DNA of 64,000 nt, taken from positions 124,001-188,000 of the forward strand of contig JAQMWT010000370.1 in NCBI GenBank assembly GCA_029834535.1, written 5' to 3'. Below are positions 1 to 64,000 of the stretch, piece by piece. The stretch is from Chrysophaeum taylorii (lineage: Eukaryota > Sar > Pelagophyceae > Pelagomonadales > Pelagomonadaceae). Each line of letters opens with the position of its first letter. The first letter of the stretch is position 1. Made by a program: the position numbers and the translations under genes. Under the pieces are notes generated by a model. That model saw only the letters and a program-made list of their open reading frames with translations. It had not been told where the DNA came from and did not search any database.

Positions 1-1
1 C

Positions 2-1336
2 GAGACGCGGGACCACCTCGCGCGCCACAACCAAGATATCGAGCACCGGTTTGCGGCGATCCACGCCGAGACCTTGGAAGCGACGCGCCGCGTTGCTTTG
101 GTCGAGGCGAAGAACGTCGAGCTCGACCGGAGGCTCTCGGAAGCGGAACGTCGGGCCGACGCCGCGGAGGACCGGTTCGGGGCTGCCCAGGCGGCCTTCG
201 CGGCGAACACCGCAGCATCAAACGCTCGGACCGCCGCGTCTCTCGAAGCGCTCCGGGACACGACGCGCGAGGCCGTCGCGGCGGTCCGCGAGGACGGAAA
301 AGACGCGACGACGGCTCAGGTCGCGGCGCTCGCTGCCAATTTTGACGTTTTCGAGCACAAGATTGTTGCGAGGCTCGAGGCTAGTCTCGAAGTTGTGGAA
401 AAAAGGATGGGGTGCCTCGTAGAAGAAATGGTTGAACTTCGCTCGTCGACGTCGGCGACGGCCGACGCGACGAGCGACGTCCTGAGCGCGAAGCTCGAGA
501 AGCGGCTTCGCGGCGTCGAATCTGTGGCCGCCGACCACCGAAGCACGGTCGAAAATGTTCTAAACGACCTCAAGGAGGACGCTGACCGCGAAAAGCAAAA
601 GACCACCCGCCTCGGGGCAGATCTCCAAGCTGCGAAACGCGAGTTCGATCGTGATTTCGAGTTACAGACGAGCCAAGCCACGGCACGAGCTCGCAGCCTC
701 GCTACCCGCATCGACGCGCTCTGCGGCCTTCAGGACCAACACGGTCGCACTATCGAAGATATCGTTCGATCGAAGGCAGACGTCGCGACCGTCCGAGTTA
801 AAGCGGACGCCTCAGAAATCAACGGTCTCGCTCGCGCGACAGCGGTCGATACGCTTCGACAAACCGTAGACTCCGTCGCAAATGTCGTAGATGCCTTTGC
901 CGAGCGCCTCGCCCAAACGGAAACGCAAGCAAGCCTTGCCGCGGCGACGGCCGCGAAGCTCGACACCCTCGTGCTCGAACTCAGGTCCTTAAACAACAAC
1001 AACAACAATAATAATAATAATAATAATAATAATCGCCGCCGCCGCGAGAGCATTCCAGCCCCCGAGCCGCGCCCGGACCCCGTCGTCCTCCTCCGAAGAT
1101 CCACCGCCGAGACTAACGAGGATCTTCTTGTGTCCGACGACGACGTCGTCGTCGTTCCTCCCGCGGTCAAGCTCTCGCTGCATCGCCAGAAGTGGCACTT
1201 TCCGAAAACTGGTAAAACAACTAAGTGTATCGACGACGAGGCACCCCGCCGCAAGCTCCCGCCACCCTGGCGTTCCTTCAATCACCCCATCGCCGGCGAC
1301 TCGCCCGCCTGGGCCGCCCTCCGAGCGCAGACCTAG
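2..1336 (+). CDS. Coiled-coil protein, 5' end outside window
   Basis: The frame is open from base 2 to the TAG at 1334-1336, so the gene begins left of the window; no ATG decides the start. The visible 444 residues are rich in Ala, Glu, Arg, Lys and Leu with heptad-like spacing over roughly the first 320, which predicts a long coiled coil (for example repeated R-L-x-E and A-x-x-L patterns). A run of 14 Asn follows (992-1033), then a basic and acidic disordered tail with a V-V-D-D motif and a Pro-rich end. No catalytic motif is seen. Structural or cytoskeletal scaffolding is the likeliest role, but this is inference from shape only. I do not recognise the family. Confidence 0.7.
   Translation, partial: ETRDHLARHNQDIEHRFAAIHAETLEATRRVALVEAKNVELDRRLSEAERRADAAEDRFGAAQAAFAANTAASNARTAASLEALRDTTREAVAAVREDGKDATTAQVAALAANFDVFEHKIVARLEASLEVVEKRMGCLVEEMVELRSSTSATADATSDVLSAKLEKRLRGVESVAADHRSTVENVLNDLKEDADREKQKTTRLGADLQAAKREFDRDFELQTSQATARARSLATRIDALCGLQDQHGRTIEDIVRSKADVATVRVKADASEINGLARATAVDTLRQTVDSVANVVDAFAERLAQTETQASLAAATAAKLDTLVLELRSLNNNNNNNNNNNNNNRRRRESIPAPEPRPDPVVLLRRSTAETNEDLLVSDDDVVVVPPAVKLSLHRQKWHFPKTGKTTKCIDDEAPRRKLPPPWRSFNHPIAGDSPAWAALRAQT
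992..1033 (+). repeat. AAC/AAT codon run (14 Asn)
   Basis: Five AAC codons and nine AAT codons in frame with the coiled-coil gene. Similar triplet runs occur in many genes of this window, so it looks like a habit of the genome. Confidence 0.9.
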
Positions 1337-2029
1337 GGGGATTTGGCGCATCTTTTTCGACGAAATCCAAAACTCATAATAATGCCGGTGATGACGTGCG
1401 ATGGACCACCAGTACTATGCGAACGTCACCTTTCTTGTCGTCTCGAGTTTTTGTTCCTAGCTCGAGTCGACAAAAAATTCCGGTAAGGCGCCGTCGCTGC
1501 CCACGAAGCGACGTCCAACGACGGCTTGCGCTCCATGATGATCACTTTGGCCGCGCGATTTTTTTTGTCTGTGTAATCTCGTGTTTTCGGCGTCTTTTGC
1601 CGCACGCGCTTGAATCGTCGGCGGTTTGCTTGAGCTCCGTTGCCGGAATGTACGGCGGCCCTAGGCGTCAGTCAGCGCCGCGTGAAACGACTCGAGACTG
1701 GTGGGAGTTTTCTCGAGACACCTCTCTACCTAGGGCCGTGCTACAATCGGGGGGGCTGCTAGGAAATGTACGCGTCATTCAGATCGATCTTGAACATCAT
1801 CGACTTGCCGAATGTCTTGACTGCCATTTAGCTCCCCAACTCTCCCAGCCAGATCTAGGCACCTCTCGACATGAAATCTTGAGAAGCAACTTTTGATTGA
1901 TCCCGCTCTTGATATCGAGAGCCGCCCAGACTCTGTCGGTACAATGTCCCGCGGAGTGGTTCGAGCGAGAAGACCTCATCGTTAGCAGCAATACAAGTCT
2001 CGCGCCTACCGTTGCATCACGAAAGCGCA
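1337..2029. other. Intergenic, nothing assignable
   Basis: Between the coiled-coil gene and the convergent membrane-protein gene. Reading frames here are short, change composition along their length and match no family I know. The 3' untranslated regions of both neighbours probably lie here. Confidence 0.5.
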
Positions 2030-3345
2030 TTATTGCCAATTGTTTTCGTCTTCGACGACAACCGATTCGACGACGCAAAGATCCCCATCATCATCATCAT
2101 CATCGTTGTCGGGCTCGACGTCCGAAAACGGCAGCTTATCGTCGTCGTCGTCGTCGTCGTCGTCTTCTCGAGGGTAGAGATCCGATGCGATTCGTTTGAG
2201 GACGCGCGAGAATGTCGGGCGGCTCGAGGCAGCCTCGGTCTTGCTTCGGAGGTGCTGCGCGAAGGTTTCGACCATGAGTCGCGAATCGTCGTTTCGGGTT
2301 TGGTCGAGGTGGTGACAGGCAAAGAGGTCGACGAGACGATCGCGCACGAGACAATAGGGAAAAAACAAGCCCACAATCCAGAAGACGCGGAGTTTTTGGA
2401 GGCTGAGGGGGTAGACGATCGCGGCGGCGTTGAGAATCGAGTAGGTGTAGGCCGTGTTGAAGCGGATCTCGAAGAAGGTCATGAACAAGAGCGAAAATCG
2501 GACAGAAACAAAGACCAGAGCCGCCGGAGCGCCAACAGGAGACCAAACTCGTTGACAAACTGCTTGTCGTTACGAACGCGTTCGAGGTCGTACGTTTTAT
2601 ATTTGAGGTCAATCGCGTTCAAAAGGTTAATCGCGCCGGCGCCAAAGTAGGCGGGAATCGTGAGCCTGCGTTCGCCCTGGACTTCCTCGAGCACGCGGAA
2701 CGCGGAGATCGAGTGGATGACACCCGCTGCGGCCATCGCGGCATAGACGGGTTGGCGCCACCACTGCTGGCGCTTCGACGTCCCAAAGTCGAGATCGACG
2801 CAAGTCAACAAGAGAGCGACGCCCGCGTAGATCAAAAAGGTTCCGGTAACTACGCGGCACGCGAAGGCGCAGCGAGAGCGACCGCTCGAAGAATCTGTCG
2901 AGGCCTCAGAGCGCGCCGCGCGTAGACGATCAGAGGATACGCCAAGCAGAGAACCGTCGCGATCGTCCGGAACGTCCGAACGTACCCTGCGTTCGTGACG
3001 CGAGCCGTTTCTCGACAAAATCGCGCCGACCGCGACGTTCCTAACCGCACCGGACGCCGCGTCACGACCCCCAAAGCACAGCTCGACGGACGGAAACAAA
3101 GCGGTCTGCACGCTCGCCACGTTGAACAGCACCACCGCCTTGCCGCGCACCCGGACGGGCTCCCCGCGCACGAACGAGAGCAACGCATCATCGTCGTATC
3201 GGCACGCATCGTACGTCAGCAAAGGCAGCCGCAGACGGAGGTGCTCGAACATCACCTCCTGCCCGCTCAATAGCTCGATGCGCCGCAGCGCGTACTCTTG
3301 GGGGGCAGCCGCCGCCACCACCACTTGTATGTCGAGCATCATCAT
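2030..3345 (-). CDS. Multi-pass membrane protein with poly-Asp C-terminal tail; frame switch inside
   Basis: Two overlapping minus-strand frames make one plausible gene. The first (3345 to 2479, 288 codons, ATG at 3345) has a soluble N-terminal domain with a nine-residue patch LRLRLPLLT, then hydrophobic segments near residues 165-182 and 198-215. The second (about 2530 to 2030) continues with more hydrophobic segments (MTFFEIRF..., FWIVGLFFPYCLV) and ends in an acidic tail with runs of nine and six Asp. The frame changes between about 2535 and 2480, by a very short intron or a one-base indel; no convincing GT..AG pair fits. A palindrome centred near 3375 lies just upstream of the start. Family unknown; a TLC-like or channel-like fold is possible but unproven. 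Confidence 0.55.
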
Positions 3346-4061
3346 TTTGGTCGTCGTGGATCCAAAATTATGATGTCATCATAATAATAACTTTTTTATA
3401 GTTATTATTCTTGAACGGAGAAACGGACGGTCTCCCACTTCCTCTGGCGAATACTTATATTATTACCTCAAGCTTTGTAGAAAACAGTCACCCGAAAACT
3501 AGACCCTATCTCTCTCTCTCTCCCCCCAAAGATGCCACATCAGACGACGACGAAATATCCTGCCCTTCAGAGAATATTCCATCGATTCGCCCGCCGTCGT
3601 AACCAGTAAAGTGCGTAGTAAAATTTTACATAGACTGCCGTTTTGATAATTAAAACCTGTTGAAATACAATCGTCGCGGCCGCGATTTTCGAATATACGA
3701 ATACTAATCCTATCAGAGAGTTTTGCTGATACGTACAACACCTCTTATCCCCACCCTCGCTACTTATGTTCCCAAAGTCCGACGCTCCACGTTAAGCAGC
3801 CGACGTTAGGCTCACCAGACAAATACAACTCTCGCGATTGCACTTCAGTATGTTTGATTCGGCTAAGAGCTGCTCACTCGACAACATTGGGGGCCTTCTA
3901 CCACTCGAGTTTCACGCAAGCCCCGTAGTCTTATGATGCTAATTTTCGGATAAGCCCCGGGCTGCTGCTATCGTATCCAGACGATTGCGTATTGGAATTC
4001 GCTCGCTCCGCCAATTTTTCGGTACTTTTGGTGCATTTCGCATTTGTCTGCCGCGGGATCA
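3346..4061. other. Intergenic, CT-rich tracts only
   Basis: AT-rich promoter side of the membrane-protein gene (3346-3410), then a (CT)n/poly-C tract near 3508-3530 and no supported gene. Confidence 0.4.
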
Positions 4062-4069
4062 CTCTCCTG

Positions 4070-4087
4070 TAAAGGAAGCAACGAACC
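4070..4087 (+). repeat. Left terminal inverted repeat
   Basis: Reads TAAAGGAAGCAACGAACC. Exact reverse complement of 5934-5951. Confidence 0.85.
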
Positions 4088-4276
4088 CAGGGTTCGCGTT
4101 CGCGGCGAGTTCGGGTTCGCTACGGGTTCACGTTTGCGGCGAGTTCGCGTTCGCTGCCTGTCCGCATTCACGATTATCTGCCCTCTGCACTAAGTCTTAC
4201 TCACTTTTTGATAGTACAACTGCGTTGCCGCAGGCCGCAATTTGTGGACGAGGCAGTTTTGGGGAGGGGAGGGGGT

Positions 4277-4298
4277 TTTAAAGGTCGACTGCTAAGAG
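4277..4298 (-). repeat. Dispersed 22-bp motif, copy 1
   Basis: On the minus strand reads CTCTTAGCAGTCGACCTTTA plus AA. The same 22 bp recurs exactly at 9904-9925 and with one change at 44803-44824. This copy lies inside the transposon. Confidence 0.75.
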
Positions 4299-4563
4299 GC
4301 GAGGGGTTGGTTACAGAGCTAAGCATAAGACGGGGCTGGCAAAGAAGGGGGGTGGGGGGATCAAAGCCGGAGCCTTGAGTGAGGCGAGAGCAGAGCGAGG
4401 GGAGGGAGGGTTGGGAGTGAAGGGGAGGGGGGAGTAGGGAGGGTGGTGGTGGTGGTCGAAGCTGCGGCATGTCCTAGAGTCTTCGACGTTCCGAGACACG
4501 GCACCAGGTGCGCGTGAAAAGAATAATATATATATATCGTGTTGTTTTTATGCCTCTCAGTCG

Positions 4564-5711
4564 TCAGAAGTCGTTGTCGTTCTCTTCCTCCGCATCTTCG
4601 CCGTCATCATCATCATCATCATCGACGTCACTTTCTTCGCCTGGAAAATCATGATCGCCTCGTGTGTTTGGCGTCTTCTTGTAGATTTCCCACATGCGGT
4701 CATAAATATCAATGTCGCCATGCACGTACTTCCAGAAGGGGTAGTTGTGTTTGATGACGACAAACGAACCAAGAATTAATTATCGGCGATAGACTTGAAC
4801 GGAGCACGCTTTTCGTCAGTTTCCCAAATCGAAACACACGTTCCTCGTGCACCTCAGTTTAAGTCGCGCTGCCTTTACTTTCGAACATGAGCGTCGCAGT
4901 CGGGTAATCTGCCCGGATCTTGGGATCAGCGTACGTTTGAAGCAGGTCCACTCGCTTGCCTCGAATGCCATCTTCTTGGACGAAACATGACCATTCTGTC
5001 CTGGGTATAGAGAGGAACTTCGCCTTTTCTACTTGTGTGCGTTGAGGGCTTGCGGAGCAGTTGCGGTCATCGAGTTGTCGCTGTCGTCACCTAAATCTAG
5101 CAGATCGTCGTCGTCGTCGTTGTCATCACTATGGCTCGTTTTGCGTCGCTTTATTGGGGAAGGCAGCGTTGGCTCCGCTGCTTGCATCAAGTCCAACGCG
5201 CGCGCTGCCTCTCTCCATTTACTGTCGAACCGAGTCTCTTGACTAAAGTAGCCTGCGCAACAAGGAACACTTTTTCAATATTGATCGAAGGGTTCAGCAT
5301 CCCCAGGTTGTCGACAGCCTTCTCGGTGGGGTGAACTGCGTGCAGTGCCTCTCCGGTTCTTTTAGACTATTGTCCCGAGCAGTTGAGACCAATCATCGCA
5401 TTCCCCCTTTTCCACCTCATGGAACTTGCGCTTGTTCACGAGGCCCGTCTTGCGCATCGGTACCTGAAGTGTGTCTCGTTTCAGCTTGTTGAGTGCGCGG
5501 GCGGTGAAGGCGCGAGCCACATATCGACGACGACCGGGACGTCGCCTTCGGTTTGGAGTGTCAGCACATGCAGAGGCTTCATGAAGCCTTCCAGTTGAGC
5601 ACTACATCGCCAGTCTCTTGACGACATCGCAGGGACTCGGGGCTGTGATGGCGGATTCGAGCTGAATGAAGATGGCTTAAATGGCTTTTCCTCGTCGTCA
5701 TCATCGGACAT
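4564..5711 (-). pseudogene. Decayed transposon-borne gene
   Basis: The best start is the ATG at 5711, giving a product beginning MSDDDDEEKPFKPSSF. Coherent but frame-shifted segments follow to a stop at 4564-4566, with an acidic C-terminus of seven Asp followed by GEDAEEENDNDF and a preceding aromatic stretch HNYPFWKYVHGD. Internal stops and frame changes show it is not functional here. Its position inside the inverted repeats suggests it is the transposase or an accessory protein of the element. A diverged relative lies at 7243-7905, where an intervening stretch (LLPVAQATLVKTRFDDAW) is better preserved. Confidence 0.55.
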
Positions 5712-5933
5712 CACAAGATTATGTGCACGAAAATTAGTATACCCCGTTGATACGTGCGCTTCGAGTGCCTGCTGGCTGCGCGGTGAGTTCGGGTTCGCTT
5801 CTGGTTCGCGTTCGCGGCGAGTTCGGGTTCGCTTCTGGTTCGCGTTCGCGGCGAGTTCGCGTTCGCGCGCTGTTGGGATGCGAACCACAGCGAACGCGGA
5901 CCGAGTTCGCGCGTCGAACGCGAACCAGGTCGT

Positions 5934-5951
5934 GGTTCGTTGCTTCCTTTA
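5934..5951 (-). repeat. Right terminal inverted repeat
   Basis: Exact reverse complement of 4070-4087, followed immediately by the second copy of CTCTCCTG. Confidence 0.85.
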
Positions 5952-5959
5952 CTCTCCTG

Positions 5960-7242
5960 CCTTCGAAAAATGCGGCGGGTTGTGGCGGCGACAACGGCGA
6001 TTCAATGTGGCGGCCCTGCCTCTAAGCCAGGTCCCAAACACCACTGTCCCTCTCGGCATGCTTCTCCCGTTCTCTCCATGCCCAATCCCGTCTTGTTTGG
6101 CTTTCTTGCTTTATCCTTTGTCGACTGCGGCCTTTTCTTCTTTCTCTCCCTCTGAGCCATCATCCATTCTGGCTTTCTGAGCCTGGGGGTTGCTATCCAT
6201 GATTATAATATTTTGAAGTTTGAACACACAACAACAACAAAGTTGTTAATTTGCAACTCAACATTGCGTTCTTCTTCAAAATAATAAGAAAGACTCTCTG
6301 CAGATAATAATATGGCTCTCAAGCCAAAGTCTGAAGTTCTCTCAATCGATTTTTTTTTAAATTTGTGAGACGTTTATGAGGTATGCTCCGAAACATAGAG
6401 TCCTCTGTAGTCTCAACCGCTCGAGGAAAAATTCTTTGCGTGGCAAAAAACAACAAGTTGTACTACTTCAAGTTCCAGATAGCAAAATATGGCACATTCT
6501 TCTGAGCCTCCCTATCACATCGCCGGTATGCACGCGCTCCGCCGCGGCGACTTCACGAGGTATCGCCGTTCGGTTCGACGCGGTCCTGCGAGTCGCTAAC
6601 AAAACACAAGGCTTACGCGATGTGTCCTCATCTGCTGCTGCGACACGTCCGCATCTGCTTCAAAGCCGAGTCTGAAGCCCGTCACGGTACGGTATCCGGG
6701 ACGTCCGTGCCCGGCGTCGCGTAGCGAAGGGGCGTCAGCTCTGTGAACTTCACAACCCCGGCTCCTCGTGAGCTCGAGTGATCTGTGTGCAGTCCTAAAC
6801 GATTAAATACTCGTCGCGGATCGCTTATTTCGCATTCATCTTTGTCGTACCGAGACGTTTGCCGCGCACTACACCATCGTCGACGATGAACTGCTGCCGT
6901 GCATTCATAGTCATCGCCCGGAAATAAATTGGCCAATTCGATTTGAGGGTCGTGTTTCTGCCGCCTAGCGACTGACTCAAACCTCTGCAATGAATCCAGG
7001 GGCGTGGGGCATCTGCGTCTGCTGTGTGTCTGCATCCGCGAAGTCTGTGCTGCATCCGCGACGTACCCGTAGATCTCCTGGTCGCGGATACGCGCGGTCC
7101 AATTCTGCAGGTCGCATGCGGACACGATCCGTGTCCGCGAGCTTCCTTTTCTATGTCATGCGCGCCTTCTCTGGGCTCCAGTGCCGCGTGCGGCTGCTCG
7201 TGCGCACGTCGGACTTGGCGTTTTCTGATTCTCGCCGTCCCG
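5960..7242. other. Non-coding or decayed sequence
   Basis: No supported gene. It contains a CT-rich stretch (6040-6170), an AT-rich stretch (6195-6370) and GC-rich sequence without a lasting frame (6520-7240). Confidence 0.4.
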
Positions 7243-7905
7243 GCGACGTCAGTTTCTTCGCCTGGAAAATCATGATCGCCTAGAGCGTTTGGCGTCGTCT
7301 TCTTGTAGATTTCCCCTGGCGGCCGAAATCAATGTCGCCCTGTACTTCCAGAAAGAACGCGTAATTGTGTTTGATGATGACGACAAGCCACGAATTATCG
7401 TTGATAGACTTGAACGGAGCGCGCTTTTCGTCGTCTGTTTGCCGAATCATCGAGAAGCACACGTGCCTCTCAGTTGATACGCGCTTCCTTTGCTTTCAAA
7501 ATTAGCGTCGCAATTGGATAATCTGCACGGATCTTGGGATCATCGTATATTTGAAGCATGTTCACTCGCGTGCGTCGAATGCCACATCTTCTTTGACGAA
7601 AGGAAACAGTTCTGTCTTTGTAGCCATAGAGAGGCACCTCATCTCTACTTGTGCGCTGCGGGCTTGCGGAGCAGCTGTGGCCTTCGAGTTGTCGCTGTCG
7701 TCACCTAAATCTAGCAGATCGTCCTCGTCATTATCATTATGTCTCGTTTTGCATCGCTTCTTCATTGGTGACGACGACGGCAGGCTCCAGTCGCATATAT
7801 GAGTCCAAGCGCTCGCTGCCTGACTCCATGCATCGTCGAATCGAGTCTTGACCAATGTAGCCTGCGCAACAGGGAGCACTTTTACAATGTTGATCGAAAG
7901 GGGTC
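7243..7905 (-). pseudogene. Second, diverged copy of the transposon gene
   Basis: Aligns by eye with about 4625-5320 inside the hAT-like element, for example over the sequence reading TTCTTCGCCTGGAAAATCAT at 7251-7270 and 4633-4652. The longest open stretch (7562-7879, minus) encodes 105 residues beginning MLPVAQATLVKTRFDDAW. I found no inverted repeats or target duplication around this copy, so it is a decayed insertion or part of a larger lost element. Confidence 0.6.
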
Positions 7906-7962
7906 AGTCAGCATCATCGGCGCCGAACTCGCGCGTTGACTTCTTCTGGAAGAAAAAAAAAT

Positions 7963-7985
7963 CTTACCCTAATAGGTAGGGTAAG
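7963..7985. promoter_or_regulatory. 9-bp inverted repeat directly upstream of tmem230
   Basis: CTTACCCTA, a five-base spacer, then TAGGGTAAG, ending one base before the ATG at 7987. It could be a leader hairpin or an operator; function unknown. Confidence 0.5.
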
Positions 7986-7986
7986 G

Positions 7987-8280
7987 ATGGAGGACCCGGG
8001 CTACGAGCTGCGATGGCTGCGCAGGTTCCAGCGTGCGAGGTATCCGCCCCCGCCGAAAACCGCAATCGCCGCCATCTCGCTCCTGGTGCTGGGGAGCGTC
8101 TTGTTCGTGACGTCATTGGCGGATCATTGGTACAAACCGAAGCGTTCCCAGCGGTTTCCGCTCTTCGTTTTGTCCTTGCTGACGCTGCCCCCGGGTGCCT
8201 TTGCCTCGTTTGTCCTCTTCGCCGCCTTCCGCCGCTGGCCGGGCTACTCCTACACCCAGGTCCCCAGCTGGGACGACTAG
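7987..8280 (+). CDS. TMEM230: TMEM230/TMEM134-family small membrane protein
   Basis: 97 residues. The ATG at 7987 is chosen over upstream non-ATG codons because it directly precedes the family-like region. The pattern matches TMEM230: a Pro-rich entry (PPPPKTAIAAI), two hydrophobic segments at about residues 26-43 and 56-78 separated by a short polar hairpin, and the conserved tail GYSYTQVPSWDD, equivalent to the GYSYDDIPDFDD ending of animal TMEM230. In animals the protein sits on endosomal and synaptic vesicles and acts in trafficking; the same place is inferred here. It stands alone, with no nearby gene on either side for several hundred bases downstream. Confidence 0.85.
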   Translation: MEDPGYELRWLRRFQRARYPPPPKTAIAAISLLVLGSVLFVTSLADHWYKPKRSQRFPLFVLSLLTLPPGAFASFVLFAAFRRWPGYSYTQVPSWDD

Positions 8281-9855
8281 TTGAAGATTCTCCGTGTTTC
8301 ATACTCGTCGTACCTTCCCATTTATTATTAGGATGCGAGACATTCATTCCGAGGAGTGTATGTTCCAACCTAACTAATTATGAGGCCGTGACTGTCTAAG
8401 ATGGGTCTTCCATGTTGTCCATCCCCTACCCCAGCTCGGAGAGTCTTCTGACCACAAACTCGAGCTAAACCTTCACTGGCTACGCGCATCGAACGAGTTC
8501 CTTCTCCCACAGCGTAGGCGCCTGCTGCTCCGGAGTTGCTGGTGTCGGGACCAACGGCGGTTCGGAGCACCACGAGTGGCACCGCTGCATAGACGGGACG
8601 GGGACACTTCGGCGCGTTGGTGACGCGAGCAGCTCGCACCATCGACGTGGGCTCGCTCGCAAAGACGACGGTGATTTCTGGTCGAATCAGAGAGCGCAGA
8701 TGACGCGTGGAGTGTCGCATGGAAAAAATGCGGCAGGACCAAGAACTCGTCGAGATTGCGGGGACCCGAGCACCGCCGCCGACGACCCGCTTCCCTACGC
8801 AGCATTGAACCACGGGCGGATCGGCGACATTTTCGCCTCGAAAAGAACTCCTCGCAGCCCGCTAGTGGCAGACGCGGCTCATCGACACCACTCACAATCA
8901 GTACCATCGACTCGAGAAAGCTAACAGCATCGCCGTGACTTGCGAAGTGAAGTGCACAGCTCGACGAATATGCTAAAAATGCGATTTTTGACTCCGAAAT
9001 AAGTGTAGCACCCAATGGTGCTTAAAGCAGGAAACAGTTACCCAATCACTTTGACAAGAATTTTTGCCTAAACGGTCACGAGTCGCGTCACATAGGATCG
9101 TGGCCAGCACAGCTCTCTCGCAGTCTTCTTCGTATGATCCAGGCTGCCGAGGCGAGGACGCGACGGTTCTCGGTCGATCCGGCCGGTAGTAGCCAGACAC
9201 CATTGCGAAAGAGACTCCCACAACTTGATGATGATTATTATTATTATTCGGACTTGTACAAGGGAAGTTGGCGCTTCGAACCAGGCCATGCGTAAATCGA
9301 CGTGGCGTGTACGATTACGGATGTCGCTCGTATACACCGACGAGCAGGAGTACCGCGAAAGAGCGAAAAGCTCGCCGGCTCTATACGACCGCAAGGAGAA
9401 AGAATTCCAGCAGATACCCGGCAAGTCTATTATTTGATGAGCGCATTATTACCCCCCCGGTATCACCATCTGAACTTTAGGGGGTCCCGGCCTCGACGCT
9501 TTTCTTCCCAGGAGCAGATGGAAAAGCTGACATTCGAACTACCCACCTAGGTCAACGGCCAAGTTGAGGAAGAGTAGAGTAAGGGCTACAATCGGCTCAT
9601 CGGTGTCCAGTTGTTGTTGTTGTTATGATGGCGTTTCGACAAGTACAGTCTCCTATTACCTCATGCTCTTTTGATTTGGGCATCAACCGCGAGCCAAAGG
9701 CACGGATGATTTCGTAAAGAAACTGAAGATCATTCTCGAATCCATGATTCAGACAAACATAATCTTATACCCTTGTTTGGCTCATCTGACTCAGAGGTCG
9801 TCGGTGAATGAATGGCTATTAGTTGAAGTTGGCGGCGGTCTTAAACGAACTAACT

Positions 9856-9886
<31 letters not shown>

Positions 9887-10621
9887 ATGCTGGTGGACCC
9901 ACCCTCTTAGCAGTCGACCTTTAAAGACCCACCGTCTTTTAAAATAATAATAATACGTGCGACAGACGTATTGTGTCCTCCTGAACGCTGTCGATGCCGT
10001 CACGGGACGCGCCTCGTCGTAGTAGACCTCGGCCGGCCGGCAGGTGTCCGCAGCATTTCTGGTCGTCGTCGTGGGGTCGAATGCGCAGAGAATTACTACG
10101 AAAGAGAACAACCGCGCGCGCGCAAAAGCGCGCGTCACATCCGCGCGGGATACCTTCGCGGCGACGTGTTTGTTTGTTTTTTTATTTGTTTGTTTGTTTG
10201 TTCTTCTTCTTCTTCGTCCGACAGCAGCAACAGCCCTGGCAGGTATCACGGATGTACCTGGAATTGATTGATATCATACCAAGCAAAAACAAAGGAAGTT
10301 CATGGCGACGACGACGACGACGTCCGACACCGAGCGCTCAGCGAATGGCCTGCCAAAATACGGACAAACGCGCGTGTCACTCGCTCACTCAGTTATCAGT
10401 AGTAGAAAGTCTCTCGGTAGACCAACCAACCATCCATCCATTGGATGAAGCAACGTGTCTGTCGTCAGTCATGGATAATAGAGTTGTGTTGTCGTGGCAA
10501 AGGAGGATGTGTATGACGCATAATATTGTCGTCGACGAATCTGGGACGTCATAGAAGAATGTCGTACTGAAAATTCTTATACTATCCAAAGTGGATCAAC
10601 AAGTCGACGTTATAACAACAC
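8281..10621. other. Long stretch without a supported gene
   Basis: Minus-strand frames at 8370-9015 are long but arginine- and serine-rich with no recognised motif, so I do not call a gene. There are triplet repeats near 9225-9250 and 9855-9887, the dispersed 22-bp motif at 9904-9925, a second TTTTAAAA tract near 9938, and a (GTTT)n stretch at 10169-10200. GACGTCA at 10545-10551 lies 71 bp before the next start codon. Confidence 0.4.
9904..9925 (+). repeat. Dispersed 22-bp motif, copy 2
   Basis: Exact match, in opposite orientation, to 4277-4298. Confidence 0.75.
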
Positions 10622-11506
10622 ATGGTAGACCCACCTTATGATTGGCGTCGCGAAAATATCGGTTGCGCTCGGGCGTACGGTGACGCTGTATGGTACTCGA
10701 GTCGCGAGAACGAGACCTGCGGTCAGATCGCTAAGGTGTTGGAGGTCGGGGTCGGGGCGCTGGTGGCTGCGAACAAGGGTCGGCTACGGGGTCTTCGCGC
10801 AGGTCGACGGTTGTACGCGTATACGCCTCTCGTGGTGCCGCGGAAGAAGAAGAAGAAGAAGAATAAGGATGAGGACGATCTTCCGCTGATCGACGAATCG
10901 ACGGTTCGCAGTCTGTTGCGAAAGCACGGCCTGGACTTCACAGCGATGGCTAAAGAGCTGGGCGGAGGGAGACGGACGGTGGGAGCGCTCCAACGGTCCT
11001 ACTATGCCCTTCCGATCGCGCGATACGAGGAAGAGACCCTAGTGTCCTCTCTCCACGAAGCCGACTGGGTTGTAGAGGGTAAAACCGAGAATTCCCGGTA
11101 CCGGTCGATCCGAGTCGGTTACGGAGGACGCGCCTGGACGTTCGACGCAAAACCAGATCTCCTGAAAAGCGAGGCCTTGTGTCCGCTCGTGTGGGCGCCC
11201 GATGTGCCCGACCAGATATTCCCGGTATATGTTGTCGATATAATTATCGACGACAACGATGACGCTATACTCGCGTTTAAATGGTTCTACCGAAAATCTG
11301 AGCTTTGCCCCAAAGCCAAGAAGCAGAAGCTGGCGAAGGTCTTGGACGACGACCGCGCCCTCGCTCTTGGGACCCAGGTCTGGACAACACCGGCGGAGTT
11401 CGTGCGCGATGTCGCGATCGTCGCGACGCCGCCCTCTCGCGCGGCCACTTTTCTCTGCTGCCGCACCTACGACGACGCGCGCAGACACGTCCTCAAGACA
11501 CTGTAG
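10622..11506 (+). CDS. LysM-like / BAH-domain protein
   Basis: 294 residues; ATG at 10622 in a CACATGG context. Residues about 24-72 look like a LysM repeat (ETCGQIAKVLEVGVGALVAA, then LRGLRAGRRLYAY). A run of six Lys plus NKDEDD follows and could be a nuclear localisation signal. Residues 90-130 form a helical, SANT-like stretch. Residues about 185-290 resemble a BAH domain: the VYVVDIIIDDNDDAILAFKW region ending in WFYR, and later a loop GTQVWTTPAEFV before FLCCRTYD. BAH domains bind nucleosomes or histone tails, so a chromatin role is inferred. LysM with BAH is an odd pairing, and the LysM call is the weaker one. Its last 14 bases overlap the 3' end of the convergent IFT27 gene. Confidence 0.7.
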   Translation: MVDPPYDWRRENIGCARAYGDAVWYSSRENETCGQIAKVLEVGVGALVAANKGRLRGLRAGRRLYAYTPLVVPRKKKKKKNKDEDDLPLIDESTVRSLLRKHGLDFTAMAKELGGGRRTVGALQRSYYALPIARYEEETLVSSLHEADWVVEGKTENSRYRSIRVGYGGRAWTFDAKPDLLKSEALCPLVWAPDVPDQIFPVYVVDIIIDDNDDAILAFKWFYRKSELCPKAKKQKLAKVLDDDRALALGTQVWTTPAEFVRDVAIVATPPSRAATFLCCRTYDDARRHVLKTL

Positions 11507-12119
11507 GAGTAGTATTGCAAGATGCTAGAGTACCCTCGTACTTTTGGGCGAAGTCCTCGGCGATGTGGGCGAAGGGTGCCTCGTAGGCGTCGGGTGACGT
11601 CTGAAAAAAAGTCAACTCGTGGGCGTCGGCGAAGGCCGCGCCCGCCCCGGGAGGGATGACCCGTCGGTCCTCGAGGTCCTGCTTGGTCTCGACCAAAATC
11701 ACTTGAGATCGCTTTGCGACCTGCTGGAGCCACTTGCCGCAGCTCTCGAACGACGACTGGTTCGTCGCGTCGTAAGCGATAATGACGTAATTCGCGTTCT
11801 CGTAGCACGCCGCGTTGGCCTCGATCTGGTTGAAGATCGACTGTCCCCCGCAGTCGAATATGTACAACTCCACCACCGTATTATTTTTATTATTATTCTT
11901 GTTGTCCGCCGCCGCCGCCGCCATAATAAATTCCTTGACGCTAAAGTCTGTCCAAGCCGTCATCACGTAAGTCTTGGGGAAGCTTCCCGAAGCAAACATC
12001 GACACCAAGGCCGTCTTTCCGACGTGAGCGTCCCCGACGACGACCACCTTGCACCGGAGCACGAGTTTTGACCTGTGGCTCGTCTCCATCGACCGCACGC
12101 AGCTCTCGAAGCCTTCCAT
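11493..12119 (-). CDS. IFT27: Intraflagellar transport protein 27 (Rab-like small GTPase)
   Basis: 208 residues. The P-loop is GDAHVGKT (residues 29-36); switch II has FDCGGQ in place of the usual WDTAGQ, close to the FDSAGK of animal IFT27; the base-recognition motif is ETKQDL. The C-terminal EAPFAHIAEDFAQKY matches the EAPF...Y signature of IFT27/RabL4, and there is no prenylation cysteine motif, also as in IFT27. The protein works with IFT25 in IFT-B, carrying cargo out of the cilium or flagellum. The gene implies a flagellated stage in the life cycle. An Asn/Lys-rich insert (KNNNKNN) lies before the switch II strand. Start ATG at 12119; Met11 is a possible alternative. Confidence 0.88.
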   Translation of the reverse strand: MEGFESCVRSMETSHRSKLVLRCKVVVVGDAHVGKTALVSMFASGSFPKTYVMTAWTDFSVKEFIMAAAAADNKNNNKNNTVVELYIFDCGGQSIFNQIEANAACYENANYVIIAYDATNQSSFESCGKWLQQVAKRSQVILVETKQDLEDRRVIPPGAGAAFADAHELTFFQTSPDAYEAPFAHIAEDFAQKYEGTLASCNTTPTVS

Positions 12120-12125
12120 AGCGCC

Positions 12126-12135
12126 GTTATATAAC
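12126..12135 (-). promoter_or_regulatory. GTTATATAAC palindrome upstream of IFT27
   Basis: TATA-like palindrome six bases upstream of the IFT27 start codon. It is too close for a classical TATA box unless the leader is very short or translation starts at Met11. Confidence 0.3.
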
Positions 12136-12492
12136 TACTAAAAAAAAGAAGCGGCGGCGGCGGTTATTATTATTTTTCGGATGAGACACAGACAAGACAA
12201 CCAAGGCGGGTTGTTGTTGTTGTTGTTGTTGTTGTCTAGAGTCTAGAGTCTAGAGGCTAGAGCTGCTGCTGTTCTGAGAGGCAGGCAGGCAGGCAGCAGC
12301 CCATTACATCACGACGACGCTAGTTCGGGCTCTGAGGAGGGGGCGGCGCGGGGGGCTTCAGGCCGACGGGCGCTGCCTCGGGGCGGAAGTCTCTCTGTCT
12401 CTCTGTCTGTCTCTCTGTCTCGAAAAGCACCCCCCCCTTGTTTGTTGTTAGTTGTTTGTATTTGTTGTTGTGAACGGACCAATCTTCTTGTT
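12136..12492. other. Divergent intergenic region with simple repeats
   Basis: Shared promoter between IFT27 and the Tudor/AP2 gene. It holds a (GTT)n run (about 12210-12233), TCTAGAG repeats (12235-12260), a (GGCA)n run near 12280 and a (CTCTGT)n tract (12390-12420). Confidence 0.5.
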
Positions 12493-13698
12493 ATGAAGAA
12501 GTCTGGCACCGGCGTCAACCTTGCCGCACTCCAAAAGTGCGAGGCAACCGACTTCTCGACGGGGGACTACGTCGAGGCCAAGTGGAACGATGGACGGTGG
12601 TTCCGGGCGTGCGTGATTGGGGTCCGGAAGGCCCCGCGCCCCGTCTACGATCTCAAGTACGACGTCGGGGATACGGAAACTTCTGTGTCCGCGCACCTGC
12701 TCCGACGACCGCTCGCGCGGTTCGACAAGGACGCCCCAGGGAAAAAAGAGGTGTTTGTGGTCGTGGAACGAAAGGATGGGCTAGTGTTAGCCGAACCCCT
12801 CGCCGACGGCGAAGGCGGCTGGGCGTGCGAGAAGTCGGCGCGTTACCTCCACAGTCACGAGCGCGGCGCCGCGCTCGCCAGCGCCCGGGCCTCGCGGCGC
12901 CGCGAGGAAAAGTTTCTCGGCGTCGAGCGCTGCGACGACGGCTTTCGAGCCTTCGTCGGGGACGAGGTCGTGGGGGAATTTTCGTCCGACGTCGCGGCCG
13001 CGAGGGCTCGGGACTGGGCGGTCCTAGAAAACAGAAAACGCGGCCCCCTCAACTTCCCCGACTCGGTTGCCTGGTTTGTTGCCGGGCGCAAACCTCCCGC
13101 GGACGACCCAGTTTCCGGCGACTGGCTGGCAAAAAAGCCAACCCGGAGAAGCGACCCCGCGGAAATTCCGTCGTTTGGAGAGCCCACTTACGAAGCGGAA
13201 AATCTGTGGGCGCCCATCGTCGAGGGTATTAAGAAAGATGATTCGGCGAAGAAACGGAAAAAAAAGAAGCCTCCCGATGACGAAGCAAAGCTGCGATATC
13301 GAACGCGGCCGGTTCTCACCGACGGCCGCAGGGTATTGGGCGGTCCGTCCGCGCCGTCGTGGGAGCATCTCGCCCAGCACTGTAGAGACCACCCCGAGTG
13401 GCGCCTCGAGCCCGGAATCCTCCCCCCGCCGCCCCAAGACGCCCCCCACGACGACACCGGCGCTTCCAGGGCCAGGGCAGCGTTGCGTAGCCTCGACGAC
13501 TCTGCCAGACGCGCGGCCCGCGCGGCGTGGGCTTATGCCGCCACCCTCGCCCACGACCGACCCCCCGACCCCTCCGTCTCCGCCGCCGCCCTCGACACCG
13601 CCAAGGCCCTCGCCGCCCTCGGCGCCGCCCTCCACGACATCCAACACCCGCGACAAAATACGCCCCGCCTCGACGACCCTCCTACCAGTAATAAATAA
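12493..13698 (+). CDS. Tudor-like plus AP2-like domain protein
   Basis: 401 residues from the ATG at 12493. Residues 22-72 fit a Tudor/agenet-like barrel (GDYVEAKWNDGRWFRACVIG, then YDLKYDVGDTE). Residues 140-189 fit an AP2 DNA-binding domain: FLGVERCDDGFRAFV, VVGEFSSDVAAARARDWAVL and the terminal LNFP that closes most AP2 domains. A basic cluster KKRKKKKP and a long Pro/Ala-rich C-terminal region follow. AP2 proteins in plants, algae and apicomplexans are transcription factors; Tudor folds read methylated marks, so a chromatin-linked regulator is inferred. A SWIB- or homing-nuclease-type AP2 is less likely because no catalytic domain is present. Confidence 0.68.
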   Translation: MKKSGTGVNLAALQKCEATDFSTGDYVEAKWNDGRWFRACVIGVRKAPRPVYDLKYDVGDTETSVSAHLLRRPLARFDKDAPGKKEVFVVVERKDGLVLAEPLADGEGGWACEKSARYLHSHERGAALASARASRRREEKFLGVERCDDGFRAFVGDEVVGEFSSDVAAARARDWAVLENRKRGPLNFPDSVAWFVAGRKPPADDPVSGDWLAKKPTRRSDPAEIPSFGEPTYEAENLWAPIVEGIKKDDSAKKRKKKKPPDDEAKLRYRTRPVLTDGRRVLGGPSAPSWEHLAQHCRDHPEWRLEPGILPPPPQDAPHDDTGASRARAALRSLDDSARRAARAAWAYAATLAHDRPPDPSVSAAALDTAKALAALGAALHDIQHPRQNTPRLDDPPTSNK

Positions 13699-14301
13699 TA
13701 ATAACAACTAGCCGCCGTGCGCCCAACATCAATGTCGTGTTTTTTTTTTTATAGTTGGTCTGGGGGGGGTCCACAACAAGGACAGACACCTGGACCTCTC
13801 ATACAGGTCGCTCTTTCGTGGGATTTAAAAGCTACACGCACGGTGGTCCTTTCGTGACGTCCTTCTACCTCGGAGGTGGTTGGTTACCCGTGATGTGATT
13901 TCAAGCACCTCTTGACCACAACGAGTATTCGCACATTCTGGCGCCTCTCTCGGCGCGTCGTCACAAATAATCTGGGATTGCGCACTTCAATCCGCGCATC
14001 TAGCGGCACATTTTGGTTCGTTCGACCTCGAGTGGCCGCGCGGCCACTCCTAACGAATCCTCTCCCCACTCTTGGTCGAGTCTCTCCACAGCATCTTGCT
14101 GATGGACCGCGCGTTTCTGCCTGGGACGGACCTTCTTCTTTCAGCAGCGTTGTTTTTTTGATCGAGTACTTTGCTCGACTTTGCTTGTTCGACGTGCTTT
14201 CCTCGTTCAGACATCGGCCCCTGTACTACTACTACGCCCCTCATAGCTCGCGCCATAGAGGTAACTACGCTCCTCGGTGACGCAATTTTTTTTTGATGAT
14301 G

Positions 14302-14325
14302 ATGCCGGGTGCATCCACCCGGCAT
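14302..14325. repeat. Perfect 10-bp hairpin
   Basis: ATGCCGGGTG, loop CATC, then CACCCGGCAT. It sits two bases before the (TGC)13 run. Confidence 0.85.
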
Positions 14326-14326
14326 T

Positions 14327-14327
<1 letters not shown>

Positions 14328-14366
<39 letters not shown>
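14328..14366 (+). repeat. (TGC)13 microsatellite
   Basis: 39 bp of uninterrupted TGC. On the minus strand it reads as CAG. Confidence 0.95.
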
Positions 14367-14367
<1 letters not shown>

Positions 14368-15233
14368 TGGAGGTTAAAATGCAGCCATGTCTGATACACA
14401 AATGTCGCTGTTGTCGGTTTCTTTTTTCCGCGTCGCATTGAACACCATCTCTTGACTATGTATCAAAATTTGACGGCGACGCGATCTCTGCTGCTTCGCG
14501 TCCGCGAGCACACGCCTCCATGGTGTTGGTCGACTTCCCCCCTATTACTCTTGATTTTCCGTCTGCTCCCTCCCTTACAGCAGGTGGCACCGGCGCCTTT
14601 TGACATCATTGTTGGCGTTGATGCTGATGACGTATTGTTGCGTTCTCGCAACGTACCTTCGGTCGCCTCGCCCGGAACACCAACATCTCCGGCATCGTGC
14701 TGCTTCGTCTGCGCGTCTCTCTCATAAAGTCGTCGTCCTAGACCTCGTGTTTTTTTTCATTCTCGCGCTGTCTCTCGTCCTTCTGTTCCTTTGACCTCGT
14801 CTCGAGTCACTCTCCGCACGCAGACAGAGACCCTCGCTAGAACTCGCTCCTGTTCCCCCCTTTTTTTCCCTTCTTCTCTCTGCAAATCCCGTCAAAAAAT
14901 TATGTGCTTGCTTCCTCCTCCTCTCTTGTCTTTGTTGTTCACTCTGCGCTCATCCACGCTGGCTCTTTGAGCCTACCGTGGTAATCGTAGTAGCGTTGTG
15001 TGAACAGCACTCGACTGGCACAACAAAACCAAGAATAATATCGGATCGACACCCGCTCGAAGACACAATAATAGCCCAGCCGAGTCCTTCATCATTATGG
15101 AAAGAAAGGCGGCGTGTGCAGGAGAAGTCTTATTTCGTCACATAAATAAAGCCACCAATCATTTACGACACAGACGACTTTTAACAAAAACCCGCACACC
15201 GTTGTGAAAAAAAAAAGAATCCGTTGGGCGACG

Positions 15234-15860
15234 ATGATGAGACGCAGTGTTGTCCGAGTACTTGGGCGCGTGGTCCGGTGGAGCAGCGATGGGAAGAAAC
15301 CAGCCATTCCCGAGCGGTTTTGGGACGCGCGGCGGCGGCACCCCGAGGGTCTGCTCCGGACGAAGGAGCCCGACGAGGACGCGTGGATGACGCCCGAAGT
15401 GCTGAGCACTTTCGAGCGCGAGCTCCTGAGCGACCTCCAAGTGACGTCAGATCACGAGTACATTACTCGGCGCCGTCGCCAGGGCGACCTCATCAACCCC
15501 GAAGAGTACGATTTCGTTGAACACGCCGGGGACCGGGCCAAGCCGCCGCCCCTGATCGAGCGCCTCGACAAGCGGAAGCAACGGGGGTGCGAGAAGCGGC
15601 ACAAGAGGTACCACCTGATCCCGCCCGAGCACATAACCGTCGCCAACCTCCCGCTCCTCCACGAGTTCCTGTCGGAAAACGGGTCCATTCTCAAGCGGAC
15701 GACGTCGCGGCTGTGTGGTACGTGCCAGCGCAAGCTCAGGAAGACTGTGAAGCGAGCCCGGCACTTGGGCTTTATTCCCCACGACGCGGGCTTTTCCCCC
15801 GTTAATCTCCTGGGCTTCCCCGACGCTCACCACAAAGTATCAGTCTCCAAGACGATCTAA
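15234..15860 (+). CDS. MRPS18: Mitochondrial small-subunit ribosomal protein bS18m
   Basis: 208 residues from ATG 15234 (15237 is equally possible). The first 20 residues are basic and free of acid (MMRRSVVRVLGRVVRWSSDG), a good mitochondrial targeting peptide. The core near residues 130-185 matches bS18: ITVANLPLLHEFL, then RLCGTCQRKLRKTVKRARHL and GFIPHD, the basic helix that binds 16S-type rRNA and uS11/bS6. The protein is longer than bacterial bS18 (about 75 residues) because of a charged middle region, as is common in mitochondrial versions. A plastid location is possible but the presequence lacks a signal peptide. Confidence 0.85.
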   Translation: MMRRSVVRVLGRVVRWSSDGKKPAIPERFWDARRRHPEGLLRTKEPDEDAWMTPEVLSTFERELLSDLQVTSDHEYITRRRRQGDLINPEEYDFVEHAGDRAKPPPLIERLDKRKQRGCEKRHKRYHLIPPEHITVANLPLLHEFLSENGSILKRTTSRLCGTCQRKLRKTVKRARHLGFIPHDAGFSPVNLLGFPDAHHKVSVSKTI

Positions 15861-15884
15861 GTAGTAGTAGTAGTAGTATCATAA

Positions 15885-15892
15885 TGACGTCA
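15885..15892. promoter_or_regulatory. TGACGTCA palindrome (CRE-like)
   Basis: Perfect bZIP/CRE-type site 19 bp upstream of the next ATG, in a TAAATAAATAAATAAA context. Similar GACGTCA sites precede other genes in this window. Confidence 0.4.
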
Positions 15893-15911
15893 TAAATAAA
15901 TAAATAAAAAG

Positions 15912-16361
15912 ATGAGCGACGACGACGACCGCGGCGAGAAGATTGCAGCCCTCGTTGAGCGCCAGGTCGGAGCGCTCCAGAAGACGGCGCGGTTTTACAA
16001 GGCCCAGCGGCACGAGGTCGCGTGTCGCATCGCCGCGGACACCAAGGCGTTGGTCGCGGTGACGAAGCAGCTCGTCGAAATGGAAGCGCGACGCGACGCG
16101 CTCTTCGCGAAGCTGGAAGCGCAGCGCGCGGCGCGCCGACGCCTCGCGGACGCCTACGGAGAGCGCAAGAGCAGCGTGCAAGGTTTGGTTCAGGCGGCCA
16201 AGCAGGATCTCAAGGGTGTCAGGCACAGTCTCGCGCGGTTGCAGTCGAGACTGTTGTCTTCTTCCAACCCCGAAGCGAAACGGCCCGCAACAGCCCCGCC
16301 TTCGCGAAGCCGTCGTCGAAGCCACCACCACACCCGCCGCTTCCACGCGGTTGTTGTCTAG
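15912..16361 (+). CDS. Small coiled-coil protein
   Basis: 149 residues, ATG at 15912. After MSDDDDRGEK comes an uninterrupted amphipathic helix to about residue 115, rich in Ala, Arg, Lys, Glu and Gln (QLVEMEARRDALFAKLEAQR is typical), then a Ser/Arg/His-rich disordered tail. No family recognised. The 3' end overlaps the stop of the convergent sulfatase gene by four bases. The clean frame and sharp composition favour a real gene. Confidence 0.6.
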   Translation: MSDDDDRGEKIAALVERQVGALQKTARFYKAQRHEVACRIAADTKALVAVTKQLVEMEARRDALFAKLEAQRAARRRLADAYGERKSSVQGLVQAAKQDLKGVRHSLARLQSRLLSSSNPEAKRPATAPPSRSRRRSHHHTRRFHAVVV

Positions 16362-17890
16362 ATTAGGTTGATCCAGGGGCCCCAGTAATTTCCGTACGCG
16401 CGCGCTCGGGCGCACGCCATGGGGTCTTCGTCGCCGCGGTTCGGGGAGTAGAGGCGAAACTCGGAAGCGCGGCGGAGCATCGCGTAGAAGATGTCCGGGC
16501 GTTGTGGTGCGATGTTGTTGTCCTCGGTCTCGTCTCGGATAACGTCGAAGAGGCAGCCCGTCTCGGCCGTCCTTCCGCACCGCCGAAAATAAAGCTGGGG
16601 GGCCAGCGCCGAGCGGTTGGGGAAGAGCGGGCCGGCGCGGACGTCCTGGTCGATCAAATAGCGCTTGTTCGCGGCGCCTAGGAGGAGTTTGTAAAGGGCC
16701 GTCCCGTTCCGCCAGAGGAGACCCCCGACCAGCGTCTGACCCTGCGCGTTGTAGCCGAGGGCCGAGCTGTCCCCGATGACGAGCTCGGTGCGCGGGGCAT
16801 CGCCCCCCATCCTCAAGACGGGCCACAAGTTCGTAGAGTCTCTCGTCGCATTCCCCGGATCGGCGCCGGCGATCGCGCAGTAGGTCGCGTACCAATCCCA
16901 CACCCCGACTAGCCCGTCGAACTTGCCGCGCCGTCCGAGGGCACCGCCGTTCACCAAGCCGACGACTCGGATGCCGCCCTCAAAGTTTGAGAATTTCCCG
17001 CCCCGAAGCGGCCAATTAGAGCCACCGCAACTGCCGGCGAAGATAATCTCCCCTCCGTTATCCGAGTGCACGACGAGCAACGTGTCCTTCCAAAGCGATG
17101 GCTGGAGGGCCGCAACGAGGGTCCCGATCTCCGTGTCGAGCAGCGACACCATCGCCGCCATCCGGCGACGCTCGACGTCGTCGATACTCAGAAACAGGCG
17201 CTCGACCTCCCGCGGCACCTCGAGCGGCGCGTGAGTTAGATGCGGTGCCCACAGCAAGAACAACGGCTCGCGGGGATCGTGCATTTGCACCAACCGGACG
17301 GCTTCCGCACGCAGGACCTCGTCTTCGTACCCCTCGCGAACCGCCGGCCCGTCGTGCGTCGCGTTGTATTCCCATAAGTCTCTCATCGACGTCGACCCGC
17401 ACGAGCCCTCCTCGTAGCTCCAGTAGTCGTTGCTGTGGTGCCAATACCCCAACCACGACTCGAACCCCCGGTGCCGCGGATGGTGCTTGTTCGTCGCCAT
17501 TCCAACGTCCCATTTACCCACCGCGTGCGTGCGATACCCTTTTTCCCGCAGCTTCTCGCCGATTCCCACCATCGACACGGGAATACCCTGATACCCCCCC
17601 TCGGGGTCCGACGGATTCCGCACGCTCGGGTCCACGTTCTCCACGTTTACGTGGATCGGGGCAAACCCGGTCTGGAGCGCGCATCGTGACGGACTGCAAA
17701 ACTTGTGCGCGTAGAGCCGTTCGAGTTCGAGCCCGCTCCTCGCTAACCCGTCGAGCGTCGGCGTTTCCACCTCACTATTCCCGTGGAATCCGACGTTGCC
17801 CCACCCGACGTCGTCCACGACAACGTGGACGATGTGCACAACCCCCGCGCACCTTCCTACGACCAACCACCACCACACTCGTGCGATCAT
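16358..17890 (-). CDS. Arylsulfatase (type I sulfatase, arylsulfatase B/I/J-like)
   Basis: 510 residues. The N-terminus is hydrophobic (RVWWWLVVGRCAGVV) and probably a signal peptide. The metal site VVVDDVGWGNVGFHGN is at residues 23-38. The signature CSPSRCALQTG begins at Cys65, the residue that is converted to formylglycine. Further active-site elements are GKWDVG, APHLTHAPLEVP and HSDNGGE, in the usual order. The substrate would be a sulfate ester on a polysaccharide or glycan, in the secretory pathway, a vacuole or outside the cell; the exact substrate cannot be read. The length is normal. NATH, NATR, NGT and NRS are possible N-glycosylation sites. Confidence 0.9.
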   Translation of the reverse strand: MIARVWWWLVVGRCAGVVHIVHVVVDDVGWGNVGFHGNSEVETPTLDGLARSGLELERLYAHKFCSPSRCALQTGFAPIHVNVENVDPSVRNPSDPEGGYQGIPVSMVGIGEKLREKGYRTHAVGKWDVGMATNKHHPRHRGFESWLGYWHHSNDYWSYEEGSCGSTSMRDLWEYNATHDGPAVREGYEDEVLRAEAVRLVQMHDPREPLFLLWAPHLTHAPLEVPREVERLFLSIDDVERRRMAAMVSLLDTEIGTLVAALQPSLWKDTLLVVHSDNGGEIIFAGSCGGSNWPLRGGKFSNFEGGIRVVGLVNGGALGRRGKFDGLVGVWDWYATYCAIAGADPGNATRDSTNLWPVLRMGGDAPRTELVIGDSSALGYNAQGQTLVGGLLWRNGTALYKLLLGAANKRYLIDQDVRAGPLFPNRSALAPQLYFRRCGRTAETGCLFDVIRDETEDNNIAPQRPDIFYAMLRRASEFRLYSPNRGDEDPMACARARAYGNYWGPWINLI

Positions 17891-17910
17891 TTTATTAATT
17901 TCTTGTGGAT

Positions 17911-17942
17911 ATTAATTAATTTAATTAATTAATTAATTAATT
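17911..17942. repeat. (AATT)n tract
   Basis: Pure A/T tetranucleotide tract 20 bp upstream of the sulfatase start; probably an open promoter or nucleosome-free stretch. Confidence 0.85.
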
Positions 17943-19374
17943 CCCCGACCTACTTAATTATTATGGATAGTTTGTTTGTAAAACAGCGGAGCGTGCCTAG
18001 ACTTCCTTCCTTTCTGACGGACGAGGCGGCTCCCCTCAAACCACTCACTCTTCGATGTCGAACGTGGGCTCCTCGACCCACGCCTCAGTTCACCACCGCC
18101 GCCAAGATATATGTTCAAAGCGTGGAGGTAGGAAGCCCGAGAATCCCTTCTTGTGCTGATTCACGATCCCCTTCCTTCCGTGCGCAACTTACTTATTTTT
18201 GAGCGTGCGACAGGCGTGTACATAGCCGGAGACATCGGACGATGCGCCTGTGATGTTGATGACGATGTCTTCATCACGGTTTAATACGGGTTGCTGCGCG
18301 TTTCTGTACGACGACGCGCAGGGATTTCCGTGATAACGCAGCACGCGCGCGACTCGTGATGACGCCGCGAAGACTGGCGGTGCTCGAGGGAATGCGCGAG
18401 ACGGAACGACGACATGTATCAGGGCCTGCAGCACCGATGGCGCGCGTGTGCCAGTTGAGCATGCATCAGTGGTAGGCGGGCTCGCTGGCTTCCAGCCACA
18501 GCAGTGCGCACGAACGCTGAAAGTGTCAAAAATTCACTGCAGAACCTGCTTCTGCGAGTGGTTGCCTCACCACGAAAATCGATATCCATCACCGGGAGAG
18601 CATGATTATTAAGAACGATCCAAGAGCCATCTCGTTCACGCGAAGGCGCTCCACCAAGCACGATGAATGGCGACCGATAGCACGCCTGAAAGGCAAGCAC
18701 GCCATCGAGCGCGCGTTCTCCGCCAGAGACCGCGGCGCGCCATGAAAAGGCAACAGCCCTTGGATTGAAGAATTGAAGCAAGTCGAGGTAAACCACCACC
18801 ACCACCAACATCACCACCAACACTGTGCATTCAATGTCAGAGTCCTTCCGTCGCGCGGCGGGCCAGACTCTGTTGGAATCTGAAAGCCTTCTAAACCACA
18901 AGCACATTTTTTTTCAGCGCTCGCGAGGGTTGTTCATCATCATCATCATCATCATCCACGAGGCAGACGAGGCGAACCCACGCACGCACAAGCAGGATTC
19001 GAGTATCGCGCGCGTGCAGCGAGTGAACAACCCAGAATCGCGCCGACGACCGTGAAAGGGCGGCTACGACAGACTAGCAACCACTCGAAGAAAGCAGCGC
19101 TTGATTGACTGATTGATTGGTCGATTCCCGGAACACGCGTTACTTTGCCGCCGTGTTGCTGCTGAGTGTCATTCTCGCTAGGCTTCGCGTAGCGTACTAC
19201 ATATCCACACCGGAAGTAGTGAGGGCAGCAAACCACCCTTGACGAAAAAAAAACTCAAAAAATCTAAAGTGACTCTGAACCTCTAATATGACGGCCCCAT
19301 AGTAGTTTAGAATAGTGTGTAGTGTAGGATCGCGCGCTAGTTTTTCGCCACCGGCGCAGAGTCGTTAGGTCAGG
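17943..19374. other. Region without a firm gene
   Basis: A 79-codon frame starts with ATG at 17963 (MDSLFVKQRSVPRLP) and could be the first exon of a gene or a decayed one. On the minus strand 18419-18907 there is a frame with one hydrophobic segment (VLVVMLVVVVVYLDLLQFF) and VLNNHALPVMDIDF, faintly like an acyltransferase box but with wrong spacing. Neither is strong enough to call. (CAT)n lies at 18938-18957. Confidence 0.35.
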
Positions 19375-20148
19375 TCAGGATGATGATGGGTCGAAGATGT
19401 CGTCGAGGTGATCGCACCAGTACGGAAGGTCGTCGAAGAAGGTAGTGGCCGTGGGGACGCCGCCGTAAGTCGAATATACGAACGCGCAGTACGGGTTTAT
19501 TCCGAGGCGACTTTCGTCGTCCCGGCAGGTGAAGCAGAAGCTGTGGAGATTGCAGGACCCCCCAAAGTCTTCGGTCAAGCCAAGGGCCATTTGCTGGCGC
19601 TTGGTCAAGTTATACTCGTTTGGAAGGTCTCGCGAATCGCCAAACGGTGGTCTCGGGACGAAGTTTCCGCTGCACGTCAGCGGAAGATCGCGGATCGCTT
19701 GCCAAGCGCAGGGGTTCGCCCAGCTCGGGCCCCACAACTGATCCGAGTGCGTGGAGGCGCACTGGTGGTACGGAACCGCGCTTTCGGAATTGCCACAGGC
19801 AGTTTCGAAACATAAGTCGCGGAAGTTCTGACTCCAATTTATCTTTTCCATGCACTCGGCTTTGAGGTCCGCGCAGTCGCATTGCTCGCTCGGGAAGATC
19901 GTGTCGTCGTCAAAGTCGGAGCACATCGCGGCGGCCTTGGCGATGTCCTTCTCGAAGAAGTGAAATTCGCGATACGGTTCGTCGTCTACTTCTACGGGCG
20001 GAAGCTTCCAGGACCACGGAAACGCGAACCATGAGAGATTCGTATATGTGTTCCGCGTTTTCCGCGATATGACCACCGACGGAATCAACACCACGCTCAT
20101 CAACGCCAACGCCTTGCTCCGACGCTTACGCGACATGTTCAGGGGCAT
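19375..20148 (-). CDS. Secreted or type II membrane Cys-rich protein
   Basis: 257 residues from ATG 20148. A basic start (MPLNMSRKRRSKALAL) leads into a hydrophobic stretch to about residue 28, a signal peptide or signal anchor. The rest contains 14 cysteines, several in close pairs (QCDC, LCFETAC, FCFTC), and NLS, NWS and NLT glycosylation sequons, as expected of a disulfide-bonded extracellular or lumenal protein. No enzymatic motif is visible and the family is not recognised. GACGTCA at 20208-20214 lies 60 bp upstream of the start. Confidence 0.7.
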   Translation of the reverse strand: MPLNMSRKRRSKALALMSVVLIPSVVISRKTRNTYTNLSWFAFPWSWKLPPVEVDDEPYREFHFFEKDIAKAAAMCSDFDDDTIFPSEQCDCADLKAECMEKINWSQNFRDLCFETACGNSESAVPYHQCASTHSDQLWGPSWANPCAWQAIRDLPLTCSGNFVPRPPFGDSRDLPNEYNLTKRQQMALGLTEDFGGSCNLHSFCFTCRDDESRLGINPYCAFVYSTYGGVPTATTFFDDLPYWCDHLDDIFDPSSS

Positions 20149-20262
20149 CTTTTTCTTTGAGGTAGAAGAGGTCTATGTCAATTTTAATAACGCGCGACTT
20201 TTTTGAAGACGTCATCGCAAACGAAATGGAAAGAAATCGAGGAAACGTCCTTCCTTTGGGAT

Positions 20263-20640
20263 GGAGGACGGTGCCTTCTGAACCCCCGCCTCGCGAGGGC
20301 AAAAGGGTTCCTCCCGGCGTAGGTTGGAACCTACGCGAACGGGCCGGGGGGCATGCGGTACGTTCGCAGCGTGTAGTATGTCCGGGGGGGCGCAGCAGGA
20401 AGGTGGCAACGAAGGTGATCGTGATAAGTCCGCGGGATGTCCGCGGTCTCGAAAACGAGGCGATAGTTCACGTACCGCCGGGGCCTCTCTGCAAATTCCA
20501 CAAACCACGAGGACTCCCTCGCTCATGATGAGTGGCGACAGACCATCACCTCGCCCTCTGGCGCTTGGTTATTCCGATCCCACAGCGCTGGGATTAGCCT
20601 ACGCCCCGTGCATTGGGCTGGACTCAAGTTAATTACTCAT
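20263..20640 (+). repeat. Dispersed repeat, copy 1
   Basis: Shares several blocks, in the same order and orientation, with 45487-45835: GACGGTGCCTTCTGAA, GGCGTAGRTTGG and GCTGGGATTAGMCTACGCCC. Diverged, with indels. No coding potential seen. Confidence 0.6.
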
Positions 20641-21206
20641 CTATGGAGCGGCGGCCGGGGGGGTCGGGCGCGATGCGGCTGGTCGTCTCGTCGTCGGTGC
20701 TCGTCCCCCTCTCGTAGGCACGGCTGATCATCTTGCATCGACAACTTGTCGTGTCGTCGGTCGGAGAGGCGGTCGATGAGCTGGTCCTTTTCGTTCAGAG
20801 AGGCCTCGAGGTGGTGAATAACGCGGTCCAACGCGTCGGCGCGGTCACGCTGTCGCCGTAGTTCCGAACGCAGCTGGGCACACTGGCACTGCAGCTCAGC
20901 TTCGGCGCGTTGGCGCTGCAATTCAGCTTGGCGACAGCGCGCTTCACGCTCCAGTCGGTCGTCTGCTTGGACCTCCGCGTCGCATCTCGGACGCCTGAGC
21001 TCTTCCCTCTGAGCTGCGACGACGTCGCGGAGCTCGGCAACTAGCGCGCGCGACGCTGCGACCTCCACGCGGGACTCCTCCTCGACAGCTTCCATCGCGC
21101 GCCGTGCGCCGCCGAGCAGCGACACCATCGCCGCCCCCGCCTCGTCCTCGAGCCCCTCGGCCACCTCCTGACACAGCACGAGCGCCCGCCGCCACCCGAG
21201 CACCAT
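20637..21206 (-). CDS. Coiled-coil protein
   Basis: 189 residues, ATG 21206. Predicted almost entirely helical: EVEVAASRALVAELRDVVAA-like heptads early, then a Gln/Arg/Glu-rich stretch (CRQAELQRQRAEAELQCQ) with strict leucine spacing, and a basic, Pro-rich end. No globular domain. Possibly the C-terminal exon of a larger cytoskeletal protein, since sequence immediately upstream of the ATG is also open in another frame. Its stop lies next to the dispersed repeat. Confidence 0.5.
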   Translation of the reverse strand: MVLGWRRALVLCQEVAEGLEDEAGAAMVSLLGGARRAMEAVEEESRVEVAASRALVAELRDVVAAQREELRRPRCDAEVQADDRLEREARCRQAELQRQRAEAELQCQCAQLRSELRRQRDRADALDRVIHHLEASLNEKDQLIDRLSDRRHDKLSMQDDQPCLREGDEHRRRDDQPHRARPPRPPLHR

Positions 21207-21294
21207 TCACACCAGGGTAAGTAATAAATAACCCTTTTCCGACGGTTAGGAGGAAGGACTGTGGACGAGGCACTTTCCGCGTGCCCGAAGGACA

Positions 21295-22182
21295 ATGCGA
21301 GAGCGGCCACGTTTGCGGACCCGAAGTCCGTCGGCACAATTTGTCCGGCGCGAACCTGCCACGGGCCCGCAATGGCGATTCCTTCACCCGGCATTGCATG
21401 ATCAATCAACAAAGCGCGCGCCGGTAGCGTACCCGAAAAAAAGACCGACGCAGAGCACCTCCTCCGCCGCGAGATCGAGGAAGCAACGTGCGGGCGGTGT
21501 GGGACATATCGGTTTCGCCGAACGCACCATTGTCCTTGTAATGCGGCAACAAAAAAAAAGCGGTTGCCCGGATTTGCTGCGTCTAGATGTCTGCACTAAG
21601 ACGCACCGCCGCGACCATGTCAGTCCTGCTAACCCATGCATTGCGCTGGAGCTCGACAACTCGCCCGCCCCAGAGGTGAGACCAAACTACGCGGCGGCCG
21701 CAGAAAAGGCGGCAGCCTTGGACGATGCGGTCAAACGTCTGTACGACGCCAAGAAGAAGACGAAAAAGGGGACGGCCGCCCCCGTCGTCGTCGCCGAGAT
21801 CCATCCGGGGTCTGTCGCCGCATCGAACACGAACCGGATCAACGCCGCTGCTCTTCAATCGCTCGGGCTGGTCGCCGATTCTGGAGGAGGTCGAGCCGAC
21901 CGTCGCCTCACCACCGAGCGAGACTACGAGCTCTATGCCGCAAATTGCCGCGGCGAGCCGGATGGCCGGGACCGAGGAGGACGACGGGCAGAGTCTCCAG
22001 CGAGGTTCCTCTGGTGGCACGAAAGCGACCTACTACCCGGCACAGCCTTCCGCGCTATCTCGCTCGCGAGAACTCGTCGACCCGCGAGAGTCAATCATTC
22101 TGGTGCGAGTCGCCGATCCGCCGTTCGTCGAACTGCATCGAGACAAGTGTCGGTTTCATTCGGCGATGCCACGCGTGCATGA
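21295..22182 (+). CDS. Doubtful disordered protein
   Basis: A 295-codon frame. The middle part (residues about 125-205: AAAAEKAAALDDAVKRLYDA, then a Lys-rich turn and VVVAEIHPGSVAASNTNRIN) has protein-like composition; the two ends are Arg/Ser-rich like non-coding GC-rich sequence. A better-looking continuation is in another frame after about 21860, so this may be a decayed gene or need an intron. No family recognised. Confidence 0.25.
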   Translation: MRERPRLRTRSPSAQFVRREPATGPQWRFLHPALHDQSTKRAPVAYPKKRPTQSTSSAARSRKQRAGGVGHIGFAERTIVLVMRQQKKSGCPDLLRLDVCTKTHRRDHVSPANPCIALELDNSPAPEVRPNYAAAAEKAAALDDAVKRLYDAKKKTKKGTAAPVVVAEIHPGSVAASNTNRINAAALQSLGLVADSGGGRADRRLTTERDYELYAANCRGEPDGRDRGGRRAESPARFLWWHESDLLPGTAFRAISLARTRRPARVNHSGASRRSAVRRTASRQVSVSFGDATRA

Positions 22183-22603
22183 CCGAGAGCGCCGTCCGCG
22201 ACCGAGTCAGAGCAGATGACGCCTTGGTGCCCGCTTCCGCGTTGCCGGAATTTTCCTCGTCCCTTTGCTTCGAGCCGTTGTCGTAGTGGTGCTCGCGGTC
22301 GTACCGCGTGGCGGGGACTAGCCATCGAAGCCCGAGCCATCAAAGCCGTAAGCCGCCGAGCTCATTGCCAGCCCGCGTTCCTGCAGGTCCGCCCGCCTCC
22401 CAGGCCTCCTATGATCGCGATTTCGGGTTGCTTGTTCGGATCCGGTTCCTCCTCGCGGTGACAACAACAACAGGCTTTGCAACAATAGATAGAATCCGGC
22501 GGGGTCACTACTCTATCTTTAGTGCTAAAGATCGCCTAGAGTGTCGGAACAGTTAGTTCTCGGTGTTTGGCGCACACACGACTCTTGTTTTAGCACTTGT
22601 GGG

Positions 22604-22611
22604 TGACGTCA
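22604..22611. promoter_or_regulatory. TGACGTCA palindrome (CRE-like)
   Basis: 86 bp upstream of the cyclic-nucleotide-binding gene, a natural place for a bZIP site. An (ACAA)n-type run (about 22642-22672) lies between it and the ATG. Confidence 0.4.
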
Positions 22612-22696
22612 GGTCGAGAAGATCAAATACAATATCTTTAAAGACAAACAAACAAACAAACAAACAAACAAAACCGCCGTCTTCTTCTTCTTTTTC

Positions 22697-24187
22697 ATGA
22701 AATCCGGAGGCGCCATGTACTTGGATGAGTGTTTCGACGACGACGACGGCACCACCATGTCGTCGTTCGACATATCCCAATACAGCCTCAAGGAAAAGAA
22801 CAAGATCGCAGGGTATGCGCGTTACCGGTCCGCGTTTAGCACGGAAGCGGCCGAGCGGAGCGATGCGCAGTGCGAATCGCTTCGACCGTTGTTGGAGTCC
22901 GTGCGCGCGTTTCAGGGATTCCTCCTCGAGGAGGACAAGCACGAGGCCTTCAAGCTGTGCCGCGTGATGCAGTTGGTGCGGCTTCCGTTGGGCGGCACCG
23001 AACTGATGATCGAGGGCGACGAGGGCGACTGTTGCTACCTCGTCCTCGCGGGACGGTTCGAGATCCGGACCGGGGGGACCGTGGTCGGGGTTGCCAAAGC
23101 CGGGGATGTCGTCGGCGAAGTCGCGCTTCGCGAAAACAGCCGCCGCAGCGCGACCGTGACGTCGCTCGAGGCGAGCGAGGTCGCGAGGGTCAATTTCGAG
23201 GACTACGAACCGCTCGTCAAGCGGTCGGACGCGCGCGACTACCAGCGCAAACTAGAGCTCTTGAGGCAAGCCCCGGCCCTCCGGTCGATCCGGGATGCCG
23301 ACGTCGCCGACATGGGAAGACGACTGTTCTTTCAAGCATACTCGGCGCGCGATGTTCTTTGGCGCGAGCACGACGAGCTAGACTCGCTGCGCTTCTTGCC
23401 AATCGTCCTGCGCGGCGAACTCGCCGTCTTCAAGTCGTCCCTCGGGATCTGCAGCGTCGGACCAGGAGGCTGCGTCCTCGAACACAACATGTTTCTGGCG
23501 GCTCTCGACGGCACGTCGAGCGATACCGTTCGCGAGACGTCGTTGGAAGCGAGGACGCGCGTCGAAGTTGGCTGGATATCCCGCTATTTCTTTCACGTCT
23601 TGGTCACGACCAACGCGACGCTCCGGGACGACGTGAAGCATTGGACAATTCATGTCGACGCGGACGACGTCGACCGCGTCATCGCGACGCACTCTTTGTG
23701 GTCGTCCTTCAAAAAGATACTCCTCGAGGATATCGATTCGCCTCGCTTTCGAGACGATGCTCCCGCCCACAACAAGATCGAAACAATCATTAACCGCGAC
23801 GAGGCCGAGCGTGCAATGCTCCACCGCAGTCAGATCGCGCGCCGCCGCTCGGCCGCGCGCCCCGACGACCTCCCGCGCTCGCGCCGCGCTCGGGGATCCC
23901 TCGTGCAAATCGCGCCACGAAGGACACCGTGCCGCCCACCCTCGCCGCGACGACCCCCCAACATCCTCATGCTTCCCTTCCGACACCCTGCCGACCAAAA
24001 TCGACAGTTCAGGCTCGCAGACGCGACTTCCCCGCCCGTCATCGTCGACCACTTCCCCTCAAAAGCCGTCTACGATGCCTTCCCCGACGCCCGCCTCCAC
24101 CCGCTCGCAAGACCCGCAAACAAACTTCGCCCCACCAAACCATCTCCTCGCGCCGACCCACATCGACGACGGAAAAATTGTGGCTGA
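22697..24187 (+). CDS. Cyclic nucleotide-binding domain protein
   Basis: 496 residues, ATG at 22697. Residues about 70-172 form a cNMP-binding domain: GDCCYLVLAGRFEI, VGVAKAGDVVGEVALRENSR and RSATVTSLEASEVARV. The phosphate-binding cassette keeps Glu141 and Arg150, so it should bind cAMP or cGMP. Residues about 190-310 look like a second, degenerate copy (FLPIVLRGELAVFKS). The rest is Arg/Pro/Ser-rich and disordered. There is no kinase, channel or cyclase domain, so it resembles a PKA-regulatory-like or scaffold protein; an RI/RII docking segment is not evident. The start of the domain after a short acidic N-terminus fits a full-length gene. Confidence 0.8.
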   Translation: MKSGGAMYLDECFDDDDGTTMSSFDISQYSLKEKNKIAGYARYRSAFSTEAAERSDAQCESLRPLLESVRAFQGFLLEEDKHEAFKLCRVMQLVRLPLGGTELMIEGDEGDCCYLVLAGRFEIRTGGTVVGVAKAGDVVGEVALRENSRRSATVTSLEASEVARVNFEDYEPLVKRSDARDYQRKLELLRQAPALRSIRDADVADMGRRLFFQAYSARDVLWREHDELDSLRFLPIVLRGELAVFKSSLGICSVGPGGCVLEHNMFLAALDGTSSDTVRETSLEARTRVEVGWISRYFFHVLVTTNATLRDDVKHWTIHVDADDVDRVIATHSLWSSFKKILLEDIDSPRFRDDAPAHNKIETIINRDEAERAMLHRSQIARRRSAARPDDLPRSRRARGSLVQIAPRRTPCRPPSPRRPPNILMLPFRHPADQNRQFRLADATSPPVIVDHFPSKAVYDAFPDARLHPLARPANKLRPTKPSPRADPHRRRKNCG

Positions 24188-24872
24188 CAACACCACCACG
24201 GCTCCCACAGCACGACAACCCTTTCTGTTGACGACCGGGCGAGGCGGGGCGAGGCGGGGCGAGGCGGGGCGGGGCGGGGCGATCCTCCCTCCCCGAAGTG
24301 CGAAGACTGTCACAATGTGCCACAATGTTAGGATGCGCCGTGGGGGGGGGGTCCAGCACAATGCTGGTGTGCAAGCTGAGAAGGGGCGGGAGGTGCACGA
24401 GGTCCTAGGAGTTGGAACCGAAGCGAGCGCGCGAGACGAAACAGGCTTATACGCACAAGAAGATCGCAACGACGAGTGGAAAGGGCGCGCCTTCTTTTGA
24501 CGACGCCTCCTCCTCTGATGAGACTCTCAACCTAGTTCTCTACGCATATCTCCCGCTCGTCGGCGAAGTCTCCGCGCAGCAATTGCGTGCACAACAACGT
24601 GCTCACAACTAGGAGATCGAGGATTGTGATGTCCGGCCAGAAGAAGCGGTTTTTTGTCGCAAGGCAACGTGCTGTCGTGCTGGGGACTTAGAGTGATTCC
24701 TGCTGCATCGACCTGGAGATTCCAGGGATTGCGACCCACGCGCCAGCCAAAAAACAAACCCACGAGGCGCCCGCCCGCCTTCTTCGTCGAGACACACCCA
24801 CGCAACTTGCAGTGTGGCCTGCGCCGATTGCGGGGGGGATTAAAAAAATAGTCCCCGCGCGTTAGGTATATT
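24188..24872. other. Intergenic with G-rich (GGCGA)n tract
   Basis: A GGCGA/GGGGC run at about 24239-24281 could form a G-quadruplex. No supported gene follows before the hydrolase stop. Confidence 0.5.
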
Positions 24873-25733
24873 TCACAAGTCGAGGTGGAGTTTGTAAAAG
24901 TCGAAAATGCTCGAGACCAAGTCGGGTTGGGCAAATTTGGGTCCGCCGTGGCCCGCCCCAGGTATTTCGGTGTAGTGGTGCTTGCCCGGGGCCGCCTTTT
25001 CGAGGGTGTCGAAGAGCATCTTGGACTGGGCGCAAGGGACGCAAGGGTCCTTCGTGCCGGCAACGACAAAAAATGGCGGGGTGTCCGGGGTGACGTAGGT
25101 GAGGGGGGAAGCGTGGTCGACCGGCTTCTCGGCCACCGAAAAGCCCATGAACTTGGACTCGAAGGAGCCCTTCGGGGCGTGCATGGCGACCTGGAACTTG
25201 GGGTCGCTCTGCTCGTCCATGACGTCGAACTTGACGGGCGGAAAGAGAGCGACGACGCACGAAATCGGCGGCGGCGTGGTCGAAATATCGTTGTCGCGCG
25301 CGCTCAGGACCCCGAGCATCGAGGCAAACCAGCCCCCCGATGAATCCCCGTAAACTCCAAATTTTTTGAATCCGTTGTCTTCGAGATAACGGACCGCTTC
25401 GACGACGTCGTGGAGCGCGTCCGGGAATGTCCCGCCGTCGGACGACCCCCGATGCTCGACGAGGGCGATCGTGACGTCGTCGACGAACCCAAGAACGGGC
25501 GGATCGCCTTCGAACCGGCCCGTAAACCCGGACCCGTGGATGGCAACGATCACGGCATCGCGCTTCTTCTTTCCGTAGTAGAGTCGGATGCGAAGCTCCC
25601 GCGTCCCGATCCTCCGCACCACGATTTCCTCCTTGGTGTACGACCCCGGCTTCTTGAACACCGGCACGGGCGACATGTACCCAAGCCAGGAGAAGTACAC
25701 GACGTTCAGCACCTCTTTCGTTGCGCGGAACAT
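24873..25733 (-). CDS. Alpha/beta hydrolase (esterase/peptidase S9-like)
   Basis: 286 residues, ATG 25733. Oxyanion-side motif AIHGSGF (residues 64-70); nucleophile elbow YGDSSGG with Ser131; acid in AGTKDPCVP (Asp229); His262 in IPGAGHGG. Spacing is right for a complete alpha/beta-hydrolase of the carboxylesterase/BD-FAE type. Substrate unknown; probably an ester. The N-terminus has a mildly hydrophobic first 20 residues but no clear signal peptide. It is transcribed divergently from the DUF4349 gene with only 52 bp between the two start codons. Confidence 0.85.
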   Translation of the reverse strand: MFRATKEVLNVVYFSWLGYMSPVPVFKKPGSYTKEEIVVRRIGTRELRIRLYYGKKKRDAVIVAIHGSGFTGRFEGDPPVLGFVDDVTIALVEHRGSSDGGTFPDALHDVVEAVRYLEDNGFKKFGVYGDSSGGWFASMLGVLSARDNDISTTPPPISCVVALFPPVKFDVMDEQSDPKFQVAMHAPKGSFESKFMGFSVAEKPVDHASPLTYVTPDTPPFFVVAGTKDPCVPCAQSKMLFDTLEKAAPGKHHYTEIPGAGHGGPKFAQPDLVSSIFDFYKLHLDL

Positions 25734-25785
25734 TTTTTGATTAGGGAACTCAACGGTACGCTCTCAACGGAGGAGATTCTTCATT
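25734..25785. promoter_or_regulatory. 52-bp divergent intergenic region
   Basis: The only sequence between the ATGs of the hydrolase (25733, minus) and the DUF4349 gene (25786, plus). Both promoters must overlap here or reach into the genes. Confidence 0.6.
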
Positions 25786-26814
25786 ATGCGGTGGTGCCAT
25801 CGACCACGGGCGCTGCTGCCGCGCGTCGCAGGCGTCCTCGTGGTCTTTGCGGTGCTCGCAGTCGCGGGGAGGTCTCGCGACCACCACCACCGTGGACGCC
25901 GCCGCAACGACCTGGATGCGTCGTCGACCCTGCGGACGATGAAGCGCGCTGAAGAACAGCTCGCGGGGGATGAGTTTTGGGACGATGACGGCGGACCTTC
26001 CGTGGAGGAGAGTCGAATCCCCAATACGAGAAGCGCGGTATACGCGAAATCGTCGAGAGCATCTCCTCGAGCTTCCGCGACTTTGCAAGAAGAAAGGTAT
26101 TTGGCCGCCGGTGACAGAATGCTCGTCAAGAGGGGTGCGATGACGCTCGAGACGCCCGACGTGGCGGCAGCGATGAAAGATACCGAGAACATCGCGATTG
26201 CCCGCGGTGGCTACGTCGTCTCGTCGTCTACGTCGAGATATGGTACGTCCTCGTCTCTCCAGGGAGAGATGGTGCTGCGCGTGCCTAGCGACAGGTTCGA
26301 GGAGGCCCGCGCGGCGCTGGCCACGTTCAAGGTGTTGTCAGAGGCGACGTCGACCGATGACGTTACCGCCCAGTACGTCGACGCCAAGGCCAGAGCCCAA
26401 AGTCTTCAAGCAACTCACGATCAACTAGTACTCTTGATGGAGAGGGCTACTAGAGTCGAAGACGTTCTGGCTGTGCAGAAGCAACTCGCTACTGTCGACG
26501 GAAACTTAGAAGCCAAGAAGGCGACCGTCGAGGGACTCGAGAAACTCTCGGCGATGTCCACCATCAATCTCAGCTTTAGAGAGCAGCCTCCCGTCAAGCC
26601 GCCTCGTATCTGGAGCCCAGACTCCACCGTCCGCAGAGCGCTGTATTTCTGGACTCGAATCGCACGGGTCCTTATCGAAGTTTCGATTTACCTTGTTATT
26701 GTTGGTCTCCCGATCCTTACCATCTGCCTCGTCCTCCGCTCTTGCGTCCTCCCCGGTTCGATCGGCAAAAAGTCCGACTCCCCCGCCGCCGTTTCCGCCG
26801 AACATTCCTGCTAG
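25786..26814 (+). CDS. DUF4349 membrane protein
   Basis: 342 residues, ATG 25786. A signal anchor lies at residues 11-27, a disordered basic/acidic part to about 105, then a DUF4349 domain: MLVKRGAMTLETPDV, RGGYVVSS, MVLRVPSDRFEEARAAL, DVTAQYVDAKARAQSL, a coiled coil (residues 205-255) and the strand MSTINLSF. A transmembrane helix at about 292-318 precedes a short tail. In bacteria this family is a membrane-anchored periplasmic protein of unknown function. The domain is far commoner in bacteria, so acquisition by transfer is possible, although the GC content and codon use match the neighbours. Confidence 0.85.
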   Translation: MRWCHRPRALLPRVAGVLVVFAVLAVAGRSRDHHHRGRRRNDLDASSTLRTMKRAEEQLAGDEFWDDDGGPSVEESRIPNTRSAVYAKSSRASPRASATLQEERYLAAGDRMLVKRGAMTLETPDVAAAMKDTENIAIARGGYVVSSSTSRYGTSSSLQGEMVLRVPSDRFEEARAALATFKVLSEATSTDDVTAQYVDAKARAQSLQATHDQLVLLMERATRVEDVLAVQKQLATVDGNLEAKKATVEGLEKLSAMSTINLSFREQPPVKPPRIWSPDSTVRRALYFWTRIARVLIEVSIYLVIVGLPILTICLVLRSCVLPGSIGKKSDSPAAVSAEHSC

Positions 26815-26897
26815 ACTCCTCCTGGCGTGTGGTCGTGATCGATCTTCTTGCTTTTTTTTCAAAGCATTAACACGCAGGATTTACGGGCAGCGTGGCA

Positions 26898-27308
26898 ATG
26901 CCAGGCTGTCACTCTGGACACATCACCGAAATTTTGCAAGCAGGCGAACCCGAACTACTTATAACAAGGGGGATTCGAGGTTCCTGCCCATTTTCGAGTG
27001 GAACGACCTTGGAAAAACAAAACGCGAGATGCCCAACCTTCGCTGCTGTCTGCAAAGATTGCCGGTGGCAAATTAGAACGAAAAACTCAACTTCTTTGAT
27101 TGAAGCCGGTGGGATTTTTCGCGCGCGCGCCATCCACGAGCGCGAAGACGTGGCGCTTCTTCTCAAAAGTCCGTGTTTCTTGAAGCGCATACCCACTTGT
27201 CACTTTCTGACGTCTCCTTTGTGGTTGACCAGTGCTACCCGAGTTCTTTCTTCTTTAGAAAGATCGCGCCGAGGATGGATGTGCAGCGCCAGCGCTCCTT
27301 ATATTTGA
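26898..27308 (+). CDS. Possible short gene or gene fragment
   Basis: About 136 codons from ATG 26898. The first 90 residues read like protein (GCHSGHITEILQAGEPELLI, then paired cysteines in AVCKDCRW) and the end does not. Could be a degraded transposon or zinc-ribbon protein. Not recognised. Confidence 0.25.
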   Translation: MPGCHSGHITEILQAGEPELLITRGIRGSCPFSSGTTLEKQNARCPTFAAVCKDCRWQIRTKNSTSLIEAGGIFRARAIHEREDVALLLKSPCFLKRIPTCHFLTSPLWLTSATRVLSSLERSRRGWMCSASAPYI

Positions 27309-29000
27309 TCATCGTCGCGACCTCCCTCGAGGAGGAGACGTCGTGGTCGCCGTATCACGCGACGCGCCGTTCTCTTCGATCCAGCGCGGGGCGGTCACGC
27401 AAGCCTTGATCATGACGTAGCGTCGCTCGGAGATATGTAACCCGAGAGGCAAGGAAGACGCTGAGGCCGTAGCGCGCGTCGCAGGACCGCAGGCAGCCGA
27501 GCCGCGTGCGAAAGGAGAGACCTTCGACCGCGCGCGGAGTACCTTGGTGCTGGCTTACGAAGGGCTGAATAACCTCGAGCACCTACTCGAACACGATGTC
27601 CAGATGGAGGTTGCTGCATTCGCCGGAGGCTCGGGGGCGTTGCGAATACTTAAATCTCGCGCGCGTCGTCGACGAATCGCGGCGACTTCTTCTGCGCGTT
27701 GTGGCTGGACGTCGGTGCTTCTTGTCCGGAATCATATGGATGGTGGATCGCGTTGTTCTCTGCGTCGTGGTGGATGCGCGCGAACTCGATGAGCTCGTGC
27801 GTCGAGCAGGTGATATTTCCTGTTTTTATCAGAAAGAATTGTTCGAAGTCACGACGATCCTTTATCTCTGATGCTCAGCTGCTTGGCGTCGGGTAATATC
27901 GTCACGGCAGGAGTCCGGCGATTTCCACGAGGTCGGTCGGCCATCGTCAATCGCCTCCTGTGAGTTACTTCATCATGGTGGCAACGATGCCCGCGAAACA
28001 AAAAAAACGATGAAGTTCCTTTTGTGATGTCGGGCCCGTGGACGACCTCGTGTAATTTTGTTCCTCCTCCGGAGCTTGCCCTCCTCCACCGACAAGTCGA
28101 CCGCCGAGCTTGGTGGTTGTCGCGTGGCACTGTCTGCACCTCCTTGCTTTCCATCGCCACGTCCGAGGCCCAAACTGATGAGGAAATCTTCTCCTGGCGC
28201 CTTCGTAAGCAATGTGTCTCCAGTACGGCGCTGATGGAGGGTTGTAGAAGTTTTGATGATGTGGTGTTTCTTTCCGGGTCTGGCGCCGTCGTGTGTTACA
28301 CGCAGCACATCGCGCGCTCGCACCGCGCGCGACGGCACCGTAGGCTATTTTGAAGACAACTTAGATATTTGACACAACCAGAATTCCGCACCGTGAAGTA
28401 AGGAGGATGAGGCCGGCACATCCATAGTTCGGCGCTTGGCTCGAGCAGCAGAGACACAGATTTCGAGGCGAAAATGTAATGACAGAGCCAACTGCCGAAA
28501 AAGCCGCTGCTTTCTTCTTCTTCTTCTTCTTTAAACGGAGAGTCAACGCCTTCAGAGTCACTACAGCGAGTATCGATCGAGCCCAGGTATTCAAACAACA
28601 AACCGGGATATGACGACCTTTGCGGACGTCCAACAAGTCGAATCGGTCGGCACCGTGCCGGGTCATTGTAGAGAATGCCTGCCTCGGCAAAAAAGCAGTA
28701 TCTCGCCTTTTAAACCCCGTTTGGTAGTCTTGCCAGTATGGACTTCCCTACTCCATCTGGCAAGGGATGATGAGACGAGGCGTCAACTTGTTCACAGTGC
28801 GACGACTCTCGGGAAACGGAAGCGCCACGTCATCTGCATATGCTGACTCTTCTTTCGACTGTCAACTCCGCGTTTTGAACGAACTCGCAAGTAAATCCCC
28901 CTTGCTGCGTCTCGAAAACCCATCTTGGCTCCCAATCTTGATGTCGTCGCCATGTTGTATGGTCTTCAAGGCTGCCATATACAGAACGAAAAGAACCAGG
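27309..29000. other. Decayed sequence, no assignable gene
   Basis: Short frames on both strands change often. A (TTC)n run lies at about 28515-28532. Composition shifts gradually from GC-rich to the AT-richer island to the right. Confidence 0.4.
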
Positions 29001-29029
29001 CTTAGGAAATCACCATATGCTTAATGCTA

Positions 29030-32000
29030 ACGATTGAGTCGATCGAAGCGGTAGCGCTGGAGATGGAGTACTACGCTTTTGTACTGTTAAGCTCTTTAAC
29101 GAAGCGGCGTACGAGTCAAAAGATTCGCTCGAACGCCGAACTTACGCGATTCCAGAGAGTTGACTCCTAATATGTACGACGAGGCTCTGGAGCTCTTCGC
29201 GCCTTTTATATCACACATCATGCATGAGTGATGAGGGTTTTCTCTCCGAATTAACACACACGGCGCTTTCCCTCATGCTTACCCTTTCTTCCCCCCTTTT
29301 TGTTTTTTTTTCTACAAGATATGAGAGTTTCTCTTCTTAAAAGGAGAAATCCTCCAGGTGCGTGCCGCAAGGTCCAGAGTCTTTTGCTTTAATTAGCAAC
29401 AAGAGCTCTGTCCCTCGTTGTCAGTATGTGAAAGCTTCTATGGGATTTAATGTCCCTGAGGAGTTAGGAGGGAGGTTCCTGCTGTTTGCGTAGTAACATG
29501 TGACACGCGGAATCGTCTGTACACGCCTAAGACCGTCTCTACCATGTACCCGGAGAGGGTCAAATCTCGCTAGGTTATGGGCCCAGACGCGTAGGCGTGT
29601 TAGTCCAATTGTGTTGTGCGTTTAATCACGTAATCATCAGTTCACGCCTGATTATTACGAGTACGATGCGACAATTGTGTTTGGCGTTGGTCTACAGTAC
29701 ATGTTTGTTATGTGACGACGGTACGTGCCCACCAATTAATTTGGCTCGTGACCGAGTTGGGTCGGTCATTGGACACGTGCACTTGCATAATGGAATATAA
29801 CTAAACTTTTTTTCGATCGCGTGCTGCGGAAACACCCTGGTTTTTTCCCTACATTCCCCAACAAAGGACTGTCTGCCAGGGAATTAATATATATTCCCTA
29901 TCAGCCTCAGGTCACCATATGCTTAACTGGCATGTTGATTTGTTTGGTCCTGTACATAAAATCCACGCTTAGCGCATTGTACGTATCGCGCGCCCACGTT
30001 TTTTGAACCCTTCTTCTTCCTATGTGTCGCACCTGTTTATCAATCCTCTAGCCTATCCTCATAGGTCACACACACACACACATCCCTCAAGATCACAATC
30101 CAGGAGAAAGTCCAAGCCCGTCTCTACGACGGAATATCATTATTATAAGCAGGAGCAGGTTATAGTCGCGATAAATTGCTTCCAAGATAATTCTACGAAG
30201 GTCAGTTTGCAGCTCGAAAGGCTTCGTAGGCACATGACTTTCTCACACGCGGACGCGTTGTTCCCCTACGACGACTCGTACGAGGCGTTCATAAGAAAAG
30301 CTCCCAACGCGTCACGCTCGATGACGAAATCGAAGAAAATTTTCGATCTCCCGAAGGCTCAACAAGTTCGAGCACATCATCTTCCAGATCAAGATGCACT
30401 GCCAGAGCGTCTCAATACCTGGCATGCGAATAATACGCATCGCCTTACAACCGAGATGAACGCAACGAGCTCGAGCACCTATATTTTCGAGCGTCCCGTA
30501 ATCTTGTTGCGTCCCGAATTAATTAAACGCGGACGTAAAAAGAAGTGCCCTAAATCGTTCATAGATGCTCAATTCCCTAAATCAGTCGAGTCTGCTTCGT
30601 CTCTAACCAATATAACTTTCTCAGGTCTTTCTAAAGCCGACTGGCATAAATATTATTCGGAGACCTACGCAACTTTCTACTAGGCGCGTTCTTCAACCAG
30701 GAGTCGATCAACAAGCCCGCCCTTGCCATTTGGGCACAACTCAAGCAAATCTATGCGTTAAGCGCGCATCATCCAAACAAAACCAGAGCGATTTTGCTTC
30801 TGTCTTCTTATTATTGTTATATTATGAAACTGTGTCCCGTACGGACGTTACCGAACTTAAGTCTCAATTAAAACTGGATGTCGCTCAATGTTTACCGGTA
30901 TGTTTTTCGCGTGTTTATTGAACAACAATTGCTTACTTTTCAGACTCAGGCTTATCAATTGAACAAGGAGGACAAGCAAAGATTCAGTTAAGTGACCCCA
31001 TCGTTGTTGCACTTAAAGCACGCGAGGGGATGTATACACTCTATGCCAACCCCCTCCGACCACGAGCGATATTCTCAATCCCTATTGGAGTGGAGTAAAC
31101 TATATGAGACGCGCTCAAGTAGCGACGACTCCACGCGGGATCCTGCTTTGTTAAAAATTGGTGGATCCAACTGACGTGTTCCCGTCGTTGCTGGAATTCA
31201 CGTTAAAGATATTTATTGAGACGAAATTTACGACTAATCGTCGTTTGGATAAACCAGATTCTTGGATTCCTTACGTTCCTGGAACTACTTCATCGAAACC
31301 CCCCCCCCCCAAAGGTGTTACTACTACTCGTGGATACCTTTCAGGAGTCGCGCGACACTCTGAATAGCACATACTACTCTTTGCTAGCTACAGCTGCAGC
31401 GGGTAATTCTGGCTTCAATGCTCGTAATTTGCGCAACGCTAAAGATAAAGCTTCGACAATCTCGCCTAGAGATACGTCATACTATCGTCCTCCTTCCAAT
31501 TACAATGTTAAAGGCAACGGCACCAGTTACGACCGGCCCGTTTACTCACAGACTACAACAAACTGTGGAGCACGCTCCAATATGTCTCTGATGGACAGAG
31601 CTAATATTAATTACCAGGTCGAGCGACTTCGCCATCTGTTTGGTAAATTACAGGACGCGAATCCTAATCCTTCCACCGATGTTAAGAATGTACAGGAAGA
31701 TATGAAAAACTACTCTTCTTAGTACCCTCTCGACTCGACTACCCAGGCTTCTACTCAAACCCTTGAGCCTCACGAAGCAACACACTTGTGCAGCTTTTTT
31801 ATCTGTCACGTGTTGAGTCCATGTCTAATGCCGTTTCTAATTTTCTCGATTCCGATACATCGCAACTCATGTCTCAGAAGAAAAGGGTGAAGTAAGTACA
31901 TCTGCTCCTACAGCGTCCCCCAGTGATGAGGAGCAGCAGAGGGGGTCCGCTGAAACGGAAAGATGTTTCATACCTTTCTTTCTATTAAAAGACGAGGAAA

Positions 32001-35000
32001 TCGACAGCATCCCGCAACCATCACAGCAGCACGCAAATGCTACTAAAGCTCAAAGTGCTATTGTCCGCCGTCAAACTCTGCTGGAAGCTCCTCCTCCTCC
32101 TAAATCTGATGAGCCGCAGAATAATAACACTCAACACGGTGAAGAGCAAGATGATGGCACTGAACCTCCTAGGTTACTTACCAAAGCTAAATACTGGATT
32201 CACTTTGGTTGTTACACCCTCCGGGCAAACGCAAACCTTTCTTACGCAGTATGCTTTCGGCCTAATGCTCCACTCATGCGTGCTACTCCACTATTCTCAA
32301 GTTGTATAATGAGTATAACCTGCCCATTATGATAACACCGGGATATGCTGACACTTGCGCTTCTCGAGACGTCGTTAAATTTCAGACGTTTATTACGCTG
32401 ATCCCTTGCATGTCGTTACATTGCCAGAATCTCTGTCTCCCGCAATCCAGACAGCTACTACTGACACCCAATGTATTACTCATGGAATGATCATAAAGAC
32501 AGTCATCCCAGCTCTCTACCGAAGTATCCTGACGTTGGCTATGTTAAACTCGACGTCGCCCTGTTTCCTCCTAAGCAAAACCAACACAATGATGACCCAG
32601 ATTTGCATATTATAAGCATGACACAATGGGGTGAAGAAAAACTCTTCGGTACTGAGTTTTATTTAAGGGCGAGACTAACATCACCAGCAAAATCGACGAT
32701 AATGCAAAGATCCCGCTGTTCAGATTGGCAAATCTTTTTTTTTCCTGCGCTCCCCATATATTCGCTTCAACAAGCTAAGGCGCGAAAGTTGTTGGAGCTT
32801 CGCTCTTTGCAGTTTAAGTTATGTGCCTTCCATGCGCAACGTGAAATATCAAGGGCTTTACGCCGAGCTGCTTGAGCGTGTAATTTACGTTCCTTGGCTG
32901 CAATCAATCCATCTTGGAGTCCATGTATCCACAGCTTCCTTATATTCGCAAGCACCACTCGCCCCCTGTATGACGCAGACTTAATCACAATCTGCTTCAT
33001 ACGGTAACATCCACTGTTAATTGGTGACTCTGCCTTGTTCCGGCTTTTCCACTCCAGCATTCTTGGCCTGTGCTACCAATGACTTGCGTCGTCTCAACAT
33101 TAATGATGTCAAAGTTCTTGTTGAGAGCGATGAAAATCTCACGCACATGCTTCGAAGAAGGTTTGGCAACTCTGGAATAGAGAAGGGAACTCTTCCAAAG
33201 TTCCTAACGTATTCTTCGCACCGTGCATCTGATAATGAACGTGCCAAATACTACTCGGACAATTGACGTCCCCGTGCACCAACCGAAACCTTATCAACGG
33301 GAGGGTCATCATCTCGACTTTCGAGCGAGACATGGCCGATTCCTTATTTCCAAGCGCGTTAAGTGTGCTTGAACTCTTAAAAAAAACCCCTTGTCCTCCT
33401 TATGGAGATGACACCACCGCATGGGGCATCCATCGAAGATCATATCATATCATATCAGGGTTGCTAATCTACTCTTCTCTACGATGCACTATACGGTGGA
33501 CATACGTGATCGCTTTCCTTGTTACTTACGTGGCGATTTTTCAAGCTCGGGGAAGATGGATCCTTGTTGCCCGCAAGTAAAACTCTGCCCCACTAAATCT
33601 GTTTTCCTGGCCTAATAAAAGGGTCACCTCCCTTCTTGATAACAGCAATACTATAAGTCGAAAACTTGATGCGTCGATGACCCATGGACGCATGGTTTTT
33701 TCCAGATGCTCCTTACGTGTCCAATCCTAAAACATTCGGCGCCTTCAGTCGCACAGGGACCGTTCGTCTGACTATAGCAGAGGTCGTCGAAACATTAACT
33801 ATGCTCTTTCTCCGGCTACATTCCCAAAAGGCGACAGAACACCCATCTCAAGATGATGATATAAACGACGTCGCCAATTTTCGCTTGGGATTCTTAACGA
33901 ATTCTAGGCAACCCCTACCTTGTATGACGTCACCTATTGAACTCGAGGCGTTCGTCATCTTATATAACATTATGGTGGAACGAACGAACGCCTGTCCCCT
34001 AACTCAACCACTTTTTAGCCGTGTCTTTTCGTATTACAACACTCGAAACTAACCAACCCTCGCATAATAGGTTATTTCCAAAAATAGATCCTCAAGTTCT
34101 CCCATCATCTGCATCACAGGTGGTAGACACACAGGTGGTGACATCACTGTCACCAACCCTTCCTCCAAATACCAAGCCCACATCAACCCCTTTGGCGAAA
34201 CTTACATTTTGCAATCGCACGAGAGTGAATTCTTCGATAAAAAAACTGCTGTACTTGAATCTGCGACTGGCTTCCTATGGGTTGTGTCAAGCTTATCACC
34301 ATGGTACCGAACTGCAGGACACGCGTCGCCTAATGCGGACTCTCGTGTCTGACACCTCTCGTGTGCGTCAGGATTCTCTCATTTTCTATTCGAAGTCCAA
34401 CAACCATCTCGAGTTTGTCGACAGATCCTTTGCTCTAAGCGACATGCATGTGTCTCAAAGCAGATATCTGGGCTCCTCCAGTGACAGAAAAAATGGGCGC
34501 TAAAGTCCATTCCATTCATGCTCCCACTCCTACCATTCGGGGAATATGCTGGTGTACGATCCAAAAAGTTTGGTCCGAGATGACTCGACACGAGAATTGG
34601 CACGCGCCAATAATTTTACCGCGTACCAAACTAATTTTGTTTTGTCTGTACCTCCTGTGTTGTGACATGATTGCTAATGCCATTCCAGCTGGCACATATC
34701 TATATGTATTGTATACGCACTCGTGTCAGATCGTCTATGATTTGCGTAAATAAACCTTATCGCCGTCCTTCGATCCCGACCACGCATCACTAACCAAAAC
34801 ATACAGGTCAACTTTATTCACCAACATTTTCCAGACAGACTACTCACTACAAATAACCCAGAGTTTTCTCACTATGCACGTACATCTCCTCTAAAATTTT
34901 CAAATGTCGTGTTCTAACCACGAACTTCCTTTGCTTGACGTCGATTCCGTTGCACGTGTATTTATGTCGTCGGACATCTCGTCTTTAGATGTAACATCAA

Positions 35001-35255
35001 CCTCTAAATCTAAATCCAAGCACATCCCTTTAATCACTCCCAGACAACCGCTAGAGAAACATGCTCCCTTCGATAAAAAGGTTCGTGCCCGGGGTACCCT
35101 TGCTGTTCGCGATGCACAGAAACGCGCAACGAACTTCCATAACACGCATCACTCGAGTGACTCGCAAGGCATAAAGGCTGTTCAAGTCATCTCCAACCCT
35201 GGTCATCATCCATCCGATGTGCCTTACCGCAAATTCTGTGTGGACTGCACTTTAC

Positions 35256-35286
<31 letters not shown>

Positions 35287-35700
35287 GCGCTTCCCGCACT
35301 CCCACCATTTAAAGAAACAGGCTTCCTTCGAAAAAAATTTTCAGCCCGGCGAAGAATGGGGGGCATGTGATGGTGGCTATGTTTCCGTCCTCTCCGAGTG
35401 TGGCCTCCTCCTTCGACACATTCTGGTCTTCAAGTGTCTTATCTCAAAGATTTTGTTAATCTACTCCTGTCGCACAACAAACGCTAACGAATTTTGTATT
35501 GCTCTCGACTTTGTTCGTAACTTTTGTTCTACTTATGTTCAATTAATGCAAATCTACTGTGACTCCTTTAAACCCAGTATATCACCACTCCCTATCGCGC
35601 TGAAGTACACATCTGCTGGCACGAGCAACTCACCACGGCCCGGCGGCCGTTCGCAACATCCATTGCGCTGGTAACAACACAGGCGCGCACCGCCGTGGCC
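29030..35700 (+). mobile_element. AT-richer island: probable virus-like or retroelement fossil
   Basis: About 6.7 kb that is clearly richer in A and T than the gene-dense rest. It holds many medium-length plus-strand reading frames of ordinary protein composition, all interrupted, and hardly any on the minus strand, so one long plus-strand coding unit seems to have decayed. Parts that still look like protein lie around 30.0-30.7, 31.2-31.7, 32.0-32.9, 33.0-33.6, 33.7-34.5 and 34.9-35.6 kb. None shows a motif that fixes the family: a retroelement, an integrated RNA-virus copy or another virus-like element are all open. No terminal repeats were found by eye. It is broken in many places and looks old. 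Confidence 0.45.
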
Positions 35701-35756
35701 CCGCCCGGCGGCCCGCCCGGCGGGCATCAAAATACAAGAAGTATATTTGAAATAAT

Positions 35757-36020
35757 AACCAGTGATGTGACATTTTACACATAAAAAAATATCCTTGGTC
35801 AACCTTCCGGGTCACATCACTGGTTCCCGCCTTCGGCAAGCAAAGTCACATTACTGGTTTCTAAGAACCAGCGATGTGACCGTTTTTTTTCGCGTCGCGC
35901 CGGAGCCTCCGTCCTGGACCAAGCGATGTGTGACCCGAGTCGACGAGAGTGATGTGGCCATATTTGTTGTTATTGTTAGGGCAAGTGATGCGGGTTCGGA
36001 GTCGGCGATGTGACCCGACA
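35757..36020. repeat. GATGTGAC inverted-repeat cluster
   Basis: A perfect 15-bp inverted repeat, AACCAGTGATGTGAC (35757-35771) with its complement at 35811-35825, and a second hairpin with the same arms (35845-35859 and 35866-35880, one mismatch, 6-base loop). Related GATGTGAC or GATGTGGC words follow near 35922, 35947 and 36006. The cluster sits at the right edge of the AT-rich island and could be its end or an origin- or protein-binding site. Confidence 0.75.
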
Positions 36021-36559
36021 AGTATGAGGCACCGTCCTCCATCGCTATAACTATTTTGGATAGCGATTCGCCATGGCCACACCCAAAATGCATTATTGAT
36101 CGTATTATGTCGCGGTACTTATCATGTTGGACGTAGTAAAGGGTTGCCTGGTAAGGGGTACTTTCTGTACTCGCGCCGCCTACCCGAACCTAAACCCTGA
36201 TTTTTTTATTCGTAAGACGAACAAACAGGCAAACAAACGGAAGCAAATACGATTCGCATTCGCATTTAGAAGTAATTCCGTCGTCCGAAAAGACCGAGAG
36301 CCGAATTGAGTTTGTTCGTTCCTGTTCTCTCGGTCTTATCGTTCTTCCGTCGTCTTTTGTTGAACTTTGAGCGATACGACCATGCCGCCGCTCCCGCACG
36401 ACGTGGTACACGAGGATCCTGTTCGGTCGCTCGGAAGCAACTTACGCGAAGAAGACGAAGAAGAACAACGCCGTCCGTTCTTGTACGCGTCGAACTTGCT
36501 CGGGTCGGCGCGATGGCTCGGGCGACGGAGGCATAAATAACGGGCGACGACGATGACGC
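36021..36559. other. Spacer between island and decayed block
   Basis: An (ACAAACAG)n-like stretch (36218-36240) and mixed-composition sequence; no supported gene. Confidence 0.4.
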
Positions 36560-39080
36560 GGAGTCGTGCGACGAGGGCTGCTGCAACGAAGGCACAACAC
36601 CAGCGACGTCAAAACTACAACCCTGAACCACCGCGAACAAAGAGACTTCTATAGTCTCACTTTGTCGAGGGCATTCCGGCGGAGAGCGAGGCGCGCAAGA
36701 TCTTCAACAAGCACTCGCTCCGGATGCTCGAAGTCGCCCACGCCTTTCGGTCTCGTGGAGTGTTCTGTTGGGGGGTACACTGGTGATCTCGTACCCCTCG
36801 AGGTCACGGACGATGTGGGAAACTATGACATCGTCAACGAGGACGGCACGAGCGTCACCAAAAAGGGCGAGTCGATGCACACGAAGACGCGCCGCCGCGA
36901 CTTCGGCGTCGCAAATTTCCTGGACCCCCGTCGATTTCGTCCCGTGTTCGACCTCGAAGAAGCTGGGCGTGCTCTGGAACGGCCCTACCAAGAGATGCTG
37001 GAAGACGTGCAAAACAAATCCTGCTCTCCGGCTGTTTCAGCGACAGCACTATGACCACCTGGCCACGCGAGGCGGGATTGCCTCGGCCCCAAAAAGACAC
37101 TTTGGAACGTGATGATTAAGACTGCACGTTGTCTCGAAATCAATCCTCAAACCGGGGTTCCTTGGCCAAATCCACAGGAATGCAACATGAACGCGGTCGT
37201 TTTACGAGCCTTTGCGACCGCGGCCGACGAGTGCAAGGCCATCATCAACGGTCCGCTAGCAGTTATTGCGAACTTCCTCGACAGCAGCCGCTCCTCCGCG
37301 GCTGTCGACGACTTTCTTCTTTACTCACTGATGAGTTGGAAGCCACGTCACAAGGGCCTGTCCTCGACTATCGTCTCGACGCTGGCACTTGTGCGCGACG
37401 AAAAAAAAAATGTCCGACCCGCTTCCATTCGCGGCGATACCCGACGCGACGACGTCGGAGGAAGTGTTCAACACCTCCCAATACACAGCGGCGACAGAGC
37501 GCGACGGGCGAAAGCACGTCGCGTGCATAATTGAGCGTCTTTTGGCTCACAAGTCGGGGGTCCTGTTTCTCGACACCAACAAGTTGATTTTCGACAAGGA
37601 CCCCCTGACTCATTTTAAGAGTGCTGTGGATTTTCTTCATCATCGCGGATTCTCCACGGCCAAGAAGAGTTTGTTCGGCGAGATTGTCACTCTTGTCGAT
37701 GAGAGTCGACTGCACGCAGTCGTCGTCCACGGGCCCTTGTGTGTGTGTCTTCGGACCACCGTCTGCCGCTTCTCAACAACGTGCGGCGCGCGGTGACGGA
37801 ATCGGTCTTGGCCAACGTCGGTCGCTCGCTTCAGAACGAGCGTCACCTTTACAGAAAATGACGAGTTCGGCAACCCGGTCTACGGCCTCATTTCGCTGCA
37901 AATCTGAAAAAAAGGGCTGCTGCACCAGGGTGGACGACAATACGCGGCGGCCTATCGCGAGCGGGTTTCTCCCGCGACCACCTTCGCATTTTTCGAAAAC
38001 AAACTTTTCGAAAAGGAAAGCGTCGGTGGCTCCGGTTGCAAACTCGCTCCGGATCCGCGAGTCGCAACCCAAGTCGACCACCCGTCCGCAGGATGGCAGG
38101 ATCCTTTTGCGTTGTCGACGCTTGGTTTCGAATTTAAGCCTTCGGTACGCCGAAGACGCATTTTGTTGTCGCTTGCAAAGGCTGCTTCAAACCGGCATTG
38201 CGTCGTCACCCAATGCGCAGTCTGCGCGCTGGAGGCTGCTTTTGAAAAACCACATCAAAGCAGATTCGGTCCTTGCTCCGAAGCTCACGGCGCTTCGCAA
38301 GAAGGATCAGGTAGAAAGCGATATGCGTAATCGCGGCAATTGTATACCAAGCTCGCGGGACGCGGCAACACGCACGAGGACACGGTGCGGAACAACGAGG
38401 AAATGCAGAAAATTCATCGCCCGCCTGATGGCACTCAGCCAGGCACAGAGTTTTGGATGAAATGCAACGCAAACGCCACCCGTCAGAAAGACGGAACATC
38501 CTGCACGGGTTTGTACGTCTTTCCGGACACGTTTCCCGTGTACGGGTCGTTCGCTTATTCGACGCTTGTACAACCATGCAGGGACCACCTCAAGGCACGC
38601 AAGAACAAGAAGCGGGTCTACACGGACGTGCCTGAGAAAGACGTGTACCCGCACATTAGTGTCAAGCGTGTGTGGTACGAAGGACATCTCGTTGTCGAGA
38701 GACCGAGCCAGCAAAAGAGGGCTTTGTCCACGTGGGCGTTTGAAAGCCGCGTGGTGCACGAGGGCGAGCGTCGAGATATCTGGCTGACCTCGTCGGCGGC
38801 GTCCGCGTGCCCGTCGTCACCGCCATGCGTCAAGTTTTGGGACAAGACATCGTGTCGCTGCTGCTGCGAGAGCCGTCATTCTCCCTCTTCCCCGTCGTAT
38901 CGAGCGACTCGAGCACTTCGAGTGACTCTGAGACTGACGCGCAGGTGCTTGCCGCGGTGATCCGACATCGTCGCGCGATTGTTGCCTTTAGCGTGCGGGT
39001 GGCTCGGGTCGAAGGGGCGTCGGGGAGCGCATCGGATGCGCCCCAGAGGGCGGCACCTCGTCGCGATCGTTATAGCCAGG
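36560..39080 (+). pseudogene. Decayed plus-strand coding block, family unknown
   Basis: Consecutive plus-strand segments of convincing protein composition cover most of 2.5 kb but shift between frames, so the unit is broken in several places. Examples that read well are VPLEVTDDVGNYDIVNEDG near 36.8 kb, EVFNTSQYTAATERDGRKH near 37.5 kb and GLYVFPDTFPVYGSFAYSTL near 38.5 kb. The GC content is like the host genes, unlike the AT-rich island, so it is probably a separate element or a dead host gene. No family recognised. Treated as a fossil. Confidence 0.45.
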
Positions 39081-39564
39081 GGGTTAGTCGTTTCTATAGC
39101 GCCGCTCCACACTGCGTTCCCAACTCCTGTTGCTACACCGCGCTATTTGCATGGCTGGCGTCGCCGCGCACCGCGTAGGGATCTCGACCCGCAGGTGCTT
39201 GATCTGCGGCTTCGAGTCTTTCGCCACCCACGAGCTGATGGGGTCCGTCCGTCCATCTTGCGACGGATCCGCCTCGCCGCCCGCCGCCGCCGCCGGGATT
39301 CCAGTGCATCCACATCCGTCCGCCTTCTTCGGCCGGGCCATCCCTCCTAAAAACGGGAACTCGACAAAAATGTTTGTTTCTTCCATGAGAACAAAACACG
39401 AGTTGGGGACCGACCACGAAGCGACCTTTGTACAACCAACCAACACCCTACGTCGCCCCAATAATTATCGTTCTGTAGAGAACACTCGAACCGTAAACGT
39501 ACACCCTCTCAAAAATCTCGTGCACAGAGCACCTGCTATCCTAAGATTCTAGGATTGAGACCGC
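39081..39564. other. Unassigned stretch before the tRNA genes
   Basis: A minus-strand frame at 39084-39461 (125 codons, with VEFPFLGGMARPKKADGCGC) has some protein character but no match. Not called as a gene. Confidence 0.3.
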
Positions 39565-39636
39565 TGCCCCGGTAGGGATTCGAACCCTAGTTTTCCCGGC
39601 CACAACGGGAGGTACTAACCACTATACGACCGCGGC
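39565..39636 (-). tRNA. tRNA-His (GTG)
   Basis: 72 nt without CCA. The D arm CGTATAGTGGTTAGTAC is the standard eukaryotic tRNA-His one; the anticodon loop TTGTGGC gives GTG in a 5-bp stem TCCCG/CGGGA; the T arm is TAGGG-TTCGAAT-CCCTA. The acceptor GCCGCGG pairs with CCGGGGC except for one G-G at the fourth pair. Confidence 0.9.
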
Positions 39637-39674
39637 CGTCCTTTGTCCTTCCACGCCGTCCTTTGTCCTTCCAC
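39635..39674. repeat. Tandem 2 x 20 bp
   Basis: GCCGTCCTTTGTCCTTCCAC twice in a row, starting at the 5' end of the first tRNA-His gene. Confidence 0.9.
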
Positions 39675-39770
39675 CACGGGAGTCGAACCGCCGAACGATA
39701 GAAGTACCTTTCTCTTCAGCCCACTCAAATCTCGCGCATGCCATCACGATACCGAGATTGGTGAAGAATT

Positions 39771-39842
39771 TGCCCCGGTTGAGATTCGAACTCAAGTTTT
39801 CCCGGCCACAACGGGAGGTACTAACCACTATACGACCGAGGC
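39771..39842 (-). tRNA. tRNA-His (GTG), second copy
   Basis: 72 nt, same D and anticodon arms as the copy 206 bp away. The T arm differs (TTGAG-TTCGAAT-CTCAA) with compensating changes on both sides, and the acceptor GCCTCGG/CCGGGGC pairs fully, counting one G-T wobble. Compensation suggests both copies are or were functional. Confidence 0.92.
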
Positions 39843-39910
39843 GTAAGCTAGTCACAAAAAACTCAACACAATATATAAAGAGAGTCCGTCCCCGTCCCCC
39901 GCAACAACAA

Positions 39911-39943
39911 GCATTCATTCATTCATTCATTCATTCATTCATT
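39911..39943. repeat. (ATTC)n microsatellite
   Basis: About eight ATTC units, followed by (AGT)n at 39949-39966, upstream of the PheRS gene. Confidence 0.85.
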
Positions 39944-40032
39944 CCAAAGTAGTAGTAGTAGTAGTAGAGAAACAAAAAAAATCAACGGACGTATAGAGGG
40001 TTGAAAAAATAAATTAACGGAAAGGAGCGATT

Positions 40033-41445
40033 ATGGAGAAGTTGATTCTCGAGAGGGTGGCGATCGGGGACATCGAGGACTCGAGCGTTGCCGCCGAGGA
40101 GCTCAAGGTGGAACACCAGGCGTTACTGGGGGTTGTGCAGTCGCTGTGGACGGATGGATTTTTGACGATGGAGGCGTCGAGCCGGTCGTGGCTGTCGCCG
40201 ACGCCAGAAGGCGAGGACATCCTACGCAACGGATCGCCGGAATATCGGATATACTGCGCCGTTCGCGACGGCACGGAGGTTCCTTCGGACAAGTTTGGGT
40301 TCAACGCAGCGATGAAGAAGGGGTGGGTGAAGTTCGTGAAAGAGGAGGGCAAGAAGAAGAAGTTGGTGCTAGGGACGGAACCGAAAACGGATACGACGCG
40401 CGAAGCGCTGCAGGAGTTGCGCGAAGAGAGGGAGTTGATAACGCGCAAGCTCGCGACGCGGGTGACCTTGAAGTACTTCAAGATCGGGCGCGGCCCGAAC
40501 TTCGCGATGCGTCGAGTAAAGAAAGTTGGGGACATAAGTGCCGAAACCCTCAAGAACTGGGAAACCGTCGAATTCAAGGACTACAACTTCCGGACTCTGG
40601 GGGAACGAGTATCGGGGGGATACGTCCAGCCGTTGCTCAAGGTGCGCGCCGAGTTCCGGAAAATTTTGATGGGTATGGGCTTCGAGGAGATGGAAACAAA
40701 TCTCTGGGTCGAGTCGAGCTTCTGGAACTTCGACGCGCTCTTCCAGCCGCAGAGCCATCCGGCGCGCGATGCCCACGACACCTTTTTTGTCAAGGACCCG
40801 CCGCGCACCCTGGAATGGCCGGCGGACTACTACGAGAGGGTTAGGGAGATGCACGAGAAAGGCGGCGCCGGGTCTATCGGTCATCGATCGCCGTTCGACG
40901 ACGCCGAGGCGAGAAAAAATCTCCTCAGGACGCACACGACGGCGGTATCTGCGCGGATGTTGTACCAACTGGCGCGCACGAAGCCCTTCAAGCCGGCGCG
41001 CTACTTTTCTATCGATCGCGTTTTCCGAAACGAGTCTATGGACAGCACTCATTTGTGCGAGTTTCACCAGGTCGAGGGATTGGTTGCCGATTACGATTTG
41101 AGTCTCGGAAACCTCATTTCGACCATCCGCACCTTTTTCGCCAAGATCGGCATCACCCAGCTCCGCTTCAAGCCCGCCTTCAACCCCTACACCGAACCCT
41201 CGATGGAAGTCTTCGGCTATCATCCGGATTTGAAGAAATGGACCGAAATCGGAAACTCTGGCATGTTTCGCCCGGAGATGCTCGCCCCCATGGGTCTCCC
41301 CCCTAACGTCAAGGTCATCGCCTGGGGTCTCTCGCTCGAACGCCCCACCATGATCAAGTACCGCATCTCCAACATCAGAGACCTCTTCGGCCACAAGGCC
41401 GATCTCAACCGCACCAAGGCCACGCCCATGTGCATCTTTCCCTAG
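40033..41445 (+). CDS. FARSA: Phenylalanyl-tRNA synthetase alpha subunit, cytosolic
   Basis: 470 residues, ATG at 40033. N-terminal winged-helix region for tRNA binding, then the class II catalytic core: FRKILMGMGFEEMETNLWVE, the long loop with DTFFVKDP, motif 2 as FSIDRVFRNESMDSTHLCEF and EGLVADYDL, and motif 3 near AWGLSLERPTMIKYRI. This is the archaeal/eukaryotic cytosolic type, which forms an alpha2-beta2 enzyme charging tRNA-Phe. Full length for the family (about 500). No targeting signal. The two nearby tRNA genes are for His, so the proximity is probably chance. Confidence 0.95.
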   Translation: MEKLILERVAIGDIEDSSVAAEELKVEHQALLGVVQSLWTDGFLTMEASSRSWLSPTPEGEDILRNGSPEYRIYCAVRDGTEVPSDKFGFNAAMKKGWVKFVKEEGKKKKLVLGTEPKTDTTREALQELREERELITRKLATRVTLKYFKIGRGPNFAMRRVKKVGDISAETLKNWETVEFKDYNFRTLGERVSGGYVQPLLKVRAEFRKILMGMGFEEMETNLWVESSFWNFDALFQPQSHPARDAHDTFFVKDPPRTLEWPADYYERVREMHEKGGAGSIGHRSPFDDAEARKNLLRTHTTAVSARMLYQLARTKPFKPARYFSIDRVFRNESMDSTHLCEFHQVEGLVADYDLSLGNLISTIRTFFAKIGITQLRFKPAFNPYTEPSMEVFGYHPDLKKWTEIGNSGMFRPEMLAPMGLPPNVKVIAWGLSLERPTMIKYRISNIRDLFGHKADLNRTKATPMCIFP

Positions 41446-41626
41446 TCTTTTATTCGCGTCGCTCGCGCTACGCTCCTCCTCCTCCTCTTCCGTGTGTAGC
41501 CCGTATGGTGATATCATCAAAAGCACTGGGGTGGCGCTACTCCGTAATCTGACTATCTATCTATCTATTATGGTCCGCCCAGAGGGAGCTTCGAGGCACG
41601 GGGGGGCGGCACGCATCCCTGTAGTC

Positions 41627-41659
<33 letters not shown>

Positions 41660-42225
41660 CGACGGGGGGTCGAGAAGAGGCCGATGATTTTGCCGTGTCG
41701 CTGCCCATTCTTCGCCGCACCGAACAGAGCGTCGTGTCGGCTTCCTCCGGAGGACACAGTTCCCAAAAAACGACCTGCGCGGACGGAACAAGAGACATAA
41801 TCGTCCATCCGCGCGCCCGGGATGACGCCATCACTCGTACTGTCGGTCGGTTAAAACCCCAACGCCAGAGCAGCTCTCTGTACTCTCGTGCAGGCATCGA
41901 GCCCACACAAATAATTATACTTGGATTCATTCACATCGGTCACCGTAGAGGGTACTTCTTTCAGTCAACAGGAGTTGCTGGCCTGACCCCCGGCTCTGCT
42001 TCTGACATCACCGCATTGTGTACGTCGTCCTCGTCGCCACGCACTCCACCGTTGTCCCTTTCCTCGCAGCTTTTTTTTTTGTCGCGGCCTTCGTCATGAG
42101 TGCTGACGCTAATAATCGATCGAACCAATCAGCAGCAGCGTTCAGAAGAAAGATTGAGGAGCAGTACAAATAATAATAATAATCAGTTGCGGTGAAGAAG
42201 AAGGAAGAAGCGCTGACGACGCCAT
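41446..42225. other. Intergenic with (GTA)n
   Basis: CTC-rich 3' flank of the PheRS gene, a TATC run (about 41555-41570) and (GTA)n at about 41625-41657. No supported gene. Confidence 0.45.
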
Positions 42226-42741
42226 ATGGGAAACACTCTGCCTCCGCTGAAGACGGTCCCCGTGGAGGTGCCGAAGATGATGGGAACTTGGTTCGTGATT
42301 GGGGTGTTGCCGACGCCGTTCGAACACGGCGCGCACAACGCGCGGGAGATATACACGCTCCGCGACGAGTCGTCGGGCATCGTGGACATCGACTTCACCT
42401 TTAACAAGGGGTCGCTCGGTGGCCCCCTTAAGTCTTTGCCGCAGACCGGGTACAACTGGGGGAGCGACAAGTGGCAGGTCTCGCCTCTGTGGCCCCTGAA
42501 ATTGCCGTATCTCGTCATCGAATCGAGCGACCGCCTCGACGACGAAGACGCGTATTTTGTGGTGGGGTATCCGAGTCGCAAATACTGCTGGGTGATGGCC
42601 CGCAAGCCCGAGATGGAGGACGCCAAGTACGAGGGGATTTCGAAACGCCTGGTCGAAACACATCAATACAAGACACCCCTCATCAAGGTGCGGCACAAGT
42701 GGACGAAGACGGGCGACACTTACGCGAGAGCAGCCGCGTAA
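42226..42741 (+). CDS. Lipocalin (Blc/apolipoprotein D-like)
   Basis: 171 residues, ATG 42226. The lipocalin signature GTWFVIGVLPTPFE follows a short N-terminus, then YTLRDESSG, DIDFTFNKGSLGGP and YLVIESS, and the second conserved region AYFVVGYPSRKYCWVMARKP, typical of bacterial Blc and plant temperature-induced lipocalins. The product would be a single eight-stranded barrel binding a small hydrophobic ligand such as a fatty acid, sterol or pigment. There is no signal peptide; MGNTLPPL could be N-myristoylated (Gly2), placing it at a membrane, but that is inference. The 3' end is 62 bp from the convergent M48 peptidase gene. Confidence 0.85.
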   Translation: MGNTLPPLKTVPVEVPKMMGTWFVIGVLPTPFEHGAHNAREIYTLRDESSGIVDIDFTFNKGSLGGPLKSLPQTGYNWGSDKWQVSPLWPLKLPYLVIESSDRLDDEDAYFVVGYPSRKYCWVMARKPEMEDAKYEGISKRLVETHQYKTPLIKVRHKWTKTGDTYARAAA

Positions 42742-42803
42742 GGGGATGGGTGGGGTAATACTATACTCTGGTAGGTGAAGGCCCCAGACGACGACGAAAC
42801 ACA

Positions 42804-43619
42804 TCACTTAATACGCGCGAGAGCCGCCGCGTAAGCGGACGAGGCTCCCCACTTGTCGAGCTCGGCGACGCGCTGGAGGGGGAGGGGGTGGGTGAGGCGG
42901 GACAGTTTTTGGGACGCGAAGAGGGACCGGACCAGGGGGTTGGCTCCTCGGAGGGTGTTCTCGTAGTCCCGAGCTTGCGAGAGAAAGGTGGCAGGGTCCG
43001 GGGGGTCCTCGAGACCACTAAGGAGCTTGAGGAGGGCGGAGGTGACGATCTTCGGATCCTTGACGACCAAAAGCGCCGCGCGGTCGCACGTGTACTCCGC
43101 AGCCCTTCGCCAATCCGCGAGGAGCGGCGACAGAATCGTCTGCCCAAAAACCGGTACGTTCGGCCAAGCGATCCCGGCGACGCTCAGCCACACCGAATGC
43201 TCGCACTTGATGTGCCCGAGCTCGTGCCCAAACACGGCGCGGAGCTCGTCGTCGGACAAGAGCGACACCAGCGCCGACGTCGCGACGATCGACGTCTCGC
43301 CTCGGAACGCGAGCGTGTAAGCGTTTGGCAAAGGATCCTGCCGCACGTAGAGCTCGGGGACGCGGACATCGAGGGTGTCGCACGCCTCGACCAGGAGCGA
43401 ATGGAGGTGGCAGTCCGAGACTCGAACTCCGAACGCCAAGTTCTCGAGTCGCGAGAACGGCTCGACCAACGAACGCACCCCCAGCCGGACGAGGCCCTCG
43501 AGGCCTCCGGTCGTGCCGCGCACGAGCCGCGTCAGATCGCTGTCGAGCGGGTGCCGGAACGCGTTCGGGTTCAGACCCACGCTGCGACCGAGAGTCATGA
43601 TCAACAACAACAACAACAT
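42804..43619 (-). CDS. M48-family zinc metallopeptidase
   Basis: 271 residues from ATG 43619. The upstream frame is open to 43706 but runs into the tandem repeat, and MLLLLLIMTLGRSVG makes a natural signal or transit sequence. The active site is HELGH (His132, Glu133, His136) in the helix ELRAVFGHELGHIKCEH, with the third zinc ligand Glu175 in AAEYTCDRAAL. The catalytic part with PELYVRQDPLPNAYTLA fits the Oma1/HtpX/Ste24-like M48 clan; the lack of the many helices of Ste24 and the short N-terminus point to the compact plant/algal organelle type (membrane-associated, plastid or mitochondrion). Location is inferred. Confidence 0.88.
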   Translation of the reverse strand: MLLLLLIMTLGRSVGLNPNAFRHPLDSDLTRLVRGTTGGLEGLVRLGVRSLVEPFSRLENLAFGVRVSDCHLHSLLVEACDTLDVRVPELYVRQDPLPNAYTLAFRGETSIVATSALVSLLSDDELRAVFGHELGHIKCEHSVWLSVAGIAWPNVPVFGQTILSPLLADWRRAAEYTCDRAALLVVKDPKIVTSALLKLLSGLEDPPDPATFLSQARDYENTLRGANPLVRSLFASQKLSRLTHPLPLQRVAELDKWGASSAYAAALARIK

Positions 43620-43694
43620 CTTCGGTGCTTGCGTGGTCTCCCATTTGGGGGTGGGGGGTTCGTTGTTATTTGTGAGATCGACCCAAGTGCAGGC

Positions 43695-44036
43695 CAGTAA
43701 GTTCACCTAGTCCCAATCTCTAACCCCAGTAAGTTCACCTAGTCCCAATCTCTAACCCCAGTAAGTTCACCTGGTCCCAGTAAGTTTCATATAAGTTCAC
43801 CTGGTCAGTAAGTTCACCTAGCTCACACCAACTCCTTTGAGCTCGTCGCTCTCGCCTCCGCCAATCTAAGCTGCTTTGATCCGCACGCGCCGCCAACCTT
43901 TGAGTTTACTCTAAAACCCCTTTACTCTAAAACCCCCCGTAAGTTCACCTGGTCCCAGTAAGTTCACCTGCTCACTCAGCTCACCTAGTCCCAATCTCCA
44001 ACCCCAGTAAGTTCACCTGGTCCCAGTAAGTTCACC
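43695..44036. repeat. Tandem array of AAGTTCACCT units
   Basis: Nine copies of AAGTTCACCT, most within CAGTAAGTTCACCTRGTCCC, interleaved with CAATCTCTAACCCC. The longest clean unit (about 43 bp) is repeated twice at the left end. A 130-bp unrelated insert (about 43815-43945) splits the array. Confidence 0.85.
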
Positions 44037-44400
44037 TACAGTGCGCGTGTAGACACCGTGAGGGGGCTTATCGGTATTGCGCAGCACGTGTGGGGTAGGG
44101 TGGAGTCGTCGACCCAGATGAGTATATCCTCGGGGATGCCGATCGACAGAGAGCCACGTAGAGCTGGACGTGGCAGAAGACGGGCTTGTGGGCAAGAGGA
44201 CGCCGAGACTTTGCGGGGCGTCTGGCCCTGGCTCTTGTTGATCGTTTGGCGTAGGCGGGCCTTAAGCGATACAGGTTGGAGGAGCCTCGGTGACAACGAC
44301 ACGATCGATCATGTATCTGGTACCGTTGCAGTGGCCGTGCGACGGGTCGAGGTTGCGAAGACATTAAGCTCGCGATCAAAGTCAGCATGCCGTCGGTTGT
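44036..44400 (-). pseudogene. Helitron-type Pif1 helicase C-terminal fragment
   Basis: Three minus-strand pieces fit the end of the Pif1/RecD-like helicase of Helitron transposons: CNGTRYMIDRVVV (the NGTR motif), RQTINKSQGQTPRKVS (motif V) and PVFCHVQLYVALCRSASP (the last helicase motif, normally PVFSHGQLYVALSR). They lie in the right order and spacing but in different frames, so at least two frame changes have occurred. Nothing upstream that resembles the Rep domain is seen, so only the 3' part survives. A host PIF1 gene is less likely because the rest is absent. Confidence 0.75.
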
Positions 44401-45486
44401 CAGGGAGTCGAAAACTCTACTGTAAAGAGCGAGGCGTCGTCTTCCGACCCAGCCTAGTCAGCCGAAAAGAACTCCGACGCCTCGTCTCCGGGAAAAAAAG
44501 GCCGCGGTTATGCGCGCGTTGTCAGCATCGACAGCACCGTTTCGACGGGGCGTGAGAATGGCGCGCTGGCTAAAAGAGCCGCCGCGGGTCGTGGAAATAG
44601 TCTGCGAGGTCGCCGTAGACGGCTTGGAGGATCACTGTCTGGCTCTCGCGCCTACCTGATCCTTACTCTCGCGCCTATCTGATCCTTACCCTAAATCGAG
44701 GGACAGACAAACAAACCGCGTACTTATCTCCGCCCGTCAGGCACATCCCTCATACCCCACAAACCCACCCACATCCTTCATGCTGCCCACACACCCCCCC
44801 CCCTCTTAGCAGTCGACATTTAAAGACAGACAAACAAACAGACAGACAAACATCTGTCGATTAGTAGTTAGGACGCCTCAGGACAATGGTCCACCGGCTC
44901 CTCTCGTTCAATTCGGTGGTTTGACCTGTCGGGGCAGCCCGGGGTGCGGCCCACCGCACGCAGTCTCCTATGTCTGTGGGCCGTCGCGATACCCACGGTA
45001 GGACGCACTCATCACGCCTTGAGGTCGGGCGGGTGGTACCACATCGAAAACAATGTCTTCGCCAAAGTTCCGCCAATCCAGAAAGAAAGGACCATGCACC
45101 TGTCCACAACGTCTACGAATATGGTCTACGTGAAGCACCCCGACGCATCTGTCGACGTGGCCAACAAGTTCCCGCATCATGTCGAGCAGCTTCTCAGCTG
45201 CGTGCGTGTACTGGGAATCCGACATGATCGGGGCAAGCTGCGGCGACGGCGAGAGGCGCTAGCTCGCGCGCTTCGATCCCGACGTCCACGCGAAAGTCGT
45301 GCCGGAATTTCAGTCGCCTATGTCGCACCTCTCCTGTCGGTGGTGCCTTGCTCCCACTTTGGTCAAGCTCCAGCGGAGGCGCGAGCTGCCGCTCTTGCGA
45401 CACCAGGTCTTCCGTTCCGAGCCGTCGATGCATCCAGAGCGCAGGCCGACGTTTTGCGCCCTGCTTGTAACCTTACGGTTGCCTTG
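44401..45486. other. Transposon flank, no firm gene
   Basis: A minus-strand frame (44968-45225; MSDSQYTHAAEKLLDMMREL) reads like protein for 85 codons but is isolated. CTGATCCTTACTCTCGCGCC-type repeats lie near 44660-44690. The third 22-bp motif is at 44803-44824, followed by an (ACAGACAAACA)n stretch. Confidence 0.35.
44803..44824 (+). repeat. Dispersed 22-bp motif, copy 3
   Basis: One mismatch to the copy at 9904-9925; same orientation. Confidence 0.7.
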
Positions 45487-45835
45487 GAAGAGGACGGTGC
45501 CTTCTGAAGCTGCGCCTTGCGAGGGTATCCGTCCGTCCGTCCGTCCGTCCGTCCGTCCGTCCGTCCTAGCGGCGTAGATTGGTACCTTTTCGCTTCCCGG
45601 GCGGGCCGGTTGGAAGCCGGCACGTTCGCGGGGTTATGGCCGGGGGAAGGAAAAGTGAACGACGTGATGTTCGTAAGTCAAATCGCGGTCTCCGCATCGC
45701 ATGTGGCACCCACCCACCACTTTCCCCCGACGCTCCTCGTCTAGGTAATTTTGATCCTGGGCGCGCTGGGATTAGACTACGCCCCACGCACTGGGATTGA
45801 TTGTTTTCGCGTTAATAATGATGAGTTTGTCCGAC
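45487..45835 (+). repeat. Dispersed repeat, copy 2
   Basis: Relative of 20263-20640. A (GTCC)n expansion at about 45532-45566 is present here and absent there. Confidence 0.6.
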
Positions 45836-46751
45836 GCCGTCATAGAAGACGTCTCTCTAGGGAGATTGGTCGACTGCCATCCTTGCGCCCGAAGAGTACG
45901 AGGAGGTCCTGCTTGGCCGTCGTCGATATCGGGCAGACTCAATTGCGCCGACATCCAGACCAGCCGCGCTGCCAACGTCCGTCAGAGCCTGTCCCCGTCG
46001 GTCCGCAGCGATCGTCACCCTGTTCCTGGGCCTGGGGCGAACGCCGCAAACTTGGGAGGCTTACGAAACAACAGCCGAGATCGTTCTCGGGCGAATGAAT
46101 GAATCCCCGAATTCTCGGCCGGGCTTTCGATTCATTCCAGATCCTGGAAGATCTCGGGCTTGCGGGCCTTGCACTCACAAGGGCGGCTTTGGAATCCAAC
46201 CAGACTTGCCGGAGAGTTCAGGACAGACTTGAGGCGCTGCGGGACTCAGCGTTTATTTTGAGGTACAGAACGCCGCAGGAGGTGCCGATAGCATGGTTTG
46301 GCGTATAGAAAAAATGAATGCCCTCGGCCGTGGCGAAGCGATGCAGTCGACAGCCCAAAAGGGTCTGCAGAGAGTCTTGTGGATTGCGGCGCGTGTTTCC
46401 TTCCTTCCTTCCTTCCTTCCTTCCTTCCGCCTTTGTGGTGCATGTATCATCATCTACAATATATATGCAGCGTAGTTATCGGTGGGGGTATCACAACAAC
46501 TACAGCTTCAGTTGCAGTGAAGGAGGAGCGCGAACACAAAAACGTTTGAAGAAGAAAAAATGAATTAATCAATCTCGTGTATTCGAAACAAAATTGACGG
46601 ACAAAGGACGGAAGTTTAATTCGTGCGTAATTCTTGTACCCTAATGATTTCAATATGGTATCTAGATGAATTCCCACCAAGTTCCGGGTTGGGTTGAAGA
46701 CGATATTTTCTTCTTCGCGCAGGTTTCGGGAGGAGGCGCTGGACAGGACAC
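45836..46751. other. Upstream region of the megasynthase
   Basis: No supported gene. A (TTCC)n run lies at about 46399-46427; AT-rich sequence at 46540-46670 may be the promoter. Confidence 0.4.
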
Positions 46752-49700
46752 ATGATGGAAGCGCCGGAAGCGAAGACGGCAATGCGAGAGACGGCGCCCG
46801 GCATGTTGGGGGGCGGTGAAGCGCAGACGGAAGAAGAGGTGACGCCCGCCATCCCGATGAGCATAAACGCGCTGGACGGCGAAGGTCGACGGACAGATGC
46901 GCTGAGCGAGTTGGACGTGGTTGTGGTGGGCGCAGGAATGGCGGGCCTGTGCTTCGCGCGCGACATTGCGTCGACGGGCAAGCGGGTGCTCGTGGTCGAC
47001 CGCGCTGGAGAAATTGGCGGCGCGCGGACGGCGCGCGCGTTCCCTCGGATCGACGCCCTCGGGGCGATCTATCGTTGCCTCAGCCTCGCGCCCGCTTGGA
47101 CCCGAGAGCACGCCGCCAGCGAGTGGTACCGGCCGACTTGGGACGAGGTGCGGACCTACGCCAAAGCGCTCGTCGACCATCCCAATATCACGGTCGAGAC
47201 GTCGTGCGAGTTTTACGACGTGCGGCAAGAGACGAAGCTGCCCGTCGCAACAACCAGCCGCGGCGACTTTGTGGCCAAGGTGGTGTACCTCGGTGACACT
47301 GCGACAGGGTCGAGCCTGACGAGATTACGGGGCGAGAATACTGCGTCGTCGTCGTCGCCGAGAATCGTGCGCGCGTCCGATCTCGACGCGAAGGCGTTCG
47401 CCGAGCTCGGAGCCGCGTCTGGTCGCATTGTCGTCGTAGGCAGCGGCAGGGCGGCCCTCGACATCCTGCTCCAGCTCGAAGAGCAAAAGGCACGCGTGTT
47501 GTGGGCGCACCGAGGACACGCGACTTTCTTTGACCGCGACAAAGATCCTTCGAAAATTTTGGATCTATTGAACGCGCTGCTCGTCGAGGCGGAGAAAACG
47601 GGGCAGAATTTTTCTGAAATAGGCATTGATCGCGGTCTGTTCCTCGCGGCTGGTGGCCCGCTGACGAAGCAGCAGCCCTCCTCCTCCGAGACGGCCTGGG
47701 CTGCCGCAGATGCTCTGGAGCTGCAGCGCGCGCGAGGCTTTGAACAGCTTTACGTCGACGCGCTCGAGGACGACACCTCGGGGAGCGTTTTGCTCGAAGG
47801 AAGGCGGCTGGTTAACGATCGCGTGGAGCCCGGCAGCACCGAGTCCTCCATCGTGCTCGGCGGCGAGAACGACTGGCTCGTCCTCTGCACGGGGGGCATC
47901 TGCTGGAACAAGAAGAAGCCGACGCACTTATTTTTCGGGTCCGAGCGCCGTCGTACCGCGTGCCCAACAACAACATCCAGCGACGTGCCTCTCTCCGCCA
48001 TCGTACCACTCTGCCTAGCACTCGAGTGGCTGAACTGCGGGACGACGACGACGACGACAAACTCGGTCGCGTCAAAGCTTGATTCCGAAGACCGCGGCGT
48101 CGTCGAGCACTCGTCGGAAAAATCTCGCAAACTTGATGATACGACAGATCTCTCCGGACTCTCTTCTTCGCTTCCCGCCTTGGTTTTGCCAGGAGATATC
48201 GCGTACTCGAACGAGTGGATCGCTGACTGGTATGGCCGCAACCTCGACGTCCGCGAGTTTCTGTGCCATTTCAGGGCTCCGTCGTCCGTATTCAGCGCAT
48301 CTTCTTCGAGCGACGAAACGAGGTGGCGGAAGCCCGGCTGGTGGCGACCTGCCTACGAGAGCCCCGGGCTGCTCGCTCACGCGGACCGCGTCGTCGGCGA
48401 GCTCGGCGACGAGAATTTCATGACGTGCGTTCATCTCCTCCTTCTTTCGATCGATCACACTCGACTTTATTTTCGTTCTTCCCAGGTGGCTCAACATTTC
48501 TGGGAACGTCGAGACCGAACTTTCGTTCGAGGACGCGTGGCGCGCGTCGCGGGCGATCGCAGGGTATCTGACCACCGAATGGGGCGCGGGTGTTGGGAAT
48601 CGCATCTTGCTCTGCTACGCACCTGGTCCCTCCTTTTACCTGAGCTTCTTGGCTTGTTTGCGGTGCGGGGCCGTCGCCGTGCCGGCATACCCCCCCGATC
48701 CGTCTAAGCTTCAGCTCGGCGTCGAAAAGCTCCGGCGCATCCAGGAAAATTGCGACGCCAAGCTCGCGCTTTGCGATACTCAAGTCAAAAAGCTCCGGCA
48801 GGCAAGTTTTTTCGTGGAGTGGCCGCGCATCGAGTGGCTCAACACGGAGGAGCATCTACCTTTCGATCCACCGAGAGCATCCGACGACGTCGGCCGCCGA
48901 GCAAACGACGACGACGACGACGGTGGCATCGCCTTTTTTCAGTACACGAGCGGCACCACGGGTAACCCAAAAGGTGCGTGCGCGCCGGCCTGCTTGCTGC
49001 TCGGATCGATTCCCCCCGACTTTGACTTTGTGACTTTGACGCAGGCGTGATGGTAACGCTCGAAAACATTTGGCACAACGTGAACGAAATTTACGTTCCC
49101 ACGCAAAAACGAACCGCCGAGCTCCGCCTCGGCGTCGACGTCGCGCGGGAACTCTTCGAGATCCGCCGCAGGACACCGCGCGTCACAGGTATCAGCTGGT
49201 TGCCTCAATACCACGACTCGGGGCTCGTTCTGATGTTCGTGGGTTCCTTGGTCGCCGGCTACCACCTCGTCAGCTTTTCGCCCCTCTCCTTCCTCGGCAA
49301 CCCGCTTCTCCCCGTTTCGAGTCTCTCGAAGTATCGCGCGCACGTCTCTGCCAACCCTGACTTCGCGTACAACCTCATCCTCAAGCGCGCTGGTGGCAAC
49401 ATCGATCGCTTCATTCGCGAAGAACGCGTCGACTTGAGCACTATCTTCTGTCTCGGAGCTGGAGTCGGGCAACGGACGCGTCCGCCGCAGCTTCGAGCTT
49501 TCTCATTAGCTTTGGCGCCGGCTGGTCTGTCAAGCACCGTCTGGCAGCCGGCATACGGCCTCGCGGAGCACGTGGTTGCCACAGCGTTTGAGATTGATGG
49601 GATCGTAGTCTCGGCCGCGAAAAATTCGCGCGTCGTCGTCGCGTCTTGCGGCTCGCAGTCTCTGTGCGCGTTGAAGGTCGTCGACTCACAAAATTGCTTG

Positions 49701-51968
49701 GAGCTTCGCGATGGCAACGTCGGCGAGATCTGGCTAAGCTCCCCGTCTGTTGCCCTCGGCTACTTTGGCATGCCCGAGCTGTCGAAGACGACGTTCCGTG
49801 CCAAGTTGGTCCCGAACGACGGCCGCGAGTACCCGCGGACGGGCGACGAGGGTTTTCTGGAAAAAGGACGTCTCTTTGTTTGCGGCCGCATCAAAGATCT
49901 CATCATTGTCGCTGGTCGCAACTACTACCCCGAAGACTGCGAGCTGAGCGCGGAACGGGCGTGCCCCGACGAGGTGCGGCCGGGCTGCGCGGCCGCCTTC
50001 TCGACGTCGAACCGCGACACCGCGGAGGAGATGTTGGTCGTAGTCTTCGAAATCCGGGCAAACTTCGTCGAGGACGCCGCACGAGTCGCGGGTCTCATCG
50101 CGCGCAAAGTCACGTCAGATACTGGGCTCGCGGCGGGCCGCGTCGTCGCCGTCGCCGAGCGGACCGTGCCAAAGACGACGAGTGGTAAGGTGCGCCGTCG
50201 CGAAACCCGCGACGAGCTGCTAGCAGGCAAGCTCCGGGTGCTTTTTGACTGGACTCCGTCCTGCGTGCCCAGCAGGCTCGAACTGCAGAAAACCAACAAA
50301 CCATCCACGACTTCCGCCGCCGTCTCGAGCTTTTTTCTCGACTGGGGGTCGCGACTGGCGAGCTTCGTGTTGTCGTCGTCTGGCGGGCAGCCAGAAATCG
50401 CTCAAGAAGAGACATCATCCGAGAGTTGTCTTCGTGAAATGATCAAGCGATTGTGCAGCGAGGACAAACTTTCTTCGCGAGTTTCTGCCGCCGCCGCCGT
50501 CGGCCTCGCGTCGTCAAAGTCAAAGTCGTCGCAGTGCGACGATTTCAACACAAGATCGTCGCACGATGGTGTGGCCCTCATCGAACGCGTTGCGAAACAG
50601 ATCGTGGGATTATTCCCCGCGGACACAGAATTGAAAACCCACCCAGATATGCCCGAGATGTTTGGCCAGCTCGGCGTTCCCGCGACCTCGTTGGAACACC
50701 ACCTCCTCAGGCACGATGCGTCCATCACTTTCGTGTCAGATTTTGTAGACGCCATCAAGCGCAGCGTTGTTGCCATGCCTATTCTTGTGCGGGCGGCGCA
50801 GGAGCTCGAGGTCCACTTCCCCGGTCTCGAGCTTCCGGTTGCTGACGACCGAGCCGCCAACGACTTGCGCGCCGCCGTGATCTACTGCTACGCTTTGCAT
50901 ACGATTGGCGTCTCGATGCTTCGGACGTCAGAAGAAGACGGTGGTGCTCTTGATTTCGCTGTTTGCTACCTCGACGAGCTCCTAGGTACGTCGAAGATAG
51001 ATACGAGGCGCTACTTGGAAAGGTGGTCTTCGGACCGTGCGATATCAACCGCGAAACTCGAGTCTATTCTGGCGGGGGCTCAACTATTCTGCGACATTCG
51101 ACGGGACACCTCGAGCAAACTGCTTTCCACGAAAAATAAGCTGGGGTGGCTTTGCGAGAATATTCTCGTGGATGTCGTCGAGGACGTGAAGAGAAATCAG
51201 AACTTGGGGAACGCTCGCGCTGGAGTCGAGCTCGCGTTTTGGAGCTGCTTTCCCCAGCTTGAAAGAAGCAAGAACCTCGAGGAGGAGGGGGCGAGTGCCA
51301 TGTATGGCGGAGTCTCCGGGCTCGTGAAGTGTCCCGTGGCACCGAGCATGAAAGCCGAGTGGGTACAATTGTGCATTCTCTGGAATCTGACGTTTGGGCT
51401 GGCCGCCGATTCCCTCTTATCGCGTGCAGCACTACTCTTGGCACCCTGCTTGCTGGCCTTATCAACTGACGATCCCGACTTTTTCGTGTGAATGCGAGCG
51501 ATGCTGCTTTCTGCTCGAGTCAAGTCGCTCGTTCGGGAGCCTCCTTCTCCTCGACTGGCATTGATGATCACGTCGACAACAACGCACGACTGGAGGTCGC
51601 CACGGACCGTCGAAATACTTGGACGCGTGTGCGAGGGCCTCGCCTGCCAATTGTCGACGGACATTGCGGCTCGGCTTCCAAATGATAATACTAAAGCTTC
51701 TCTTTCTCGCGCGCTCGGTATCCAGCTTTCAAAGAGTCGAGATCTCGTACTGCAGCGTATGCGTCACTTTGAAACAGCAGGAGACGCGGCAGGAGACGCG
51801 GCACTCGCATCATCTCCTCAAGACCTGCCGCCCATTTCTCCGAGCGCTACTACCGCGGTTGATGATGAACCGATATCCTCAAATCTCAGTTCCACCTCGC
51901 GCGACGAAGACCGAGAGCTCGGTTGGGGGAATGAATTGGCTTCTGAGATCTCGGGCGACTTCCCTCGG

Positions 51969-51999
<31 letters not shown>

Positions 52000-54900
52000 G
52001 TGCGGCGGAAGTTGAAGAAGGATGTGTCTCTGACGTAATGTTCGCCGAGGCTCCTGTCAGCGAGAGTCTGGCGTGCGACAACTTCACCACCGAAGCAGCA
52101 GCAGCAGCAGCAGCAGAAGCGGCGCTGGTTAAACGCAGCATCAGCCGCGACGACGAGAGAGCACGCGCAGCAGCAGCCCGCGAGCAGAAAGTAAAAGTCA
52201 TCGAAGCGCGCGTCGTTGAGTATCTGCGCAACGCGAAGGGCTTTGACATCAGCGTCGACCAGCCCCTCGTTCGCCAGGGTGTCACATCGCTCGAAGCCGC
52301 CGAGTTGGCGTCGTTGCTCGTCTCGTGGCTCGGCCGAGGCAAAAACCATCATCATCATCATCTGGCACTAGATGTGCTTCTCGACCCTGGAAACACCATC
52401 GCAGAGCTGTCGCGAAAGCTCGTTGACCGTTGGTGTGAGACCACCACGCCCCATCGATCGATACGAATTGTGCGGAGCGACGACGGGTCTGACGTTTCCT
52501 GGAACCAAAAACAATTGCTCGCCGCTCAAGCCGTGTCTGGTGAAGAAGGCAAGAGCGCGTACAATCTTGCCATCGGCTGGCGACTGCGTGGCGACGTGTC
52601 TCGCGAGGCACTAGACTGGGCCTGCGGGGAATTGGTGAAACGTCACGAAATTCTTCGAACGACGTACGAAATTGATTCGGCAACCGGAGAATTCGCCGCG
52701 TCGGTTGAAGCGTACGAAGGTGTCGATATGAAGGTGGTAAGCACCGAGCTCGAAGAGGAGGCGCTGGCCATGGTTCGGTCTTACGTTCGCCGGGAGTTTG
52801 ATCTGCTCGCCCAACGCCCGGTCTTTCGCATTATTTTGGTAAAATTACCCGACTGTCACGTCGTCGCGTTGGCGATTCACCACGTTGCCCTCGATGGGGC
52901 TTCGGGCATTTTGGTCGCTCGCGAGCTGGCGCAGCTCTATGCGGGCTACGTTGCCGGCGGAAACAGCAGCAGCAGGTCATCACTGCGGCGGCGGGAACTG
53001 CCGTTTCGGTACGCCGACTTTGCTCGAACGCAACGGTCGATGCTCTCGGACGGAACCCTCGAGGCTGAGATTGAGTTCTGGCGCGAACACCTGCGCGACG
53101 GCGATCTGACGCCACTCGACATGCCCCTCGACAAACCCCGGCCTCCAACCCAGAACAGCATTCGAGGGTCCGTCGTGCACTTGAAGCTCCAGCCTGAGAT
53201 CGCCGCGAGGCTCGAGTCGACGGCTCGTTTCCGGAATTGCACGTTATTCGAGGTGCTGTTGACATTGTGGAGCCTCCTCCTTTGCCGTCACAGCGGTCAG
53301 GACGAGGTCGTGGTTGGCGTGCCATCACACGGTCGCGGTTTGATTCCCGGATCCGAAACCGTCGTGGGATACTTCGTCAACACGCTGCCGATGCTCGTTC
53401 GCGTCCGCCGCGGCCAAAGCCCCGTCGAGTTGCTCGACAGCGTCCGAACCACTGTGAGATCCGCCAAAAAAAATGCCGGCGTGCCCTTTCAATATATGCT
53501 CAGCAACCTGCTCCCTCGCCTCGAGCGCGACGCTTCGCGCAACCCTGTGTTCCAGACGATGTTTGCCTGGGAACCGCGAGAAGGGTGGAGTACTTTAGCA
53601 GCCGCGGCAAGCTGGGGGCCAGACGTGCAAGCCCAACCTGTCGAGCTCGACCTCATACCACCTGTCGTCGGCGACATCGGGCTCTGCGCTTTGATGCACA
53701 GCAACGGTCTACTTGACGCAAAGATCATCTACGACGCTCGAATCTTCGACGCGTCGACGATTCGAGCTGTTGCCGAGCGCTTCGTTTTGCTGGCGGAGGA
53801 GTTCGAGGTTAACGTCGTCGTCAATGCTTCGCACCAGAATACCCCGGGGCTCCTCGTCGCGGACGTTTGGAGTCTGCCCATGATGAGCGACATCGAGCGT
53901 CGGATCTCGCGCGATTTCAACAACAACAACAACGCTGCTGCTGCTGCTTCCAGCGAATTTCCAAAAGATCTTTGCTGCCTCCACGACCTCGTATGGGCGC
54001 AGGCTGACCGCACTCCGGAACGCCCCGGGATCGAGGTGGGTCGGGGCGTACTCACCTACAGCGACCTCGAGCGCAAAGCGCGCGCGCTCGCCGAAGTACT
54101 GATCACGACGTGTCAAATCCTCGCCGACCGTATCGTCGCGCTTCAGCTCTTCAGGACGCTCGTGATGCCGGTGGCGATTCTCGGGACTTTGACCGCCGGC
54201 GCTGCATATATGCCACTGGACCCTGAAAAGTGGCCCGTGGACCGTCGCCGCTTCATTGTTGAGGAAGCCAAGTGCGTTGCGCTGTTAGGCACCGAGGAGT
54301 CGACGCGCGATCTCGCCGATGTGTCGCGAAACGTGGTGCTGATGACCGAACATGGCGACGTCGTCAGATCAAAATACGCCGCCGTTGATGCCGCCGCCGT
54401 TGATAGTGTCGTGCCAGAAGACAACAACAACACAAGGTCGCGACCAAGGCCGCAGCTTTTGGCATACGTGATTTACACGTCGGGGTCTACCGGCCGACCC
54501 AAGGGCGTGCTCGTCCAGCACGATGGCGTCGTCAATTTGCTGCAGGCTCGACAGAGGCATTTCAAAACAGTGTTCCCAGATGCTTTTGACCAGCGCCAGA
54601 CGACAATCAGGGTCGCCGTTACCTTGAATTACGTGTTTGACGGTTTCGGACACAACTTCTACTCGTGCGTCTGTGTTCTCGGCGGTACGGCTTGCCTGCT
54701 GCAGAGTGGGCTGTCTCTCTTGACTGTCAAGGATTCGGACAAGATAACGCACATTCACGATGTTCCATCGGTCCTCGCTTTGCTTACAAAATTACCTTCC
54801 ACGGTCCGGCTCGTCGAGTCCGGCGGGGAAGCTCTCACGCGCGCCGCGGCAACGGCGGGCTTGATGTGTGGCCAGCTCTGGAACACCTATGGGCCCACCG

Positions 54901-57900
54901 AAGCGTCCATCACGACTCATGTGAAAGATGTACATGATATCTCATCATACAAGGCCCTATCGTCCATCGGTGAGTCCTTTTATATATTTATTGTGCCCAA
55001 CCTACGTCCGCGTAGGTCGTCCTTACGATAACGTGACGTGTTACGTCGTGGACCCCGAGTCCTTTGGGCTTCAACCAACAGGCATCTTCGGCGAACTTCT
55101 GCTAGGTGGCATACAAGTAGCGCGCGGCTACCTGAATCGCCCCGAGCTCACGGCCGAGCGGTTCATCCGGAACCCTTGGCCCGAGACGGACCCGTCGGGC
55201 CGCGGCGTCGTCTACCGCACTGGCGACCGGGCACGATGGCTTACCAACGGCGACATCGAATTTGGTGGACGCATCGATCACCAGGTCAAGATTCGGGGGT
55301 ATCGCGTTGAATTGGGCGAAATTGAAACCGCGCTTCGTTCGCAGCAGGGCGTCGTCGACGCGGTCGTCGCGCGAGCGTGCTATGATCTAGATGCTGCGCT
55401 CATTGCGTACGTACAGCCGGCGGGTGTAGCAAAGAATGCCCTCGATGGCATTCGAGGACAAATTCCGTCGTACATGGTCCCTTCTTCAGTGACCGGTATC
55501 GACGAGTGGCCTCGCACAGCGAGCGGGAAGATCGACCGCAAACGGTTGCCCGAGCCAGCGAAGCCGCTACTGTCGAATCAAGAAACTCGAGCCGTGCCCC
55601 GTGCAGCAGCTTCGTGTGTTGAGGATTTGTCTGTTGTTGAAACGAGCGTCAGAGGTTGCTTCGCTCGAGTTCTTGGGTTGCCAGACCCAAATTTAATCGG
55701 CGCCACTCGTAGCGCGTCCGAGCTCGGCGCAACTTCGTTGAGCGTTGTTCTTCTTCAGCAGTCTCTTCGCAAAGCCCACCCCGACGTGGAGATCCCAATG
55801 GAGATACTGATCGACAATCCTTCTATCGAAAGTTTGACGACCTATATCAAAGCTGTTCGCGATGATAATAATACAGATACTCTCGACGCGAACGACGCCC
55901 TCGAAGACGAGGTGAAAGAATGCGAGCCGACCAAACCTTCATCAAAACAACAACAGGTCGTTTTCGATGACGCAAAAGTCATCGACACAACTTCCGAGAC
56001 CGACGACGTGCCTACGAGATCATCATCATCACTCGTGCGACCTCTTCTCTGGGTCACGGCCGGCGCGTACTTGGTCGCGGCGTTCGTGGCGCCAGCCTGG
56101 CTGGTCGTGTGGCAGATCGACGTGGCGAATTACCGAACTTGGGATGGTTTTTTTTACGTGCCGCTCTTCGCATGGATGGCGATCGTCGCCCTCCTGGTTC
56201 TCGAGACAGCCGTCACCCGCCTGCTTTTATCCCAGTTCTTGCAAGTCGGCGAGATCCCGCTCGACTCGCGCGCCTACGTTGGCTATTGGCTCTTACAGAG
56301 AATGTACGAGATGAACAGAACGCTCTTCCTCGAAGAGTTCCGTCGAACGCCGATGCTTAACTGGTATTTTTGGTTGCTGGGAGCCAGGATTGGCCAGCGC
56401 GTTGTTCTCGACACGACCGCGGTTCTTGATCCTGACTTGACGACCATCGCCGACGACGTCTACGTCGGGCCGCGAGCCACCATCAAAGCAGGGCATTATG
56501 ATCCCGGCAATAATTCCCTGACCTTCGAGGCTATTACGCTTGGACGCGGCGCGACCGTGCGCCAGCGTGCTGTTATAATGGGCGGCGCTCGAGTCTGCGC
56601 AAATTCGACCGTTCCAAGCCTTGGCGTCGTCGCCTCGTCCTCGTCGTCCTCGTCCTCGTCCTCGTCGTCCAGCACTCGGAAACTTGCGTCATCATCCTGG
56701 CTCGCCAGTGGCGCCGCGTTGTACGTGGTCTTGCTGACACTATCCGTAACGATGCAACCGGCATTTATCGCAATTTCGCGGATGCTCGAGCACCACGACC
56801 TCTATCCGCCGCCTCGACTCCGCCGCGAACCGTTCCATCATCGCCCAGAGGCTTTCTTCACTTTTGCAGCCACATACTTGGTCTCGCCCGTTTACTCTAC
56901 GCTTCTTACGGTGTTCGTCGACACTGACCCGAGATTCTTGCGGCAGACGTTCGTGGGCAAGATCGACCGAATGTTGGCAATCTTGCTGCCCATTTGTGGT
57001 CTCTTAGTACTCCAGAATCTCATCTTGATGGCCACCGCGCTCCTGTTCCATCGAATCCAGAAGACGCTCCCTCGCAATGCTTTCCTCGACTTGGTTTTCG
57101 ACAAGCTGAGCGAGTCGATCTATCGTCGATCTGTCGTCGAGTTCGCCGGAACTTGGGTTCTCGCCGCTTACTATCGAGCTCTGGGAGCGTCGATTGGCTC
57201 GTACAGCTCCATTGACATGATGCCCGAGCGAATCCGGAACCCCGGAAAATCTACGCCTCGGAGACAAAGTACATCTCGGAAGCTTCTGCTCGATTCAGCC
57301 CACGCGCGAGGCAACCGTCACGATCGAGGACGGGAGTATCATTGGCTATGGTGCAGTGTGCGCAGCATCTAACGGTGACGACGCTATCCACATTCCGATG
57401 CTCTCGCTCATCGGAGGAAATACGTGCATCGTCAACGACGGTTACGATTGCCTCGAAGAAGGAAAACTGACGATCGACGTCTCCACATTACTTGCTGACA
57501 GTCGCGAGGCCAGGAGGGGAGCTTTTGGGAAGAAATCCACTTTCTCGTGGGATTCAAAGTCGCGGGAGATTCTCGACTACGACGCACGGTTGAGCTCGGT
57601 CGAGAAGAGCCTCTACGTCCTCGTGCCGTTTCTCATTCAGCTGTGGCGCTACGTCCTGCTGAGCACGACGTGCTATGTCACCGCTCGCGTTTCGACTTGT
57701 GTATTCGCCTACGGCAAGTATCAATGGAATGGGGCTCATCCCCTGCTTCCGCGGATCGTGGCCGCGATGGCTGCCGTGGTGGCCTTCGTCGCGACCTACG
57801 CGGCCGTCGCAGCACTCAACAAGTGGCTGTGGATCAGAGCAGACGTTCGTGGCAGGCGAAAGCGAAGCTGGAGGCAGTTCAGTTGGGGCTTTTGGCTCGT

Positions 57901-58300
57901 GTACTTGTCTGACGCGGGTCGCGGTGGCTTCGCTCAAACAGCGTCTTTCTTCATCAACGGCACGACGGCGTACAACTGGGTGCTTTCTGCCCTCGGTGTT
58001 CGCGTTGGATCTGGGGCGATTATCCTGTGTCCGGTCTACTGGGACGCTCACATGCTTAAGATCGGTCGCGGTGCCGTCGTGGAAGGCGGCGCCGTGCCCT
58101 TTTGTCACCAGTACGCGTCCGATCGTCTTACGGTCGACGCGGTCGAGATCGCCGATCACGCTGTCGTCGAGAGCGGCGCGATCACGAGTGCTGGTGCGGT
58201 CGTCGAAGGCCGATTGTCCCCAAACAAGCTCGGCATACCACCGCCGATCGCTCGGAGTCGTCGCTCGGAGGAGTGGTCTTCGAGGCGACGCGCGCGATGA
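46752..58300 (+). CDS. Giant hybrid: FAD oxidoreductase - acyl-AMP ligase - ACP - NRPS (C-A-PCP) - membrane beta-helix terminal domain
   Basis: Model: join 46752-48424, 48486-48973, 49045-54969, 55016-58300, about 3,800 residues. Parts in order: two-Rossmann oxidoreductase (VVVVGAGMAGLCFARD, then RIVVVGSGRAALDILLQLE); fatty acyl-AMP ligase (FFQYTSGTTGNPKG, GISWLPQYHDSGL, RTGDEGF, TTSGKVRR); an unassigned helical part (50.4-51.5 kb); carrier protein (GVTSLEAAELASLL); condensation domain (AIHHVALDG); adenylation domain (YVIYTSGSTGRPKG, NTYGPTEASI, YRTGDRARW, RTASGKIDRKRLP); carrier (ELGATSLSVVLLQ); then several transmembrane helices with hexapeptide-repeat beta-helix pieces, like the terminal region of epsilon-poly-lysine synthetase. 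There is no thioesterase. Inferred job: activate a fatty acid, condense it with an amino acid, and release or transfer the product at a membrane. The aspartate in VFDGFGHN fits an alpha-amino-acid substrate. Two blemishes: an in-frame TGA at 51489-51491 and a one-base frame slip near 57240. Confidence 0.85.
48425..48485 (+). other. Intron 1 of the megasynthase, 61 bp
   Basis: GTGCGT ... TTCTTCCCAG. Splicing joins ATG-AC to G-TGG-CTC and moves the oxidoreductase frame into the acyl-AMP ligase frame. Confidence 0.88.
48974..49044 (+). other. Intron 2, 71 bp
   Basis: GTGCGT ... TTTGACGCAG, inside the AMP-binding motif: TTGNPKG continues as VMVTLENIWHN, as in other acyl-AMP ligases. Confidence 0.88.
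54970..55015 (+). other. Intron 3, 46 bp
   Basis: GTGAGT ... CCGCGTAG. Splicing restores SSIGRPYDNVTCYVVD, the standard A-domain stretch SIGRP..N..VYVLD. Confidence 0.9.
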
Positions 58301-58729
58301 GCACAAGATATAGACTCGGAAAGATCTAAGTACACGCGCGTTTCCGAGTGCGCAGGACGGACGGACGGACGTCGTCGTCTAGCACACGCATGCATACCCA
58401 TACGGCTCAGGAGCGACACCCGAGCGAGCGAGCGAGCTTCGGTCATATACTGCTAAGCTTGGCCTTTCACGACCTCTCCTCCTGCGACGCGGTGGTGTTG
58501 CTTCTTTGACGAGCCACCACCAGTTCGATAGGGGTTCGGTTCTAGTGGTCGAGTCTGCTAGGGGCATATAATTCCTCGGTCTAGACATGACGGCTGCTGC
58601 TGCTTTGGGTGCGCTACGACTGTTGTTAACGCGGAGAGGTTGTTTGTTGTCCCTTTTCCATTTTCCCACACGACGCACGCGCCATATGTGCGCGATGTGG
58701 ATCACATCCAACTTCCAAACTACGAAACC
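58301..58729. other. 3' flank of the megasynthase
   Basis: (GGAC)n at about 58355-58370 and (GAGC)n near 58425; nothing else. Confidence 0.45.
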
Positions 58730-61700
58730 CTACTAGTATTGTTGAGCCCGGGCAGCCTTATGCTGCAAGTTTGTGCGGGGCCAAGAGACGAGGGGCGCTG
58801 AAAGGAGCGTCGGGGGGGAATTGACGCCTTTCGGGGGAGAGTTGACGCCTTTCGCCATGCGACGCGGAGACCGCGATACGACAATCTCGTGGTTACGTCT
58901 TCTGTGTCCCCCGGCATAACCTGTCCCACTGCGAACGTTCCGGCTTCCAAACCGGCTCGCCAATTTCTAGAAGGTGCCAACCTGCGCCGGGAGGACGGAT
59001 GTAGGTTCAGAAGCCCCACCATTCGTGTAATTTTTAGGCGTCCAAAAACTCCAGCGCACTGGCTAAAGTTATTTTTGGTAAGGAGGCCGGCTGCAACGAG
59101 GCACCTGCGAGCAAGGCGCAGGAGCAACTGAAAAATGGTCCTCAGCACGACGTTCCTGGCCCGCGTCCGGCAGAGCCGTAATGTGGCGCTCGCTGTCGCG
59201 AGTTCCGGGATCGCCGCCACGCTGCCGCAGCCCAGTCGCGGTTCGAGATCCCGCTGGATTCCGACGAACCCTCATTTTCTGTCTGCAATATTCCTACATG
59301 ATTTCGGGCCGCCGTCCAGAAGCCAACCTCCTGCTCGAGGTACGTCAAATTCTTTAAAGGTACTCAGGTTCCTTCCTATAACGCACAGGTTTCTGCTTCG
59401 AGACGCTGGACCGCGCAATCGATACGGGATGGATGATTGCGTGCTTGGAGTTCAATGGACGCCGGGCCCATAAAGCCTAGAATCCAGATGTAGGCTTCCG
59501 GGATAATCATTAGGGTCCTCGAGCAGCGTGTCCTTCGGCGGCAAGGTCGTCATTTTCCTCGGAGAGGTCCGGTCCACCAGTGTTTCCCAGTCGTCGAGCG
59601 TGTCTGTCGATTTCAGATCGTCGACGCTACGCTCAACCAGCGTCTGGTTCGGATTCGGCGGCGGCTAGAGAGAGAAATTTCTCACTCGTAACTCCGAGAG
59701 GGAGGGCTACGTTCTGAGAGAGCACTACCGCCGCGTCTCACGACACGGGACTGTCTACTCAGACGGTCTTTGTCTGCGTCCAGGGGTCGCGACCAACGTT
59801 CGCGTCGAACTCCCCGGAGACCACGACGCAGCTCCGCCGATTTTTCTTTCCAACAGTAGCTTGGGGCCTACTTGTATCAAGATCGACGACCGCGTCCCCC
59901 CCGAGACCTAACCCGGGAAGTCTACGCCGATCTCATCGTCGAAGACATCATAATTTCGCTGAGGCTCCACCAGCGTGCCCGTTGGGTCGACAGCGAAAAG
60001 AAGACCCTGATAGTTCCGCGCGTCACTCTCGCGACCTAGAAGGACGAGCTTTCCTTCGAGTTGCGCCGTCGCCAGCTTCCGCTCCGCCCTAGCCTTCGCC
60101 GTGACGAATCAAGAAAAGCTGTCCTGCCCAAGCCTTCACCCGCGGCCAGATCTACTTCGCCCTCAGCCACGTTGGCCTTTTCCCGAGTACTCGCGGGTTG
60201 AAGGTCGACGTTAATTGTTGGAGCTTTTCGCCGTGCTCGATCCGTTTGAGTCGCTCTTGCTGTTGGGGGATGAATATCTCGAGGGCGGCGACTTCCTCCT
60301 CGGTGAAATTAGATGGAGTGTTGGGCCGAGAGCTTGAATTGCGAGGCGGTGCGGTCGATGCGCTACTTGTCCTCCCGCATCTGGTCCTGTAGATCTTGCA
60401 AACTGGTCTCGATCTCGTTGATTCGGCAGACGATGAAGCCTGCGACCGCGATGAAACTCAAACGCGAGATCTCGGGATTTCTGCCGAATTCTGTCGCGAC
60501 CTTCGTCCGAAAGGTTTCGCCGCATGGCGCGTGCGAGGGTCCGGTCATGGGCGCGAAGGTATGCACACAGGGGAAGAGGCCACCGAGAAAGACGACTTCT
60601 TCACACCTCGTTGTCGCTTCCTTTCTTCTCAAACGTCTTCCTAATAATCATACTTCTGTGTACAAAGGAGTTTGCTAATGCACAGGTAGTATGCCGCCCG
60701 ATGTGTACGACTTGGGTTTGAGGTCGCCCGTGCTAATTTCGACGACGACGTACTTCTCCATGTTTGCCTTAAGGACGTTCGACCGCGCGGCGTCGCTCGG
60801 GGGACCTGCTGCTTAAGTGGCGCGTCGAGTCGCCATCGTCGAGAGGATGCTGGGTCCACCCACCCAAATATTGGTCGACGACTGTTTCGAATTTCATGGC
60901 CTCCGGGGCCTTGGCGTAGAAGTCGTTCGTTCACCCGGCGCTCGAGGGCCTCCGCAGCGACGCGACAGCGATGATGCTCCCGCATGGCGCGCCGCAGCCT
61001 GCGCCTTGTGGTTCTGCCGAGCACGAGAAGCCGCCTCCATCAACGCTCATCGAACGTCGTCGCGAGGCGTCCTCCATGAACTCGATCACGCGTTCGAGCC
61101 TTCGAGGTGGTTCGACCAGTCGTCGCTGGCGCTTGGCCGAAGATGAGGTCTCGTGGACACGACCCCTGCGCGCGCAGCTTTCGACGCTCGCGTTGGAGAA
61201 GGCGGCGCGGTAAGACTCGAAGGCGCCAAACTCGTTCGAGTTCCGCCGCGCTCCATCGAAGGCCCTCTGGAGAGAGCTCAGACGTCTGGTCGACCGCCGC
61301 GAGGTCGCCGTCGTAGCGCATAGACTGCCCCCCGCACGCCGCTGGGCTTGGAGCGCGTAGAGCATGGTCTTAGGCTCCGGATCATTTTTCGGAAAAGTAA
61401 AGCCGCGCACGAATGGCCGCGACGTCGTGGATTGTGGACTGGTTGTCGACGAAAAGATTCGTCGACTCGGCGATTTCGGCGTAGGAGGCCTCGTACTCGG
61501 CGACGAGTCGCGAATTATCCTGGCAGACTCCGAATTCTTCGAATTCTCGTCGTCGTCCACGCCTCGTATGCCGCCGCAGCCTGTCTTACAGCCTCCTTTG
61601 ACTGGGTCGCGTTCAGCTCGCCGATGAATTGCTGCACCTTCTCGTGCTGCTTCAACCTCGCGGCAACTTGGCGCTCGTTCCAGACAATGAGTCGCTCCTC

Positions 61701-62520
61701 CCGCCGCCGCGGCATCCCAAAAATCTTTCGCTCGGCCTCGAGAAGCCCAATCTCGGCCGTAGCCAACTCCGGCATCGAGAGTCTCGGCGTGGGCCTGGCT
61801 CCGGCTCGGCTGCGGCACACCGCTGCAGGGTCGGTCTCCTTGGCTACCTCGAGGAGGAGACTGTTGATGATCTCGTCCTTTAGAGTGAACTAACTGCTTC
61901 TGAAGCAATACCCAGCCCGGGTACTTCGGTCGAAGCGGGCGTGCGGCTCGCCGAGGGAACCCCCACCGTTCTCCTTCTCTGCGCTCTCGCGGCGAATGCC
62001 GGCAAGGTTGACCACTGTCTCGTCGACGAGACGGGAAGCGTCTGGGGTCGTAACGCGCGTCCTCTGAACCACCCCCGGGTAAACCCGTCGTCCACTCTTT
62101 GACCGCTCGAATAGTCGCGAACGACACACACCTTGTCGCTCGACCGAATCCGCGTCTCGAGGCGCTTGGCCAATCAGCGGCGCTTGGTCAGCGCATCTCG
62201 GATGCGCGCGAGGATAGTAGCGTGCACCGGAGCTTTGTTGAAAGAAAGCGCGAAGTCTCGCCTCAACAAGAGGGAGAGCAAGCATACAACAAAAGACGGT
62301 GCTGCCGTCGAGTCCCGTGATGCTCATGATGCGCCCAAGGTCGAGCGGTTGGCTCTCCCGAACGAACGAACGTCGTCGTTCAAGCTCAAGCTCTCCGCAA
62401 CGCAACAGACGTACTCTGGTGGCAAACCAGGAGGAGTGAGGGAGGGAGGGTTTTTTTTGTGTTGTTCTGTCGAAAACGGGGGGGTGGTCTTCTTTCTAGT
62501 TTTAATACGAATCTTATCCT
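58730..62520 (-). pseudogene. Decayed minus-strand coding block, coiled-coil-rich
   Basis: Minus-strand segments of good protein composition follow one another for nearly 3.8 kb but change frame repeatedly. Readable pieces include RLIVWNERQVAARLKQHEKV near 61.7 kb, INEIETSLQDLQDQMRED near 60.4 kb, LLFAVDPTGTLVEPQRNYDV near 59.95 kb and VDDLKSTDTLDDWETLVDR near 59.6 kb. Much of it predicts coiled coil. The plus strand shows nothing comparable. Family unknown: a dead host gene or part of a virus-like element. Treated as a fossil, broken in many places. Confidence 0.45.
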
Positions 62521-62570
62521 AACCCTAAAGCTTGGAATAAGGAGGAGGACAACAACAACAACAACCAACA

Positions 62571-64000
62571 ATGGAAGTGATCCTCCTCCCCCTCCTCCTC
62601 GTCGTCATTGGCGCGTGGAGCCTCGAGCCGACGGTTATCGGGGTCGACGTCGGGACCGGGTCGGCGCGCGCCGGGCTGTTTAGCTTGGACGGGCGACTGC
62701 TGAGGAGCGCCGTGGCGAAGATATCGATCCATCACGCTGGATGTTTCGTTGAACAAAATTCGGACGAGATCTGGGAGGCCGTGGGGAAATGCGTTCGCGA
62801 AATCGGCGACACGTCGTCGGTTGTGGGGATCGGCTTCGACGCGACGTGCTCGCTCGTTGTCCTGGACGAGTCGCTTCGTCCGTTGAGAGTGTCGGACGGA
62901 GATAGGAACGTAGTAGTATGGATGGACCATCGCGCCGCGGCGCAAGCCGCGAGAATCAATGCCGAGGCTGATCCCGGCGTGCTTCGGAATGTCGGGGGGA
63001 GGATTTCCCCCGAAATGGAGATCCCAAAGATATGCTGGCTCTACGAGAACGCGGGGGAAGATTGGATCCCCGGGCAGTTCATGGACCTGACGGACTACCT
63101 CACCTGGCGCGCGACGGGCGATCTCACGCGGTCGTTGTGCACGGTCGCGTGCAAGTGGAACTACGACAACGGGTGGAACCTGGAATATCTGCGTCAGTTC
63201 TTGCCAGACGGCGTCGAAAACCTGATCGGCTCGTCGTTTCTTCCGCCGGGAGCGAGAATCGGCGAGCTCTCCGAAAGCGCGGCAGCCGACTTAAACCTGC
63301 CGCGCGTCGCCGTGGCCGCGGGCGCGATCGACGCGCACGCTGGTGGTTTGGGGTGCGTCGGGTACGACGGCAACTACGACGACAAGCTCGCGTTGGTGGC
63401 CGGAACGTCGGCGTGTCACATGGTCTCGTCGCCGAGGCCCGCGTTCGTCCCGGGAGTCTGGGGTCCTTACGCCGACGCGATGGTCCCGGGGACCTATCTC
63501 ACCGAAGGCGGGCAGACCGCCGCGGGGGCGTTGCTGGATTATGTCTTGTCGCGCTTTTTTAACAACCGTAAATCGTCTGCCGACCTCGAGATCGAGCTGG
63601 AGCGAATGAGGAGCGACAGAGGTCTCGATCACGTAGCCTTCCTCGCGAGAGACGTGCACGTAGACCCCGATTTTCGAGGAAACCGGAGTCCCCTCGCCGA
63701 GCCCCAGAAATTGGGGGCCATCGTAGGCCTGTCGATGGAGCGCGACGACGACGAAAACTCGGCGTTGCTCTATCTCGCGACTATCCAGGCCTTAGCCTAC
63801 CAGACCCGCCACATCCTGGACGTGGTGCGAGATGCGGGTGGTTCGAAGCAACTTCGGGAGGTCGTCGTCTGCGGCGGCCTCGCGAAGAATTCGTTATACC
63901 TTCAGACTCATGCCGACGTCCTGGGCATTCCCGTCGCCGTTCCCCGCGAAGACGAGCCTGTCCTCCTGGGGGCTGCCCTCCTGGGGGCGACCGCCGCGGG
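62571..64000 (+). CDS. FGGY: FGGY-family carbohydrate kinase (D-ribulokinase-like), 3' end outside window
   Basis: 476 codons visible, open to the window edge; ATG 62571 after a (CAA)n leader. The nucleotide-binding motif is VIGVDVGTGSARAGLFSLDG, and GIGFDATCSLVVLDESLRPL, RNVVVWMDHRAAAQAARIN, AIDAHAGGLGCVG, AGTSACHM, FVPGVWGPYADAMVPG and LTEGGQTAAG follow in the order of eukaryotic FGGY, whose human and yeast (YDR109c) members phosphorylate D-ribulose as metabolite repair. The C-terminal VVVCGGLAKNSLYLQ and HADVLGIPV are also conserved. The first 18 residues (MEVILLPLLLVVIGAWSL) resemble a signal peptide, unusual for this family; organelle or secretory targeting is possible. About 60-100 residues are missing at the right. 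Confidence 0.92.
   Translation, partial: MEVILLPLLLVVIGAWSLEPTVIGVDVGTGSARAGLFSLDGRLLRSAVAKISIHHAGCFVEQNSDEIWEAVGKCVREIGDTSSVVGIGFDATCSLVVLDESLRPLRVSDGDRNVVVWMDHRAAAQAARINAEADPGVLRNVGGRISPEMEIPKICWLYENAGEDWIPGQFMDLTDYLTWRATGDLTRSLCTVACKWNYDNGWNLEYLRQFLPDGVENLIGSSFLPPGARIGELSESAAADLNLPRVAVAAGAIDAHAGGLGCVGYDGNYDDKLALVAGTSACHMVSSPRPAFVPGVWGPYADAMVPGTYLTEGGQTAAGALLDYVLSRFFNNRKSSADLEIELERMRSDRGLDHVAFLARDVHVDPDFRGNRSPLAEPQKLGAIVGLSMERDDDENSALLYLATIQALAYQTRHILDVVRDAGGSKQLREVVVCGGLAKNSLYLQTHADVLGIPVAVPREDEPVLLGAALLGATAA

Follow-up and report, generated by a model that had tools for sequence, protein, structure and literature searches.

Fatty acyl-AMP ligases (FAALs) form acyl-AMP and load carriers, and condensation domains join the acyl chain to an amino acid that an adenylation domain has loaded. 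Nonribosomal peptide synthetases (NRPSs) started by a FAAL, membrane end domains of the Pls/PosA type and flavin monooxygenases are each already known. The closest described systems include the bacterial FAAL-started lipopeptide synthetases, which hold a FAAL, a carrier, a condensation domain, an adenylation domain and a second carrier in one protein, and fusion of a FAAL to an NRPS or a polyketide synthase (PKS) is on record in the relevant passages of a review (PMC11837247). According to the same passages these synthetases end otherwise than the locus described here, in the case of desmamide with a thioesterase (PMC11837247) where ours has a membrane domain, and the word monooxygenase is absent from the main text of that review. 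For Pls/PosA, the cited passages of PMC10522769 give a layout of adenylation domain, carrier and membrane domain without a condensation domain, state that in Pls the membrane end domain shares in polymerisation, and place eukaryotic homologues on record.

The pelagophyte alga Chrysophaeum taylorii produces antibiotics (PMC10366177) and, according to one abstract, mucilage. In the passages cited here, its genome paper reports a 71 Mb assembly built from Nanopore, PacBio and Illumina reads, counts nine NRPS and 13 PKS genes, and names an FAD-dependent oxidoreductase and a left-handed beta helix (LbH) as atypical domains of the PKSs (PMC10366177). Those PKSs, with FAD and LbH domains, share the genome with our locus but differ from it by their ketosynthases; architectures of NRPS genes are not given in the main-text passages of the paper (PMC10366177). 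In the cited part of one survey, NRPSs occurred in 7 of 32 algal species (PMC4661987). Across open-licence papers, represented mostly by titles and abstracts, we found neither a FAAL-monooxygenase fusion nor a FAAL-started line with the kind of end described below.

Domain organization of the locus

The window, by which we mean the whole analysed stretch of 64,000 nucleotides (G000:C370:124001-188000, from an assembly of 70.8 Mb in 697 contigs), belongs to the nuclear genome of C. taylorii. We compared six open-frame pieces of the locus with Pfam and NCBIfam profiles, and the profile E-values place the domain matches beyond chance. All enzyme types named in a preliminary description of this DNA were recovered by these profiles at their place on the forward strand, in the order that it proposed, and the three introns said to unite the frames are all GT-AG with CAG or TAG ends (Table 1). 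The eukaryotic host that it had assumed is a pelagophyte alga, with GT-AG introns in the gene itself; bacterial contamination was considered and rejected in view of the introns, the 266571-base contig and neighbours such as a PheRS alpha with DNA-binding domains.

Table 1 Features of the locus (positions are those of the window)
Feature	Position	Strand	Remark
Whole locus	46752..58300	+	Opening-frame ATG (the first) through final stop codon; two interruptions
Flavin-monooxygenase-like domain	46899..48424	+	Rossmann motifs at 46920-46946 and 47430-47456
Intron 1, 61 nt, GT-AG	48425..48485	+	
Fatty acyl-AMP ligase (FAAL), two exons	48486..50243	+	
Intron 2, 71 nt, GT-AG	48974..49044	+	Within the ligase motif TSGTTGNPKG
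Region X, no Pfam match, contains the in-frame stop	50541..51665	+	Conserved in three paralogues
In-frame TGA	51489..51491	+	Aligned codon TGG in 3/3 paralogues having region X
First carrier, limits approximate	52200..52430	+	Ser motif 52278-52298 plus position; below Pfam threshold
Condensation domain	52512..53792	+	HHxxxDG at 52878-52898
Adenylation domain, two exons	53994..55539	+	
Intron 3, 46 nt, GT-AG	54970..55015	+	
Second carrier	55648..55848	+	Ser motif 55726-55746
Membrane/beta-helix end domain, first part	56038..57230	+	Frame of ORF 54925-57372
Homology frame-shift interval	57231..57247	+	No such change in 5/5 paralogues
Membrane/beta-helix end domain, second part, with final stop	57248..58300	+	Frame of ORF 57221-58300

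The opening domain exceeds the Pfam cut-offs of FAD/NAD(P) oxidoreductase families, for example FAD_binding_2 and NAD_binding_8 at 34 bits each, and its PDB matches include phenylacetone monooxygenase (E 1.3e-4). Pfam AMP-binding matched in two pieces of the window copy. For the larger piece of the FAAL the top NCBIfam model is PRK05850, a fatty-acid--AMP ligase (199.9 bits), and among the eight best models six bear the name fatty acyl-AMP ligase or FAAL, the other two being the CoA-ligase PRK07768 (196.3 bits) and one NRPS/PKS model; the FAAL models thus outrank those of acyl-CoA ligases, with no model at its full-length cut-off. The short first exon of the FAAL scored best with a general NRPS/PKS model (56.8 bits), and in the FAAL region PF23024 reached 27.3 bits for a cut-off of 27. 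Region X of the window gave no Pfam match at E 1, and its predicted structure, with a mean pLDDT of 46.9, was set aside.

Further along, the condensation domain (Condensation, 196.4 bits), the adenylation domain (AMP-binding, 154.6 bits, with AMP-binding_C in addition) and the second carrier (PP-binding, 39.4 bits) all exceed their Pfam cut-offs, and together they constitute an NRPS module. Of the two carrier sites suggested beforehand, the second is therefore borne out by its profile, while the first is placed by its serine motif and its position and does not pass Pfam at E 0.01. The adenylation code, read tentatively by eye from the alignment, is D-G-H-H-E-G-T-I-T-K, and to our knowledge it matches no known code. 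In keeping with the preliminary description, there is no thioesterase in the Pfam lists for the open-frame pieces. Triplet repeats lie within the gene at 51970-52000, 52350-52366 and 56630-56672 (limits by eye) and give threonine, histidine and serine runs.

The membrane/beta-helix end domain

The end of the protein had been described as akin to the domain of epsilon-poly-lysine synthetase. The kinship holds, but membership of the TIGR02353 family does not: the two halves of the window C-terminus score 57.8 and 41.1 bits, and those of the paralogues introduced below 98.2 bits (C349) and 60.9 and 35.1 bits (C315), all far below the cut-off of 423.1. These profile scores mark the end domain as distantly related to the Pls/PosA model and not a member of it. 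Hydropathy predicts about five membrane segments across both halves in the window copy, the layout taken to define Pls/PosA being three pairs of membrane helices (six in all) with three intervening beta-helices. Structure prediction modelled only the first beta-helix usefully (pLDDT 74-87, residues 111-200), and a Foldseek search with the model gave a best E of 1.3e-3, with 0 matches at E <=0.001. An alignment of 11 end-domain pieces, in which column identity averaged 25%, was considered faulty and discarded. A pattern search for the end domain in prokaryote contigs yielded 150 matches, and viral contigs gave 8 pattern matches; none of either set was confirmed.

With Pls/PosA the locus has in common an adenylation domain, a carrier and a membrane end domain with beta-helix repeats, which stands where a thioesterase would be. 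It differs in opening with a flavin domain and a FAAL, in possessing a condensation domain, and in the third place of the adenylation code, which is His in the window (by eye, tentative) but Glu in the diamino-acid codes quoted in PMC10522769. Because it fails the TIGR02353 cut-off and contains a condensation domain, we place it outside the Pls/PosA family proper.

A family of related loci in the C. taylorii genome

At least five other loci in the genome (C315, C52, C529, C390 and C349) combine a FAAL with the same kind of end. The preliminary description knew of no enzyme with exactly this order; the order itself stands, but it is no singleton since it has kin in the same genome, and by its domain content it belongs to a C. 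taylorii family in which flavin domains are variously placed. Read from part of their exons, the domain strings of the paralogues are as follows. C315 has FAAL, a region Y, region X, carrier, condensation domain, adenylation domain, carrier and membrane/beta-helix end; C52 resembles it, with its Y deduced from spacing, and C529 keeps the same type of order but with two modules of condensation domain, adenylation domain and carrier. No flavin domain related to that of the window was found in these three. In C390 a flavin domain of another type, amine-oxidase-like (Amino_oxidase, 44.8 bits), sits between the FAAL and the condensation domain (L034:1451-6370), and the string continues with a carrier placed by eye (no Pfam match), condensation domain, adenylation domain, carrier and membrane/beta-helix end. 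C349 is a single frame of 2090 codons that runs from FAAL through a monooxygenase-like domain, an unmatched region and a weak carrier (14.3 bits, below the Pfam cut-off) to the membrane/beta-helix end, and no condensation or adenylation domain was found in its 2077-residue frame. Only in the window copy, among these loci, does the flavin domain lie ahead of the FAAL.

Some further features of these loci may be recorded. The C349 gene (L026:989-7219, that is, G000:C349:20989-27219) is the smallest relative. Region Y in C315 (L027:3352-4845), roughly 250 residues long, separates the FAAL from X, and C529 has a similar stretch; in C315, Y together with the beginning of X gave no Pfam match at E 1. 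An intron follows the aligned Gly-Ala-Lys-Ile-Gly (window 57194-57230) in C315, C52, C529 and C390, and is absent from the window and C349. The C466 frame (L035:1731-4850) reads FAAL, carrier, ketosynthase, without a membrane/beta-helix end within the frame; a weak Condensation match lies about 4 kb downstream, and the locus is perhaps a PKS-NRPS hybrid. Finally, G000:C671:139059-145613 is a frame of 2185 codons that Condensation matches weakly in two places (50.8 and 43.5 bits) and that also contains adenylation-like stretches.

Relatives outside the genome and divergence of the flavin domain

When 5.8 billion proteins were searched with the flavin domain, and 7997 candidates similar in length were scored among them, one clear relative, P0001, and one short weak match, P0002, came to light. 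P0001, encoded on a 7205-bp ENA contig, is 33% identical over 81% of the flavin query, and like the window copy it fuses a FAAL to a related flavin domain; its order is different, however, being FAAL, flavin domain and the start of a second flavin domain, where the sequence is cut off at 982 aa. A protein search with residues 560-1300 of C349 found only C349 itself among 7981 scored candidates. A third, whose search region still included the end of the adenylation domain, gave at least 120 matches, those listed being mostly bacterial NRPSs, and supplied the NCBI model of C529 (P0006) as well as the outgroups of the tree below. Prokaryote contigs gave at least 65 loci with distant, monooxygenase-like matches to the flavin domain; among the 65 listed, the flavin query matched again in 47 and the end domain in 0, and a FAAL-like stretch was present in 3 of these 65, adjoining the flavin match in none of the three. 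Since no flavin-FAAL fusion occurs among these listed loci, a bacterial origin of the fusion was rejected.

Class B flavin monooxygenases are marked by a GGxW loop and by a His fingerprint that precedes their second Rossmann motif. Both Rossmann motifs of this class are present in the window copy, but both of these marks are lost: the tryptophan of GGxW is missing, as are two positions of the YPGLRLH loop and the HSS ahead of Rossmann motif two, while C349 and P0001 retain GGxW and HSS. In a comparison of three rows (window, C349 and P0001) with no outgroup, the window is the odd one out in 45 of the 261 columns without gaps; for the other two rows the counts are 25 and 29. These changes hint that the flavin domain of the window may be weak or inactive.

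Two interruptions in the window copy

The locus had been taken for a single uninterrupted gene encoding a working enzyme. Once introns 1 and 2 are spliced out, the frame that opens with the ATG at 46752 extends for 1535 codons and then meets a TGA, at which the three paralogues with region X (C315, C52 and C529) all have TGG (tryptophan) and on both flanks of which they align unbroken. From 51492, with intron 3 removed, 1901 open codons lead up to 57240; in the frame-shift interval of Table 1 the homology then passes to the next frame, a change of one base in a region where a single frame is kept in all five of C315, C52, C529, C390 and C349. As assembled, the window copy does not encode one protein, and because of the in-frame stop and the frame change neither the single gene nor the working one-gene enzyme stands as stated. 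The paralogues speak for a single long gene as the earlier condition. Removal of the TGA by splicing was also considered and rejected: the only in-frame small intron visible by eye near 51486 would be 39 nt long and end in AAG, unlike the CAG or TAG of the three introns of the locus, and the stretch is coding in the paralogues.

How old these interruptions might be was judged from a condensation-adenylation tree of six algal rows and five bacterial ones, the latter taken from the 120 matches listed in the third search. A branch with full support sets the six algal rows apart, and the window row branches first among them; its end branch measures 0.88, where the five paralogue rows sum to 0.89-1.00, which argues against a long relaxed period in this stretch. 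The catalytic motifs outside the flavin domain seem intact, as judged by eye against consensus forms. Intact-looking motifs and an unremarkable branch length together suggest that the window copy is either a very recent null or wrongly assembled at two places; we infer recent loss, or assembly error, rather than old decay.

That the alga has an intact gene, and that misassembly accounts for the TGA as well as for the frame change, is a serious possibility, to which we would grant only a little less than an even chance. The motifs present outside the flavin domain (by eye) and a condensation-adenylation stretch evolving no faster than that of the paralogues are what one would expect of an intact gene, and short homopolymers lie beside the frame change in an assembly for which long Nanopore reads were used; yet Illumina and PacBio reads also went into it, the aligned paralogue stretches are uninterrupted at both places, and the stop is a base substitution rather than an error of length. 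A division into two or more genes, one (flavin domain, FAAL and X) ending at the TGA and a second (carrier, condensation domain, adenylation domain, carrier and end domain) beginning at or after 51492, is very improbable, for although an ATG directly follows the TGA in the same frame, the split would cut a region that is unbroken in all three paralogues and would leave the frame change unexplained.

Proposed biosynthetic scheme

We consider it about evenly balanced whether the window gene is an interrupted copy of a family (flavin-monooxygenase-like domain, FAAL, X, carrier, condensation domain, adenylation domain, carrier and membrane beta-helix) whose intact form would probably begin by loading a fatty acid, with predicted oxidation of this acid, its coupling to a single amino acid and probable delivery of the product to an acceptor at a membrane. 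The FAAL would form the acyl-AMP, from which the fatty acid would be loaded onto the first carrier; the flavin domain is predicted to oxidise the carrier-bound acyl chain; the condensation domain would couple this chain to one amino acid on the second carrier; and the end domain, in the thioesterase's place, would likely transfer the completed chain, at the membrane, to an acceptor such as an amine or alcohol. The lipo-amino acid put forward in the preliminary description remains the simplest product to predict from the domains, and no product of such lines is known to us.

The acyl chain is suggested as the redox substrate because the flavin domain adjoins the FAAL in all four arrangements seen to hold one, namely the window (flavin-FAAL), C349 (FAAL-flavin), C390 (FAAL-amine-oxidase-like flavin) and P0001 (FAAL-flavin-flavin), and because an amino-acid module is absent from the C349 frame. 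Oxidation would not be a family-wide step, since C315, C52 and C529 are without a related flavin domain. Alternatively, the amino acid and not the acyl chain could be the substrate of the flavin domain, or the domain could have no substrate at all. Natural-product flavin monooxygenases often act on amines, and the hallmark residues are lost in the window copy; the repeated adjacency to the FAAL and the C349 arrangement without condensation and adenylation domains in frame (P0001 is cut off before its end is visible) nevertheless make this alternative unlikely, if by no means negligible.

The end domain, in turn, is suggested to be a releasing acyltransferase. C349 closes with a domain of this kind and has no condensation or adenylation domain in frame, so it could close a line that makes no amide, and transfer is favoured over polymerising because the amine is acylated here and C349 has no adenylation domain. 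Polymerisation as in Pls/PosA, leading to a lipid-capped poly-amino acid, would accord with the kinship to TIGR02353 and with the part that the Pls domain takes in polymerisation according to the passages cited (PMC10522769). It appears improbable to us in view of the condensation domain of the window copy, the His (by eye) in the third code place where the quoted codes have Glu, and the C349 frame without an amino-acid module.

Returning to transfer to a membrane acceptor, a broader reading can be put forward tentatively, and with rather more doubt than confidence: pelagophytes may hold membrane-ended acyl synthetases with a swappable tailoring slot next to the FAAL (monooxygenase, amine-oxidase-like flavin domain, or Y/X), in which the Pls/PosA-like domain would be a releasing acyltransferase and not a polymerase, and the window copy would have been caught in the course of being lost. 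Such a family, with shared start and end and differing middle domains in one genome, would amount to a natural swap experiment, revealing the role of the Pls/PosA-like membrane domain when no polymer is possible and the substrates of flavin domains fused to a FAAL. As C. taylorii makes antibiotics and mucilage, membrane-linked lipids and lipo-amino acids would be worth seeking.

Genomic neighbourhood

Ten neighbouring frames were scanned, and a gene cluster was rejected, no further NRPS/PKS, P450 or transporter being found among them. Seven of the ten have Pfam matches (ribosomal S18, sulfatase, cNMP-binding, alpha/beta hydrolase, PheRS, peptidase M48 and FGGY kinase), and the alpha/beta hydrolase lies about 21 kb upstream of the gene. 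Two tRNA genes are located on the - strand of the window, at 39565-39636 and 39771-39842.
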